DNA of 64,000 nt, from the NCBI GenBank assembly GCA_947493695.1, contig CANLSF010000003.1, positions 558,001 to 622,000 on the forward strand, in the 5' to 3' direction. The notes under the pieces were generated by a model. The model was given only the letters and a program-made list of their open reading frames with translations, searched no databases and had not been told where the DNA came from. The position numbers were made by a program, and so were the translations under genes. Positions 1 through 64,000 of the stretch are shown here, one piece after another. This DNA is from an uncultured Kiloniellaceae bacterium (GTDB lineage: Bacteria; Pseudomonadota; Alphaproteobacteria; Kiloniellales; Kiloniellaceae). Numbering within the stretch: position 1 is the first letter of the stretch; every line of letters begins with the position of its first letter.

Positions 1-671
1 ATATGCTGATGTCTGCCGAACAGGGGCTGTCGGAGGTCTTTTCAAGTGGCGAGGACCTTCGTGGCAAGCTGACCATTGCGGCGACCTCCGCACTGATGCG
101 TTCGCCACTCAACGATCAGATCGCCGCCTTTCACAAGCTCCACCCCAAGCTCGAGCTGAACATTTCCTATTCCGACATCAAGCAGGACCTGATCGCAGGC
201 GGCATCGATCTCGCGGTGCGCGCCGGGCAGATGGAAGACAGTTCCCTGAAGACCCGACGCATCGGCCAGATCCGCCGTAAACTTGTCTGCGCACCTTCCT
301 ATCTGAAGGAAAGAACACCGCCTGTGCGGCCAAAGGACCTGGAAGGCTGGAACTGGATCAGGCTTGAGATGATGCCCGGCTTCAGAACACTCCAAAAATC
401 CGGGCGATCAGCAGTACAGTTGCGTCAGTCCGGCAGCATCTGCGTCGACAGCGCCGAAGCCATGACACAACTCTGCCTGCAGGGCTTGGGACTGGCCACG
501 CCGCCGGACTACCTCGTCGAGCGGGAAATCGCCGCTGGGGCCCTCACCGTCATTCTTCCCGACTGGAGCGTCGAGCCCATGCCGCTCCATGCGGTCTGGC
601 CCGATAACGTCGCCGCCAACAACAACACCAAAGCCCTGGTCGAGCACTTGGCACGTTTCGCGTGTAATTGA
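1..671 (+). CDS. LysR-family transcriptional regulator, effector-binding domain (5' end outside the window)
   Basis: ORF open from the window edge; LysR substrate-binding domain pattern (FHKLHPKLELNISYSD...DLIAGGIDLAVRAGQMEDSSL); no HTH visible because the gene is truncated by the window. Confidence 0.85.
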   Translation, partial: MLMSAEQGLSEVFSSGEDLRGKLTIAATSALMRSPLNDQIAAFHKLHPKLELNISYSDIKQDLIAGGIDLAVRAGQMEDSSLKTRRIGQIRRKLVCAPSYLKERTPPVRPKDLEGWNWIRLEMMPGFRTLQKSGRSAVQLRQSGSICVDSAEAMTQLCLQGLGLATPPDYLVEREIAAGALTVILPDWSVEPMPLHAVWPDNVAANNNTKALVEHLARFACN

Positions 672-960
672 TCAAGCGCATTCGAAAAGGAATGCGGAAC
701 ACTATATCCAGCGCGCAACACACTCGGATGGAGCAAAGAACACCAAGTCTCGAAACACAAATTATATATTATTGTTTTATTTAATAATTTTTATCCTTAG
801 TCAGTTCAAGACCACATAAAATCAAGTACTCCGGAGATACCGAAATAGAATCTCAAGAGCTTTCCTCTTGACCCTTTTCTCCAAATAAGGGAAAAGGCGT
901 CCGAGGATTATATTGATGATGACTATTAACTTCCCCTTCGCGCCCGTACACACCCGATTC

Positions 961-1100
961 CATGCCGCGGTGTCTGAAGGCTATGGCTCAGACGTGTGCC
1001 CCAGGCATGCGGCTGGTAGCCTGTGCGAGTTGAGATTGATGTAACCTCATTTCACGTACAGCTATTCGAAGCCGCTTCCGTCCCGAAGCGGCTTTTTTTG
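961..1100 (+). ncRNA. Candidate structured RNA or cis-regulatory leader upstream of an RNA ligase
   Basis: Successive hairpins read directly: GCCGC(964-968)/GCGGC(1009-1013) enclosing GTCTGA(972-977)/TCAGAC(988-993); TAGC-TGTGCG(1017-1027)/CGTACAGCTA(1055-1064) enclosing TGAG(1031-1034)/CTCA(1046-1049); then an intrinsic terminator. Confidence 0.6.
1069..1099 (+). terminator. Rho-independent terminator between the structured leader and the RNA ligase ORF
   Basis: AAGCCGCTTC(1069-1078)-CGTCCC-GAAGCGGCTT(1085-1094), a 10-bp perfect stem running into TTTTTTT. Confidence 0.85.
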
Positions 1101-1115
1101 TTTTTGGAGTGTGTC

Positions 1116-2240
1116 ATGCAGCTTCCTATCGAGCATATCGACGATGTCCTACCTCATATCCCGAACAATGTCGGGATCGTCGTCTCTGAGCGTCCGGACG
1201 TCCGGATCATCGACTACGTCTTCACCACCGATGCAACCTTCGCCACCCCCATGGCGCGGGAATGCCGGGGTTTGAAGTTTGCGCTTGATGGCTCGATCCT
1301 CGCACGGCCGCTCCACAAGTTCTTCAATATCGGTGAGCAACAGAGTGCGGCGGACATCGACTGGACGCAGCCCCATGTGGTTCTGGACAAGCTGGATGGC
1401 TCTATGGTTCACCCCTGCTTCCTGAGCGAGCGGCTAACCTTCATGACCCGTATGGGGGAAAGCGGTCAGGCCAAGGCGGCACTGGACCATGCCGATGAGG
1501 CTGTCCTGCGGCTCAGCCGGGATCTGCTCCTGGAAGGAATGACGCCCGTTTTCGAGTTCACTTCGCCCGATCACCGGGTTGTTCTTGCGTATCCGGAGAC
1601 CTCCCTTACACTGATTGCTGTTCGGGAGACGGTAAGTGGAACCTACCTGAGTCATGCGGAGCTTGCACGGCTGGCCGAGCGATACTGCGTTCCCCTGGTC
1701 GCCCAGCTCGGCAGAGTCGAGGATGCCATGGCATTCATCGCGCGAGGCCGTAGTCTCACCGATGTCGAGGGTTACGTCATCGCCTTTGAGGATGGCCATC
1801 GGGTTAAGCTCAAGGCCGACGCTTATGTCCTGCGGCACAGGGCCCTTGCCGGTGTATCCAAGGAACGCAACCTGCTGGAGTGGATCGTCAAGGATGCCAT
1901 CGACGATGTCCTCCCCTTGCTGTCGGACGATATCGCACAGCAGGTGGCCGCATACCGGAATCAGGTCTACCAGGCTTTGGACCGGCATGTCGCAGCACTT
2001 GCTGAATTCGCTCAGCAGCACAGCGCTCTGCCGCGAAAGGAGATCGCCTTCGCCGCCCGGGAGAAGTTGGACCAGCGACTGCATGGCGCCCTCTTTGCCA
2101 TGCTGGACGGCAACGATGGCCGGGAGGCCGTCAAGCGCCTGCTGGCCTGGGCAAGCCGTTCCGACCCGCGCATGGATTCTGTGCGTGACCTTTTCGACCT
2201 GAAGTGGGACGGCACAGATCTTGTGTTCGAACAGGGGTGA
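1116..2240 (+). CDS. T4 Rnl1-like RNA ligase (nucleotidyltransferase superfamily)
   Basis: Ligase motifs: upstream ARECRGLKF, motif I KLDGS, motif III-like FEFTSPDHRVVL, motif IV EGYVI, motif V VKLKAD. ATG at 1116 has GGAG at 1106-1109; the 1023 start lies inside the RNA structure and before the terminator. Confidence 0.88.
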   Translation: MQLPIEHIDDVLPHIPNNVGIVVSERPDVRIIDYVFTTDATFATPMARECRGLKFALDGSILARPLHKFFNIGEQQSAADIDWTQPHVVLDKLDGSMVHPCFLSERLTFMTRMGESGQAKAALDHADEAVLRLSRDLLLEGMTPVFEFTSPDHRVVLAYPETSLTLIAVRETVSGTYLSHAELARLAERYCVPLVAQLGRVEDAMAFIARGRSLTDVEGYVIAFEDGHRVKLKADAYVLRHRALAGVSKERNLLEWIVKDAIDDVLPLLSDDIAQQVAAYRNQVYQALDRHVAALAEFAQQHSALPRKEIAFAAREKLDQRLHGALFAMLDGNDGREAVKRLLAWASRSDPRMDSVRDLFDLKWDGTDLVFEQG

Positions 2241-2253
2241 ATGACGGAGCAGC

Positions 2254-2287
2254 GGGGAGAGGCCGGTTTTAAGCCGCGCCTCTCCCC
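2254..2287. other. Strong inverted repeat or hairpin at the 3' end of the RNA ligase gene
   Basis: GGGGAGAGGC(2254-2263)...GCCTCTCCCC(2278-2287) with inner CGG/CCG pairing and loop TTTTAAG. Confidence 0.6.
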
Positions 2288-2321
2288 CAGACCCCGCCAG
2301 ATTCCAGAAAGATGCATTCAA

Positions 2322-2855
2322 ATGAAGCTATCGACCGAACGACTGGAACTCCGTCCGCTCGAGGAGCGCGATTTAGCGCACATGCAGCGTTATGCGACAC
2401 GCCCGGCATTTTACCGCTACATCGCCATAGAGGAACAGACTCCTGAAACGATTGCAGAATTTCTTGAGAAACGGCTCGAGGAGCAACATGACAACTCTGA
2501 CCGCACCTACTTCGCCATTGAACCTAAAGATCTTGGATTCATTATCGGTGCCACGCGCATTGAGATTCGGAGCCGGGACCACAGACAGGGTGACCTGGGT
2601 TACGCCCTCGATTCCGACTATGAGGGCCGCGGCTACATGACTGAGGCCGTTCAGCGCCTGATCATCTTCGGCTTCGAAGAGCTGCAGCTACATCGGATTT
2701 GGGCAACCTGCGATATCGACAACGATCCTTCGTGGCACCTCATGGAACGGGTCGGAATGACACGGGAAGGTGTTATGCGCGACGACAAATTCCTGCGTGG
2801 TCGTTGGCGCAACTCCTATCTCTATTCGATACTTGCCTCGGACAGAGAGCTGTGA
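2322..2855 (+). CDS. GNAT acetyltransferase, RimJ/RimL type
   Basis: LSTERLELRPLEERDLAHM...GDLGYALDSDYEGRGYMTEAVQRLIIFGFEELQLHRIWATCDIDNDPSWHLMERVGMTREG. Confidence 0.88.
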   Translation: MKLSTERLELRPLEERDLAHMQRYATRPAFYRYIAIEEQTPETIAEFLEKRLEEQHDNSDRTYFAIEPKDLGFIIGATRIEIRSRDHRQGDLGYALDSDYEGRGYMTEAVQRLIIFGFEELQLHRIWATCDIDNDPSWHLMERVGMTREGVMRDDKFLRGRWRNSYLYSILASDREL

Positions 2856-2908
2856 CGAAATCCCGGTCGGTCGGATTTGTCGATCAGATCAAAGATGAGC
2901 TTTAGCGC

Positions 2909-3346
2909 ATGGAGATAAAAATCGTCCCGGCGACGGATGCGGATGGAGACGCCCTCGCGACTCTCCGGGTCGCGGCTATGCGCGAAAGCCTGGAGGCGGT
3001 CGACAGGTTCGAACCGCAGCGCGCGCGTGACCGTTTCCTCAACAATTTTGATCCCAAAACCACCTTTCAGGTCTTTTCGCAGTCCAAACTTGTCGGCTTC
3101 TACGCTCTCCAGGAGCGGGAAACCTATTTCTGGCTGGATCACCTCTATGTTGAAGCGAATCGGCACGGCAGCGGGATAGGTAGTCAGGTCATGGAAATCA
3201 TCAAGAAGACTGCCCGCAACCAAAAGAAGTCGATCCGACTGGGCGCTCTGAAACAAAGCCGTGCAAACGACTTTTACCAAAAACACGGTTTTGTCGAACG
3301 AGAACAAAAGGAGTGGGACATTTACTACGAATGGATTGCGAACTGA
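2909..3346 (+). CDS. GNAT-family N-acetyltransferase
   Basis: WLDHLYVEANRHGSGIGSQVMEIIKKTAR...RANDFYQKHGFVE GNAT fold motifs. Confidence 0.85.
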   Translation: MEIKIVPATDADGDALATLRVAAMRESLEAVDRFEPQRARDRFLNNFDPKTTFQVFSQSKLVGFYALQERETYFWLDHLYVEANRHGSGIGSQVMEIIKKTARNQKKSIRLGALKQSRANDFYQKHGFVEREQKEWDIYYEWIAN

Positions 3347-3453
3347 TATCCATCGTAAAAAAGTCCGATTTGCGGTTCACAATTCCATAGCCGCGACCAA
3401 CGCCCCTATTATCAATCAGTGCAAAAAGTGGATCAGGCGTGACCACAAGAGAT

Positions 3454-4518
3454 ATGACGACCCCAAGGCTGATGTTCATTCTGACTTTGTCGTTTCTGTT
3501 GACAGGGTGTGAGGCGGTACTGACTCCAAGAGACGATAATCTCACGGGTGTTCGAGTCTTCTTTGCGACGGACCGCTCGATGGACCCAGGCGCTGCACCG
3601 AAGGACCGCTTCGGAAACGACCGCTCAAACATCAAGTACGGGACGACTTTCGTTAGTATCCCCGCTTCCCATGTTGCCGGAGAACTGGAATCGCCATCAC
3701 TTTTGCGCTTCGAGTTCAGCGAAGATCCCGAGAAGCACGTAGTTCTGGTGAACGCCGTCCTACAGTCTAAAGACGCTTTCTTCGCTGAACTCTCGTCCCG
3801 TGTTCGGGGTAGCGCGACCAAACAGGCCTTCGTTTTTGTCCACGGCTACAACGTGAGTTTCGAGGATGCCGCGCGACGCACGGCGCAGATTTCATACGAT
3901 CTCGGCTTCGATGGCGCGCCGGTCTTTTACAGCTGGCCCTCGCAAGCCAGCTTGGAGGGCTACACCGTCGACGAATCAAACATCGCGTGGAGCGAAACGA
4001 ACCTGAAGCGCTTCTTCGCCGATGTGCTGACCCGTTCCGATGCGCAGCAGGTTCATCTGGTCGCACACAGCATGGGTAGTCGGGCCGTTACACGTGCGGT
4101 CGCATCGCTGTTGACGGAAAACCCCGGCGCGCGCAAGCGTCTCGGAGAACTTATCCTCACAGCTCCGGATATTGATGCAGACATCTTCAAGCGTGACATT
4201 GCCCCGGTCCTTGCCGCGGCTCAGCAATCGACGACACTCTATTCGTCATCGGGCGATATAGCCCTGACCGCATCTCAGCAAGTCAACGGCTATCCCCGCG
4301 CCGGCGACTCGGGCGATGGCCTCGTCGTCGTTCCCGGTGTTGAGACGATTGACGCAACCTCCGTCGATACGGGACTCTATGGTCACTCTTACTTTGCAGA
4401 GGCGGATTCCGTTCTCTCGGATATTTCCTACCTCATAAAAACCGGTTGGAGCGCCGATAGACGACCAGGACTAACGCCGGTGATTTCTCCCGAAGGGATC
4501 TACTGGTCGTTCGAGTGA
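3454..4518 (+). CDS. Alpha/beta hydrolase, DUF900-type esterase; probable lipoprotein
   Basis: Lipobox LTGC after a hydrophobic N-terminus; VFVHGYNVSFEDAARRTAQISYDLGF...FYSWPSQASLEGY...LVAHSMGSRAV. Confidence 0.85.
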   Translation: MTTPRLMFILTLSFLLTGCEAVLTPRDDNLTGVRVFFATDRSMDPGAAPKDRFGNDRSNIKYGTTFVSIPASHVAGELESPSLLRFEFSEDPEKHVVLVNAVLQSKDAFFAELSSRVRGSATKQAFVFVHGYNVSFEDAARRTAQISYDLGFDGAPVFYSWPSQASLEGYTVDESNIAWSETNLKRFFADVLTRSDAQQVHLVAHSMGSRAVTRAVASLLTENPGARKRLGELILTAPDIDADIFKRDIAPVLAAAQQSTTLYSSSGDIALTASQQVNGYPRAGDSGDGLVVVPGVETIDATSVDTGLYGHSYFAEADSVLSDISYLIKTGWSADRRPGLTPVISPEGIYWSFE

Positions 4519-4543
4519 CCGTCGCCAAGAGCGCATTTATTAA

Positions 4544-5026
4544 TCAGACAGTCAGTTCAACGGTCATGAATTCGCTATAGGGGTCGAGGACGTAATCCCC
4601 AAAGGGCGCGCAGGTCGTAAAACCGAAACGCGCATAGAGTCTCCGCGCGACCGCAAAAGATTCCATCGCCCCGGTCTCCAGACTCAGTCGCGCATAGCCT
4701 CTGCGTCGGCTCTCGGCCATGAGATGCTCCATCAAAGCCCGCGCCACACCCCTGCCCCGCGCTGCTTCCGCCGTATGCATGGACTTGATTTCACCGTGCA
4801 AGGGCTCGCCTGGACCGACTTTCAGTTCCTTCAAGGCCACACAGCCCAGGAGGCTGTCCCCGTCCCATGCACACCAAAAACTGACTTCAGGTACACGAAG
4901 TTCGTCCAGATCCAGGGCATGCGTGCTCTCCGGCGGTGATTCACCTGCCGTGAAGTCCAGATGTCTTTGCAGGAGTTCGGCGACGGCCTTGCCGCTAAGG
5001 TCGTCTTCTCGGATCGTAATCGGCAT
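4544..5026 (-). CDS. GNAT-family N-acetyltransferase
   Basis: EIKSMHTAEAARGRGVARALMEHLMAESRRRGYARLSLETG motif A. Confidence 0.87.
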   Translation of the reverse strand: MPITIREDDLSGKAVAELLQRHLDFTAGESPPESTHALDLDELRVPEVSFWCAWDGDSLLGCVALKELKVGPGEPLHGEIKSMHTAEAARGRGVARALMEHLMAESRRRGYARLSLETGAMESFAVARRLYARFGFTTCAPFGDYVLDPYSEFMTVELTV

Positions 5027-5232
5027 AGCTACCTGCTGAATTCAAAAGTTGGAAAAACTGCACTGATGTGTGGCCAAAAAGCCTGGAGCACCGCGAATTG
5101 CAGAACTTTAAGTCTTGGTGCGATCTGGGATTAAAGCGAAAAATCTGTACAGCGGAAACCCGAAAACAATAACCTCGAACCAAAGACAACCGCGCTGCAT
5201 TGAGTAAGCGCGTCGCAAACCAGGGGACAAAC

Positions 5233-6642
5233 GTGAACAAAGACGACTTCCGGAAATGGTCGCGACGGGCAGCCGACTGGGGTGCCGACTATCGTGAGAC
5301 TCTTGGTGAACGGCCCGTCCGGTCCCGCAGCGCCCCGGGCGAAGTCGCTGCGCAGATCGCCAGAACCCCGCCGGAAACGCCAGAGCAGATCGATGCCATC
5401 TTCGCGGACTTCGAGCGCACGATCGTGCCCGGCATGACCCACTGGCAACATCCGCGTTTCTTTGCCTACTTCCCCGCAAACGCAGCGGAGATCTCAGTCA
5501 TTGCAGAGTACCTGGTTACCGCCATGGGGGCGCAGTGCATGCTGTGGCAGACTTCTCCTGCCGCGACAGAGCTCGAAACCGTGGTTCTGGACTGGCTGCG
5601 CCAGGCTCTTGGGTTACCGGAGGGATTCACCGGTGTCATTCAAGATTCAGCTTCGTCCGCCACGCTCGCCGCTGTCCTCACCATGCGCGAACGGGCATTG
5701 GACTGGGATGGCAACAGGAATGGCCTTTCCGGTCATCCTGCTATCCGGGTTTATGCCTCCAATGAAGTGCACAGCTCCATCGACCGCGCCATCTGGATTT
5801 CGGGAATCGGCTCAGAAAATCTGATCCGTGTTCCGACTTCCGGCCCGCAACGCGCACTGGATGCCTCGGCCCTGGATTCCTTGATCCAACAGGACAAGGA
5901 CGCCGGGCACCTGCCTGCTGGAATCATTCCCTGCGTCGGCGGCACCAGTGTCGGCGGGACCGATGACATCGCCGCCGTCTGCGCCGTAGCCCGAAAACAC
6001 GGACTTTACGTTCATGTCGATGCTGCCTGGGCCGGCTCGGCGATGATCTGTCCCGAATACCGTCACTTCTGGGCGGGCATCGAAGAGGCCGATTCCATCG
6101 TATTCAATCCACACAAGTGGCTGGGCGCGAGCTTCGACTGTTCCGCCCACTTCCTGCGAGATCCAGACAGCCTGGTCAAAACGCTGGCCATACAGCCGGA
6201 GTTTCTAAAAACCCACGGCAAAGACCATGTTATCAATTACTCTGAATGGTCGATCCCGCTCGGACGGCGCTTCCGCGCGCTCAAGATCTGGTTTTTGATC
6301 CGGGCCCATGGGCTTGAGGGCCTCAGAAGCATGATTCGGAACCATGTGAGTTGGTCGGAGAAGCTAGCGCAAAAAGTTGCCGCCGCGCCGGACTTCGAGC
6401 TGGTCACCAACCCGATGCTCTCGCTCTTTTCCTTCCGCTACGCTCCGTCAGGTGTCACCGATCTCGACGACCTGAATCAGCGCCTCGTGAATACCATCAA
6501 CGACGATGGGCGGATTTACCTGACCCAGACACGTGTGGACGGCAAACTGGTGATCCGCTTCCAGGTGGGGCAATTCGAAACCAGCGAACAGGATGTCCTC
6601 TTCGCCTACGATGTCATCCGAGACTGCGCAAATTCGCTTTAG
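5233..6642 (+). CDS. PLP-dependent decarboxylase, aromatic-L-amino-acid decarboxylase family
   Basis: DASAWAGS-like block YVHVDAAWAGSAMICPEYRH, FNPHKWLGASFDCS (PLP lysine); GTG at 5233 preceded by AGGGGA. Confidence 0.88.
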   Translation: MNKDDFRKWSRRAADWGADYRETLGERPVRSRSAPGEVAAQIARTPPETPEQIDAIFADFERTIVPGMTHWQHPRFFAYFPANAAEISVIAEYLVTAMGAQCMLWQTSPAATELETVVLDWLRQALGLPEGFTGVIQDSASSATLAAVLTMRERALDWDGNRNGLSGHPAIRVYASNEVHSSIDRAIWISGIGSENLIRVPTSGPQRALDASALDSLIQQDKDAGHLPAGIIPCVGGTSVGGTDDIAAVCAVARKHGLYVHVDAAWAGSAMICPEYRHFWAGIEEADSIVFNPHKWLGASFDCSAHFLRDPDSLVKTLAIQPEFLKTHGKDHVINYSEWSIPLGRRFRALKIWFLIRAHGLEGLRSMIRNHVSWSEKLAQKVAAAPDFELVTNPMLSLFSFRYAPSGVTDLDDLNQRLVNTINDDGRIYLTQTRVDGKLVIRFQVGQFETSEQDVLFAYDVIRDCANSL

Positions 6643-7379
6643 TTCTTCGACTCCGACTGCTGCGCCGACCACTCCGCATAGCGCTTCTGGGTTTCTTCGT
6701 TGGGAGGATAGAGTCCGATGATACTCTCGCCCGCCGACACCTGCTCAAAGACGTATTCTTCGAAAGCTTCCATCTGAGTAAGCTCGTCGGCGATTTCCTC
6801 GGCAATTTCGAGCGGCACCACGACGACACCATCGCCGTCGCCGACCATCAGATCGCCCGGGAAGACCGGCGCGCCGCCGCAGCCGATCGGCACGTTCAGA
6901 TCCAATGCGTGATGCTTGGTCAGATTGGTCGGCGCGGATGGACGGGCGCAGTAGGATGGAATCTTTAGCCCTGCGATGGTCTCGACATCACGCAATCCAC
7001 CGTCGGTGACTAACCCCGCACAGCCCCTCACCTCCAGACGTTTGGTCAGGATTGCACCTGCCGAAGCAGCGGTCGCATCGCCCCGGCAGTCCATCACCAG
7101 GACGTGGCCAGTGGGAACAGATTCGACCGCAACCCGCTGAGGGTGTCCGGGATCGCGGAAAACCTCAATACCGTTGAGATCCTCGCGCGAAGGAATGTAG
7201 CGCAGGGTGTAGGCCTGCCCCACCAGATGGATCGGCGTCGTATTCAGCCGCGATACACCTTCGATGAAGCACTTCTTCAGACCGCGCTTGTAAAGCAGCG
7301 TGCAGAGACTGGCCGTCGATGCATTGCGATAGGCAGCCAGGGTGGCATCCGATAGAATCTTGTGTGTCATAGCACTCAC
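6639..7379 (-). CDS. RraA-like / 4-hydroxy-4-methyl-2-oxoglutarate aldolase-type protein
   Basis: VMDCRGDATAASAGAILTKRLEVRGCAGLVTDGGLRD...GDLMVGDGDGVVVVPLEIAEEI. Confidence 0.85.
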   Translation of the reverse strand: MSAMTHKILSDATLAAYRNASTASLCTLLYKRGLKKCFIEGVSRLNTTPIHLVGQAYTLRYIPSREDLNGIEVFRDPGHPQRVAVESVPTGHVLVMDCRGDATAASAGAILTKRLEVRGCAGLVTDGGLRDVETIAGLKIPSYCARPSAPTNLTKHHALDLNVPIGCGGAPVFPGDLMVGDGDGVVVVPLEIAEEIADELTQMEAFEEYVFEQVSAGESIIGLYPPNEETQKRYAEWSAQQSESKN

Positions 7380-7450
7380 AACACCTTATTTCCTGGTCCG
7401 GGAAACCGGCAATGGCTTCACGCGAACGGGTTTTTTCTTGTCAGTCAGGC

Positions 7451-8731
7451 TTAGTCAATCAGGCCCGGCAGCGTCAGCGAAACCGCCGGCACGTAGGTCA
7501 CCAGCAACAGCGCAGCGAAGATCGCCAGGTAGAAGGGCCAAATGGTCTTCAGGGCCTCTTCAATCGGCACCCTGCCCACCGCGCAGCCGACAAAGAGGCA
7601 GGCGCCCACCGGCGGCGTACAGAGCCCCAACCCAAGGTTCACCAGCATCATGATGCCGAACTGGATCGGATCCATACCGATGCTGGTCGCGATCGGCAGG
7701 AAGATCGGTGTGCAGATCAGGATCAGTGCCGCCATATCCATGATCATGCCCAGCATAAGAAGCATCAGGTTGATCATCAGCAGGATGATGATGGGGTTTT
7801 CCGAGATGGTAGTCAGAAGATTGCTGAGGTGGGTCGGCACCTGATAGAGCGCCAGCAGGTAGGCAAAGGCGCTCGCGCAGCCGATCAGCATCATCACCAT
7901 CGCGGTCGTGCGCACCGCGTTCGTCACCGCTGTTATAAAGCCTTCCCAGCTCAGGGAACGGTAGACCACAGCGGTAATCACAAGCGCATAGATTGCGCCG
8001 AATGCGCCTGATTCCGTCACGGTAAATACGCCGGAGAGTACACCGCCAACAATGATGACGGCGGTAATCAAACCGGGAATGGCGTTAACGGCGGAATGCA
8101 AAACCACCTTCCAGCCGGGAAATGCCTCGGCGGGATAGTTGTGTTTCACCGCGACAATGTAGGCAGCCACCGCCAGACAGATGCACATCAGCACCCCGGG
8201 CACCACGCCCGCCAGGAACAGCTTGGAAATGGAGATGCCGCCACCTGCCGCCACCGAGTAGATAATCATGTTGTGACTTGGGGGAATGACAATGCCCGCA
8301 ATCGATGAGGTCACGGTGACATTGACCGCGTAGTCGCCCTTGTAGCCCTTCTCCTTCATCACCGGGATCAGGATCGAGCCCAGTGCCGAGATGTCCGCAA
8401 TCGCCGAACCGGAGATACCGCCGAACAGCATGCTGGAGAAGATGTTGACCGATGCCAGCCCGCCGCGCACATGGCCGATCAAGGCCGAGGAGAAGCGCAC
8501 GAGACGGACAGCAATCCCGCCGTGTAGCATCAGCTCACCGGCAAAGATAAAGAAGGGTATCGCCAGCAGCGAGAAGACCGTCATGCCGGAGATGATCCGC
8601 TGGAAGGTGATCAACAGCGGAAAGCCCTCGTAAAAAAAGGCAGAGGCTGCGGCGAGCCCCATGGCGAAAGCGACGGGAATACCGATAACGACGCTGACAC
8701 CAAAGACGCCGAGTAGAATTGCGAGGCCCAT
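7451..8731 (-). CDS. TRAP transporter large permease (DctM)
   Basis: 426 aa hydrophobic protein; FAGELMLHGGIAVRLVRFSSALIGHVRGGLASVNIFSSMLFGGISGSAIADISALG. Confidence 0.95.
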   Translation of the reverse strand: MGLAILLGVFGVSVVIGIPVAFAMGLAAASAFFYEGFPLLITFQRIISGMTVFSLLAIPFFIFAGELMLHGGIAVRLVRFSSALIGHVRGGLASVNIFSSMLFGGISGSAIADISALGSILIPVMKEKGYKGDYAVNVTVTSSIAGIVIPPSHNMIIYSVAAGGGISISKLFLAGVVPGVLMCICLAVAAYIVAVKHNYPAEAFPGWKVVLHSAVNAIPGLITAVIIVGGVLSGVFTVTESGAFGAIYALVITAVVYRSLSWEGFITAVTNAVRTTAMVMMLIGCASAFAYLLALYQVPTHLSNLLTTISENPIIILLMINLMLLMLGMIMDMAALILICTPIFLPIATSIGMDPIQFGIMMLVNLGLGLCTPPVGACLFVGCAVGRVPIEEALKTIWPFYLAIFAALLLVTYVPAVSLTLPGLID

Positions 8732-8733
8732 CT

Positions 8734-9264
8734 TTAGTCTGTCCCGTCTTTTGCCGGCGCCACCCCGGCGGCCAGCTTAACAATTTGATCAATGGCCCGC
8801 GCACCGGAAAAGAGCAGCATCAACGCCCCGCAAATCGCGGCAGGCAAGGTACGGATGCCCTCAGGAACATCCAGCATCGGAAGTTTAGTCGACCAGCCGA
8901 ACTCGACCAGTTCGATGCAGGACAACAGCATCACCAGACCAAATCCGGCGAGCGCAAGATCACAGATAGTCCGCACGATCCGGCGCAATTTCGGACGCAG
9001 CGAGTCCCGGAAAAAAGTAACACCGAGATGGGTATCTTCATAAACGCCGGCCGAGGCCCCAAGGAATGCGATGTAGCAGATCAGCAGCAAGGCCATCTGC
9101 TCGACCCAGGTTGGCGTCACGTTCAGGACGTAGCGCCCGAACACCAGCCAACCGAAAATCGCCACCAGCACGACCAGCGCACAGGAACTGAAGAAAATGC
9201 ATGCGGTTCTGAGGAACCCGAGCCATCTGCTGACAGCAGACATGCCAAGTAAGATCGTTTCCAA
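8734..9264 (-). CDS. TRAP transporter small permease (DctQ)
   Basis: Four-TM protein with WVEQMALLLICYIAFLGASAGVYEDTHLGVTFFRD, adjacent to dctM. Confidence 0.92.
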   Translation of the reverse strand: METILLGMSAVSRWLGFLRTACIFFSSCALVVLVAIFGWLVFGRYVLNVTPTWVEQMALLLICYIAFLGASAGVYEDTHLGVTFFRDSLRPKLRRIVRTICDLALAGFGLVMLLSCIELVEFGWSTKLPMLDVPEGIRTLPAAICGALMLLFSGARAIDQIVKLAAGVAPAKDGTD

Positions 9265-9404
9265 GAACTTTGACCTTTGCCGCTGTTTGGCTACCGCAGG
9301 ATAAAGGACCCATCGAAAGACAACAGCATACCGCAGGGGCTGGCCTGCGTCGCTCTGTCAGTGTCAGCGCAGCAAGATGATCGCTGTGAGCTGCGGCCCG
9401 TCTG

Positions 9405-9438
9405 AAAAAGCCTGGCCCCGGAAATCTCCGGGGCCAGG
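9405..9438 (-). terminator. Intrinsic terminator or attenuator between dctP and dctQM
   Basis: CCTGGCCCCGG(9411-9421)-AAATCT-CCGGGGCCAGG(9428-9438), perfect 11-bp stem; A-run at 9406-9409 is a T-run on the minus strand. Confidence 0.8.
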
Positions 9439-9456
9439 GTCAGTGCAGTAGGAGGA

Positions 9457-10461
9457 TTACTCCGCAGACCGGATCAGGTTAACGAGATCGGTCAGGTCCG
9501 GGTTCTTCTCGAGGAAGCTGTCATAAACCGTAGACATAGCATTCTGGAAAGGTGCTTTGTTTGCGATCTTGTTGACCTGCGTACCACCGGCAAGCACGGC
9601 TTCCATGCTTTTGGCTTCACGCGCCTGCCAAAGCTCTCGCTGCATGTTGGCACTGGCTTTGCCAGCAGCCTTCACAATAGCCTGGTCTTCCGCAGACAGC
9701 GCATCCCAGGACTTTTTGCTCATGCAGAGGCACTCAGGAATGATCAGGTGCTCTGAGATCGAATAGAACTTGGCAACTTCGAAGTGGTTGGTCGACTCGT
9801 AGGACGGCGGATTGTTTTCCGCACCGTCAACCACCCCGGTTTTCAGGGACTGATAGACTTCGGCGAAAGCCATTGGTGTTGCGTTACCGCCCAGGGATTC
9901 GATCATACCAACGAAAAGATCGTTGTTCATGACGCGAACCTTCATGCCTTCGACATCGCTTGGCGCATTGATCGGTTTCTTCGAGTTGTAGAAAGAACGC
10001 GCACCGGCATCATACCAGCCGAGTGCAACGATGCCCTTCTTCTCCAGTCCCTTGCCAATGGCTTCGCCGGCTTCACCATCCATCAGGCGGTACATCTGAT
10101 CGATGCTTTTGAAAATGAACGGTAGCGAAACCACGTTGGTCTCAGGAACGGCCTGGCCCATCGGACCGAGGCTGAAAACACCGAAATCGATTGCGCCCAG
10201 GCGAACCTGTTCGATGGCATCAGGCTGCGAGCCCAGAACGCCAGCGTGAAAAATTTTACCCTTAATGCGACCGTCAGTCTTTTCGGTGACTTCCTTCATG
10301 AAGGCTTCCATGCCGTGTGACACAGGATAGTCAACCACATGAATGTTCCACGCCCGCCAGTCTGCCGCCTTCGCAGGCGCAGCACTCAAGGCCGGCAAAG
10401 CGAGCGCAAGCGCCATAACAGCACTAATTGCAACGCGGCGGCCGGATCTTCCGATACCCAT
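9457..10461 (-). CDS. TRAP transporter substrate-binding protein (DctP)
   Basis: Signal peptide; MKVRVMNNDLFVGMIESLGGNATPMAFAEVYQSLKTGVVDGAENNPPSYES. Confidence 0.95.
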   Translation of the reverse strand: MGIGRSGRRVAISAVMALALALPALSAAPAKAADWRAWNIHVVDYPVSHGMEAFMKEVTEKTDGRIKGKIFHAGVLGSQPDAIEQVRLGAIDFGVFSLGPMGQAVPETNVVSLPFIFKSIDQMYRLMDGEAGEAIGKGLEKKGIVALGWYDAGARSFYNSKKPINAPSDVEGMKVRVMNNDLFVGMIESLGGNATPMAFAEVYQSLKTGVVDGAENNPPSYESTNHFEVAKFYSISEHLIIPECLCMSKKSWDALSAEDQAIVKAAGKASANMQRELWQAREAKSMEAVLAGGTQVNKIANKAPFQNAMSTVYDSFLEKNPDLTDLVNLIRSAE

Positions 10462-10532
10462 AAGCTTTCTCCCAGTTTCATCTTTGCGTTAAATCGCAAG
10501 TCATGTGCTATTATCTCATGACAAATTTCAGA

Positions 10533-10550
10533 TCAAGAGATATTATCTCT
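10533..10550. promoter_or_regulatory. Palindromic operator candidate upstream of the TRAP operon and fadR-like gene
   Basis: TCAAGAGATATTATCTCT; core AGAGATATTATCTCT is palindromic and is repeated exactly at 11436-11453. Confidence 0.65.
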
Positions 10551-10679
10551 TTACTTAAGACATTTGAACCGCCCGCAGTCATCTCGACTGTTCCGCCAAA
10601 ACACTGTATGCCAAGGGAATCACGCGATGAATTGGGCCGACCGGCTCTCGTCGGAAAAATGCGCAGGTGAAACCTAAGA

Positions 10680-11420
10680 ATGACAGTTGAGTCACAGATG
10701 CCGCCGGGCCGGGCAAAGCGCAACACGCTTACAGAGAAAATAAGCGTCGCCATTCGCGAGAAGATAATTTCCGGTGAGTTTGAGGTTGGCGGGAAGCTGC
10801 CCCGGGAAAAAGATCTGGTCGCGGATTTTGCCGTCAGCCGAACCGTGGTGCGCGAGGCCCTGGCGAAATTGAGCGCTGACGGTCTGATCGAAATTCGTCA
10901 CGGGGTCGGCGTCTTCGCACTCGATCCCGCGCAACGGAGTGACAGAAATCCCTTTCTTGCGGAGAATTTTACCAAGATTTCTGCCGTCCTCGACCTTTTT
11001 GAACTGCGGCGCGGGATTGAGATCGAAGCCGCCGGTCTAGCCGCTCTGCGCCGCTCCCCCGCCCAGGATGCCCGAATCAGAGAGGCTTACCGCAGCTTCA
11101 AGCAGGCGCTTGAGCAGGGTGAGATTGCCGCGAACAATGACCTCGAATTGCATCGCGCTATCGCAGAGGCAACGAACAACCGCTTCTACACGGAGTTTCT
11201 CGACTTCCTGACGGATCAGGCCATCGGTCGGACCGTAAAGGGCGGCTACGGCGGCGATGAGGCTCAAAAGCTCGACAAGACCAAACATCTGAAGAACGAG
11301 CACCGGGAGATTGTGGAAGCGATCGGTGTCCAGGATGCCGAACGGGCGCGCGAAGCCATGCGGACTCACCTGATGAACAGTGAAAAGCGGTTTCGCGCCC
11401 TCTCCATGAGTGATCTCTAA
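10680..11420 (+). CDS. FadR-subfamily GntR transcriptional regulator
   Basis: GntR wHTH (KISVAIREKIISGEFEVGGKLPREKDLVADFAVSRTVVREALAKLSADGLIEIRHGVGVFAL) plus FCD domain. Confidence 0.92.
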   Translation: MTVESQMPPGRAKRNTLTEKISVAIREKIISGEFEVGGKLPREKDLVADFAVSRTVVREALAKLSADGLIEIRHGVGVFALDPAQRSDRNPFLAENFTKISAVLDLFELRRGIEIEAAGLAALRRSPAQDARIREAYRSFKQALEQGEIAANNDLELHRAIAEATNNRFYTEFLDFLTDQAIGRTVKGGYGGDEAQKLDKTKHLKNEHREIVEAIGVQDAERAREAMRTHLMNSEKRFRALSMSDL

Positions 11421-11435
11421 AACAACGTCTCTACG

Positions 11436-11453
11436 TCAAGAGATATTATCTCT
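11436..11453. promoter_or_regulatory. Second exact copy of the 18-bp operator candidate
   Basis: TCAAGAGATATTATCTCT identical to 10533-10550, located between two convergent genes. Confidence 0.6.
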
Positions 11454-11478
11454 AGTTAATCAGCAATTCGGAATAAGG

Positions 11479-12774
11479 TCATCGGGCTGCTGCTGCGGCA
11501 AGACGCTGCCCGAAGACAAGCACCCCTGCCCCAACCGCCGCCATGACAATCGACAGAGCGAGAATCACCCACCCGGCATCCGCGCCACTGGCGAAGAGCG
11601 CCACCAGCATTCCTGCGAAAGGTTGCGAGAGGTTGTTCAGCATGACGATCAGACCGGTGGTCTTGCCGAAATCCTCCATGGGAATGATCCGCTTGCGCAG
11701 GCTTCGGATGTAGATGTTGAACATCTTGTCGAAGCCGATCACCACAACAAACCCAACCGCATAGATCCAGGGGTGAGCGCCCATGCTTGTAAAAATACCG
11801 CCCACGCAGATCAAAGAGTACGACAGCAGGCCCAGTGTGTTCAGCGATAGCGTGACGTGGGCAATGAAAAAGAGGATCACCACTGTAGCCACCGCGCCCG
11901 CCGTCTGAAGCAGCGCATAATAGGTCTCTGAGTGCCCCTGAAGCCCGGTCACCATGGCGGCGGAGGTTGCCAGGGTCACGCCGATGACCAGATTGACCGC
12001 CGCCGCCAACAGCACGGCCTCTTTCAGGCCAGGGATCTTGAGAATATGCATCGCAGCCGTCTGCAACGGACGGAACCACGGCCCCTGATGCGGATGCGGC
12101 GGATCAAAGATCGGTTGTGCGATATGCTTCCAGAGAAACATGGTGAAATCTGCGGCGACAAACAGCCCCGCCGCAAGCAGCACCACCCATTCCCAGCTCC
12201 AAAACTTGAGCAGAAAGGCTGCCGCCAGCGGCCCCAGCACCATACCCAGCTGATCGGCGATCTGAGAGTAGGACAGAACCTTCTCGAAGCGCTGGGTCCT
12301 GAAGACCTGCGGCAGGATCACCTCCCGCGCCATCAGGCCCTGGGTCGTGAGAACGCCCGTGACCGCTGACAGCACAATCAGCCAGCCAACCGAGCTGAAC
12401 AGCAGAGCGTAGCCCGCAATCCCGATCACGCAGACAACGGCGCGATAGAACTGGCTGACCCGCAGCAAACGGAAGGGCGCAATCCGATCGCAGAGCGCGC
12501 CACAGAGCGGAAAGGCAAGGTAGCGCGGTAGCGCCTCGAGAAAGAACGCGAGTCCGGACCAGCTCACGCTGCCGGTAATCTGAAACACCACCAGCGGCAC
12601 CAGGAACAAGAGGATCTGATCCGCAAGCCGCGACAGAAACAAGGAGTAGAAAAAGCTTTGATGCTGCAGGCCCATGCGGTCCATTCGGAACGGTGTTTTA
12701 TGAGGTGCGATAAGGCGGTGTTGTCGAAAGCGCTTTGAACGAAGCGCCTGATCGGTTGATATATAAACCTTCAC
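11479..12774 (-). CDS. MFS transporter
   Basis: 431 aa, about 12 TM segments; LFLSRLADQILLFLVPLVVFQITGSVSWSGLAFFLEALPRYLAFPLCGALCDR. Confidence 0.87.
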   Translation of the reverse strand: MKVYISTDQALRSKRFRQHRLIAPHKTPFRMDRMGLQHQSFFYSLFLSRLADQILLFLVPLVVFQITGSVSWSGLAFFLEALPRYLAFPLCGALCDRIAPFRLLRVSQFYRAVVCVIGIAGYALLFSSVGWLIVLSAVTGVLTTQGLMAREVILPQVFRTQRFEKVLSYSQIADQLGMVLGPLAAAFLLKFWSWEWVVLLAAGLFVAADFTMFLWKHIAQPIFDPPHPHQGPWFRPLQTAAMHILKIPGLKEAVLLAAAVNLVIGVTLATSAAMVTGLQGHSETYYALLQTAGAVATVVILFFIAHVTLSLNTLGLLSYSLICVGGIFTSMGAHPWIYAVGFVVVIGFDKMFNIYIRSLRKRIIPMEDFGKTTGLIVMLNNLSQPFAGMLVALFASGADAGWVILALSIVMAAVGAGVLVFGQRLAAAAAR

Positions 12775-12823
12775 TCAAGACGAAACACCTCCGAAAAATG
12801 ACACCCCACAGGGACTGAAACGC

Positions 12824-14548
12824 ATGGCAGACCAAAAACTCCGCAGCGCACGCTGGTTCGAAACCCAGGACCTGCGGGGGTTCGGGCACCGTTCCCGCAT
12901 CATGCAGATGGGCTATGCGCCGGAAGACTGGTCCGGACGGCCGGTGATCGCGATCCTCAACACCTGGTCAGACATCAACCCCTGCCATGCGCATTTCAAA
13001 ACCCGGGTCGAGGATGTAAAGCGCGGCGTGCTGCAGGCGGGCGGTTTTCCCATCGAGCTCCCCGCCCTCTCCCTGTCAGAGAACTTCGTCAAGCCGACCA
13101 CCATGCTCTACCGCAATCTTCTCGCCATGGAGACCGAGGAGCTGCTGCGGTCCAATCCGGTCGACGGGGCGGTTCTGATGGGCGGCTGCGACAAGACCAC
13201 GCCCGGCCTTCTGCTCGGGGCGACCTCCATGGACCTGCCCGCCATCTATGTGCCCGCCGGCCCCATGCTGCGCGGCAACTGGCGCGGCGAAACACTGGGC
13301 TCCGGCTCCGACGCCTGGAAATTCTGGGACGAGAAGCGCGCCGGAAATATCTCCGACGAAGACTGGACGGGTGTCGAGGCAGGCATCGCCCGCTCCTACG
13401 GCCACTGCATGACCATGGGCACGGCCAGCACCATGACCGGCACCACAGAAGCCCTGGGCATGACACTCTCGGGCGCCTCCTCGATCCCCGCAGCGGATTC
13501 CAATCACATCCGCATGTGCGCCGCCGCCGGACGGAGGATCGTTGAAATGGTACGGACCGACCTGCGCCCCAGCAAGATCCTGACCCGCGCCTCCTTCGAG
13601 AACGCCATTGTCGTGGCTATGGCCATGGGTTGCTCGACCAACGCAATCATCCACCTGATCGCCCAGGCGCGCCGCGCCAATATTGAGATTGGCCTGGAGG
13701 ACTTCGACCGGCTCAGCCGCGTGATCCCTGTGATCGCCAACATCCGCCCCTCGGGCGACCGCTATCTGATGGAGGATTTCTACTATGCGGGCGGCCTGCG
13801 GGCGCTGATGAACCGCCTCTCCGACCACCTCGACCTCAATGCCCCGACCGTATCGGGGGCGACTCTTGGCGAGGATATTGCGGGCGCGGAAGTCTGGAAT
13901 GACGACGTGATCCGCACGCTCGATAATCCGCTTTATGCCGAAGGCGCGCTCGCAGTGCTCAAAGGGAATCTAGCGCCCGACGGCTGCGTTATCAAACCCT
14001 CCGCCTGTGCGGATAAGTTTCTGAAGCACAGCGGCCCAGCACTGGTCTTCGATTCCTACGCCGAGATGAAAGAGCGGATCGACGACCCGAAGTTGGAGGT
14101 CACCGAAGACACGGTCCTGGTCATGCGCGGTGCCGGCCCGCAAGGTGGGCCGGGCATGCCGGAATGGGGCATGATGCCGATCCCAGCCAAGCTGCTGAAA
14201 CAGGGTGTGCGCGACATGCTGCGGATTTCTGACGCGCGCATGAGCGGCACCAGTTACGGCGCCTGCATTCTTCATGTCGCGCCCGAGAGTCATATCGGCG
14301 GCCCCCTCGCCCTGATCAGAACCGGCGACATCGTCTCGGTCGATGTTCCCGCCCGCCGGATCGATATGAAGGTATCGGAGAGCGAACTGGCAGACCGCCG
14401 CGCCGCCTGGACGCCCCCCGAACCCCGCTTCGAACGCGGCTACGGCTGGGTCTTCACCCGCCACATCCTTCAGGCCGACAAGGGCTGCGATCTGGATTTC
14501 CTTGAGAGCAGCCACGGCGCAAATCCTGGCGAACCCGCGATCCTATAG
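12824..14548 (+). CDS. IlvD/Edd-family dehydratase (sugar-acid or dihydroxy-acid dehydratase)
   Basis: VDGAVLMGGCDKTTPGLLLGATSMDLPAIYVPAGPM, SYGHCMTMGTASTM, SDARMSGTSYGACILHVAPES. Confidence 0.93.
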   Translation: MADQKLRSARWFETQDLRGFGHRSRIMQMGYAPEDWSGRPVIAILNTWSDINPCHAHFKTRVEDVKRGVLQAGGFPIELPALSLSENFVKPTTMLYRNLLAMETEELLRSNPVDGAVLMGGCDKTTPGLLLGATSMDLPAIYVPAGPMLRGNWRGETLGSGSDAWKFWDEKRAGNISDEDWTGVEAGIARSYGHCMTMGTASTMTGTTEALGMTLSGASSIPAADSNHIRMCAAAGRRIVEMVRTDLRPSKILTRASFENAIVVAMAMGCSTNAIIHLIAQARRANIEIGLEDFDRLSRVIPVIANIRPSGDRYLMEDFYYAGGLRALMNRLSDHLDLNAPTVSGATLGEDIAGAEVWNDDVIRTLDNPLYAEGALAVLKGNLAPDGCVIKPSACADKFLKHSGPALVFDSYAEMKERIDDPKLEVTEDTVLVMRGAGPQGGPGMPEWGMMPIPAKLLKQGVRDMLRISDARMSGTSYGACILHVAPESHIGGPLALIRTGDIVSVDVPARRIDMKVSESELADRRAAWTPPEPRFERGYGWVFTRHILQADKGCDLDFLESSHGANPGEPAIL

Positions 14549-14555
14549 AGACAAG

Positions 14556-14807
14556 ATGACGGCCAGACAAATGCCCAGGAAAAACATCGTGATCCGCTCG
14601 GTAAACCTGGAAGGCGAGCGACTTTGCGTCGACACTTTCCAGCGACCGGACGGCACATACGGATTTGACGAATTCCGGCGGGACCCTGAAGACAATCGCG
14701 GCTGGTACAGCGTCGGGCACTACGGCGATCAGGTTTTCGAAAGTTCGGAAGCCGCTCTCGACAAGGCGTTGGAATCCGTAAGCTGGCTCGCAGCCGCGCT
14801 GGACTAA
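14556..14807 (+). CDS. Small uncharacterised protein (about 83 aa)
   Basis: ORF with plausible composition (KNIVIRSVNLEGERLCVDTFQRPDGTYGFDEFRRDPEDNRGWYSVGHYGDQVFES); follows the dehydratase gene. Confidence 0.6.
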   Translation: MTARQMPRKNIVIRSVNLEGERLCVDTFQRPDGTYGFDEFRRDPEDNRGWYSVGHYGDQVFESSEAALDKALESVSWLAAALD

Positions 14808-14861
14808 AGTCCCTTCTCACAGTTTTGGCGCGTCGTCTACTTCAGACGGCAAGGCAGGATT

Positions 14862-15749
14862 TCAACGCCCGCGTTTCAGAAACTCGATGAAAAGACGCAA
14901 GGGTTCCAACTGCCGGTTTTCTTCCGGGTAGAAGATGTAGAAGGGTGGATGCATCTTCGTGAAAGGCTCCAGTACGGACTCCAACCGACCATCTGCCAGG
15001 GCATCCTCGACAACCGCACGCAAGGACCAGCCAATGCCATGACCAGCCAGGGCTGCTTCCACCACAGACCGAAAACTGTCAAAGACAAGACGTGCTGGCG
15101 GAGACATCGTTGTCTCCTGTCCATCGACACTAAAGGTCCAGTCGGCAATCCGGTTGGCACTGACAAAGCGGTAGCAGATACAGTTATGAGACAGGAGGTC
15201 TTTTGGATGCAGTGGTCGACCATGCTCAGCGAAATACGCCGGAGAAGCAGTATAAGCCGCAACGAGAGGATCGGTTAGACGCGTTGCGATCATCCCATCC
15301 GCCAAGCGATCACCCAGCCTGAAACCCGCATGATATCCCTCGCGAACGATATCGACGAGCGCTTCATCAAATGACATCTCGAGGCGGATCTCCGGATAGA
15401 TCTCCTGAAATTCGGCCAGCACAGGTGCAACTGCAATTTTGTAGGCGCTCCAGGGAATGGTCAGCCGCAAGGTTCCACTCTTGGATTTGCCCGCGCTGCG
15501 GGCGTTTTCGACCGTGGCCTGAACCTGTTCGAGTGCCGGCCCTGCCCCGCTCAGGAGAATCCGACCGGCCGGCGTCAGATCCAGCGCCCGCGTGGTCCGC
15601 GTTAACAGCGATACACCAAGATCTAATTCAAGCGTCTTGAGCCGCTGACTTACCGCAGGAACGCCGACACCCAACGCGCGTGCGGCGGCGCTGAACGAGC
15701 CGTGTTTGGCAACAGCCAAGAAGATCTCGATACCCTTGAGATGATTCAT
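14862..15749 (-). CDS. LysR-family transcriptional regulator
   Basis: N-terminal HTH KGIEIFLAVAKHGSFSAAARALGVGVPAVSQRLKTLELDLGVSLLTRTTRAL. Confidence 0.95.
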   Translation of the reverse strand: MNHLKGIEIFLAVAKHGSFSAAARALGVGVPAVSQRLKTLELDLGVSLLTRTTRALDLTPAGRILLSGAGPALEQVQATVENARSAGKSKSGTLRLTIPWSAYKIAVAPVLAEFQEIYPEIRLEMSFDEALVDIVREGYHAGFRLGDRLADGMIATRLTDPLVAAYTASPAYFAEHGRPLHPKDLLSHNCICYRFVSANRIADWTFSVDGQETTMSPPARLVFDSFRSVVEAALAGHGIGWSLRAVVEDALADGRLESVLEPFTKMHPPFYIFYPEENRQLEPLRLFIEFLKRGR

Positions 15750-15810
15750 AACTATTCATATTTTGTGAATAATATATTTTCTTATTTTCGTATATAGAAA
15801 ATATATCGAT

Positions 15811-16764
15811 TTGCATAGGGTACCTGAAATCTGCAGGAACACCTCTATGGCATCGAGTGACAAAACAGAAAGGCCGTCCAAGACGACGCTGGGGAGCTTC
15901 TTGATCGTAGGTGCCGTTTTTTTGATGGCGACCCAGGATGCTCTCATTAAATACATCAGCGCCGACCTCACACTTGGTCAGATATTTTTATTCCGCTCGA
16001 TCCTTGTTCTCCTGCTCTTGCATGGGATCGCGAGGGGCAGCCGCGCATGCTGGCGCGATGCCTTTATGATCGGTCCGCTTGCACGCGCCGTGTTTCTGAC
16101 CCTGATGTACGCTTTGCTGTATTCCGTCATTGCGTCGATGCCCTTATCCACACTGGCTGCAGGCTTTTACACCGGTCCGCTTTTTATCATTCTGCTGTCC
16201 GGGTTTTTCCTGAAAGAGCCCGTCTCACCCGCGGCCTGGGGCGCCGTTGCGTTCGGGTTTCTGGGGGTTCTGGTGCTCTTGAAACCGGGATCGGATTCGT
16301 TCGCCCCTTTAGTCCTCGTGCCGGTCTCGGCTGGTTTTTTCTATGCCGTCGCTGCGGTCCTGACTCGCGGTCGCTGTCAGAACGCATCGCCACTTGCGAT
16401 GGCACTGGCTTTGAACCTTTGCCTGCTCACTGCCGGAATCATCGTTTCCACGTTCGGATATCTGCAAGGCGAACTGCCAGTCAGCTCTTTCGTTGCAAGA
16501 TTCCTGCTCTCGCTTGGTCTGCTCGACTGGGGCCTTCTTTTCCTGCTTGCGGCACTGATGGTTGGAATCGGGCTCGGCCTCGCCACCGCATACAAGATAG
16601 CGCAGCCCGCAGTCATCGCGAGCTTTGACTACAGCTATTTGATCTTCGCCACTCTCTTTGGGATGTTGCTTTTTGCCGAAACGCCTGAGATTTCCACCCT
16701 GCTGGGGATGGGAATGATCGCAAGCGCCGGGCTCATAAGCTATTGGTTCAATGGAGCCCGCTAG
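15811..16764 (+). CDS. EamA/DMT-family transporter
   Basis: About 10 TM segments; duplicated EamA organisation; divergent from LysR gene. Confidence 0.9.
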   Translation: MHRVPEICRNTSMASSDKTERPSKTTLGSFLIVGAVFLMATQDALIKYISADLTLGQIFLFRSILVLLLLHGIARGSRACWRDAFMIGPLARAVFLTLMYALLYSVIASMPLSTLAAGFYTGPLFIILLSGFFLKEPVSPAAWGAVAFGFLGVLVLLKPGSDSFAPLVLVPVSAGFFYAVAAVLTRGRCQNASPLAMALALNLCLLTAGIIVSTFGYLQGELPVSSFVARFLLSLGLLDWGLLFLLAALMVGIGLGLATAYKIAQPAVIASFDYSYLIFATLFGMLLFAETPEISTLLGMGMIASAGLISYWFNGAR

Positions 16765-16843
16765 TGCGGCGTCAAATCCCGCAATTTTGCTTTGCCGCAA
16801 GACTTGTCGGGCTGAACGGAATCGACAGAAACGAATTGAAGCC

Positions 16844-17359
16844 ATGACCTTGAAAGATAGAACGATAGAGACCGACCGTCTGCGCCTCGTGCCTTGCCAG
16901 CCGGAACACGCGACTGCGTTGAACGATATCAACAAGCTGCCGGAGGTCATGAAGTACATCACCGGCAAGGGCGAGACACTTGACGGAACACTGGCCTTTA
17001 TCGAGCGCGTGATGCAGTGCTGGGCAGAGCATGGCTGTTCCTGGTGGACGCTGTTCGACAAGGTGTCTGACAAATGTGTCGGCGGCGTAACGCTCCAGTA
17101 CCTCCCCGGGGATTCGCAAGGCCGCCTTGAGATCGGCTGGCGCCTCGCGCCCTCACAGCAGGGAAAGGGCTATGCGACCGAGGCGGGACAAGCAGCCATC
17201 GACTTCGGCCATCGCAACTTCGAGGGGGAGCAAATCGTCGCGGTGGCACACCCTGACAACACGGCGTCTCACAATGTGATGAAGCGGCTCGGAATGACCT
17301 ATCTCGGCATCGAAGAACATTATGGCGAGCCTTGCGTGGTCTACGGACTCCCGCTTTGA
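16844..17359 (+). CDS. GNAT-family N-acetyltransferase (RimJ/RimL type)
   Basis: IETDRLRLVPCQPEHATAL...LEIGWRLAPSQQGKGYATEAGQAAIDFGHRNF...NTASHNVMKRLGM. Confidence 0.9.
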   Translation: MTLKDRTIETDRLRLVPCQPEHATALNDINKLPEVMKYITGKGETLDGTLAFIERVMQCWAEHGCSWWTLFDKVSDKCVGGVTLQYLPGDSQGRLEIGWRLAPSQQGKGYATEAGQAAIDFGHRNFEGEQIVAVAHPDNTASHNVMKRLGMTYLGIEEHYGEPCVVYGLPL

Positions 17360-17480
17360 TGGTCGTTGATTCTCACTGTTTATGAAAGGTCGCATTACTC
17401 GAAGCAGACCAAACTCTGGTGTCTTTGGGTGCCAGAAACACCCATCGAGCATATACCGCCGCTGAGTGCTGCGACTGACG

Positions 17481-17972
17481 TTACAGTGGCAGTTCCAACG
17501 TCGCCTTTTCAGCCGACACCACGATCGAAGTGCGAAACTTTCGAACATTCTTATCCGCGAAGAAAAACCGGTGTGTGAAAGCTTCGTAGCCGGCAATATC
17601 CTTTGCTACGACGATCATGACAAAATCCGCATCGCCGGCGATGCAGTAGAAATTCAAAACCTGTTCGTCCAGTCGTGCCTTTCGTTTGAAGGCATCAATC
17701 TGATCCAGCCGGTCCCGCTCAAGCTCGACCGAGACGATTGCGGTGATGCCGAGCCCCAGCTTTTTCTGGTCCAGCACGGCAACTTCTCTCTGAATCACAC
17801 CGCTTTCCCGCAAAACCCGAAGCCTGCGTTGGATTGAAGCTGTGGAGAGCCCCGTCCGTTCCGCCATGTCCTGTACGGTCGTCTTGACGTTCTTCTGAAG
17901 CAGCGCGAGTAACTGCCGATCCTTCACATCGATTTCACTCATACCATCAAATTTCCCATCACTTTTGATCAC
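17481..17972 (-). CDS. Lrp/AsnC-family transcriptional regulator
   Basis: EIDVKDRQLLALLQKNVKTTVQDMAERTGLSTASIQRRLRVLRESGVIQRE plus RAM domain. Confidence 0.94.
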   Translation of the reverse strand: MIKSDGKFDGMSEIDVKDRQLLALLQKNVKTTVQDMAERTGLSTASIQRRLRVLRESGVIQREVAVLDQKKLGLGITAIVSVELERDRLDQIDAFKRKARLDEQVLNFYCIAGDADFVMIVVAKDIAGYEAFTHRFFFADKNVRKFRTSIVVSAEKATLELPL

Positions 17973-18036
17973 ACTCTATCGACTTATCGCGAAATCGGCA
18001 ATTTATCCAATCAAACTATCACTCTAACTTGCCGTA

Positions 18037-18717
18037 ATGAAACAAGGTGCAATTGCCATTCTCCCCCTCGCGTTCGGGGCCGCTATCTACGGCTTCGCGT
18101 TCGGCATCCTCGCGGCTCAGACCGGCTTTCCCTGGTGGGGAGTCGCCATGATGAGCGGCGCGGTTCATGCAGGATCATCTCAGATCGTCGCCGTCGAGCA
18201 GTTCTCCGGCGGTTCGGCACTTCTCGGGGCCGCTCTGGCGGGGGCGGCGCTCAATTTGCGTTACATCGGGATCGTCGCGTCGCTGGCCGAGGTACTGCAG
18301 GGACTTCCGCTTCGTTTCAGGCTCCTGGCCATACACATAACCGGTGATGAAAACTGGGCCCTGACCATGGCCGAGCGGGCGAAAGACCCGGCGGTCGGGG
18401 CGGCATTCCTGCTGGGTTCAGGCTTTGTCATGATCAGCGTTTGGATTGCCTCAACAGCCTTTGGCGCGGTCCTCGGCGCATCCTTGCCGGACCTCGAGCA
18501 GTTTGGTCTGGGCTTTGCCTTCACCGCGGCCTTCATCGCAATGGCGCGCGGCATGTGGCGCGGACACCGGAACACCCTGCCCTGGCTGATCAGCTTTGCC
18601 GTCACAGGCGTCCTGGTGATCACCGGACTTCCCAAGGCCTACGCAATTGTCTGCGGCGCTCTATGTGGCGTTACCTTGTCGCTCCTGATGCGCCACACGC
18701 GGGTTAGGGAAAGATGA
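18037..18717 (+). CDS. azlC: AzlC-family branched-chain amino acid exporter subunit
   Basis: PLAFGAAIYGFAFGILAAQTGFPWWGVAMMSGAVHAGSSQIVAVEQF; paired with an AzlD ORF. Confidence 0.93.
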   Translation: MKQGAIAILPLAFGAAIYGFAFGILAAQTGFPWWGVAMMSGAVHAGSSQIVAVEQFSGGSALLGAALAGAALNLRYIGIVASLAEVLQGLPLRFRLLAIHITGDENWALTMAERAKDPAVGAAFLLGSGFVMISVWIASTAFGAVLGASLPDLEQFGLGFAFTAAFIAMARGMWRGHRNTLPWLISFAVTGVLVITGLPKAYAIVCGALCGVTLSLLMRHTRVRER

Positions 18718-19010
18718 CCAGTTCTCATTGGATACTGATCGGCATTCTTGCTGTCGCAGCCTTTGCCATCCGCCTAACCGGATGGATCGCAGGCAACGCC
18801 ATCCGGAAATCCCGCATGGCGCCCCTGCTCGAAGATCTGCCCGGCTTGATCGTTGTGTCTCTCGTCGCAGCGTCATTGGCCGGGCAGTCTATTCTGACTT
18901 GGCTCGCGGCAGCGGTGGCCCTCGGCACAGCCTGGAAAACGAACAGTGTCGTCGCAACAATGCTGGTTGGCGTCGCGGCCTTCGCCGGACTCTCGTTGAT
19001 GGGCCGCTAG
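18714..19010 (+). CDS. azlD: AzlD-family membrane protein
   Basis: 98 aa hydrophobic protein overlapping the azlC stop (ATGA); typical AzlCD pair. Confidence 0.9.
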   Translation: MTSSHWILIGILAVAAFAIRLTGWIAGNAIRKSRMAPLLEDLPGLIVVSLVAASLAGQSILTWLAAAVALGTAWKTNSVVATMLVGVAAFAGLSLMGR

Positions 19011-19011
19011 T

Positions 19012-19992
19012 TCAAGAGCGAGCATCCGAGAGGGTATGTGAAGGGTGAAGCCGCGCACCGGGCTCAACCAAGGCGCTCTCCCGATGGCCTTCAATGACCT
19101 GTTCACCTCCTGCGTCTCGCTCCATCCGCTGTGCCCAGGCGTCAGCCAGATCAATCAACACGCTTTTGAACTGACGCTTAGCAACGAAAGTAAAGAGAGT
19201 GCGGGAGAGCAATCCGCCCTTGGGAACCGCTTCGATGTTTATCGAAAACAGCGAACCGCTTCCCTGCGGCTCAACAGACCAGCGGCCCTGAAGATCGGAA
19301 ATCGGATAGGGATAGTCGGGCGCATCTGTATGGATTTTAAAACCGAAGGAGCGCCCTTCTTCGAAGAGATCGCAGGTCTCTGTCCAACTTTCGCCCTTTG
19401 GACCGAAGCAGCGGCGTTTCATCCCGATACCGTCGCCTGACAGCACTTCAACTCTGGAAAGATTACTGGCAACATCGGCGTAGCCGGGATGATCGGTCAT
19501 GACCTCCCACACCCGTTCCGCAGGCGCATCCACCGCCCGCTCCACCCGCGCGATCAGCACGCCTCCTTCTAGATGAACACTGGCCCGGCTGACCGGCGCC
19601 AGAATCCTGCGGGCCCCGACATACTGACCAATGGCGAAGACAGCGACGAAGGCGGCAACGACATCGATTGCGATGATCCCGATCTCGGTGAAGAACTGCC
19701 ATCCCAAAAAGGCAAGCACGCCACTCGCGAGCAGCCAGCCGATGTCCGCATAAACAACCAGCATCACCTGTGCTTTTGTCACAAAGCGGTTGCTCGCCAT
19801 CAGCACAAGGTCGAGCGCGAAAATGAGAAGCCCAACGCCCAGTAACCTCAGCGCAAGAGGTTTCCAGCCGGTCGGATCCATAAACATCATCTGCGCCACA
19901 TCCGCGGCAAAAATGATCAACTCCAACCCGACCAGAGCAGAGAAGGCAGCGTTCAGCGCAAGAAACCTTCGGGAAACAGTGGTGGTCGACAT
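19012..19992 (-). CDS. Membrane protein with C-terminal SRPBCC (START-like) domain
   Basis: N-terminal four-TM region followed by RVERAVDAPAERVWEVMTDHPGYADVASNLSRVEVLSGDGIGMKRRC. Confidence 0.75.
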   Translation of the reverse strand: MSTTTVSRRFLALNAAFSALVGLELIIFAADVAQMMFMDPTGWKPLALRLLGVGLLIFALDLVLMASNRFVTKAQVMLVVYADIGWLLASGVLAFLGWQFFTEIGIIAIDVVAAFVAVFAIGQYVGARRILAPVSRASVHLEGGVLIARVERAVDAPAERVWEVMTDHPGYADVASNLSRVEVLSGDGIGMKRRCFGPKGESWTETCDLFEEGRSFGFKIHTDAPDYPYPISDLQGRWSVEPQGSGSLFSINIEAVPKGGLLSRTLFTFVAKRQFKSVLIDLADAWAQRMERDAGGEQVIEGHRESALVEPGARLHPSHTLSDARS

Positions 19993-20160
19993 ATCAAATC
20001 CTTTCGTAGCTGAATTGCGCCGAAAGGATTTCACCTGCGCCGAGGGACTTCAATTACCTCGGATATCATGACGCAGAAACAAGCTCTACGCGCACCGCCG
20101 CTCTGTCGATGGATTACAAGTCGAGGAGTCTGTTCTTTTCAACTCATGCCACCGAAGACC

Positions 20161-21417
20161 CTACAGCGCGACGATTTCCTGCATTGCGGTCAGGAACTGC
20201 GCCACTTCCTGTTCCGTGTTGTAGTGGCACATCGAAACCCGAACGCAATCCTTCAGGCCAAGCGGGGTTAGGATGTTTGCCGAATAGTGATCCGCCTTGC
20301 GGGCATGGGTCCGGATGCCCCGGTCACGCAATGCGCTGACCAGTGTCTCCGCGTCCATGCCTTTGACGTACATGGAAACCAGGCCTTCGCGCAGAGGATT
20401 CTCCGGGCCGCAGAGCACGCCGACTTCCGGCATCTCGGTCAGGCCTTTGAGGTTGCCGGTGCCAAAGAGCATGGCGTCGGTCAGATCCTTTTCATGGGCG
20501 TGAATCGCTTTGCTCGCCGCCTCGATCCGGGTGCGCCGGTCGGTGGAGTCCGTAACCTGACTGCCGAGCCATTCGAAGTAGTTCACGACGTCGGAGAAGG
20601 TCGCATAGGCGCCGGTATCGCGCGTGCCCAGCTCCCACTGTTCCTGCGCCGCGCCGATCAGACCGTCATGAGGCAGTTGGGTAAAGCGGTCAGAGATCCA
20701 GGCGATACCATAACCGTGGCGCGAAAAGGCTTTGTAGGGCGAGATCACGTAACCATCGATACCGTAGGAGTCGATATCGATCCCGCCGTGGGCAGCGTGC
20801 TGAATGCCGTCGACAATGATGAAACACTCCGGCGCAACGCTGCGGATCGCCTTTGCGATAGACCCCACGTCAACACCCATGCCGCTGACCGGCGAAGTGT
20901 GCAGGATGGTCGCAACCCGCGTGTCGGGCGTGATGTGGGGCAGATAGTCTTCGGCGGTGACCGATCCGGTCTCGGCGTTGTGCGCGACCGAGACGTAGTC
21001 CTTGCCGGCAATCCCGGCCCAGCGGATGCAGGCGCTGCGTGACGCCGGATGTTCCAGCGTACTCCCTAAAACGATGCCCCCTTTTTCAGCCCCCAGGATT
21101 GCCGTGCTGATCAGACGGAACAGCAACTCTGTGCCGCTTTCGCCGACAAAGACCTGCCCTCCGGTGGCGTTGAAAAAGAGCTTGGTATCTTCCTTGGCCC
21201 TGGCGATCACGCGGACCAGTTCGTGCGCCGCCGGATTATCGCGTCCCTGATTGTCAGGTATGGCCGCCATTTCCTGCGAGGTCTCAACCACCGAGTTCAA
21301 GGTCAGCGCACCACCGGCATTCTCGAAGAAAACCCGGTTTCCCTGGTAGGGGCAGCTCGCTACATGCGCAAAGCGCGCGCGCACTTCGTTGATCAGGTTT
21401 TCATTGGATCCCAGCAT
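20161..21417 (-). CDS. Class V aminotransferase / cysteine-desulfurase-like PLP enzyme
   Basis: VFVGESGTELLFRLISTAIL...HTSPVSGMGVDVGSIAKAI...FIIVDGIQHAAHGGIDIDSYGIDGYVISPYKAFSRHGYGIAW. Confidence 0.88.
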   Translation of the reverse strand: MLGSNENLINEVRARFAHVASCPYQGNRVFFENAGGALTLNSVVETSQEMAAIPDNQGRDNPAAHELVRVIARAKEDTKLFFNATGGQVFVGESGTELLFRLISTAILGAEKGGIVLGSTLEHPASRSACIRWAGIAGKDYVSVAHNAETGSVTAEDYLPHITPDTRVATILHTSPVSGMGVDVGSIAKAIRSVAPECFIIVDGIQHAAHGGIDIDSYGIDGYVISPYKAFSRHGYGIAWISDRFTQLPHDGLIGAAQEQWELGTRDTGAYATFSDVVNYFEWLGSQVTDSTDRRTRIEAASKAIHAHEKDLTDAMLFGTGNLKGLTEMPEVGVLCGPENPLREGLVSMYVKGMDAETLVSALRDRGIRTHARKADHYSANILTPLGLKDCVRVSMCHYNTEQEVAQFLTAMQEIVAL

Positions 21418-21547
21418 TCTCTTTTCCCTTTAACAAACACCCATCAACGGGCTTGGCACACACGCCTTTGCAGAACCCCTGCTTGATACCACCATCATTC
21501 ACGCGGTAAAAAGCACTTATTCCAACAATCATTCATGATAATTTCTC

Positions 21548-22477
21548 ATGCAAAATACGCCTCAGCGCGGTAGTGATTCCCTCATCCTGGCTGCGTTGCC
21601 CGCCATTGAGGCCGCCGCGCGGTTGGGCAGCTTCACCCGCGCGGCCCAGGAACTCGGCCTGACCCAGGGTGCGGTCTCCCGCCGCATCCAGTCTCTGGAA
21701 AGTCACCTTGGTGTCGCGCTCTTCACCCGGCAGGGCCGCGCGGTAAAAATAACCACAGACGGCCTGCGGCTGGCAGAAACCGCCACAGCGATCCTTCGTC
21801 AGATCGAAACCACGCGTCTGGAACTCAGTGGCTCCCTGACGGGCAGCTTACGGATCGGGGTCCTACCCTCCCTCGGCGGCTTGTGGCTGGCGCCGCGCCT
21901 TCAGGCCTTCACGCAGCTTCATCCCGGTCTTTCGGTTAGCGTCTCGACCGTCGATGCGGATTTCAGCGCCGCCCACAAAGACCCGGTGAATTGGGATCCG
22001 TCTCTGTTGGATATCGTCCTGACCTGGGGACACGGCGGCTGGGCGCCCCTGACCGCCAAGACGCTTTTCCGCGAGGAGATGATCGCCGTCTGCAGCCCTG
22101 ACTTCAAAACCGGGCATGCAATCGAGGCCGCCGCCGACCTTTGGACCGCCCCTCGCCTCGCCCACACAACCCGTCCCAACGCGTGGGACGCCTACGCCGA
22201 AGCCCGTAACATCGCCGTCGCCCCCGGCCATACCAGCGCAGGTCACGCCTCCCAACTGGCCTTCGACCACTTCTACATGATCCGCGAAGGCGCATTGGCT
22301 GGTAGCGGCTCAGCGTTGCTGCCGACGTTCCTGGTCGCCAAGGACGTCACCGGCGGATTGCTCGTTCAGACCGGTCCGACCTGGGGCACCGGCGCGCAGT
22401 ATGCGGCTGTGGGAACGAGCACGGCCTTTGGACGACCTGCTGCAAAGGCTTTTCTGGATTGGCTCGTTGCGGTGTAA
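21548..22477 (+). CDS. LysR-family transcriptional regulator (GcvA-like)
   Basis: LPAIEAAARLGSFTRAAQELGLTQGAVSRRIQSLESHLGVALFTRQGRAVKIT. Confidence 0.95.
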   Translation: MQNTPQRGSDSLILAALPAIEAAARLGSFTRAAQELGLTQGAVSRRIQSLESHLGVALFTRQGRAVKITTDGLRLAETATAILRQIETTRLELSGSLTGSLRIGVLPSLGGLWLAPRLQAFTQLHPGLSVSVSTVDADFSAAHKDPVNWDPSLLDIVLTWGHGGWAPLTAKTLFREEMIAVCSPDFKTGHAIEAAADLWTAPRLAHTTRPNAWDAYAEARNIAVAPGHTSAGHASQLAFDHFYMIREGALAGSGSALLPTFLVAKDVTGGLLVQTGPTWGTGAQYAAVGTSTAFGRPAAKAFLDWLVAV

Positions 22478-22532
22478 GCGCAAACAGTGTTGAACACAGG
22501 CAACTTCAAGAGAACGACTCTCATTCAAGCCC

Positions 22533-23711
22533 CTACGATTGCCGTAGCGCCTGATCCAGGTCGGCGATCAAATCATCGCTGTCCTCAATCCCCACAGACA
22601 TCCGGATCATGCCGGGCGTAACACCCTGCGCCTTGATTTGCATGTCGGTCAGTCGGGCACGAAACATCACTGCAGGCTGTACGACCAGTGTTTCAACACC
22701 GCCAAGGCTCGCTGCGTTCAGGCAGAGTCGGAGATTGGCAACGAACCTTAGCCCGACGTCATAGCCACCCGTCAGATCGAAAGTCAGCATTCCGCCGAAA
22801 CCCGTCATTTGCCGCCGGGCAAGATCATGTTGGGGATGTGACGTCAGACCTGGATAGTAGACCTCCCCAACGCTGGAATGCTCCTTGAGAAACTTTGCAA
22901 TCTTCCCGGCGTTTGCGTTGTGAAGGTCGATGCGCGCTTTTAAGGTTCTTAATCCGCGCAGAGCCAGCCAGGCATCAAAAGGCGCACCCACGGGACCAAG
23001 GTCCATAGTTGTGCCCCATATCCGCTCCAGGTGCTCCCGCGATCCGACAACAGCTCCAGCTAACAGATCATGGTGACCGCCGATGTATTTTGTCGCGCTG
23101 TGAACCACCAGATCGATGCCGAAGTCTATGGGTCTCTGATTGATCGGCGATGCGAAGGTATTGTCACAGATAGTCAGCACGTCGGCAGCCCGTGCGATCC
23201 GCGATACAGCATGCAGATCAGTCAATGCGGTAAGCGGGTTTACGGGGGTCTCTATCAGTATCAGCTTTGTATTGGGACGGATGGCCTCTGCGAATGCCTG
23301 AGGCCGGGTTTGATCAACGTAGGTCGTGTCAACACCGTAACGGGTCATGAATTTCTGCAGGAAGTTTGTGGTCGCGCTGTAATGGCTGTCCTGTGCGACA
23401 ATATGATCGCCCTGTGAGACGATGCTTAAGATCGTAGTCGTCATTGCCCCCATGCCGGAGGACAAAATCATCCCGCTCTCTGCGCCTTCTAGATCGGCGA
23501 TAACCCGCGCAAGCCGGGTCGCAGTGGGGTTCCCGTGACGGCCATAAAACTCGGAGTTATGGGGCTCGACAGCCTTGTGCGCAAAATCATGGGCATCGTC
23601 TGCCAGGTACGTCACAGACTGGCATATCGGGGGAGAAACCGCATGATCTGTGCGGAACGCCCCATCGGCGTGAAGCGCGACCGTTGCTGGCGAAATTTTT
23701 TTTGGTGTCAT
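22533..23711 (-). CDS. Trans-sulfuration PLP enzyme, cystathionine beta-lyase type
   Basis: HGNPTATRLARVIADLEGAESGMILSSGMGAMTTTIL...DLVVHSATKYIGGHHDLLAGAVVGS. Confidence 0.93.
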   Translation of the reverse strand: MTPKKISPATVALHADGAFRTDHAVSPPICQSVTYLADDAHDFAHKAVEPHNSEFYGRHGNPTATRLARVIADLEGAESGMILSSGMGAMTTTILSIVSQGDHIVAQDSHYSATTNFLQKFMTRYGVDTTYVDQTRPQAFAEAIRPNTKLILIETPVNPLTALTDLHAVSRIARAADVLTICDNTFASPINQRPIDFGIDLVVHSATKYIGGHHDLLAGAVVGSREHLERIWGTTMDLGPVGAPFDAWLALRGLRTLKARIDLHNANAGKIAKFLKEHSSVGEVYYPGLTSHPQHDLARRQMTGFGGMLTFDLTGGYDVGLRFVANLRLCLNAASLGGVETLVVQPAVMFRARLTDMQIKAQGVTPGMIRMSVGIEDSDDLIADLDQALRQS

Positions 23712-23899
23712 GGCTTTGTCTCTCAAGATTAAAGAGATTGGCGAAAGAAATGTGCGCCGGGCGATTCGAGATAGTCTCAATGCCTGCGGCCGGAAACACA
23801 CCGGCATCGTCAGCACCGGCATCTGAGTGTGAGTCTAGATTGACCTGATCAAGCAAAGGGGCCATATTTCACGAGATCGGGCCACATTCGGATTAAAGG

Positions 23900-24649
23900 T
23901 TGAAACTCCTCGGCATATCCTCGGCAGACTCACTGCAAAAGGTATCGCGCCCGGTCGTCATGCTCTCAAAGGACTACGAGCCCGGTGCGCGCACCAATCT
24001 TCATGTTCATTCCCGGATACAGTTTCTCTTTTCGCAGACAGGCACTATGAGGGCGCGAACCCGCTTGGGTTCGTGGATTGTGCCAACCGGATACGGCTTG
24101 CTGATCCCCGCCGGGATTGAGCATGAGGTGGAGATGTTCGGACAGGTTTCGCTCCGCTCGGCCTATATTCAACAAGAGACGATGGCCGCGCACGGTAACC
24201 AGAACTGTAGCGTCATTCGGGTTTCACCATTACTAGCAATCTCGATCGACCGATTTGCGAGCCGTCCCGTTGAATATGATGAAGACGACATCGCCACCCC
24301 TTTGGCAGCAGTCATAATTTCTGAAATTGCAGGTACGCAACCATCGCCGATGGCGTTGCCCTTTCCGGAACCATCGAACCTGCGTGCGGTCGCTGATGAA
24401 CTACTAAATGATCCCGCGTCAACAAAATCAATTGACCACTGGGCTGCCGAGGCGGGAATGAGTCGCCGCTCCTTCACGCGCTCTTTTCGCGCAGCGACAA
24501 GCATGAGTTTCGGCCATTGGCGGCAGCGACTAAGATATCAGACCGCGAGCGAGCTTATGGCGGCCGGCCATCCAGCCTCGCGGATCGCGGCGCGAGTAGG
24601 CTACAAATCATCGGCGGCCTTAAAAGCGATGATGGAACGGATTGAATAA
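23900..24649 (+). CDS. AraC-family transcriptional regulator with N-terminal cupin
   Basis: AEAGMSRRSFTRSFRAATSMSFGHWRQRLRYQTASELMAAGHPASRIAARVGYKSSAAL; TTG-type start uncertain. Confidence 0.88.
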   Translation: MKLLGISSADSLQKVSRPVVMLSKDYEPGARTNLHVHSRIQFLFSQTGTMRARTRLGSWIVPTGYGLLIPAGIEHEVEMFGQVSLRSAYIQQETMAAHGNQNCSVIRVSPLLAISIDRFASRPVEYDEDDIATPLAAVIISEIAGTQPSPMALPFPEPSNLRAVADELLNDPASTKSIDHWAAEAGMSRRSFTRSFRAATSMSFGHWRQRLRYQTASELMAAGHPASRIAARVGYKSSAALKAMMERIE

Positions 24650-24715
24650 AACCGGAATCACTCAATTTCCGCAAAATATTGGCTGGGTCCAGCTTCACAA
24701 GCTTCTTCAAGTATC

Positions 24716-25147
24716 CTATTGCTGTTCCAGTTCGATAACATTTCCCTCTGGATCGCGCAGATAGACACATAGCACAGGTGCTTCCGGGCTCCCCAAATCG
24801 GTGACCTCACCGAGCCGCGTGCCTCCGGCTTCAATGACTGCGTTGATCGAGGCGTTGATGTCTTCAACTTCGAAAGCCATGTGCCCATAACCGGGTTGAT
24901 TGACGGCCGGTGTTGGACGATCCAGGAAATTCCTGTACTGAAAAATCTCCAGGAATAAACCTTCGACACCCGGCAGGCTCAGGCGCGCGGCGTAGATCTC
25001 TGATTTCGGGACGCCGTTGCCTCGGGATACAAGCTCACCGGACATGGTCCAACGTGGAACACTGTCCCTGCAGCCGAAGACTGCGTTGTAGAAATCGGCC
25101 AGCCGGTCAGTATCACGTGCCACTATACTCACGTGGCCGAACTTCAT
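24716..25147 (-). CDS. VOC/glyoxalase-superfamily protein
   Basis: MKFGHVSIVARDTDRLADFYNAVFGC...GYGHMAFEVEDINASINAVIEAGG...YLRDPEGNVIELEQ. Confidence 0.92.
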   Translation of the reverse strand: MKFGHVSIVARDTDRLADFYNAVFGCRDSVPRWTMSGELVSRGNGVPKSEIYAARLSLPGVEGLFLEIFQYRNFLDRPTPAVNQPGYGHMAFEVEDINASINAVIEAGGTRLGEVTDLGSPEAPVLCVYLRDPEGNVIELEQQ

Positions 25148-25228
25148 CTAGTGTTCCTCCCTCGCCCAGCTAGTGTGATGAATAAGCTCGGTGTGAACAA
25201 GGTTCCCTGCCGGGCAATGGCACAGCAG

Positions 25229-25849
25229 TCACCAGGTAATTCGCACCGGGGACATCGCCCAGACCATTGCGGCTTCGGCGTTTGCGCGGTTGCGGAAACG
25301 GTGTGCGATCGCAGAAGGGTAGGAAAAACTGTCACCTGCCTTAAGCACAATAATCTCGTCTTCCAGCCGCAGTTCGACTTCGCCTGAAAGCACAATGGCG
25401 TGCTGCTCACCTTCGAAGACGTAGGCCTCGAGTGGTTCGGGGGCGGCGCCGGAGACGGGCGGAAAGTGGGATAAAATCAGATAACACTGGCCCGACAGGC
25501 TGCTGGAGAGAAGCTCGTCTTCAAAACCGAGCTCTTCCGCGGACCGGGTGTACATCCCTGATAGCGATCTGCGATTTTCCGCCCGAACCACATGGCGTCG
25601 TTCCAGCGGTCCCTCGCCTGTTTGTTTGGGAAAGAACCAGGCCGCGTCGACCTCCAGAGCTTTGCTGATTTCATTCAAGAGCTCGACGGAAACCCGAGCG
25701 GTGCCAAGCTCGATCCGACTGAGATAGGCGGTCGAGCAGGACACCACATCGGACAGGCCTTTCAACGTCAGCCCACGTGCCTTGCGGACTTCACGAATTT
25801 CACTGCCGAGGCGCTGGGCGTCGGTTTCTGATGGTGGATGCGACATCAA
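25229..25849 (-). CDS. XRE-family regulator with C-terminal cupin
   Basis: LGSEIREVRKARGLTLKGLSDVVSCSTAYLSRIELGTARVSVELL plus cupin EAYVFEGEQHAIVLSGEVELRL. Confidence 0.93.
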   Translation of the reverse strand: MMSHPPSETDAQRLGSEIREVRKARGLTLKGLSDVVSCSTAYLSRIELGTARVSVELLNEISKALEVDAAWFFPKQTGEGPLERRHVVRAENRRSLSGMYTRSAEELGFEDELLSSSLSGQCYLILSHFPPVSGAAPEPLEAYVFEGEQHAIVLSGEVELRLEDEIIVLKAGDSFSYPSAIAHRFRNRANAEAAMVWAMSPVRITW

Positions 25850-25895
25850 GAAGACTTAAAAGATTTTAGTTGATTTTTAAAGAAAAATTCTACTT

Positions 25896-25922
25896 AGTTG
25901 AAAATATAGTCATAATTCAACT
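25896..25922. promoter_or_regulatory. Inverted-repeat operator candidate between the XRE-cupin gene and the flavin monooxygenase operon
   Basis: AGTTGAA(25896-25902)-N13-TTCAACT(25916-25922); an additional AGTTGA half-site lies at about 25868. Confidence 0.5.
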
Positions 25923-25947
25923 GACAAATGACCTATGGGAGAAATCG

Positions 25948-27174
25948 ATGCGCTTTGATTTGATTGCCAATTTCAGTCCGGGTGAGACGATTCCCTGGGT
26001 CCGCACACTGGAGATGATCCTTGAGCAATGCTCTCTGGCTGAGCAGGCCGGCTTCACCACTGCGTGGTTTACCGAGCATCATTTTGCGCACAACGGCTAC
26101 ATGAATGCGCCGCCCAACCCGATCCAGATGTGCACGCATGTGGCCGCCCATTGTCCCACGCTCCGGGTCGGGACGTGTCCTATCGTCCTGCCGGACTGGC
26201 ACCCTCTCCGGGTTGCCGAGGATGTTGCAATGCTGGACAACATGTCGCTCGGGCGGGTCGATTTCGGCGTTGCCAAAGGAATCAACGAGCGCTCGACGAT
26301 TCAGTTCAACCGCAACGCGGACAGGCGGGACAACGCCAAGGTGATGGGGCTGTTCCAGGAGTCACTCGAGATTATCCTGAAGGCCTGGACACAAGAGACC
26401 TTCACCCACAAGGGCGAGTTCTATCAGTTCCCCGTTCCGGGCTGGAAAGAAACCAACCGCTTTTTCGAACCTTTGGACCCCCGCTACCATGATGCAGACG
26501 GTGAATATAAGGCAATGTATATCCATCCGCGCCCCTATCAGCCGGGGCATCCGCCGGTATGGTTGATGTCCAACGCGCCTCCCACCTTCAAACTGGCGGG
26601 CGAAAAGGGCTGGGGTGTCATCTCCATGTCGTCGGCACCCAGACGGACGCTGGCCTGCTGGGAACCTTACCGGGATGCCCTATCGAGCCACGAAGGGCGA
26701 GAGGTCAAGCTCGGCGAAGGCGTCGGTGTCTGCACCGCCTTTTATGTCGGCGAGACGATGGAAGAGGCGATTGACACTATCCGACCCAGCATCAACGCCT
26801 ACTACGAGTTCCTTGGAGGCTCACGGCCTGCGGGGGAATGGACCAAGCACGGCTATCTGGATGTTGGCGAAGAGATGACCCCTGAGGATGAGGCCATGGA
26901 CTGGTTCGACTTCCTCAACAAGCGCGGCATCATTGTGGTCGGCGACGCAGAGTTTGTGGCTGAGAAGTTCGCCGAAAAACAGGAAACCACCGGCCTCGAT
27001 CACCTCGTGCTGATGCAGCAATATACCGGCGTGCCCTATGCGAAGATTCTCGCCAGCTGGAACCGTCTGTTCGAACAGGTGGTGCCGAAATTCGGCACAC
27101 AGTCCATTGTACAACAACGGGCCGCCACGCAAAAACATGCCATCGAACAGAAGGGAGAGCTGGAGCATGCTTGA
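25948..27174 (+). CDS. LLM-class flavin-dependent monooxygenase (luciferase-like)
   Basis: AEQAGFTTAWFTEHHF...LPDWHPLRVAEDVAMLDNMSLGRVDFGVAKG. Confidence 0.92.
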   Translation: MRFDLIANFSPGETIPWVRTLEMILEQCSLAEQAGFTTAWFTEHHFAHNGYMNAPPNPIQMCTHVAAHCPTLRVGTCPIVLPDWHPLRVAEDVAMLDNMSLGRVDFGVAKGINERSTIQFNRNADRRDNAKVMGLFQESLEIILKAWTQETFTHKGEFYQFPVPGWKETNRFFEPLDPRYHDADGEYKAMYIHPRPYQPGHPPVWLMSNAPPTFKLAGEKGWGVISMSSAPRRTLACWEPYRDALSSHEGREVKLGEGVGVCTAFYVGETMEEAIDTIRPSINAYYEFLGGSRPAGEWTKHGYLDVGEEMTPEDEAMDWFDFLNKRGIIVVGDAEFVAEKFAEKQETTGLDHLVLMQQYTGVPYAKILASWNRLFEQVVPKFGTQSIVQQRAATQKHAIEQKGELEHA

Positions 27175-27844
27175 GATCTGGGGACGCCCCTACTCTTCCA
27201 ACGTGATCCCGGTGATCTGGACCGCCAACGAACTGGGCCTCGACTACAGCCTGCAACTGGCGGGCGGCAGCTTCGGCAAGCTCGACAGCGACAGCTACGC
27301 GCGCATCAATCCCAACCGCATGATCCCGGCGATCCGGGATGGCGACTTCGCCCTCTGGGAGAGCCACGCCATCGTGCGTTACCTTTGCGGCCGCTACGCC
27401 GGGGGCAGGTTTTGTCCCGACGACCCCGAAAGCCGTGCGGTCGCAGATCAATGGATGGAATGGTCCGGGTCGCGCGCCTTCCCTCCGGTGATTCAACTCT
27501 TCTTTGCCACCGTGCGCACCCAGCCCGACAACCGCGATCCGGTGAAGATCGCCAGCTTGCGGGATGACGCGAGCAAAGTCCTGGCGCTGCTCGACAAACA
27601 TCTGGCCAGTCGCGCATACGTCGCAGGGGATAATTTCACCATGGGCGACATCCCCCTGGGATGTGTGGCCTATCGTTACTTCAATGTAGAGGTTGAGCGG
27701 CCCAGCCTGCCCAATCTGGAGGCCTGGTATCAGCGCCTATGCGAACGGCCGGCCTACCAGGATCATGTCATGCGCTTCTTCGGCACCAATCCGGAGGAAT
27801 GGCAGGCTCTGGAAAAAGCCTGTGCCTCCGAAGGCGTGCTCTGA
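27167..27844 (+). CDS. Glutathione S-transferase family protein
   Basis: MLEIWGRPYSSNVIPVIWTANELGLDY...NPNRMIPAIRDGDFALWESHAIVRYL; start overlaps the upstream stop. Confidence 0.92.
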   Translation: MLEIWGRPYSSNVIPVIWTANELGLDYSLQLAGGSFGKLDSDSYARINPNRMIPAIRDGDFALWESHAIVRYLCGRYAGGRFCPDDPESRAVADQWMEWSGSRAFPPVIQLFFATVRTQPDNRDPVKIASLRDDASKVLALLDKHLASRAYVAGDNFTMGDIPLGCVAYRYFNVEVERPSLPNLEAWYQRLCERPAYQDHVMRFFGTNPEEWQALEKACASEGVL

Positions 27845-28329
27845 TGGACGTGAAAGATTATCGCCGCGCGCTCGGCGCCTTCCCCACGGGCGTGACCATT
27901 GTGACCGCCTTCGACGAGACAGGGGAGCCCTGGGGACTGACAGCCAACTCCTTTACCTCGGTCTCTCTGGAACCGCCGGTGATCTCGGTCTGTATCGCCA
28001 AATCGGGGCGGGTGTTCCCAGCGCTCAAACATTCGAACCGCTTTGCCGTGAACATCCTCTCGGCAGACCAGCAGGACCTTGCGATGCATTTCGCAAGCAA
28101 GGCCGAGAACCGCTTCACAGGCACGCAATGGGAGGCAAACCCAAGCGGCGCCCCGCTCCTGCCCGGCGCCTCGGCCCGACTTGATTGCAGAGTGCATGCC
28201 CGCATCGATGCGGGTGACCACGAAATCCTCCTGGGACAGGTCGACAGCTATGACCACAGTCCCATCGCACCATTAGCCTTTTGCCGCGGTAGCTTCTTTG
28301 CCGTCCCCCAACCGGAGGCCAAGATATGA
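27844..28329 (+). CDS. Flavin reductase-family protein
   Basis: ALGAFPTGVTIVTAFDETGEPWGLTANSFTSVSLEPPVISVCIAKSGRVFPALKHSNRFAVNIL. Confidence 0.93.
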   Translation: MDVKDYRRALGAFPTGVTIVTAFDETGEPWGLTANSFTSVSLEPPVISVCIAKSGRVFPALKHSNRFAVNILSADQQDLAMHFASKAENRFTGTQWEANPSGAPLLPGASARLDCRVHARIDAGDHEILLGQVDSYDHSPIAPLAFCRGSFFAVPQPEAKI

Positions 28330-29207
28330 GCGACGCCCTGACCTACCACACGCGCTTCACGCCGGAAGAATTCGACGCACAATACAATTTGCGCGCCGGG
28401 CGTCCGGATTACGAAGTGACCGTCATTCCCGGTTGGACGAACGCCAGCGAGACAGCACGTGCCACGCTCGACTGTGCAACCGATATTCGCTACGGCGAAG
28501 GCGAGAAACAAAAACTCGACGTCTTCCGCTGCGGTGATCGCTCTGCGCCGACACTGGTCTATTTCCACGGTGGATACTGGCAGCGCGGCGACAAGTCGGT
28601 CTATTCCTTCCTTGCTACGCCCTTCGTGGCCGCGCGCGTCAATGTCGTCGTGGTCGGCTATGACCTCTGTCCCGCCGTGACCATTACCCGCATCTCAGAA
28701 GAGGCGCGCGAAGCGATGACATATATCTGGCGCGAAGCCGCTGACCTGCAGATCAACCCGGACCGGATCACGGTCATGGGTCATTCAGCGGGCGGTCATA
28801 TTACTCAGATGATGATGGCGACCGCTTGGACGAGCGTAGGTACCGATCTGCCCGCCGACCTCATCAAGGCGGGTATCCCTGTCTCGCCGCTCAGTTACCT
28901 GGAGCCCGTGCGCCTGACCGAGGCGCTCAACGCAGGCATCCGTATGGATCCGGCAGAGGCCCAGGCCGAAAGCCCCATGACCAAGCACCCGCCCTGCACC
29001 AACGCACCACAGCTCGTCGTCGTGGGCGGCGCCGAGACCCAGGAGTTCCATCGCCAGGCTCGAATGTACAGCGAGAAATACGCCACTCCCGCACGCCCCA
29101 TGGAAGTCTATATCGTGCCCGGCGTGGACCATTTCGACGAACTCAACGTACTTGCCGACCCGGGAAGTCCGTTCTTCGCCAAGACCTGCGCCATGCTTGG
29201 CCTTTAA
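28326..29207 (+). CDS. Alpha/beta hydrolase (kynurenine formamidase-like)
   Basis: LVYFHGGYWQRGDKSVYSFLATPFVAARVNVVVVGYDLCPAVTI...VMGHSAGGHIT. Confidence 0.88.
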   Translation: MSDALTYHTRFTPEEFDAQYNLRAGRPDYEVTVIPGWTNASETARATLDCATDIRYGEGEKQKLDVFRCGDRSAPTLVYFHGGYWQRGDKSVYSFLATPFVAARVNVVVVGYDLCPAVTITRISEEAREAMTYIWREAADLQINPDRITVMGHSAGGHITQMMMATAWTSVGTDLPADLIKAGIPVSPLSYLEPVRLTEALNAGIRMDPAEAQAESPMTKHPPCTNAPQLVVVGGAETQEFHRQARMYSEKYATPARPMEVYIVPGVDHFDELNVLADPGSPFFAKTCAMLGL

Positions 29208-29218
29208 GGAGCCCCCAG

Positions 29219-29593
29219 ATGACCGAGTTGACGAGAGAGCTGGTGGACGCCGTAGGCGACGCCTTCAACGCAAACGATATCGACGCGGTGATGCAGTACT
29301 TCGCGCCCGATGCAGTGTTCGATCACGCTGTTGGGCCCGAAGTCCATGGTGTCCGCTTCGAGGGCGCGGGGAAAATCCGAGAGGTCTTTGCAGGTCTTTT
29401 CAAAAAGGTCGAAAAGGTGCATTGGGTCACGCTGGCCTGTGGCATCGTGGGATCGAAGGCCTACTGCGAGTACCGCCGGACCGCAACACACCGGGATGGC
29501 ACGGCGGAAGAATTTCTAAGCATCGATATCCTCACCTTCAAAGATGGGCTCATCGTCCATAAAGATACTTACTACAAGCAGCGAACAGCTTGA
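29219..29593 (+). CDS. Nuclear transport factor 2 / SnoaL-like protein
   Basis: LVDAVGDAFNANDIDAVMQYFAPDAVFDHAVGPEVHGVRFEGAGKIREVFAGLFKKVEKVHW. Confidence 0.85.
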   Translation: MTELTRELVDAVGDAFNANDIDAVMQYFAPDAVFDHAVGPEVHGVRFEGAGKIREVFAGLFKKVEKVHWVTLACGIVGSKAYCEYRRTATHRDGTAEEFLSIDILTFKDGLIVHKDTYYKQRTA

Positions 29594-29677
29594 AGCCTTG
29601 CATAGGAACTTAGCCCGGGCGGCGCCTCCGGCTTGATCGGCGGCGCCGTTATTTCCGCAAGGCGCAATCGTGCGAGA

Positions 29678-30172
29678 TCAGGACTTTTCCATAAGTCTCG
29701 TGTGGCAACAGCCGGTTTTTCCCGGTGCCCAGGTCTCGAGTTCATAGTCGAAGCCGGCCTCCTCCCACACCGCTTTATCGAAGGCCGTTGCACAGCTCAG
29801 GAGCGTACAGACCTCTTCATCGCTGCAGCCCATATCGAGCCAGCCATCCTTGAGCGGGCAGGTCATCATCTGAACATCAAGACAACTGTCACTGATCTCC
29901 CTGACCTCGGGCGAATAGGTCGCGCCTTCGTCCGGCCCCCTAAAAAACGCATCGAGCATTCCCTGGAAATCACGGGGTGCGAGATGCGCCAGCGATGCGC
30001 CGACTTCGAGCCCATGTGCCCGACTGGCGCTTTGCATCACGCTGATCGCTTCGGTTTCGCCGTAGCGCTGTGACAACTCGCGAAATACGGCGAGATAGAT
30101 CCTGGCGCGATCTCTCACCGCACCGTAATGAAGCGAGTGCTGCTCGGTTCCGATGTTTCCAGTCTGCGTCAT
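29678..30172 (-). CDS. L-2-amino-thiazoline-4-carboxylic acid hydrolase family protein
   Basis: MQSASRAHGLEVGASLAHLAP...MTCPLKDGWLDMGCSDEEVCTLLSCATAFDKAVWEEAGFDYELETWAPGKTGCCHTRL. Confidence 0.75.
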   Translation of the reverse strand: MTQTGNIGTEQHSLHYGAVRDRARIYLAVFRELSQRYGETEAISVMQSASRAHGLEVGASLAHLAPRDFQGMLDAFFRGPDEGATYSPEVREISDSCLDVQMMTCPLKDGWLDMGCSDEEVCTLLSCATAFDKAVWEEAGFDYELETWAPGKTGCCHTRLMEKS

Positions 30173-30552
30173 TCTGCTGCCACCGCTTCAATTTCCAATA
30201 ACCAGGCTTCGTCGAAAATACCGGCGATGATCACCGTCAGGGCCGGTTCGTACTCGCCCAGGATCTTGCGTCGCACTGCGCTGTTTTCGGCCCGGTACTT
30301 TCGGTCCGACAGATAGGTGGTATGCCGCACGATGTTGCCCATTCCCATACCCGCCGCTTTGAGCTGAGCCTCGACATTCGCCCAGGCCTGCTCCGCCTGT
30401 TCGACAAAGCTCTCCGGAAGCGATCCATCCGGCCGCACCGGTATCTGCCCGCTGACATAAAGTGTCCGCGTTGTATCTGATACGGCCACACCCTGCGAAT
30501 ACCCGCTCTTCAAATCATGGGCTTGTGGTGAAGAGATATAATCCAAAGTCAT
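30169..30552 (-). CDS. RidA / YjgF-family protein
   Basis: LYVSGQIPVRPDGSLPESFVEQAEQAWANVEAQLKAAGMGMGNIVRHTTYLSDR. Confidence 0.93.
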   Translation of the reverse strand: MTLDYISSPQAHDLKSGYSQGVAVSDTTRTLYVSGQIPVRPDGSLPESFVEQAEQAWANVEAQLKAAGMGMGNIVRHTTYLSDRKYRAENSAVRRKILGEYEPALTVIIAGIFDEAWLLEIEAVAAE

Positions 30553-30637
30553 GTATAGTCTTCTTTCGTTGCTCGATACCTGGCTGCAAGGCTACTGGTC
30601 GAAAGCGATACCTCACAAAGCAGAAGACCTCTCCCGG

Positions 30638-30658
30638 AGACTTAGAATTACTAAGTCT
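30638..30658. promoter_or_regulatory. Perfect palindrome, candidate LysR operator
   Basis: AGACTTAG-AATTA-CTAAGTCT, 8-bp perfect arms, between divergent ridA-like and lysR-like genes. Confidence 0.6.
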
Positions 30659-30712
30659 GCAGCTGCGGTCTCTTGTGTCATTCTGGCCTGAGTGGAGACG
30701 GAAAGAGACGAA

Positions 30713-31342
30713 ATGACCTACAGGCTTCCATCCCTGAATACGCTGCGCGCTTTCGAGGCCGCGGCCCGGCACCTCAGCTTCAAGACCGCGGCAAGCGAGC
30801 TCGGCGTGACCGCCGGTGCCGTGAGTCAGCAGGTAAAGAAACTTGAAAACTCATTGGGCGTCGCACTCTTCCGCCGTCTGCCGCACGGGCTGCTGCTGAC
30901 CCGCGAAGGTGAGACCTATCTGCCCTCAATCACAAAGGTCTTTGAGGATCTGACCGACGCCACGGAAGCCATCGCTCCCCGGATCAACAGCAAGAAGTTC
31001 CGGGTCGGTATCTGCTCACAGGTTAAGGCAATGCTGCCGGAGAATTGGCCGAACCACAGCGAGAACCTGCGGAACCACGTCCGGGACTGGGTGGAAACCA
31101 GAGATGTCGAGAAACTCAGGACCGACGAAATAGACTGTCTCATCCGACCGGGCGGAGGTCCCTACGCGGAGCTCGCCCTCGTCATCATCCCTGGCACAGG
31201 CAGCGCAGAAGCCTGGCACTTTGTGTGCAAACCCGGTCTGGCCGACTGCAGTCAGTCCAAGGCCATCCTGCAGGACCTGATGCGCATCCGCAGCGAAGAT
31301 CCAGGTTCCGTTCATGCCGTTCGTCTTTCACCCGGCAACTAA
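30713..31342 (+). CDS. Compact LysR-like transcriptional regulator (GcvA-type HTH)
   Basis: LPSLNTLRAFEAAARHLSFKTAASELGVTAGAVSQQVKKLENSLGVALFRRLPHGLLLT; only about 209 aa. Confidence 0.85.
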   Translation: MTYRLPSLNTLRAFEAAARHLSFKTAASELGVTAGAVSQQVKKLENSLGVALFRRLPHGLLLTREGETYLPSITKVFEDLTDATEAIAPRINSKKFRVGICSQVKAMLPENWPNHSENLRNHVRDWVETRDVEKLRTDEIDCLIRPGGGPYAELALVIIPGTGSAEAWHFVCKPGLADCSQSKAILQDLMRIRSEDPGSVHAVRLSPGN

Positions 31343-31363
31343 CGCAGCAGACGGAACCCGGAC

Positions 31364-32623
31364 TCAGATCAGGGTGGTGGAAAGACTTGCGAAGTAACTC
31401 AGAAGAATCAGAACAAGACCGACCCCCAGCAGGAACGGCCAAAGCGCTTTCAGAATGGCGCCGGGTGATGTCTCGCTCATGGAAGACGCGATATAGAGTC
31501 CGATCCCAACGGGCGGCGTCAAGAGGCCCAAAACCAGGTTCAGGCAAATCACGACACCGAATTGATAGGGGCTGATGTCGTAATTACCCGTCGCAATCGG
31601 CAGGAGGATCGGGGTGATAAGGATGATCGCCGCGATACCGTCTATTACCATTCCGACCAGCAACAAGGCGGCGTTGACGATCAGAAAAAACAGGAATGGA
31701 TCGGACGTGATCGCGGTAAGCAGGCCGGCGAGCTTTTGCGGTATTTCTTCATAGATGATGACCCAGCCGAAAACGCTCGCGGCTGAGATCATGAAGATGA
31801 TCATGGATGCGTTCACGGCGGTCCGCTTGAACATCTTGCCGAGCTGTCCGGGCTTCAGTTCGCCGTAAACCAGCCAGCCCACAACAAAAGCGATCAATGA
31901 CGCTATCGCCGCTGACTCTGTGGGAGTCGCGATGCCAAAGAGGATCCCCCCAATGATCGCCAGGGGAATCAGGAGCGCCGGCAAGGCTTCAAGCACTGCA
32001 CGGGCGGCGTCTTTGGGTGTCATCCAGACACCCTTGGGAAACTGCTGCCGCCAGCCGACAATCGTGATCACGAACGCAAAGGTCAGCGCCAGCAGCAGCC
32101 CGGGGATAATCCCGGCAATGAACATTTCGCCGATTGGGACTTGAGCCAGCACACCGAAGATCACAAACATCATCGAGGGAGGAATGACGGGCGCAAGCAG
32201 GCCTCCTGCGGCAGTGGTCGCGGCGGAAAATCCCTTGTCATAACCTTCGTCTGCCATTGCGGGCACCATGGCGCGTGACATAACCGCAATCTGCGCGGTG
32301 GCCGAGCCGATGATCGCCGCCATAAACATATTGGCCAGCAGGTTGATATAGGCCAAGCCACCCCGAAAACCGCCGACAAAAACCCGCGCCATATTTACCA
32401 GGCGCTTGGTCATGCCGCCTTCGTTCATCAGCTCCCCGGTCAGCATGAAGAGCGGAATAGCCAAAAGGCCGTAGTTCTCCAGACCGGCAAACATCTTCTG
32501 CATAAAGCTGTCGTAGAGTACGGTGTTTCCGCTTTCCCAGATGTACCAGACGGCTGTGACCACCAACACGATGGCGACCGGGACGGATAGAAACAGCGCG
32601 GCCAGGAAGACGAAGGGACTCAT
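31364..32623 (-). CDS. TRAP transporter large permease (DctM)
   Basis: FMLTGELMNEGGMTKRLVNMARVFVGGFRGGLAYINLLANMFMAAIIGSATAQIAVMSRAM. Confidence 0.95.
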   Translation of the reverse strand: MSPFVFLAALFLSVPVAIVLVVTAVWYIWESGNTVLYDSFMQKMFAGLENYGLLAIPLFMLTGELMNEGGMTKRLVNMARVFVGGFRGGLAYINLLANMFMAAIIGSATAQIAVMSRAMVPAMADEGYDKGFSAATTAAGGLLAPVIPPSMMFVIFGVLAQVPIGEMFIAGIIPGLLLALTFAFVITIVGWRQQFPKGVWMTPKDAARAVLEALPALLIPLAIIGGILFGIATPTESAAIASLIAFVVGWLVYGELKPGQLGKMFKRTAVNASMIIFMISAASVFGWVIIYEEIPQKLAGLLTAITSDPFLFFLIVNAALLLVGMVIDGIAAIILITPILLPIATGNYDISPYQFGVVICLNLVLGLLTPPVGIGLYIASSMSETSPGAILKALWPFLLGVGLVLILLSYFASLSTTLI

Positions 32624-33153
32624 TCGGCTTCTTCCTGCGGCGGCCCGCCAAGCAGATGCATTGTCGAATGCAACACCGCCCCAATCGCAAAGAGCCACAT
32701 CACACTCCAGAAGAGATATTTCGGATATCCCAGGGTCGATGTCGGCTCGGCATAGATGAAGTTAAAGGTTTGGCTCTGAAACGCTTTGATGTCGAAATCC
32801 GCGCCCGCAAGTTCAAGAGGCAGGAACCAGCGCCAACAGAACCAGAGCATTGCAAGTGCGAAGGCGAAAACCACGATGTTTACAGCTTGTACAATCACGG
32901 CTTTGGCCTTTGGGGACACCGCATCGGGAAGCAGGGTAACAGCAACCGCATTGCGGTGATGAAGGGCCGCGGACGCCCCCAGAAAGGTCATCCATATCAT
33001 TGCGTAGATCGCAAGTTCGTCGACCCAAAAGAGTGCGCTGCCGGCTGTTCGCGTAACGACATTGAGTAAAACCAATGCCGTCACGCAGATCGCCAACACA
33101 GCAGCGCACCAGAGTTCAATACGCGCCCAGACCGCTGATAACCGATAGAGCAT
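32620..33153 (-). CDS. TRAP transporter small permease (DctQ)
   Basis: FWVDELAIYAMIWMTFLGASAALHHRNAVAVTLLPD; overlaps dctM start. Confidence 0.92.
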   Translation of the reverse strand: MLYRLSAVWARIELWCAAVLAICVTALVLLNVVTRTAGSALFWVDELAIYAMIWMTFLGASAALHHRNAVAVTLLPDAVSPKAKAVIVQAVNIVVFAFALAMLWFCWRWFLPLELAGADFDIKAFQSQTFNFIYAEPTSTLGYPKYLFWSVMWLFAIGAVLHSTMHLLGGPPQEEAE

Positions 33154-33164
33154 AGCCCCTCACG

Positions 33165-33194
33165 AAAAAAGGCGCAGGTGCGATTACCCGCGCC
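33165..33194 (-). terminator. Intrinsic terminator or attenuator between the second dctP and dctQM
   Basis: Minus strand GGCGC-G-GGT...ACC-T-GCGCC followed by TTTTTT (AAAAAA at 33165-33170). Confidence 0.75.
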
Positions 33195-33216
33195 TCTGTG
33201 AATCATTTTCGTTTTG

Positions 33217-34203
<987 letters not shown>

Positions 34204-34226
34204 TTATTTCTTTGATTTTTTTTGCA

Positions 34227-34781
<555 letters not shown>

Positions 34782-34876
34782 CTAACAAAAACTTCCATGA
34801 GTTTATCTATAACTGCAAAGGATAACTCGGCATCTAGATATCGAATTTAATTATATCGCGGTGTGGATTTCACACG

Positions 34877-35830
34877 TCATAGCTTGAGACCGCAGCTTTC
34901 AAAGCCATCCCGAATGGCCACTTTTTCGGCGTCTGTTAACTCCAGCATCGGAGCCCGTACCCGCCCGCCGACCTGTCCCAACAGCTCCTGCCAGTATTTA
35001 CCGAAGGCCGTTGGTTTCCCCGCCGGTCGCGTGCGCTTCATGGCCTCGCGCACGGGGTCGAGACTGTCGCAGGCTTTGCGGGCTTGATCGAACTTTCCGG
35101 CAAAGGCCAGCTGCGTGTATTCATGCATTCGTTTGTCGTTGGAAGTCTGCAATTGATACGGCGGAGAGGAGCAGAGGTAGAGCCGCCAGCCCAGTTCCTC
35201 GATATTATCGAGCCATTCGTGCTCGGCAGAGGTCGAGACCTGGATCCTGTCGCCAACGAGATGATGCAGCTTCACATACATCTCGCGGGGAACAGAATAC
35301 TTTATGGCGACGATGTTCGGCAGCTCGGCGATACGGGCGCATTCCTCGGGCTGCATCAGATAACCGCTGTCAGGATGGCTCCACATCGCAATCCCGATAT
35401 CAAGGCGATCGCAGAAGGTTTTGTAGTACTGATAGAGCACTTCGCTGCGGTCATGCACGAAACTCAGGACCGGCGCGTGCACAACAATGTAATCGGCGCC
35501 GCAGTCTTGCGCATGCTGTGCCAATTCCAGCACAGTGCCCATGTTCTGGTCCGAGACCGAAACAATGACCCCCGCCTTTCCTCCGCACTCCTCTACCGCG
35601 ATTTCGAAGTTCCGCTTGCGCTCTTCCAGGCTCATCGAGAAGAACTCGCCCTGCTTGCCCGCCACGAACAGGCCCTGAATCTCCAGATCGTCGATCCAGT
35701 GGCGGATATTTGAGCGCAACCCGGCCTCATCGAGCGTCAGGTCGTCGCTGAAGGGATTCAGCGCCGCCGCCCAGATACCCGTCATATTCTCACGTGCGTA
35801 GGCCTTCGCATCATGCTTTGCGTACTTCAT
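34877..35830 (-). CDS. Dihydrodipicolinate synthase-family (Schiff-base aldolase) protein
   Basis: DEAGLRSNIRHWIDDLEIQGLFVAGKQGEFFSMSLEERKRNFEIAVEECGGKAGVIVSVSD...IVAIKYSVPREM. Confidence 0.88.
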   Translation of the reverse strand: MKYAKHDAKAYARENMTGIWAAALNPFSDDLTLDEAGLRSNIRHWIDDLEIQGLFVAGKQGEFFSMSLEERKRNFEIAVEECGGKAGVIVSVSDQNMGTVLELAQHAQDCGADYIVVHAPVLSFVHDRSEVLYQYYKTFCDRLDIGIAMWSHPDSGYLMQPEECARIAELPNIVAIKYSVPREMYVKLHHLVGDRIQVSTSAEHEWLDNIEELGWRLYLCSSPPYQLQTSNDKRMHEYTQLAFAGKFDQARKACDSLDPVREAMKRTRPAGKPTAFGKYWQELLGQVGGRVRAPMLELTDAEKVAIRDGFESCGLKL

Positions 35831-35989
35831 CGGCAGGAGCCTTTGGTTGGAGAGCCGCTATGTTGTTATGCCAAGAGGCCGCAATTCGTCACAGCTGCCA
35901 ACGCGAAACGGCAAAACTGGCTATCAAAATTTTATATATCAAAGCGCATTCAATTTCGGCTAAACCTTACTCAACCAAAGGAAGCCGGA

Positions 35990-36766
35990 ATGAAAATTGG
36001 TCTGATCGGAAACGGCGCGATTGCCGGTTTTGTGCGTAAAGAGCTGGAGAAAAGCGAGCATAGCCTTGGCGCGATCCTGTTGCGGCCGGAACGGGTTGCC
36101 GAAAACCCGAAGCTCCATGTCGGCTCGGTTCGCGATCTACCGGATGACCTCGAATTGATAATCGACTGCGCCGGTCATACGGCGCTTGCGGCACATGGCC
36201 CGGCTATTCTGTTGCGCGGCATGGACCTGATTTCGGTTTCCCTGGGCGCATTGGCGGATCCTAATATCCATCGAGCCCTTGAAAAAGCGGCCCAGAACGG
36301 CGGCGCCCGGTTGCACCTCGCCAGCGGGGCCATCGGGGCGCTGGATTGCCTTCAGGCGGCGCGTGTTGGGCGGTTGCAGGATGTGACTTACATTGGGCGC
36401 AAACCTCCCGTTGGGTGGCGCGGCTCGCCGGCTGAGACACAGCTCGACCTCGATAGCTTGACGGTGGGTGCGCGGACACATTTCGAGGGAACTGCCCGCG
36501 AGGCGGCACTGGCCTATCCAAAGAATGCGAACGTTGCCGCTGCGGTGGCTCTTGCCGGTCTCGGCTTCGATGCAACGCAGGTCCGGCTGATCGCAGATGC
36601 CGATGTTACGGCCAACATTCACGAGATCGCAGCCTCAGGTGACTTTGGCAGTTTTAGTTTCCGGATCAGCGGGCAATCCCTGCCGGACAACCCGCGAAGT
36701 TCCGCCCTGGCAGCCATGAGCGTGCTGAGCAAGCTGGATCAGACGCTCCAGCCCATCACGCTATGA
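35990..36766 (+). CDS. Aspartate dehydrogenase-family protein (NadX-like)
   Basis: MKIGLIGNGAIAGFV...LELIIDCAGHTALAAHGPAILLRGMDLISVSLGALADPNIHRALEKAAQNGGARLHLASGAIGALD. Confidence 0.88.
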   Translation: MKIGLIGNGAIAGFVRKELEKSEHSLGAILLRPERVAENPKLHVGSVRDLPDDLELIIDCAGHTALAAHGPAILLRGMDLISVSLGALADPNIHRALEKAAQNGGARLHLASGAIGALDCLQAARVGRLQDVTYIGRKPPVGWRGSPAETQLDLDSLTVGARTHFEGTAREAALAYPKNANVAAAVALAGLGFDATQVRLIADADVTANIHEIAASGDFGSFSFRISGQSLPDNPRSSALAAMSVLSKLDQTLQPITL

Positions 36767-37707
36767 TCAGCCGTCACTCCCGCATTGTCGATCGCGCGCT
36801 CACCCGGCTAAAGCTGCGGCAGCTCCGCCTGCTGCTGGCCGTTGAGAACCACGGGAACATCCAAAACGCGGCGCGCGAGCTAGGCATCTCCCAGCCTGCC
36901 GCAACAAAGATGATCCAGGATCTGGAACTCGATTTCGAAGTAAAGCTCTTCAGCCGTACCAACCGCGGTGTAACCCCCACGGTGTTCGGTCAGACCCTGA
37001 TCCGGCACGGTAAGCTCATCTTTGCTCAGATCTCGAATGCCGCGCAGGAGCTAGACGATCTGAGCGAAGGCAACAGTGGGCGCGTTGTCGTGGGTACCCT
37101 GCTCGCGGCTTCCACCGGACTGCTGCCGGCCGCGATCGACATTCTGCTGACAGCCCGCCCGAAGGTTGCAATCAAGATCAGTGAGGGCACCAACGAAGTC
37201 CTGATGCCGGCCCTGCTGTCGGGCGAGATTGATCTGGTCGTTGGCAGGCTCCCGTCCCATCGGCACCGCGACAAGCTACAGCAGGAGAAACTCTTCGAAG
37301 ATCAGATATTTGCCGTCACGGGCAACCATCATCCGCTTGCGTCGAAGCGGTCTTTGACATTTGATCAGATCAAACCCTTCGGCTGGATCCTTCCGCCGCT
37401 CGAAACCACACTGCGGCGGCAGGTCGACCAGTTTTTCGTCGGCCAGCAACAATACATGCCGCCTTTCGCGATTGAATCAGTGTCGTATCTGACAAACAGG
37501 GCGCTCCTGCAATCGCGCGACCTGATCGGCCTGATGCCCGCCGAGGTGATCGCTCAAGACATCGAAAGCGGCAATATTTCCAGGCTGAACTGGGAAGTTC
37601 CCTTCGGCCAGGGCCCCGTCGGCATCTCCTATCGCAGCGACAACAGCCTGTCTCCGGCTGGACATGCTTTCAAAGAGGCCTTGCATCGTGCCGCCAAGGA
37701 AAGATAG
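36763..37707 (+). CDS. LysR-family transcriptional regulator
   Basis: LKLRQLRLLLAVENHGNIQNAARELGISQPAATKMIQDLELDFEVKLFSRTNRGVTPT; start overlaps the upstream stop. Confidence 0.95.
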   Translation: MISRHSRIVDRALTRLKLRQLRLLLAVENHGNIQNAARELGISQPAATKMIQDLELDFEVKLFSRTNRGVTPTVFGQTLIRHGKLIFAQISNAAQELDDLSEGNSGRVVVGTLLAASTGLLPAAIDILLTARPKVAIKISEGTNEVLMPALLSGEIDLVVGRLPSHRHRDKLQQEKLFEDQIFAVTGNHHPLASKRSLTFDQIKPFGWILPPLETTLRRQVDQFFVGQQQYMPPFAIESVSYLTNRALLQSRDLIGLMPAEVIAQDIESGNISRLNWEVPFGQGPVGISYRSDNSLSPAGHAFKEALHRAAKER

Positions 37708-37812
37708 CGGCTTGGTATTCCCCAAATTGATATCTGTATTCTCCTAATTCGCTTGAAGTGATAGGCAAATTTGAATGTTGTGACCTCCTCACAAGAAGGA
37801 GTCGCGAGATCC

Positions 37813-39243
37813 ATGTATCCAGAGTTAAAGCTCTTTATCGCGGGCGAATGGCGAAGCTGCAGCCGCGATATGCCTGTGATCAATCCAGCGACGGAGAAAG
37901 AACTCGGGCGCCTGCCTTGCGCCGCGCAGCAGGATCTGGATGACGCGCTGGACGCGGCGGTAAAGGGCTTTCGTATCTGGAGCAGGACCTCTCCGCGAGA
38001 CCGCGCCGATACTCTCCTGCAGGTCGCCGCTCTGTTGCGCGACCGACAGGAGGAAATCGCACGCTCGATCACCCTTGAACACGGTAAACCGCTTCAACAG
38101 GCTCGGCTCGAGGTCATCCGAGGCGCCGAGTTCTTTGAATGGGACGCAGGTGAAGCCATGCGGACCTATGGGCGGGTTATTCCCGCGCCCGCCGGCCACA
38201 AATTCGCTGTGCATCACCAGCCCATCGGTGTCGTAACCGCTTTTTCGCCCTGGAATTTTCCAGTCAGTCAGCCAGCCCGGAAGATTGCTGGCGCCCTGGC
38301 ATCCGGCTGTTCGGTCATTTTAAAAGCGGCGGAAGAAACCCCGGCCGGTGCGATCCACATCGCCCGCGCCTTTGAAGACGCAGGCTTGCCGCCCGGCGTC
38401 CTCAACCTTGTGTTCGGTGACCCGGCCATGATTTCCGGTTACCTGATTCCGCAGCCCCCTGTGCGTCTTGTCGCCTTTACCGGCTCAACAGCGGTTGGCC
38501 GTCACCTGACGACGCTGGCATCCGAGCATATGACATCCGTCCTTATGGAGCTGGGCGGCCATGCGCCCGTCATCGTATGCGAAGACACCGATGTCACAGC
38601 CGCCGCGACCTCTGGCGCCGTGCGTAAGATGCGCAATGCAGGTCAGGTCTGCACTTCCCCTACGCGGTTCTTTGTGCATGAGGACATCTTCGACAACTTC
38701 ACGGACACCTTTGTCACCCGTGCGGCAGCGACCCTGGTCGGAAACGGAATGGACGACGGGGTTGAGATGGGACCGCTCGCCAATGAACGCCGTGTCCCGG
38801 TCCTCACCGGGCTGGTCGAAGACGCCTGCGCCAAAGGAGCAGAGCTTGCCACAGGTGGTGCGCGTCTTGGAGACGCGGGTTATTTCTTCCAGCCAACGGT
38901 GCTGGTCAATGTCCCCGACACTGCCAGAATCATGCAGGAAGAACCTTTCGGACCGATTGCCGTGATTAATCCCGTTGCATCCTTGGACGACGCGATTTCG
39001 CAGGCGAATGCCGTGCCCTATGGCCTCGCGGGCTACGCCTTTACCAATCGGGCGGACTATATCGACCGTATGATCGACGAGGTCGAGGTCGGAAACCTCT
39101 CGATCAACACCCTCGAAGCGTCAATGCCCGAAACCCCGTTCGGTGGCGTGAAGTCCAGCGGCTACGGTCGGGAGGGAGGCTCTGAAGGCCTGGACAACTA
39201 CATGACCGTCAAACATGTCTGGCACGCCTCTAAGATCGCCTAG
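37813..39243 (+). CDS. NAD(P)-dependent aldehyde dehydrogenase (succinate-semialdehyde dehydrogenase-like)
   Basis: FSPWNFPVSQPARKIAGALASGCSVILKAAEETPAGA...MELGGHAPVIV...NAGQVCTSPTRF. Confidence 0.93.
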   Translation: MYPELKLFIAGEWRSCSRDMPVINPATEKELGRLPCAAQQDLDDALDAAVKGFRIWSRTSPRDRADTLLQVAALLRDRQEEIARSITLEHGKPLQQARLEVIRGAEFFEWDAGEAMRTYGRVIPAPAGHKFAVHHQPIGVVTAFSPWNFPVSQPARKIAGALASGCSVILKAAEETPAGAIHIARAFEDAGLPPGVLNLVFGDPAMISGYLIPQPPVRLVAFTGSTAVGRHLTTLASEHMTSVLMELGGHAPVIVCEDTDVTAAATSGAVRKMRNAGQVCTSPTRFFVHEDIFDNFTDTFVTRAAATLVGNGMDDGVEMGPLANERRVPVLTGLVEDACAKGAELATGGARLGDAGYFFQPTVLVNVPDTARIMQEEPFGPIAVINPVASLDDAISQANAVPYGLAGYAFTNRADYIDRMIDEVEVGNLSINTLEASMPETPFGGVKSSGYGREGGSEGLDNYMTVKHVWHASKIA

Positions 39244-39296
39244 GCGACGAACGACGCATTCCTCACATCAAACCGCTCTCCGGTGCGCAAGATACT

Positions 39297-39321
39297 GGGG
39301 TCAGGTCTTCTTTTTTGCATC
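39297..39321 (+). repeat. GGGGTCAGGTC-type REP-like sequence (partial copy)
   Basis: GGGGTCAGGTCTTCTTTTTTGCATC; shares the GGGGTCAGGTC arm with the repeats at 58265 and 61484. Confidence 0.5.
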
Positions 39322-39428
39322 AAGATCCCAACGAAGATCGCGCAACTCCGGACTTGATATCGCCAGTATGTATCCGCGCAAACCGAATCCCGAACTGTCC
39401 CGGAGATCACCTGAGAGCAGCTCCGCCC

Positions 39429-40490
39429 CTACTGCGAAAACTCAGGCAGTAGCTCGTCTGCAACACGCTTCAGTGTTGTCTCGATATCGGCATTGTTGAA
39501 CCGAAGGTTCAAGGCCACGTGGTTCACACCCAGGCTTTGCACTTCGCGCAGGTATTGCCGCAGGAATGTCGTCCCTGCGCTGAACCCCAGATGGATCGGA
39601 CGCGCCGGAGCCTCCGCCTTCTCGCGGACATCGACGTAAAGGGACTGCATAACCGGTTTGTCCGTCCCGCCGGCATCCAGGACGCGTTGGCGGTACTCCG
39701 AGACCATGCCTGCCTGAATGTCGGCATTGCGCGGATAGGTCATCCAGCCATCGCCCTGTTCGGCAACCCACTCGGGCGTTTGCTGACAGCCGCCCGTGAT
39801 CAGCATCGGAATGCGCCCGGAGACAGGTTTGGGCAACATATCCAAATGTCCGTTAAGCCGACCGTGAAGACCTTCAAAGTGGGGATTACTCTCAAAGGCC
39901 GCACGCATGTAGTTCACGCTGTCACGAAACCGCGCGCCGCGTTCGTCATAGTCCATGTTGAGCGCCGGGTACTCCTCCGGCCGGTCGCCGGACGCCACCC
40001 CGAGCAGGACCCGGCCACCGGACAGAACATCCGCCGACGCCACGGCCTTGGCCACATGCGCCGGGTGACGCAACGGCAGGATCACGCTTGCAATCCCAAG
40101 ACCGATACGATCGGTACAGGCCGCCATCGCGCCGAGATAGACGAAAGGGTCGAAAATCTGCCCCACGTCTCCAAAAGACGGAACACTGAAAGGGATGTCG
40201 CGCAGCCAGACAGCGGAAAAGCCCAAATCTTCGGCCAGCCTGACCCGCTCCAGATGACGCTCCATTAACGGCATCTCTTCAATCTGATAGGCCTCGAGGG
40301 GCGCGATGAGCCCGAGACTGAGCTGCCCCGGCTTGAAGACCGCGTTATAGGCAGGACTGATCGGCGAAAAGCCCGTGGTTTCTGTTGAGTTCAAAACAAT
40401 CTTGTCCTTTACAGCCTCTGCGCCTTCGCCCCTCGCCTGAGTGCGACTCTCGAATGACCTATGGATAGTGTGAACGGCCGACACCAGCAA
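39429..40490 (-). CDS. LLM-class oxidoreductase (luciferase-like); start uncertain
   Basis: RLAEDLGFSAVWLRDIPFSVPSFGDVGQIFDPFVYLGAMAACTDRIGLGIASVILPLRHPAHVAKAVASADVLSGGRVLLGVASGDR. Confidence 0.9.
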   Translation of the reverse strand: MLVSAVHTIHRSFESRTQARGEGAEAVKDKIVLNSTETTGFSPISPAYNAVFKPGQLSLGLIAPLEAYQIEEMPLMERHLERVRLAEDLGFSAVWLRDIPFSVPSFGDVGQIFDPFVYLGAMAACTDRIGLGIASVILPLRHPAHVAKAVASADVLSGGRVLLGVASGDRPEEYPALNMDYDERGARFRDSVNYMRAAFESNPHFEGLHGRLNGHLDMLPKPVSGRIPMLITGGCQQTPEWVAEQGDGWMTYPRNADIQAGMVSEYRQRVLDAGGTDKPVMQSLYVDVREKAEAPARPIHLGFSAGTTFLRQYLREVQSLGVNHVALNLRFNNADIETTLKRVADELLPEFSQ

Positions 40491-40603
40491 AGAGGTTTTC
40501 CGATTTGATTGGCATTCACATTCCTTTGTAGACAGGTGACAAGGGCACTGGCGATCGACGTATTAGTCGGTTTGAAAAAGCCAGTCGCAAGTTCGGAAAC
40601 CCT

Positions 40604-41785
40604 CTATTGATTGAGTGCGACCATAAACTCGTTCCATTTTCGGGTGACGTAATTGTGCTCATTCATGATCGAATTCCAGACGGCAACCGCGCCCAACCTC
40701 GTCTCGTAGTCGCCACCGCTGCGGGTTTGTCCCTGATTGACGATGGCGTTGCCATCATTGTCGTAGAGAACATCGGGTGCAGGCTGACCTGCGTACCAAT
40801 AGGCCCATTCAGCCTCACTCAGGTGTGCGCGCACTTTATCGGGCCGCGTCATGTAGAGCCCGCGCCGCGCCATGAGGCTGCCAGGCAAACCAGACTGCCA
40901 CCACTCCAGGAACCGGTAGGCTTGATCAAGGCTCGCCCCCTCCAGCGCACCGGATAACGCGAGCCCGTCCAACCACCCGCGATACCCCTCTTTAGGAACC
41001 GCGTTTTTGATCTCGAAGCCATGGGCCCGCAGCACCCATATTCCCTGCGCCCAGATAGTGGAAAGCGTGATGTCTTTTTCTTCGAATAGACTGACAACCT
41101 CATCTGTTGCCGCCCAGTGTCCGGCAAAATGTCCCCGGCGTTTGTAGTCGATCATCACTTCAATAAGGTGATCGATTTCATCGACAGTCAGGTTTCCAAT
41201 ATCGTCGAATTCGGCAAGCTCATTCGCCTGAGCCGCCAATGCCATCTCGATAATCGCAATCGAAGGATGCGCGGTCAATGTGACCTGCCCGCGATATTTC
41301 TTGTCCAGCAGCCAGCCCCAGCTTTCATCTCCATCGGCAACCTCAATGCGGTCGGGCCGGTATCCGAACCCGTCCATATTGTGAACCGTCGGCATCATCG
41401 ATAACCGGCTTGTCGGCAAAGCCCCTAGGGTTCCGTCAGCTTGCACAAAAAGCTTGCGTCCGGGGGCCATTCCTTTTCCATGGGTGATCGCTGTCCAGAA
41501 AGGTGTCTGAGCTTCCACCCCAAGCAGTTCAGAACAGTCTGTGATCCGATCCGTTCGTATCGGTTGAAGAGCGCCGGCAGTCCATGCGAGCTCTGCTGTA
41601 ACGGACCAATGATCCAGGACATCGTAGGACTCGGGAGATTTGACCGCGCGCTGCTGGACGTCCAATCCATCCAAGGGTTCAAAGTGTATCGAAAAACCCA
41701 GATCCTGCTCCGCCCGCAGTCTGACGGATTCAATCAGGGTATCCGGCGTTCCGATTACGCGTAATATGCGCTTGCTCTTTCCCAT
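40604..41785 (-). CDS. Extracellular-type ABC solute-binding protein (PotD-like) lacking a signal peptide
   Basis: Clear paralog of the 42995-44278 product (C-terminal LSEAEWAYWYAGQPAPDVL...WNSIMNEHNYVTRKWNEF versus LSPEEWDYWYEGKPAAVDIL...WNAIMDEDRYLTRRWTDF), but the N-terminus MGKSKRILRVIGTPDTL starts at the mature domain. Confidence 0.85.
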   Translation of the reverse strand: MGKSKRILRVIGTPDTLIESVRLRAEQDLGFSIHFEPLDGLDVQQRAVKSPESYDVLDHWSVTAELAWTAGALQPIRTDRITDCSELLGVEAQTPFWTAITHGKGMAPGRKLFVQADGTLGALPTSRLSMMPTVHNMDGFGYRPDRIEVADGDESWGWLLDKKYRGQVTLTAHPSIAIIEMALAAQANELAEFDDIGNLTVDEIDHLIEVMIDYKRRGHFAGHWAATDEVVSLFEEKDITLSTIWAQGIWVLRAHGFEIKNAVPKEGYRGWLDGLALSGALEGASLDQAYRFLEWWQSGLPGSLMARRGLYMTRPDKVRAHLSEAEWAYWYAGQPAPDVLYDNDGNAIVNQGQTRSGGDYETRLGAVAVWNSIMNEHNYVTRKWNEFMVALNQ

Positions 41786-41788
41786 GCT

Positions 41789-42811
41789 CTAATGAAACGG
41801 CGTCAGGTAGATGGGGTGCGATGGCAGCGGCAATACCGACAAGACTTTAAGGCGCTCGATGGTGCGTTTGGTTGCGCGCTGGAGGTGCTCGCGCAGGGCC
41901 AGACAGGCCTGATCGAACTGACCTGCGATCAAGTGAGAAATCACTGCCTGATGCTCAGTAATCATCGGATCGTGATTCACGCGAGGCAATTGATCCGCAA
42001 ACAAATGATGCACGATCAACGGGAGTTGGTTTTGGCGGATCAGGCTCTGCATGGAGCCATTTCTCAAGGGATGAAGACAGGTCACGTGGAGATCTTCTTC
42101 AAGCTGCCGGATATTCTTGGCGCCAATCGCCGTACCAAGGCTTGCCGCCGATACGAGCCGCTGCTGGATGTCGGTCAGCTTGGATCGATCCAGGTAGGGC
42201 GCGGCGGAACGCAGAGCTTCGGCCTCCAGGACTCCACGAATCTGGTATTGCTCCGCGCATTTCTGAGCCGTCAACGGACCCGCGACCCAATGCGACCAGC
42301 GGTCCTTTTCGACGATACCCTGGTGCTGGAGGCGGTACAGCATTTCGCGCACCACCGTTCGCGAAACAGTATACATCTCACCGATCTCTGCTTCCGAAAT
42401 GCGATAGCACCCGAAAGGGATGACAGCAGTAATCGCGGCTTGGACTTCGGTGGCAATCTGGTTGGACGCGGGTAGAGGTTTGGGCTGGTTTCGCACAGTT
42501 GCGTTCGGCCAATCCATGTTGCGAAGATCCACCCGGATGGGTTTCAGGTTTTTCTTAGGAGGACCGACCAAATAGCCTCGACCATCGAAGCGATGTATTT
42601 TTTTGTTTTCGGCCAACGCTTTGAGAGCCTCACGTATCGGCATCCGGCTCATTCCCAGGCGATCGGCTATTGGTCCTTCAACTAAAACCATCCCCGGCAA
42701 GAGCTGTCCCGCGTTCATCAGATCAATGAGGGAATCCATCGCAACTTGCTTGCGCGGCTTTCGATTACTCAGCGTCACAGGCCGTGCGACGGATGCGTGA
42801 GGTTCTGACAC
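41789..42811 (-). CDS. FadR/GntR-type regulator with two wHTH segments and an FCD-like domain
   Basis: wHTH-1: AMDSLIDLMNAGQLLPGMVLVEGPIADRLGMSRMPIREALKALAENKKIHRFDGRGYLVGPP. wHTH-2: ATEVQAAITAVIPFGCYRISEAEIGEMYTVSRTVVREMLYRLQHQGIVEKDRWSHWVAGP. Confidence 0.85.
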   Translation of the reverse strand: MSEPHASVARPVTLSNRKPRKQVAMDSLIDLMNAGQLLPGMVLVEGPIADRLGMSRMPIREALKALAENKKIHRFDGRGYLVGPPKKNLKPIRVDLRNMDWPNATVRNQPKPLPASNQIATEVQAAITAVIPFGCYRISEAEIGEMYTVSRTVVREMLYRLQHQGIVEKDRWSHWVAGPLTAQKCAEQYQIRGVLEAEALRSAAPYLDRSKLTDIQQRLVSAASLGTAIGAKNIRQLEEDLHVTCLHPLRNGSMQSLIRQNQLPLIVHHLFADQLPRVNHDPMITEHQAVISHLIAGQFDQACLALREHLQRATKRTIERLKVLSVLPLPSHPIYLTPFH

Positions 42812-42860
42812 TGCTTACTCCCTAGGCGCGACGGCACCGAACCACCGCGAAGATACAAAA

Positions 42861-42917
42861 TGAATTTCCAGAGCACCATTCATTCTTACATGATATAAAA
42901 TGAATGTTGAATTCATT
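42861..42917. promoter_or_regulatory. Four-half-site operator candidate upstream of the ABC transporter operon
   Basis: ATGAAT(42861)-N12-ATTCAT(42879) and ATGAAT(42901)-N5-ATTCAT(42912); the two ATGAAT copies are 40 bp apart. Confidence 0.55.
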
Positions 42918-42994
42918 ATTCGTTTAAATTACCATTAAGCGATAATAAAATTGAGCGGAAGCTAACAGCACCAATTGCACAGGGAGATGCTGCA

Positions 42995-44278
42995 ATGAGT
43001 CCCAAGTCAAAAATCAATCGTCGGAACCTTATGAAAAGTGCCGCGGGCGTTACTGCGTTCGCCGCTGGATCCCAGATTATCGGAGCACCGATGATCTGGG
43101 CGCAAAACATCAAAGATGTGACGCTCCTGCATGTCGGCGGCGCCTACTCGGCAATGAAGCCAATTGCGGAGCAAGCCAGTAAGGATCTGGGCTTCAAAAT
43201 CGAAATGCAGAACCTCGGGTTCGAACCCTTGACCGCCCGCGTGGCAACGCAGCCAAACACGATCGACATCGCCGATTTGTCTTTTGTATCCATGCCTGCG
43301 GTTACGCCGCGCGGTGTCATGCAGGGGATGGATGTGTCTCGCATCAAAAACTGGGACAAGATCACCCCGCTATTTACGCAAGGCAAGAACGAGGATGGAT
43401 CGGAGGCTTCCAAACAAGGTAATGCGCCTTCGGAGATGATCTATCTGGAAAGCGCAGACGCACGTGCATGGGCGAAAGGTCCCACTGGTTTTGCCAGCTT
43501 GATCCCGACGATCTACAACGCCGATACCCTGGGCATCCGCCCTGACCTGATCGGCCGCCCCATCGAAAGCTGGGCGGAGCTGCTGAACCCCGAATTCACG
43601 GGAAAGGCCAGTCTGGTGGACACACCGGCGGTCGGTATGATGGACGCAGCCATGGCTCTGGAAGGTCGGGGCGATCTGACCTATGGCGACAAGGGCAACA
43701 TGACCCGCGAGGAGATTGATCAAACCATCGACGTCTTGCTGGACCTTAAGAAGTCCGGCCATTTCCGGTCCTTTTGGAACACATTCGACGGGTCGGTGAA
43801 CCTGATGGCCTCCGGTGAGGTTATCATTCAATCCATGTGGGCCCCTGCTGTAACAGCGGTCAAATCGCGCGGCGTGCCCTGCACTTATGCCGCCCTGAAA
43901 GAGGGCTATCGCGGTTGGGGAAACGGGATTGGCATGATGTCCCATCTTGATGGTCTGAAACGCGACGCGGCTTACGAATACATCAATTGGTATCTGAGCG
44001 GCTGGCAAGGCGCATTCATCGCCAAACAAGGCTATTACAGTGCGGTTCCGGAAACCACCAAGGCCGCGCTGTCACCGGAGGAATGGGATTATTGGTACGA
44101 GGGGAAACCTGCTGCAGTCGACATCCTCGATCCGGTAGGCAATCTGCAGGACAAGGCGGGCGCGGTGCGCGACGGCGGCAGTTACTCGGACCGAGTGGGC
44201 AATATCGCGGCCTGGAATGCCATCATGGATGAAGACCGCTATCTGACACGGCGTTGGACAGACTTCATCTCTGCGTGA
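42995..44278 (+). CDS. ABC transporter substrate-binding protein (PotD-like), Tat-type signal
   Basis: INRRNLMKSAAGVTAFAAGSQIIGAPMIWAQ signal; PotD-like body. Confidence 0.9.
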   Translation: MSPKSKINRRNLMKSAAGVTAFAAGSQIIGAPMIWAQNIKDVTLLHVGGAYSAMKPIAEQASKDLGFKIEMQNLGFEPLTARVATQPNTIDIADLSFVSMPAVTPRGVMQGMDVSRIKNWDKITPLFTQGKNEDGSEASKQGNAPSEMIYLESADARAWAKGPTGFASLIPTIYNADTLGIRPDLIGRPIESWAELLNPEFTGKASLVDTPAVGMMDAAMALEGRGDLTYGDKGNMTREEIDQTIDVLLDLKKSGHFRSFWNTFDGSVNLMASGEVIIQSMWAPAVTAVKSRGVPCTYAALKEGYRGWGNGIGMMSHLDGLKRDAAYEYINWYLSGWQGAFIAKQGYYSAVPETTKAALSPEEWDYWYEGKPAAVDILDPVGNLQDKAGAVRDGGSYSDRVGNIAAWNAIMDEDRYLTRRWTDFISA

Positions 44279-44288
44279 TCACGCATTA

Positions 44289-44317
44289 GGATGGCCCGGT
44301 TCGGATACGGGCCATCC
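44289..44317 (+). terminator. Hairpin between the SBP and permease genes (attenuator or mRNA-stabilising)
   Basis: GGATGGCCCG(44289-44298)-GTTCGGATA-CGGGCCATCC(44308-44317) followed by TTCTCCCGGTTTTT. Confidence 0.6.
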
Positions 44318-44350
44318 TTCTCCCGGTTTTTCGTCGGCATCAGGGCTATA

Positions 44351-45214
44351 ATGGCGTCATTTTCACCCCGCGGTATTTCGTGGCTGCAGACCGCGCCACT
44401 GGTCGTAATCCTCCTCGTGTTCCTCATCGCGCCCTTGGCCGTTATCGTCATGGTCAGTTTCTGGGACTACAGCGTAGGGGGTATGTATCCAGATTTCATC
44501 TGGCTGAACTATGAAGACCTCTTGACCTCGCCGACGACGATTGCGCTGTACCAGCGCACTCTGAAATTCGCTTTCCTGGTCTGGATGATCACGTTGATCA
44601 TCGGATTTACCGTGTCGTACTTCCTGACCTTCTGTATCCGCTCGACCGTGTGGCGCATGGCATTGTTTCTGGTCTGCACCGTGCCCTTCTGGACTTCGAA
44701 CGTCATCCGTATGATCGCCTGGATCCCGTTTCTGGGGCGAAACGGCGCTATCAACCAGGGGCTCATGGCAGGAGGCGTTATCGACGAGCCACTGGATTTC
44801 CTGCTGTTCTCGGAGTTCTCGGTCGTTCTGACCTATGTACATCTCTATACGCTCTTCATGATCGTTCCGATCTTCAACGCGATGTCCAAGATTGATTTCG
44901 ATATCATCGAGGCCGCACAGGACGCGGGCGCGACAGGATTTCAGGTCTTACGCAACATCATTCTCCCCCTGACGCTGAACGGGATAGGGCTCGGGTCAAT
45001 TTTCATCGTCACGCTGGTGATGGGAGACTTTTTCATTGTCCGTGTGATGAGCGGATCGCAGTCCGGCACCGTCGCCTCCGGCATGGCTTATGAAATTGGC
45101 GGACTGCAATATCCGGCTGCCGCTGCCAATGCGGTGGTCCTTGTTGCGGTCGTCGTTGTGATCGTCAGCATCATCCTGCGCTTTGTCGATGTGCGCAAAG
45201 TGTTGACGGAGTGA
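44351..45214 (+). CDS. ABC transporter permease (PotB-like)
   Basis: Six TM segments; EAA loop DIIEAAQDAGATGFQVLRNIILPLTLNGI; ATG at 44351 follows the hairpin. Confidence 0.9.
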   Translation: MASFSPRGISWLQTAPLVVILLVFLIAPLAVIVMVSFWDYSVGGMYPDFIWLNYEDLLTSPTTIALYQRTLKFAFLVWMITLIIGFTVSYFLTFCIRSTVWRMALFLVCTVPFWTSNVIRMIAWIPFLGRNGAINQGLMAGGVIDEPLDFLLFSEFSVVLTYVHLYTLFMIVPIFNAMSKIDFDIIEAAQDAGATGFQVLRNIILPLTLNGIGLGSIFIVTLVMGDFFIVRVMSGSQSGTVASGMAYEIGGLQYPAAAANAVVLVAVVVVIVSIILRFVDVRKVLTE

Positions 45215-45218
45215 GCCG

Positions 45219-46034
45219 ATGAAACAGCCACTGGTAACCTATATTCTGGGTGCGTTTTTTGGCCTGTATGTGTTGTTCCTTTATGGTCCGATGTTCGTCA
45301 TCTTCCTCTTGTCTTTCCAGGGTCCCACCGGGGGGATGACATTTCCGCTGCAGGGTCTGTCATTGCACTGGTTCAAAGAGCTTTGGGCCCAAAACGTCAG
45401 CGGCGACGTGGCCGGATCGTTCCAAAGATCCATCGCACTGGGTCTGCTGGTGATGGTCATCACCGTGGGCGTTTCCGTCGCGGCAGGCTTTGGCTTCAGG
45501 CGTGCGTTTCCCGGGGCACGGGTGTTGTTTTACGTGGCTGTGATCAGCCTCATTATGCCGGGGTTTCTGATTTCCTTTGGTTTGGGCTTGATCCTGCAGC
45601 TTTTGGGCATCGATGCACAATGGTTCACCTCGGCATTGGGCGCGCAGCTGACCTGGACGCTGCCTTTTGGTCTGCTGATCATGTTTGCGGTCCTGGCCCG
45701 TTTCGACCGTAGCGTGGAAGAAGCCGCTCAAGATCTGGGCGCATCGCGCAGTCAGACTCTACGGCACGTTACGTTACCCCTGCTTGCGCCGGGGATCGTG
45801 GGCGTTGCTCTGTTCGGCTTCACGCTCTCTTACGACGAAATTCCACGTACCACGCTGGTGGTCGGCAACAGCAATACGCTGCCCATGGAAGTGCTGGCGA
45901 TGACAAACACACTCACGACACCGTCGCTTTACGCCATTGGCACCATCACAACTCTCGTTTCTCTGGCCTGCATCCTCTTCGCGCTGGTGTCCATCATCCG
46001 CATGCAGCGCCGTACGAAACTCAAGAAGGCCTGA
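45219..46034 (+). CDS. ABC transporter permease (PotC-like)
   Basis: EEAAQDLGASRSQTLRHVTLPLLAPGIVGVALFGFTLSYDEIPRTTLVVG. Confidence 0.93.
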   Translation: MKQPLVTYILGAFFGLYVLFLYGPMFVIFLLSFQGPTGGMTFPLQGLSLHWFKELWAQNVSGDVAGSFQRSIALGLLVMVITVGVSVAAGFGFRRAFPGARVLFYVAVISLIMPGFLISFGLGLILQLLGIDAQWFTSALGAQLTWTLPFGLLIMFAVLARFDRSVEEAAQDLGASRSQTLRHVTLPLLAPGIVGVALFGFTLSYDEIPRTTLVVGNSNTLPMEVLAMTNTLTTPSLYAIGTITTLVSLACILFALVSIIRMQRRTKLKKA

Positions 46035-46039
46035 CAGAT

Positions 46040-47101
46040 ATGTCGGAAATCAGCAGCGGTAAAATCGAGATCATCCAGGTTGATAAATTCTATGATGACG
46101 TTCACGCCGTACGCGGTGTCAGCCTGACAATACCGGCAGGCAGTTATTGCTGTCTTCTTGGGCCGAGCGGCTGCGGAAAGTCCTCGCTCCTGCGCATGAT
46201 CGCAGGTCACGAGAATGCAAGCGCGGGTGATATGCATATCGACGGGCGGAGCATTCTTGGATTGCCCGCACGCCAGCGTCCAACAGCGATGATGTTTCAA
46301 AGCTATGCGCTGTTTCCGCATCTGACCTGCCTCGACAATGTTGCCTTCAGTCAAAAGATGCAGGGCGTTGATAAAGTCACCCGTCATGCAAAAGCCAAAG
46401 ACATGCTGGACATGGTGCAGATGGGAGACTTTGGCCAGCGCCTGCCTGCGCAGTTATCCGGCGGACAACGTCAGCGAATTGCCCTCGCGCGCGCATTGAT
46501 CACAGAGCCGAAAGTGCTGTTGCTTGACGAGCCTCTGTCCGCGCTTGATGAAAACCTTCGTGTGCTCATGCGCAATGAATTACGCCAGATGCAGCAGAAA
46601 CTCGGCATCACCTTTGTCCATGTCACCCACACCAACACCGAAGCGATCGCGACCTCGGACATGGTTGTTGTGATGGGCGATGGGGTGATCGATCAGGCAG
46701 GCCCTCCACGCGAGGTCTTTAACCACCCCGCCTCGCTTTATACAGCCCGGTTCATGGGTGGGCACAATATTGTGCCTGTGCGCGATGGTCGTTTGCAATT
46801 TGGAGGCGGACAAACTGCCGAACCGCCCAAGGGCGATGCGGGCTATTATTCGCTACGCCAGGACCTGACCCTCATCGAACCGTTGGCACAGTCGTCGCAC
46901 AGTGCAGAACCAAGCATAGAAGCCTCAATCGCGAGGGTCGAATATGAAGGGGCATCCTTCAAGGTTACCCTGGATCGCGGCGACCCCGCCCCTCTTATTG
47001 CACGTGTTTTTGATCGCGATTTCGAAACATCCGGGCTGACGGTCGGTGCACCGGTACGGCTGCGCTTTGAAATGGCAGATCTTTGCCCGATGCGGTCTTG
47101 A
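46040..47101 (+). CDS. ABC transporter ATP-binding protein (PotA-like)
   Basis: Walker A GPSGCGKSS, signature LSGGQRQRIALARAL, Walker B VLLLDEPLSALD, TOBE-like C-terminus. Confidence 0.96.
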   Translation: MSEISSGKIEIIQVDKFYDDVHAVRGVSLTIPAGSYCCLLGPSGCGKSSLLRMIAGHENASAGDMHIDGRSILGLPARQRPTAMMFQSYALFPHLTCLDNVAFSQKMQGVDKVTRHAKAKDMLDMVQMGDFGQRLPAQLSGGQRQRIALARALITEPKVLLLDEPLSALDENLRVLMRNELRQMQQKLGITFVHVTHTNTEAIATSDMVVVMGDGVIDQAGPPREVFNHPASLYTARFMGGHNIVPVRDGRLQFGGGQTAEPPKGDAGYYSLRQDLTLIEPLAQSSHSAEPSIEASIARVEYEGASFKVTLDRGDPAPLIARVFDRDFETSGLTVGAPVRLRFEMADLCPMRS

Positions 47102-47122
47102 AAAAACGAAAGGAGACAAGCT

Positions 47123-48034
47123 TTGTCCACCAGGAACATAGTAGGTTATGGCGAAACGCCTCCTGATCCGTGCTGGCCAAACGCTGCACGTATAGCGGTG
47201 CAATTCGTGATCAACTATGAAGAGGGTGGCGAGCGAACACTGCTGAACGGCGACAGTGAGTCCGAATCCTATCTGACGGAGATTGTGGGAACTGCACCGA
47301 TGCAGGGGCGTCGCGATCTCAACGCGGAAAGCACATATGAATACGGATCTAAATCCGGGTTCTGGCGGCTCCACCGGCTGTTTGAAAAATACGAGATCCC
47401 GGTCACCGTTTATGGCGTCACGCGCGCCTTGGAACTGAATCCCGGCGCTGTGGCGGCCATGAATCGATCCGGCTGGGAAATCGCCAGCCATGGCCTGCGC
47501 TGGATCGACTACAGCAGTTTTTCGCAGGACGAAGAGCGCGCGCATTTAATACAGGCATTGGATCTGCACACAGCCACCTGCGGTCAGCGGCCGGTTGGCT
47601 GGTATACCGGGCGGATCAGCGAAAACACCCGGCGGCTGCTGGTTGAAGAAGGTGGTTTTCTCTACGATTCGGATGATTACTCTGACGACCTGCCCTATTG
47701 GAACATCGAACACGGCAAGCCACATCTGGTGATTCCCTATGCACTGGACAGCAACGATTTTCGCTTTGCAATGCCGCAAGGCTTTAACTCAGGTACGCAG
47801 TTTCTGGATTATCTGAGAGACAGCTTTGACTATCTCTACAGTGAAGGCGCGTGCGCTCCGAAAATCCTCAATATCGGACTTCACTGCCGCTTGAGCGGTC
47901 GTCCCGGAAGGACCGCTGCGTTGGAGCGGTTTATCCAGCATATCAAAGAGCATGACGAGGTTTGGATATGCCGCAGAGTCGACATCGCACGCCATTGGCA
48001 TGATAATTTTCACCCCGACGGGAATTCAAAATGA
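47123..48034 (+). CDS. Polysaccharide deacetylase-family protein (allantoinase/PuuE-like)
   Basis: PDPCWPNAARIAVQFVINYEEGGERTLLNGD...GFWRLHRLFEKYEIPVTVYGVTRALELNP...GWEIASHGLRWIDYS. Confidence 0.9.
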   Translation: MSTRNIVGYGETPPDPCWPNAARIAVQFVINYEEGGERTLLNGDSESESYLTEIVGTAPMQGRRDLNAESTYEYGSKSGFWRLHRLFEKYEIPVTVYGVTRALELNPGAVAAMNRSGWEIASHGLRWIDYSSFSQDEERAHLIQALDLHTATCGQRPVGWYTGRISENTRRLLVEEGGFLYDSDDYSDDLPYWNIEHGKPHLVIPYALDSNDFRFAMPQGFNSGTQFLDYLRDSFDYLYSEGACAPKILNIGLHCRLSGRPGRTAALERFIQHIKEHDEVWICRRVDIARHWHDNFHPDGNSK

Positions 48035-48843
48035 CAATCCGCACAATGAAATTAGCCGACCTTGAACTGGCGCTGGATTGGGCGGCACAAGAGGGTTGGA
48101 ATCCCGGTCTTGATGATGCGGCGGCGTTTTTGGCTGCAGATCCGGATGGGTTTTTGATCAGTGAAGTAGATGGCAAACCCGCCGCCGTTATTTCAGTCGT
48201 CAATCATGATCCCACCTTCGCGTTTCTCGGCCTTTACATCTGCGCACCGGAGTTTCGCGGCCAAGGCCACGGGCTCGCGCTATGGAAGGCGGGAATTCTC
48301 CACGCAGGCGGTCGCTGCATCGGGTTGGACGGCGTGCCGGACCAGCAGGCGAACTACGCACGCTCGGGGTTTGATTCGGCGGGTAAAACCGTGCGCTATA
48401 CAGGCAGCTTGCCGACGGATGCGCCGCCTCAAATCGAAGTGCCTCAAGAGATCGCAGCAATATCTGCAGCGGATGCGGAGTTTAGTGGTTTCACGCGCCC
48501 CAACTTTGCGCAGGCCTGGTTCGCAGACACCCAGACACGCCGCACGTTCAGCCTTGGAAAGGGTTGCTTTGCAACTGCGCGCCAATGCCGTGATGGTGTG
48601 AAGGTCGGGCCGCTCTACGCCAATTCGGTTTCAGAACTGGACACTCTTTTCGCATTGATCTCCCGGCAATTCGGTCGACAGCCGGTCACGTTGGACATTC
48701 CCCTGCAATCTAAGGCGTTGAGTGACTACGTTTCGGATATGGGCTTTACGCCTTCCTTTGAAACCGCACGGATGTACAAGGGAAAAGCACCCTTGTTAAA
48801 GCTGCCGGTATTTTCTGCGACAGCGACCTTGGAACTCGGCTGA
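48031..48843 (+). CDS. GNAT-family N-acetyltransferase (tandem GNAT arrangement)
   Basis: AFLGLYICAPEFRGQGHGLALWKAGILHAGGRCIGLDGVPDQQANYARSGF; C-terminal second domain; ATGA overlap with the upstream gene. Confidence 0.88.
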   Translation: MTIRTMKLADLELALDWAAQEGWNPGLDDAAAFLAADPDGFLISEVDGKPAAVISVVNHDPTFAFLGLYICAPEFRGQGHGLALWKAGILHAGGRCIGLDGVPDQQANYARSGFDSAGKTVRYTGSLPTDAPPQIEVPQEIAAISAADAEFSGFTRPNFAQAWFADTQTRRTFSLGKGCFATARQCRDGVKVGPLYANSVSELDTLFALISRQFGRQPVTLDIPLQSKALSDYVSDMGFTPSFETARMYKGKAPLLKLPVFSATATLELG

Positions 48844-48960
48844 CCCCTACCGCGGACAGCAGACGCTAACGATCAGATCACTACACTCCAGAATCCGCGT
48901 GCTGATGCGCTCAATCGAACCTGCTGCGTAGGCATGGCGTTTGTGCCTCAGTCATCAGTT

Positions 48961-49521
48961 TTATCCGACCCTATCAACCTGGGCAAAACTGATTTCAGGT
49001 CCAGTGATCCTGCTGATCATTTCGCCTGTATTAACGGCGCGATAAATCGACCTCGGCGGGCGCGTCGCGTCGCTAACGCTCCGTTGCACCCAGCTTCGCG
49101 CCTCCAGTGATTTCAACGACAACGACAGCGAACGATCCGTGATGGTCAGGAGATTTCGTTTGATTTCATTGAAGTGGCTTGGCGAATGAAGCGAGGCCAA
49201 AACCGGCAAGGTCCAGGAGCGACGAAGCAATTCCTGATCCTCATCGCTGGACACACCCCGCACTTTCTTTGCGATTACGCCGACCTCGTTGCCAAGCCGG
49301 GTAAGGCGAAACTCCGGCCGCAGCGGATGGCCGTAGCCCGGGTTTCGCTCCACCAGTCCGCTGTCGATAAGATGTTCCATGCTTTGAGCAAAGGCCCCCC
49401 TGCCCGCGCCGGTTGCCGCCAGCAGCGTTGCTTGCCGCCCAGGAACGCCATCAAGCAGGCTCGATAGAATGGGGAGTCCCCAGGCCTTCGAGGTGATGTT
49501 GACAAAAAGCTCAATGTACAT
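48961..49521 (-). CDS. HxlR/MarR-type regulator with two wHTH-like repeats
   Basis: KAWGLPILSSLLDGVPGRQATLLAATGAGRGAFAQSMEHLIDSGLVERNPG and RRSWTLPVLASLHSPSHFNEIKRNLLTITDRSLSLSLKSLEARSWVQRS. Confidence 0.75.
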   Translation of the reverse strand: MYIELFVNITSKAWGLPILSSLLDGVPGRQATLLAATGAGRGAFAQSMEHLIDSGLVERNPGYGHPLRPEFRLTRLGNEVGVIAKKVRGVSSDEDQELLRRSWTLPVLASLHSPSHFNEIKRNLLTITDRSLSLSLKSLEARSWVQRSVSDATRPPRSIYRAVNTGEMISRITGPEISFAQVDRVG

Positions 49522-49525
49522 AAAG

Positions 49526-49538
49526 TATAGTTACTATA
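49526..49538. promoter_or_regulatory. Palindromic operator candidate
   Basis: TATAGT-T-ACTATA between the divergent HxlR-like and VOC genes. Confidence 0.5.
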
Positions 49539-49560
49539 TTTTAAGCCATCAGGAAAGATC

Positions 49561-49938
49561 ATGTCGCTCATTTCGCTCAAAAATACAATCACCATCGCCC
49601 TGTCGGTTTCGGATCGTCACGCAAGCGCAAAATGGTATGAAGAAACACTCGGATTTCAGACCATTTATCATGCAGATGAAGCGGGCTGGTCTGAAATGCT
49701 GACCAAAACAGACGGCGTTACACTCGGTCTTGGTGAACATACCAAACCGGCACCGGGCAACTGCGTTCCCGTTTTTGGAATCACCGACCTGGACAGTGCC
49801 CGTGACAAGCTGGAACAGGCCAAGGTTAAATTCGATGGTGAGACGGATGTCGTCGAAGGCATGGTCAAGACAGCCACATTCTACGATCCGGACGGCAATG
49901 CCCTCATGCTTGCGGAAGACTTGACCGGATCGGCGTGA
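49561..49938 (+). CDS. VOC/glyoxalase-superfamily protein
   Basis: TIALSVSDRHASAKWYEETLGFQTIYHADEAGWSEMLTKTDGVTLGLGEH...MVKTATFYDPDGNALMLAED. Confidence 0.92.
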   Translation: MSLISLKNTITIALSVSDRHASAKWYEETLGFQTIYHADEAGWSEMLTKTDGVTLGLGEHTKPAPGNCVPVFGITDLDSARDKLEQAKVKFDGETDVVEGMVKTATFYDPDGNALMLAEDLTGSA

Positions 49939-49991
49939 CAACAGATTCGAAAGACCTTTGCGGCGATTCTCGCAGCTACGCGCGTTGCCCC

Positions 49992-51452
49992 CTATTCTGA
50001 GGCTTCGTAAAGCGCGCTTTCTGCCCCCAGATAGCCGTCCCACGCGAACCAGTAGGCGACATGGCCGGAGACACGTGGCAGGCGTTGACCCTGCGGTCCG
50101 ACAAGCGCATCTTCGGTGATCTGCCAGAACCCACCGGGGCCGTTCAGGTATGTCGGGTCTCCTGAAAAGAAAACATCGCCTCGATCGTAGGCGCGAACAG
50201 TCCGGGTCACGGCATCGCCGATCAGGACGACATTCGTAAAGCCGACCCGGTCGTTGATCACCGGCTCATTGGAGAAGGCCTTAAGCGGCCAGGCTTTCGC
50301 CCCGCCCGCGGCACGAATGCCGTAGACCTGTTCTTTCTGCTGCAGGCGGGTCTGGTCGGCGATCGCCGGAAACATGAGGTCGGGTGAAGCGAAGTAATCG
50401 CGATAAGCCACGCCGGAACCGTAATCGCGAAAGTATCCGGTCTCCGGTGACAAAACCCTGCTGTCCGGATGCCGGGCGCGCCAATCTGCCCAAGAGGTAA
50501 TGGTCGTCGGCCTGATCCTCAACGCAATACCGGAATGCGCCAGTGGGCCCGACACGGGTTCGCCGGTGAACTGGTTCCAGAGGCTTTCCGTCTGGCGATC
50601 AAACATAAGCTTGTTGGACCGGTACAAGAGCCCTGAAGAGCCAAAAGTAAAAGGCTCGTCCCGATCTTCGAGCTTGGTTTCGAAGAGGATACCGGCACCG
50701 CACAGGGTGCAGTAGGCCAGTGCTACAGGGACCCCGCCGATGACGTCGTTGAACATCTCGTGCCACCCCATGATCCGAAGCGGATAGGCGCGGGCATCGC
50801 CGTTGATCTCCACTCCGAACACCAGATCTCTATCGAGCAGGTAGTCCGCCTCCCCCGCCGAAATGAGCTTTGGGTTGTCCAAGGCAGGAATGCCATCGAC
50901 CCGCACCCCGCCCCAGGTGATTTCCTCAAAGCGGATCCGCAGCGCGTCCCGAGCCACAGGATCCGGATCTTTGAAGAACGACAAAAAGCGCTCATCAATC
51001 CCGCGCCAGTACCAGAACTTGAGATCGGTGTAACTTGGATGCGGCAGGATCTCGGGATGGGCTTCCTGGTAGAGCATCGCTGCCCGCCAGGTCGGAAGCT
51101 CCTCCCCCGTCAGCGCGTGAAGCACCCGCTGTGTTTCGACATGCGCCCCGCCAATGCGCATCATAAGCACCAACGAGGGGATCATGTCGCGATCTCCGCG
51201 CGCAATGAGGCTTTCGGCGGCGGCCTCCCGCTCACTGGTGCTTCCGATCAGAAGATCTTTGCTCAGCGCAAACAGGTCTTCATCAGCACGACTGGGCAAT
51301 GAAACCAGCGCCGCAAGGACGAGCAGAAGCGCCGAGATTCGAAAAACAGGATTGAACAGGCGAGGCCTCCATTTTCTTTCCCTCAGTTCTAACCCGTACA
51401 GCGTAAAGTGACAGCCGGGCTTCACCTTATCGTGCACAGACGTGAAGCTCAT
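49992..51452 (-). CDS. DUF3179 domain-containing protein
   Basis: RDLVFGVEINGDARAYPLRIMGWHEMFNDVIGGVPVALAYCTLCGAGILFETKL...FGSSGLLYRSNKLMFDRQTESLWNQFTGEPVSG. Confidence 0.88.
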   Translation of the reverse strand: MSFTSVHDKVKPGCHFTLYGLELRERKWRPRLFNPVFRISALLLVLAALVSLPSRADEDLFALSKDLLIGSTSEREAAAESLIARGDRDMIPSLVLMMRIGGAHVETQRVLHALTGEELPTWRAAMLYQEAHPEILPHPSYTDLKFWYWRGIDERFLSFFKDPDPVARDALRIRFEEITWGGVRVDGIPALDNPKLISAGEADYLLDRDLVFGVEINGDARAYPLRIMGWHEMFNDVIGGVPVALAYCTLCGAGILFETKLEDRDEPFTFGSSGLLYRSNKLMFDRQTESLWNQFTGEPVSGPLAHSGIALRIRPTTITSWADWRARHPDSRVLSPETGYFRDYGSGVAYRDYFASPDLMFPAIADQTRLQQKEQVYGIRAAGGAKAWPLKAFSNEPVINDRVGFTNVVLIGDAVTRTVRAYDRGDVFFSGDPTYLNGPGGFWQITEDALVGPQGQRLPRVSGHVAYWFAWDGYLGAESALYEASE

Positions 51453-51464
51453 CTACAGCTTCAT

Positions 51465-52268
51465 TTAAGAGCCTTTGGCCCCGACTTCATATTGGCAGAA
51501 CTGATCATATTGCATGATCACCGATGCCCCTTCGAGCTGGATCACTCCAATGCTGGGCGCTTCCCTACCTGGCTTAAATGTATACCAGGTCCATGCAGGT
51601 CGCGGCGGTGGCGCCTGGTATAGAACCGAACGCATGGTCGAGAACGGGATCCGGCCAAGGGTGCCTGTTATCGGCCGGTGCACATGTCCGATGAACAAAT
51701 ACTTCACACATTCGAAGCCAGAAATCAGATCCATGAATACCTGCCCATTCTCCATGTTTTCCGTGTCTTGCATGGGTAAGCCAAGCGGCACCGGAGGATG
51801 GTGTATGAAAAGGAAAACGGGTGTGCTTCCAGACTCTAAAAGGGTCTGTTGCAGCCATTCACTGCGTGCCTGACAGACCTCTCCGGCATCTGATCCCGCT
51901 TTCTGCGTGTCCGCGCAGACGATCAGTCCACCGGGCGTTTCCACCTTATACTGAATGAAACCCGCCATGCAGCTGTCCGGCAAGGGCAGCAGCTGCCTGA
52001 CCAAATCACGGCTGTCATGGTTGCCGACCATCGGAAGGTAAGGAACGACCAACTTTGCCAGTCTTGCCCGCAACCCCTCATAATCGGCGCGCAGTCCACG
52101 GTTCACCATATCGCCTGTTATGACACAGAACTCTGCGTCAGAGTGATGATCATTGATGTGATCTATCGCAGCTTGAAGCCTTGCCCGAGGGTCATGACCC
52201 AGCACATCACTCTCTGCGGAAAAATGAGTGTCCGACATCCATATCAGCTTTGTCACCACGCTCTCCAA
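51465..52268 (-). CDS. Metallophosphoesterase (CpdA-like)
   Basis: LIWMSDTHFSAE...CVITGDMVNRG...YLPMVGNHDSRDLV...FLFIHHPPVPLG...YLFIGHVHRP. Confidence 0.93.
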   Translation of the reverse strand: MESVVTKLIWMSDTHFSAESDVLGHDPRARLQAAIDHINDHHSDAEFCVITGDMVNRGLRADYEGLRARLAKLVVPYLPMVGNHDSRDLVRQLLPLPDSCMAGFIQYKVETPGGLIVCADTQKAGSDAGEVCQARSEWLQQTLLESGSTPVFLFIHHPPVPLGLPMQDTENMENGQVFMDLISGFECVKYLFIGHVHRPITGTLGRIPFSTMRSVLYQAPPPRPAWTWYTFKPGREAPSIGVIQLEGASVIMQYDQFCQYEVGAKGS

Positions 52269-52276
52269 TTCAATCT

Positions 52277-53131
52277 TTATGGTTTCGACACGCGCAGGAG
52301 TATTGCGCCGGCAATCGTCAGAAGCGTTGAAATGACTTTGACGAGGTCGAGCCGTTCTTTCAGAACGCCCACACCGATGAGCAGTGCGAACACGATGGAG
52401 GTTTCCCGCAGGGCAGTGACCAGTGCGATTGGCGCTTGTGTGAACGCCCAGATGACCAGCCCATAGGCAAGAAATGAAGCGGTGCCGCCAATCAGACCTG
52501 ACAATATCACGGAGCGTTCCGATCTAAGCACCGTGAGAGCGCGAGGCCGCACAAAGGCCGTCCAAACCGCGAGCGCGATGGCGTTGCCAATCGCCGCCCA
52601 ACCCCAAAACCCAAACGCACTCATTGCAACCCTCGCACCGATCCCGTCCACCAGAGAATAGGCGGCGATAAAGCCACCTGTGCAGAGAGCCATGACAACA
52701 GCGCGCGGATTTCGTGCCCCGTCTGCGCGCCTGACCAGTGCTAACGATACCAGGCCAAGTACTATGAAAAGCACAGCCACTAACTCCAGATGCGAAAACG
52801 AAATGCCCAAGACCGCAATAGAGACGGCGGTGACGAGCACAGGCGCGGAGCCGCGCGCAATGGGATAGACAAGGGTGAGATCGCCCGCGCGATACCCCGC
52901 TATCAGGAAGAGTTGATAGCCGAGGTGCAATGCGACGCCACCCATGATCCACGGTAGCGCAGCCTGATCAACGCTTGGTGCAAACGGCAGGGACAGAATT
53001 GCTATTGGAACATGGCCAAGCGCCACAGCGAGCATAGTTGCATGTTTATCCGCACTTCCTTTGACCAGCGAATTCCAGATCGCGTGCAACAAAGCAGCCA
53101 GCAACACAGCGAGAAAAACGGAGGTGCTCAT
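52277..53131 (-). CDS. EamA/DMT-family transporter
   Basis: About 10 TM segments; YRAGDLTLVYPIARGSAPVLVTAVSIAVLG. Confidence 0.9.
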   Translation of the reverse strand: MSTSVFLAVLLAALLHAIWNSLVKGSADKHATMLAVALGHVPIAILSLPFAPSVDQAALPWIMGGVALHLGYQLFLIAGYRAGDLTLVYPIARGSAPVLVTAVSIAVLGISFSHLELVAVLFIVLGLVSLALVRRADGARNPRAVVMALCTGGFIAAYSLVDGIGARVAMSAFGFWGWAAIGNAIALAVWTAFVRPRALTVLRSERSVILSGLIGGTASFLAYGLVIWAFTQAPIALVTALRETSIVFALLIGVGVLKERLDLVKVISTLLTIAGAILLRVSKP

Positions 53132-53475
53132 TCGGAAGCCTTGGCAGCATAGGTGCGAAGTCGTTTTTCTGAAGAGCCGCCGTGGCATTCAAGCATCTGG
53201 TTGTGGGAGTTATAAAAATAGATCGAGTGTCCTTCTCCATCGCCACACGAACCGCCCGCTGTCATGGCAAGCCTATTGGGACCTGACGTCGTCCAGGCGA
53301 GTGCCAACTTCAGCGGCAGCGCAATCAGGGAGATAAGACTTTCTGGTTGGAGCATATCGTTGTTTTTCTGCGTGCGTTATTTCCAAGCTTCCATTGCCAT
53401 CGCACGCGCCACACCGCGTTGACCAACCATGATTCCAAGCCTAAGGTTTAGAAAAACTAATACCACAGGCTTCCG

Positions 53476-54360
53476 TTGAAGAATCTAAACCTCAACTCCC
53501 TTCGGGTTTTCGTAGCCGCTGCGCGCCTTGGGAGCTTCCTCAAGGCAAGCGCAGAGCTTCATTTGTCTCAGGGCGCGGTATCGCAAAGAATCAAGCAGCT
53601 TGAGCTCGAACTTGGCGTTCGGTTGTTCGAGCGAGAAGCCCGTGGTGTTTCCCTGACCAAAGCCGGGAAGGAACTTGCCCAGACCGTTGAAACCTCACTT
53701 GGAATGATTGAGAAGACTGCGAGCAAGATCAGGCGCTATGAAAACGAAATCACCTTGCATGTTTCACCATCAATCGCACGAAAGTGGCTGACGCCCCGAC
53801 TACCTAAATTTTCCAAATTGAACCCGAACGTGCAGCTGTCTATCGAAGCGCGTGCTGAAGTGTTGGCGCGGCCGCTGCATCACAACGAACTTTCAATGCG
53901 CCATGGGACGAGCTTTCCTTCCGTGAAGGGTGAGCAGATGCGCCACCTTATCGAATTGGAACTCGTCGCAGTCTGCAGCCCTAACCTACCGTGCGTCGGC
54001 CCAAGGCCCAGTCTGAAGCAAATCCTGGCATTACCTCTCATCCAGGATACGCATCGCAGGTGGGACAAGCTGGTTGGGGGCACCTATTCGTCGGCGACTT
54101 CGGAGTCCCTGAACTTCAACTCGGCTTCCTTGGCGATTGATGCGGCCATAAACATGCAGGGCGTGGCAATCGTACCATCGCTATTTGTGCAGGATGACAT
54201 TGCCGCGGGCCGCCTCAGGAAAATCTGGAGGGATAAAGAGCCGTCAGGGGAATATCTATTTCTGATTTGGCCAAAACAACAGATCGCATTCGAACCGCTA
54301 AACGATGTGGTGCGCTGGATTCACGCAGAATTTGGCCATGATGTTGGCACCTTAATGTAA
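53476..54360 (+). CDS. LysR-family transcriptional regulator (GcvA-like)
   Basis: LNLNSLRVFVAAARLGSFLKASAELHLSQGAVSQRIKQLELELGVRLFEREARGVSLT; TTG start. Confidence 0.94.
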   Translation: MKNLNLNSLRVFVAAARLGSFLKASAELHLSQGAVSQRIKQLELELGVRLFEREARGVSLTKAGKELAQTVETSLGMIEKTASKIRRYENEITLHVSPSIARKWLTPRLPKFSKLNPNVQLSIEARAEVLARPLHHNELSMRHGTSFPSVKGEQMRHLIELELVAVCSPNLPCVGPRPSLKQILALPLIQDTHRRWDKLVGGTYSSATSESLNFNSASLAIDAAINMQGVAIVPSLFVQDDIAAGRLRKIWRDKEPSGEYLFLIWPKQQIAFEPLNDVVRWIHAEFGHDVGTLM

Positions 54361-54477
54361 TTGCTCAAGCTGACAATCCTTGCGTTCCGCGCCAACTCTC
54401 AGTGACCGCGACCCCACTGTTGCGCACGTCGCCCGCAACAGGCTTTCATGTAATATTTTTTGACGAACGGCGGGAAA

Positions 54478-54552
54478 ATGGATGTAAGGGATTTAGTGTT
54501 ATACGCCGCTCTATTTGTACTTTTCGTCGTCATGGTTTTTGTACATGCGTAA
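54478..54552 (+). other. Candidate 24-aa single-TM micropeptide
   Basis: ATG GAT GTA AGG GAT TTA GTG TTA TAC GCC GCT CTA TTT GTA CTT TTC GTC GTC ATG GTT TTT GTA CAT GCG TAA = MDVRDLVLYAALFVLFVVMVFVHA. Confidence 0.3.
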
Positions 54553-54716
54553 TGCCATTCACTCTCAAGACAATTGAGGCTCTGGGCTCCGCAGCTCGCC
54601 AGCCAGTACAGCGCGCTTCGACGATTTACCGGTCAGACGCTCGAAACGAAGCGCCGCCGTTGGCAAGACCGCCTGCAACGAACACGCAACCGGTCTCGCC
54701 AACGCTAGCGTCGCGA

Positions 54717-55130
54717 CTAAGCGGCCCCTCCGGCAGGATCATTTTCCAGTGTGATCGCTGTGCCGTGCGGTGTGGCGTGCGCTGCGCGCTTCCAGGATTC
54801 CGTCAGCGCGGCAACGCTCGGGACATCCACAAGGCCTTTTGAGGTCAGCAGCTTCTCCAGCGCCGTCAGCCAGTGACTGTAGTAGTCGGAGCCATCCTGC
54901 TTCGCCGAATCCTGATGCAGTTCCGCCGACAGGAACTCAGCCCACTCCGGCCAGTCGAACAGGCCGTTCTCGTGCAGCGTAACCGTCAAGGCGAAGGCCT
55001 GGGCCTGCCAGGGTTCATCAAACACCTTTGGATCAAGCTTCTTGGCCGAACCCGGTTGTGGAATTGCGTTGGCCAGAGGGGTCGGATCCTTGGCGGTTTC
55101 AGGCAAGGTCAAGGTAGCTTTCCCATGCAT
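54717..55130 (-). CDS. Nitrile hydratase accessory/activator protein (P14K type)
   Basis: VFDEPWQAQAFALTVTLHENGLFDWPEWAEFLSAELHQ...YYSHWLTALEKLLTSKGLVD; overlaps the beta subunit stop. Confidence 0.92.
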   Translation of the reverse strand: MHGKATLTLPETAKDPTPLANAIPQPGSAKKLDPKVFDEPWQAQAFALTVTLHENGLFDWPEWAEFLSAELHQDSAKQDGSDYYSHWLTALEKLLTSKGLVDVPSVAALTESWKRAAHATPHGTAITLENDPAGGAA

Positions 55131-55758
55131 CGATTGTGTTGCTCAGGCCCGGCTCTGCGTCCGGCCCCCAGAGGGCAGCACCGTCGAATTCAACGGTGTA
55201 AAGCCATTGCGGCTGCTCCCCCTGCCCGTGGGCGCTGCTGTCGGGAAAGACGTGCATGCCGCGGACCGACTGTATGCTGCCGATCTTGTCGCGCGCATAG
55301 TTGGGCAGCCGGGTGTGTCCGGCCGGATGGGCGAGCTTCGTGCGGACGCGCTGCCCCACGGAAAAAAGCGGTTCGCTGGACTGCGGGCGTTCGGACGGCC
55401 CGCCTGAGGCCAGGACTCCCGACATGGCCTCTCCGGAGACCCGGCGTTCCGTGCGCAGTCCCGGCTGCAGGGCCTTGCCCGCCGCCAGCTCCGCATCGCT
55501 CAATTCGCCGTGGCGTTTCAGCAGCGCCGTGACCCCCTCATACCAGATCTCGTAGTAAGACAAGCCGTAGTACTGTTGCGGCGAGAGGCTTTCGCGCGCC
55601 AAACGGCCTTCATCGATGCTCCAGTGACCCAGGCCGTTCGATGCGATCGTCAGGCCCAGTACCTTCTTTTCCCACTCCGCGTGGAAAATCGGCTCATCCT
55701 GTTCCGGGTTGATGGGGCCGAAGTTTCGCTTGCCGCCTAAATCCTGAGGACCATCCAT
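55099..55758 (-). CDS. Nitrile hydratase beta subunit
   Basis: MDGPQDLGGKRNFGPINPEQDEPIFHAEWEKKVLGLTIA...LSYYEIWYEGVTALL...FSVGQRVRTKLAHPAGHTRLPNYARDKIGSIQ. Confidence 0.96.
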   Translation of the reverse strand: MDGPQDLGGKRNFGPINPEQDEPIFHAEWEKKVLGLTIASNGLGHWSIDEGRLARESLSPQQYYGLSYYEIWYEGVTALLKRHGELSDAELAAGKALQPGLRTERRVSGEAMSGVLASGGPSERPQSSEPLFSVGQRVRTKLAHPAGHTRLPNYARDKIGSIQSVRGMHVFPDSSAHGQGEQPQWLYTVEFDGAALWGPDAEPGLSNTIDAWESYLDLA

Positions 55759-55763
55759 CGCCG

Positions 55764-56405
55764 TTACTCCTGTCCCGGCGCATGCGCCAGGCCGGTCCCG
55801 ATCATGCTGTCGCGGGAGACCAGCTCGACCAATTCGTCTTCACTCAACCCGTCGCTGCCCGCCGGGCGCATGGGGATCACCAGATAGCGCAGTTCCGCCG
55901 TTGAATCCCAGACCTTGATCTTTGTGCTATCGGGCAACTCCACGCCGAATTCGCCCAGGACTTTGCGCGGCTCATAGACGACGCGGGATCTGTAAGGGGG
56001 GGATTTGTACCAGACCGGGGGCAACCCAAGCACCGGCCAGGGATAGCAGGAACAGAGTGTGCAGACGACCATGTTGTGCTGCTCGGGCGTGTTGAAGACG
56101 GCGTGCATATGCTCACCCTGCCGGCCAACATAGCCCAGCGAGTTGATCGCGGCGCTCGCATCCTTCTCCAGCCAGGCCCGGAACTCCGGGTCCACCCAGG
56201 CTTTGGCCACGACCTTTGCGCCGTTCTTGGGCCCCACCTTGTGTTCATAAGTCTCGACCACAACATCGACAGCCGCGGGATCCACGAGCCCCTTTTCCAC
56301 CAGAATGGTCTGCAAAGCCCGGACTTTCGCGTCCATATCGCTGAGATGGTTGTCGTGATCGTGATGATGATCGTCAGAAATTTTCGCATCCTCCCGAAAA
56401 TGCAT
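55764..56405 (-). CDS. Nitrile hydratase alpha subunit (cobalt-type motif)
   Basis: [38 protein letters not shown] metal-binding motif with T at the Co/Fe discriminating position; His/Asp-rich N-terminus [10 protein letters not shown]. Confidence 0.96.
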
Positions 56406-56588
56406 ACGCGCAGAATTTCGCGAACGCAGTTTGAAGGCTGCCCCCCCAAGGTTCAACGGAAAAGCCAACCGCTCGCGAAAAGGTCAACGTGCAGCGGGAT
56501 GCGCAACTGTTCTGGGGTGGGGGATCGGTCAGACATTGGCGTAAAACACTTACCGGGTTTGAGCCAGTCCTTGCGCCTAGCGGGAACA

Positions 56589-57581
56589 CTACGAAACTTT
56601 GTGAAGATCCAGCGGCAGCCCCTCGCTAGCGATCGAAATGCGATTTCTGCCGTTACGTTTGGCGTTGTAGAGCGCGTCGTCAGCAGCAACCAGGAGATCA
56701 CATTGGCCGGTACCGCGCCGCGGCAGCATGCTTGCGATACCGATACTGAGAGTTACAGGCGCACTGGAGTTGCCAAGCGGCAGAACCATGTCAAGCTCGG
56801 CGACTTCAGACTGAATACGCTGCGCAATCGTTTCCGCGGAATAACGCGAAGTATTGGGGAGCAGCAAGGCAAGCTCATCACCCCCTATTCGCGCCGCCAC
56901 ATCACCGGGACGGCGAGCGTAGTGCTTCAAGGTCGCACTGACGGCCGTCAGGCACTGATCCCCGGCAACATGTCCGAAGGTATCGTTTATCTGTTTGAAA
57001 AAATCGATATCGAAGTAGATCAAAGACAGCTCGTGTCGATTGCGTTCCCCGCGGCGCCATTCCAAATCAAGCTGCTCATTGAAATACCGCCGATTATGGA
57101 TACCCGTCAGAGCGTCGGTGACGGCCAGCTCCTTCAATTGTTCCTGCGCCAGTTTTTCTTGCGTGATGTTCCGGTGCGTGACGACAAAGCGCGGCGAACC
57201 TTCCAGCGCCATGGGAACAACGCTCATCATAAACCAGCGTCGTTCCGTGGGACTGTCGCAAGGGTAAGCGAAGTCGAAGCGATTGGAAGATTGGGTGAGG
57301 ACACTTCGCACGCCATGGATCAGCGTCGAGATTTCAGACTCCTCCGAAAGGGAGTCATGCTGGCAGCAGGCCAGATAACTGATACCGGACCATGTCGTGT
57401 CGGGCGACCCGCCGTTCTCCAGATAAAACCGGTCCCAGGCGCCATTCACCCATTCGATGATGGAAGAGTCATTGATAACGGCAATCTGATCCGGCAAGGC
57501 ATCGAGGACGCTTTTCAGATAACCGCTGTCAGAGTCATTCCCAAACTCCGAGCCCATACCCCTGCTCCTCTTTTCCTTCAT
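56589..57581 (-). CDS. PAS-GGDEF diguanylate cyclase-like protein
   Basis: PAS region VINDSSIIEWVNGAWDRFY; GGDEF domain DALTGIHNRRYFNEQLDLE...ARIGGDELALLLP. Confidence 0.92.
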   Translation of the reverse strand: MKEKRSRGMGSEFGNDSDSGYLKSVLDALPDQIAVINDSSIIEWVNGAWDRFYLENGGSPDTTWSGISYLACCQHDSLSEESEISTLIHGVRSVLTQSSNRFDFAYPCDSPTERRWFMMSVVPMALEGSPRFVVTHRNITQEKLAQEQLKELAVTDALTGIHNRRYFNEQLDLEWRRGERNRHELSLIYFDIDFFKQINDTFGHVAGDQCLTAVSATLKHYARRPGDVAARIGGDELALLLPNTSRYSAETIAQRIQSEVAELDMVLPLGNSSAPVTLSIGIASMLPRRGTGQCDLLVAADDALYNAKRNGRNRISIASEGLPLDLHKVS

Positions 57582-58264
57582 TCAAATTTTGACGGCCCGA
57601 ACGCCGCTCGGACGCCGTCTCTGATGCAGTTCAGGCACTCGTCCATCGTGAGGACCGACACTTCGGCGTGACTTGGACGTCAGCCTCTATTCTCCCTAAA
57701 CCTTTTTCGGCCCGTGTGCTGCAGCATGCATTCACCGCCATAATCCGGGCCCTTGCTCGTAGACCGCCGAAGTCCGGACATTGGCGGAATTACCGCGCCG
57801 GGTTCACGGTTGTCTTGCGCAAAAGTAGCGACGGCATCAGGCATTTCGCGTACTGAACAACATTTACTCGCGCCCTGGTTGCTGCCTCACCTTATTTGCC
57901 AAGCATTTAAATTGATTTAATTTCTTCTCTCGATTTATTGTAAAAAAGCAATCATTTCAAATATCTGTTTTGTTTTCATGATTTTCTATTGGAAATAATT
58001 CAAATTGAAGCACCAATATAAAACAAAAGGATCACCCCGTCCTCAAAAATCACTGATATTCTCCTAAAAAACATAGACTTAGACATTAACTTCACAGAAT
58101 AATACTATTGTATTCCAAGTTTCTTTTATCTGTTAAGGCATGTATTCCCCGCACCAAAAATCCAGGACGCGACGCAGATCTCAAACCCCTGAACGGCTCA
58201 ATTCGCACAGCCTTGAAGCAGGTCCCATGCCCGACTTAGCCCTGAGAGTCCGTGAGGTGTCGTC

Positions 58265-58329
58265 GGGGGTCAGGTGTGGTTTTGTGCGTGTTACTAAATC
58301 ATCGTGCGCATAAACAAGACCTGCCCCCG
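58265..58329. repeat. REP-like palindromic dispersed repeat, copy A
   Basis: GGGGGTCAGGTGTGGTTTTGTGCGTGTTACTAAATCATCGTGCGCATAAACAAGACCTGCCCCCGC; shares AAATCATCGTGCGCATAAAC exactly with copy B and has complementary ends. Confidence 0.75.
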
Positions 58330-58495
58330 CGCACTTACATAAATACCGCCCTGGCTCCTGGTGATCAGGGAGATTTCGACGGCAAAAGGCTATCGCCTGC
58401 CGATCCATGCACGAACGTATAGCAGATAGACGAATTTCAGTAATTGCCCCCTACACCAGCCCATCGCTATACCCCCCCTGACCTGGAGAGACGCG

Positions 58496-59167
58496 ATGCA
58501 AATGAAAAGGCACCCTATTAAGTTTGTGAGCAGGCGGGAATGGATACTGCTCGCGATCATCCTCATCTACTGCTTTGTTCCGACCTTTGGCGGTTTGTTT
58601 CGAGTCATCGAACTTGGGGGTGGCCCGGTGATTGTACCTGAAAACCCGCGCGCCTTGGCAGCCCCCCTGCCTGTCGTGTTGCATATTCTGAGCAGTTTCC
58701 TCTTCTGCATCGTCGGTGCACTGCAATTCCTACCCAGCATAAGGCGCCATTTCCCGGCCCTACATCGCGCGCTCGGCCGCACGGTCGCGGTCGCGGGCTG
58801 CGTAAGCGCTGGGACAGGGCTTTGGATGACCCATTTCTATAGCTTTCCGGATGAACTTCAGGGTCCCCTGCTTTATTGGGTGCGGATTGTCCTGAGCCTA
58901 TCGATGCTTGGCCTGATTACCTGGGCCGTCATCGCGATCCGATCGCAAAATATCTCGAGGCACAGCGCCGCAATGCTGCGCGCCTACGCAATCGGCCAGG
59001 GCGCATCCACGCAGACCTTCCTTGGCGTCGGCTGGATGGTCGTTTTGGGATCAGAACCACTAGGTCCCCTCCGAGACGCCATGATGGTTTTCGCCTGGGG
59101 GCTCAACCTGGTGATCGCAGAGCTCTTGATCAGCAAGATGTTCGCCCCCCGCCCTTTGCCGGCGTGA
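58496..59167 (+). CDS. DUF2306-like integral membrane protein
   Basis: 223 aa, multiple TMs; FLFCIVGALQFLPSIRRHFPALHRALGRTVAVAGCVSAGTGLWMT...RHSAAMLRAYAIGQGASTQ. Confidence 0.82.
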   Translation: MQMKRHPIKFVSRREWILLAIILIYCFVPTFGGLFRVIELGGGPVIVPENPRALAAPLPVVLHILSSFLFCIVGALQFLPSIRRHFPALHRALGRTVAVAGCVSAGTGLWMTHFYSFPDELQGPLLYWVRIVLSLSMLGLITWAVIAIRSQNISRHSAAMLRAYAIGQGASTQTFLGVGWMVVLGSEPLGPLRDAMMVFAWGLNLVIAELLISKMFAPRPLPA

Positions 59168-59482
59168 GGAACGCACTACAGGTACACGGCGTCGCCTGAG
59201 CTGTTCCCGCAAGGAATAAAGGGGCGCACCACTCCCACAGTACATCCGGGGGCAGCTTGAGGTAGTCCGTAGCCAGACTTCAAAACCAAGTCCGAAGCTG
59301 TGCGCCGGACCAGGTCATGTTGCGCAGAAATTCGCAGGCGACCCCTGGCACCACATACCTCTGCCCCTTGATGGCGTCCTTCTCCCCGGCCCCTTCTCGC
59401 CGGGTTGCGCACGCCGGTGCGGGACGGCCCGATAGCCGCCCCGCTCTCCACTGTCAGGCTGGTGTATGATGGCTACCTGCCC

Positions 59483-59524
59483 GAGGCCTGAGGCCTGAGG
59501 CCCGAGACCTGAGGCCCGAAACCA
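59483..59524. repeat. Degenerate heptamer tandem repeat
   Basis: GAGGCCT GAGGCCT GAGGCCC GAGACCT GAGGCCC GAAACCA, period 7. Confidence 0.75.
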
Positions 59525-59554
59525 GACCCGCAAACGTCGGGCAAGAAGCCGACG

Positions 59555-59896
59555 TTACCGACGCTCCGCCGGCTCGATGATGCGCCGAGGACGGGGGTCG
59601 ATTTCTTCGACTACACGTTCTGCCCTGACGTCCACCCGCTGGCGCATGCCGGGTTTCGGTTTTGCATCCGGCCCGGCGGTCAGGACCTTGACGGTGCGAC
59701 CTGGGAATTGCTTTCGTGCAAGCTCCGCTACCAGGTTACGCTCAACTTCCAACGAGCCGCGGTCATTGCTGTGGCGCTTTCCGTCCACCACCTCTTCTGA
59801 AACCTGGTGAACGTGAAGGACGTCGCCGGTTTCGCTGTCGTAGGCCACAACCACGTCAGTCGTTTGAAACTCGATGCTCTTAATATCCATAACGCT
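59555..59896 (-). CDS. Uncharacterised protein
   Basis: MDIKSIEFQTTDVVVAYDSETGDVLHVHQVSEEVVDGK...; just 4 nt downstream of the preceding minus-strand gene. Confidence 0.6.
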   Translation of the reverse strand, partial: SVMDIKSIEFQTTDVVVAYDSETGDVLHVHQVSEEVVDGKRHSNDRGSLEVERNLVAELARKQFPGRTVKVLTAGPDAKPKPGMRQRVDVRAERVVEEIDPRPRRIIEPAERR

Positions 59897-59900
59897 ATCC

Positions 59901-60209
59901 TCAATTCCAATAAGTGATTTCATGACTTGCACGGACCCAACAGCCACTGGCGCGCGTCATAAAGACGATCTGGGTCACGTTGTCGCGTGAAATGTTCGGA
60001 ACAGGCGGATCGAACTCCTCGAATTGACCATCGGAGACAATCTGAAAAACCCCGGCTTCTACCCAACCGTTGCCTGCGCTGCGCAGGGTGATGCCGGACG
60101 TGATCGTCACAGACCTGTTGCTCGGATTTATCTGAGATGTGTGCGTAGCATTCTCCGCACCAAGCCAGCCGATCCACTGCGCCCAAACCGATCCAAACTT
60201 TGTCGCCAT
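59901..60209 (-). CDS. Uncharacterised protein (predicted beta-rich)
   Basis: MATKFGSVWAQWIGWLGAENATHTSQINPSNRSVTITSGITLRSAGNGWVEAGVFQIVSDGQFEEFDPP...; adjacent to the 59555-59896 gene. Confidence 0.6.
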   Translation of the reverse strand: MATKFGSVWAQWIGWLGAENATHTSQINPSNRSVTITSGITLRSAGNGWVEAGVFQIVSDGQFEEFDPPVPNISRDNVTQIVFMTRASGCWVRASHEITYWN

Positions 60210-60750
60210 TCCAAATATCCTTCCGTTCAAAATATTTAAGTACAGTATTTCACTTAGTCGTCGGCGGGCCCCGAAGGGTTCAAAGGAAATGGACAAATTG
60301 AGTCTTGGCGGCAGAAGGCTTTGCTCAAGCTTGCAAACCTCGGCGGGAGATGGCTGCGATAAAATCGTGGGAGGGGGCATGTGTGGACGTCTCGGCGCAA
60401 AGAGCGACAAAGAGATAAAACACCTCCGCAAGCAAAGCGGGGACTCCCCTGCTTAAGGTGTGATCCATGATTGACTTCACATGCCAGGGGAAGAGCCGAA
60501 CGGCATTTTGACCAAACCCTGGGCAATTTTCTCCGTTTTAGAAGGCTGCGGAGGTCCGGTGTAACCAATGCAGCCACTTCGCATCTAACTAACGTAACCA
60601 GATGGGCCACAGGCTCGGCAGTCCGGAAATCAGAGATGGATTTCGGAGCCGAATTGCGGCGCGTGCCGCCGAGAATCGTAACCTTCCGAGCAGGGGAATC
60701 AATCTGGAGGAACCGGTTTGTAATGTCTTTGATGCCGAGGAATAGCAATA

Positions 60751-61440
60751 GTGACGAACCGCAAGAAAATTTTGATCGTCGACAACAACGCCACACTTCG
60801 TCAGGCGTTAGGCGTACAACTTCACTTGCATGAGAATTTTGAGATTGCAGAAGCTGCGACTGGGGCCGCATCCATCGCAGCGGCAAAGAAGGAGTATTTC
60901 GACGCAATTCTGCTCGACGTCGACTTGCCTGACATGGACGGGCAATCGGTGTGCCGGCTTATGCGTCGCGCTGGAGTCAGAGTCCCTATCTTCATACTGA
61001 GCAACTCCGACACCGATTCCGATACGATCCTGGGCCTCGACGCCGGTGCCAGCGATTATATCGTTAAGCCATTCCGGCTGCGTGTCCTGCTTGCACGCCT
61101 GCGGGCGCAGTTACGCTTACACGAGCAGAGCGAGGACGCAGTTTTTACGATTGGGCCCTTCAGCTTCCGCCCCAGTGCCAAGCTGCTGACCGAAGCCGGC
61201 GGCAACCGCAAGGTCCGGCTGACCGAAAAAGAAACCAGCATCCTGAAACACCTGCTTCGAGCCGGCGGCAACGTCGTGCGCCGCGAGGCTTTGTTGAAAG
61301 ACCTTTGGGGCCACAATACTGACGCCACAACGCGGAGGGTGGAGACTCACGTATACCGTCTACGACAGAAGATTGAAGAGGACCCGACGAACGCGAGGAT
61401 CCTGATAACCCAACAGGGCGGGTATCGCTTAGCTTTCTGA
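60751..61440 (+). CDS. OmpR-family response regulator (orphan)
   Basis: KILIVDNNATLRQAL...DAILLDVDLPDMDGQSVCRLMR...DYIVKPFRLRVLLARLRAQLR plus Trans_reg_C RKVRLTEKETSILKHLLRAGGNVVRREALLKDLWG. Confidence 0.95.
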   Translation: MTNRKKILIVDNNATLRQALGVQLHLHENFEIAEAATGAASIAAAKKEYFDAILLDVDLPDMDGQSVCRLMRRAGVRVPIFILSNSDTDSDTILGLDAGASDYIVKPFRLRVLLARLRAQLRLHEQSEDAVFTIGPFSFRPSAKLLTEAGGNRKVRLTEKETSILKHLLRAGGNVVRREALLKDLWGHNTDATTRRVETHVYRLRQKIEEDPTNARILITQQGGYRLAF

Positions 61441-61483
61441 TCTCTAGATCCCGGTTTGACTCACCGGCCTCTATAGTATCGTA

Positions 61484-61548
61484 GGGGTCAGATCTAATTT
61501 TATGCGTGTCGCCAAATCATCGTGCGCATAAACTATGACCTGACCCCG
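61484..61548. repeat. REP-like palindromic dispersed repeat, copy B
   Basis: GGGGTCAGATCTAATTTTATGCGTGTCGCCAAATCATCGTGCGCATAAACTATGACCTGACCCCGC; outer arms GGGGTCAG(A)TC/GA(C)CTGACCCC and inner TATGCG/CGCATA. Confidence 0.78.
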
Positions 61549-61630
61549 CTCCCACTGATAGCTTGACCCAAAACAAGGCCTGACGCACAAAACTTGGCTG
61601 CCGATGGCGTGACCACCGGGGTTAACGTTA

Positions 61631-62269
61631 TTACTCGTCGGCTGACGACCGCGGTTGCGCGGCAAGGTAGCTCTCATAAACCAAACCGTAGGCGGTGTGT
61701 CCGCCCAGAACACCGCCGAGCGCTCCCCCCCGATTGGAGCGCCAGTCGTTCATAATCTCAGCCAGAACCGAGGCCCAGGTGGTTACTTTCACACCAGCTT
61801 GGGTCATGCGCAGCATTGCCGTATCGCGTGTCACCTCGTCCCATGTTCCTGAGGCGTCAACGACAGCATAGACATCGTAGCCTTCGGCGACCGCGGACAA
61901 TGCAGGGAACAGCAGGCAGACATCGGTAACGATGCCCGCCATGATGATCTTTTTGCGTCCCGTCGCCTCAATCGCAGCTTTGAATTCAGGCGAATCCCAG
62001 GCGTTGATTTCACCGGCACGGTTAATCACAACGTTCCCCAGCACATTGGTAATTTCGGAAGAAACCGGGCCGTTGGGACCTTCGGCCAAAGATGCCGTGA
62101 CAACCGATGGAATGCCCGCGGTCTTGGCCATATTTGTCAGGCCGTTGATGTTCTTGCGCAGAGTTTCCGGCTGGATGTCCCGAACACTTGCCAACAGACC
62201 TGTTTGGTGATCGATCATGGCCAGAACAGCATTGTCCGGCGTAAGGAATTCTGAAAACTTATTACACAT
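61631..62269 (-). CDS. Isochorismatase-family cysteine hydrolase (YcaC-like)
   Basis: DNAVLAMIDHQTGLLASVRDIQPETLRKNINGLTNMAKTAGIPSVVTAS...RKKIIMAGIVTDVCLLFPALSAVAEGYDVYAVVDASGTWDEV. Confidence 0.93.
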   Translation of the reverse strand: MCNKFSEFLTPDNAVLAMIDHQTGLLASVRDIQPETLRKNINGLTNMAKTAGIPSVVTASLAEGPNGPVSSEITNVLGNVVINRAGEINAWDSPEFKAAIEATGRKKIIMAGIVTDVCLLFPALSAVAEGYDVYAVVDASGTWDEVTRDTAMLRMTQAGVKVTTWASVLAEIMNDWRSNRGGALGGVLGGHTAYGLVYESYLAAQPRSSADE

Positions 62270-62299
62270 GGGATTCTTCTTTCATGGGAATTGGAACGG

Positions 62300-62992
62300 C
62301 TACGCGAGCGTGCCAATTAAAATGAGCTGTACATCTCTTGTAGCTTTGAACGTGCCATCGGCTCCTCTGAAGAGATCGCCGCCCGTTAAGTCGGCGCCCT
62401 CAAACTGCCCCTCTCCCTTGGCGACATAGGCAAGATACGGAGCCGTCAGATCAACCTGCTGGCCTGCTGTGAGCATCGCGATGTCAATCGTGGTTGCTGC
62501 GGCAAAAGACAGCGCTTCTTCGGACGTTCCTCCGTAGATGCGCGTTGTCTCGCCCCACGCAGGACTGAACTTTTTGTACCCTGCGGGTTCGCCGCTCACT
62601 TCCGGCATGACCCAAAGTTGCAGCATCCGGTTTTTTGTGTCGTCCGGATTCACTTCGTTGTGCTTGAAGCCTTCGCCACCGGCACGTTGTACCTGTGCGT
62701 CATTGGTATCAAGCGATCCGCCATGTTCCAAAGACCCCTCGTGAGCAACACGGCCTTCCACCATGACCGAGATCACATCGATCTCTCTATGGGGATGCAT
62801 CGTTGTTTCGCCCTTGGGGTCGAACTGCGCATCTGCCAGATAGACGAAGTTGCCGATGCCATCCCAGGCCTCCGGGCTGGCACGGTCGCCCCAGAGCTTT
62901 TTACCTGTCACCAGACGATGCTCTCTCAAGCCCGCAAAGCCGCCTTCGGTTAGCCCGTTGCGGTGCAGAATTTCGAGGTTTTGCGGTGTCAT
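62300..62992 (-). CDS. Pirin-family protein
   Basis: DAQFDPKGETTMHPHREIDVISVMVEGRVAHEGSLEHGGSLDTNDAQVQRAGGEGFKHNEVNPDDTKNRMLQLWVMP. Confidence 0.93.
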   Translation of the reverse strand: MTPQNLEILHRNGLTEGGFAGLREHRLVTGKKLWGDRASPEAWDGIGNFVYLADAQFDPKGETTMHPHREIDVISVMVEGRVAHEGSLEHGGSLDTNDAQVQRAGGEGFKHNEVNPDDTKNRMLQLWVMPEVSGEPAGYKKFSPAWGETTRIYGGTSEEALSFAAATTIDIAMLTAGQQVDLTAPYLAYVAKGEGQFEGADLTGGDLFRGADGTFKATRDVQLILIGTLA

Positions 62993-63089
62993 GCTGTTTC
63001 CAATCAAGCCTGTTGCTTAGCTTGACAAGAATATGAAATAATCCTGAAATTGGATCAATAATACAAAATTGTAATTGAGAGTTCTATTT

Positions 63090-63986
63090 ATGGAACAACG
63101 GGACTTAAACGATATGGCCGTTTTTGCGGCGATCGCACAAGCTGGCAGCATTACCGGCGCGGCTGAAAAGATGAAGCTCCCAAAATCGAATGTGAGCCGC
63201 AGGTTGGCGCGATTGGAAGATCGGCTCGGGGTTCAATTGATTGAGCGCAATACCCGCAATAGTCGGCTGACATCGATTGGCGTCAGTTACGCCGACTATT
63301 GCCGTATGATGGTTGAAGAGGCGAATGCTGCAGACGCCGTGGTCGAAACGAGCCTGGCGGAACCTGCAGGAGAATTACGGGTTTCCGCCTCGGTGCTTGT
63401 TGGACAGCAAATCATTGCTCCGGCGATTGCGGCCTATGTTCAAGAATTTCCCAAAGTACAGGTCAACCTGGAGCTGGCAAACGCGCGGGCCAACCTTATA
63501 GAGGATGGCTTTGACCTTGCATTCCGCATTGGTGAAAACCAGGATTCCACGCTTATGTCTCAAGTCGTAGGAACGCTTCCGCTGAGCCTTTACGCCAGCC
63601 CGGACTACCTGCGGACTTCGGGTGCCCCTAAGTCCCCCAAGGATCTGAAGGATCATCCTTGTCTGATCATGGGTCGTGGGATCAGAACCTCACGCTGGAA
63701 GCTCAAACGGCACGAAGAATTAGCCGAAGTCATAGCTCAAGGGGCTGTTGTCGTGAACGATTTCCTGACCCTTCGAAACCTGGCCGTCGCAGGGGGCGGC
63801 ATTGCAATGCTGCCCGCCTATGCCGCACACGTGGAGTGTGCATCCGACCGGCTTTCCCAAGTCCTGCCGGATTGGGATGCCGCCAGCGCGACACTCTCCG
63901 CAATCTACCCAAGCCGTCGCGGCGCAACACTCAAACAACGGGCTTTCATTGATCATGTTAGAGACGTTGTGGAGGATATAACCTGA
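63090..63986 (+). CDS. LysR-family transcriptional regulator
   Basis: LNDMAVFAAIAQAGSITGAAEKMKLPKSNVSRRLARLEDRLGVQLIERNTRNSRLT; divergent from the pirin gene. Confidence 0.95.
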   Translation: MEQRDLNDMAVFAAIAQAGSITGAAEKMKLPKSNVSRRLARLEDRLGVQLIERNTRNSRLTSIGVSYADYCRMMVEEANAADAVVETSLAEPAGELRVSASVLVGQQIIAPAIAAYVQEFPKVQVNLELANARANLIEDGFDLAFRIGENQDSTLMSQVVGTLPLSLYASPDYLRTSGAPKSPKDLKDHPCLIMGRGIRTSRWKLKRHEELAEVIAQGAVVVNDFLTLRNLAVAGGGIAMLPAYAAHVECASDRLSQVLPDWDAASATLSAIYPSRRGATLKQRAFIDHVRDVVEDIT

Positions 63987-64000
63987 ACAAAGTTAGAGCC

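Follow-up and report, generated by a model that had tools for sequence, protein, structure and literature searches.

In the trp and his attenuators, the position of a ribosome within a short leader open reading frame (ORF) chooses between an antiterminator and a terminator. These leaders carry runs of regulatory codons, whereas the leader described here, which lies upstream of an RNA ligase gene, has none. In the PA5471.1–armZ system of Pseudomonas aeruginosa, impaired ribosomes have been proposed to restructure the leader RNA and prevent termination; there, too, a short leader ORF responds to general translation stress and the downstream gene is made, but that leader controls an efflux anti-repressor rather than a repair enzyme, and its sequence is unrelated (PMC12057347). 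The DUF1127 uORF of Sinorhizobium meliloti is likewise alphaproteobacterial, mediates translation-dependent transcription attenuation and has been proposed to monitor translation; it differs in its target and in its dependence on C-rich codons with which the uORF begins, and the abstract describes no antiterminator with a stop codon in its loop like that of the ligase leader (PMC12218461). In the topAI–yjhQ operon of Escherichia coli, the single uORF toiL similarly reports many kinds of stall through RNA refolding, although it acts on a ribosome-binding site and on Rho-dependent termination rather than an intrinsic terminator, and its target is a toxin–antitoxin system (PMC12121999). The rtcBA operon resembles the case proposed here in that an RNA ligase is induced by tRNA damage, but tRNA fragments bind the CARF-domain activator RtcR, the ligase is RtcB and not Rnl1, and there is no leader ORF (PMC7790460). 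Translation-sensing leader ORFs and the induction of rtcBA by tRNA damage through RtcR are thus both known; our searches of the open literature turned up no RNA ligase under control of a leader ORF.

The window, the whole stretch of 64,000 nucleotides analysed here (G000:C3:558001-622000), comes from an alphaproteobacterial genome and encodes an RNA ligase of 374 amino acids at positions 1116–2240 (plus strand, as are all features of the window given below). The protein matches the family profile PF09511 (4.6e-21) and the T4 RNA ligase 1 structures 2c5u (5.6e-34) and 5tt6 in the PDB; it also matches TIGR02308 at 1.8e-41, yet under the cut-off of that profile. By its profile match and its KxDG nucleotidyltransferase motif, which is intact in the alignment as KLDG, it is assigned to the T4 RNA ligase 1 (Rnl1) family. 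The classical substrates of Rnl1-type ligases are cleaved tRNAs, and tRNA is presumably the substrate of this enzyme as well. Its closest relatives are ligases from an uncultured Kiloniellaceae bacterium (86% identity) and a Pelagibius sp. (77%). A search for a T4-type PNK partner adjoining the ligase found no close homologue, and the match in the genome of the window is a Pnkp/Hen1 operon. This is a complete bacterial RNA-repair operon on the minus strand about 100 kb upstream of the window (G000:C3:456544-461349; L122:544-5349), with Pnkp (TIGR04075), Hen1 (TIGR04074) and an upstream nucleotidyltransferase-like gene.

Ahead of the ligase gene, most of the region from 905 to 1044 is a short reading frame, which was overlooked in the initial annotation. 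The predicted leader ORF (916–1044) has 41–42 codons, begins at the ATG at 916 or 919 and ends at the TAA at 1042–1044. It is preceded by a Shine–Dalgarno-like GAGG (903–906) and by a promoter-like block (868–896) with TTGACC at 868–873 and a weak match to a −10 element; both the block and the GAGG are conserved in the relatives L002 and L003. An inverted repeat between −35 and −10, considered as a possible operator, is not significant (p = 0.11). Downstream of the ORF lies an intrinsic terminator (1068–1099; stem 1068–1078/1085–1095, T tract 1093–1099), the stem of which has ten Watson–Crick pairs and one G–U pair (−18 kcal/mol, z = −4.65). It ends 16 nt before the ligase ATG at 1116, which has its own Shine–Dalgarno sequence, GGAG, at 1106–1109.

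This layout recurs in diverged relatives. A maximum-likelihood tree places 14 leader-bearing ligases (the window, L002–L006, L008, L009, L026, L115, L116, L117, L123 and L124), together with the leaderless L007, in one chromosomal clade (100/99), which we call the main clade. In all 14 leader-bearing loci, a short ORF lies between a promoter box and an intrinsic terminator upstream of the ligase. A TTGA(C) box occurs 48–55 nt ahead of the leader ATG in every one of them, so transcription is likely to start about 13–19 nt ahead of this ATG. The ORFs have 30–42 codons, the distance from their stop to the 5′ arm of the terminator is 23–30 nt, and a Shine–Dalgarno-like motif precedes most leader starts (weak in L008). 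A first stop within the observed spacing is found in about 2.7% of shuffled leaders, with a product over nine lineages of 1e-14, a value that overstates the strength because the spacing range was read off the data and the start codons were picked by us; L123 and L124, which were found after the spacing rule was set, both obey it.

The frame, its length and the position of its stop are kept in the relatives; the peptide is not. In four close pairs, the dN/dS of the leader is about 0.6, 0.9, 0.8 and 1.7, with changes spread over the codon positions, against 0.1–0.2 for the ligase in the same pairs. The leader is thus a conserved frame without a conserved peptide, and a dN/dS of about 0.6–1.7 does not support a conserved small protein.

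The region from 905 to 1118 folds at −74.8 kcal/mol (z = −3.36), and 1 of 200 shuffled sequences was equally stable. All elements listed in the initial annotation are present where it placed them (GCCGC at 964–968, GCGGCT at 1009–1014, AGCCGC at 1070–1075, seven T at 1093–1099, GGAG at 1106–1109 and ATG at 1116). Its first stem (964–968/1009–1013), proposed as the structure that excludes the antiterminator, does not hold region 2, the GCGGCT segment of the ORF, in most relatives and is no general element. The hairpins at 1017–1027/1055–1064 and 1031–1034/1046–1049 form the inner part of the antiterminator. The other proposal of the initial annotation, an attenuator that switches through GCGGCT and AGCCGC, gains support from diverged relatives, where this alternative pairing is found again. 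Conservation of the leader with ligase homologues extends to layout and frame but not to sequence, which is unalignable outside close relatives; covariation is weak inside the main clade, where no two-sided compensatory changes occur among close relatives and several inner pairs break. A search of Rfam 15, which the initial annotation had suggested, returned no family at the gathering score and nothing credible at relaxed thresholds.

The antiterminator hairpin of the window (1009–1075) has an outer stem of 1009–1014 and 1070–1075 and a loop at 1040–1046 with the leader TAA in its middle; folded alone, it reaches −27.6 kcal/mol (z = −3.71). By one rule for every locus, we folded the segment that begins 48 nt before the ORF ends and extends through the terminator 5′ arm. 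Most loci yield a single hairpin: region 2 (GCGGCT or a similar sequence) is paired to the arm of the terminator, and the leader stop sits at or near the tip. When all but the terminator arm was shuffled, p was 0.003–0.06 in 11 of the first 12 loci, with L008 as the exception (0.47); the later loci L123 and L124 gave 0.19 and 0.037. These single-locus tests are modest; for an antiterminator with the stop at or near its tip, Fisher's test gives p = 8e-8 over nine lineages, which are diverged members of one clade and not fully independent. A simple test of the duplex between regions 2 and 3 gave p = 2.5e-4. In L006 and L117, the terminator sequence differs and the ORF partner differs with it, so that the two are still complementary. 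The antiterminator is mutually exclusive with the terminator and overlaps the ORF, weakly so in L008 and L123. That the motif is kept in leaders that otherwise cannot be aligned points to a function.

To model a ribosome on the leader, we masked the RNA to 9 nt beyond the A-site codon and computed equilibrium folding, not kinetics. In 12 loci, the antiterminator has a pairing probability of more than 0.5 from A-site codon 1 up to about codons 23–35 and is lost as the ribosome approaches the end of the frame; in L115 this range is interrupted by a gap, and partial values appear at a few late codons. In L123 and L124, the switch comes at about codon 20 and is followed by rather high partial values, a poorer fit to the model. 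In this folding model, ribosome position would therefore give the expected change from on to off along successive codons. Without a ribosome, the probability that the terminator 5′ arm pairs with the leader is at least 0.69 in 12 of the 14 main-clade loci and lower in L002 (0.05) and L004 (0.34), so in most loci read-through should also follow a failure to initiate.

We propose that the leader is a ribosome-mediated (leader-ORF) transcription attenuator for an RNA-repair ligase, a reading to which we assign a probability of about 0.78. Transcription would start just upstream of the leader ORF, and the ORF would be translated. A ribosome that reaches the leader stop would open the antiterminator, the tip of which holds that stop codon; the 5′ arm of the terminator would then be free, the terminator would form and the ligase would not be transcribed. 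If the ribosome were halted within the first 20–30 codons or so, or were not loaded, region 2 would pair with the terminator arm, polymerase would read through and the ligase would be made. In the main clade, the terminator stem lies 15–40 nt before the ligase ATG, a gap in which a separate ligase promoter hardly fits, and read-through is thus probably the only source of the ligase. Given that the peptide is not conserved and that neither a codon nor an amino acid is used in excess, the switch should act as a general sensor of translation failure; any translation block should do, and the ligase family suggests cleaved tRNAs as the natural trigger. Against the attenuator stands L007, which falls within the ligase clade and has no leader.

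The attenuator model predicts both a role for chromosomal T4-like RNA ligases in bacteria and the time at which they are made: failure to translate a decoy ORF would turn on the ligase, whose task would presumably be the mending of tRNAs. If true, leader-ORF attenuation, known from amino-acid synthesis and drug resistance, would also cover RNA repair, and, as far as sequence comparison can indicate, RNA damage could call up its own repair. A more speculative extension, which we consider possible but rather doubtful, is a self-contained tRNA-repair loop, in which cleavage by toxins, phage-defence nucleases or stress would be the input, a sequence-indifferent leader ORF would sense any broken tRNA, and the mending ligase would be switched on directly, without a protein regulator.

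An attenuator of the trp or his type, sensing one particular aminoacyl-tRNA, or one that senses a particular nascent peptide, appears unlikely. The amino-acid make-up of the leaders resembles that of translated random DNA, save for an excess of Asn (20 in the pooled leaders versus 8.4 expected from base composition) and Phe (19 versus 9), which would favour such a sensor. However, there is no tandem run of a single codon, Asn is missing from the sensing part of L002, L026, L115 and L124, and no over-used codon survives correction for 61 tests; the lack of a conserved peptide likewise argues against a nascent-peptide sensor. Only Ala, Ser and Arg are present in every main-clade sensing stretch, and the leaders do not contain more distinct amino acids than expected by chance. 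A rare-codon sensor was rejected, as no codon passes correction and codon adaptation is low in only some leaders.

Stop codon followed by terminator is also how an ordinary gene ends, and the leader might be a separate short gene, for a small protein or a small RNA; leaky, constitutive read-through would then supply the ligase. Like the attenuator model, this explanation predicts a discrete transcript of about 195 nt with its 3′ end near 1099. It is quite improbable, given that neither the peptide nor, between families, the leader sequence is conserved, and that the recurring antiterminator would have no purpose. A co-encoded small RNA that serves the ligase as substrate or guide, a related suggestion of the initial annotation, is conceivable, though no observation speaks for it; here, too, the leader sequence is not conserved. 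A riboswitch that senses a metabolite or an RNA through an expression platform, with translation playing no role, would suit a terminator/antiterminator layout adjoining the ligase start but is highly improbable, because there is no Rfam match, the unalignable leader leaves no conserved aptamer, and the would-be aptamer is an ORF that is open in all loci. The sensor first proposed for this region is accordingly replaced in the attenuator model by a leader ORF with its stop codon in the antiterminator loop, and the likely ligand would be a ribosome.

The ligase is sporadic: among the genomes sampled, it occurs in 2 of 385 of the class, in 3 of 397 and 4 of 393 in two Rhodobacterales samples that overlap, and in 2 of 17 of family f23. 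Its neighbour genes vary between families. Three distant Caulobacterales ligases (L014, L015 and L127) are preceded by structured leaders of their own, with ORFs of 20–26 codons with a stop-to-terminator spacing of 23–26 nt. Their TTGAC box is only 34–36 nt ahead of the ATG, so these leaders would be nearly leaderless messages. That unalignable sequences share this layout suggests that it may have more than one origin. Between L014 and L015, the hairpin adjoining the stop shows five two-sided changes that leave its pairing intact.

A viral origin of the leader was considered and rejected: of the 48 viral homologues examined, 5 carry a terminator within 110 nt upstream of the match, and these five, read individually, lie beside other phage genes, with no matching leader ORF. 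The ligase of L010 (an Ahrensia MAG) is identical in the tree to that of the viral contig L030, and L010 is therefore probably a phage gene and not chromosomal. In L006 (558–1685), the ligase frame of the MAG is broken by a TAG codon, reflecting either gene decay or a mistake in the assembly. In genome G512 (L117 and L118), the ligase is split across two contigs, apparently by inserted DNA, and the leader is intact.
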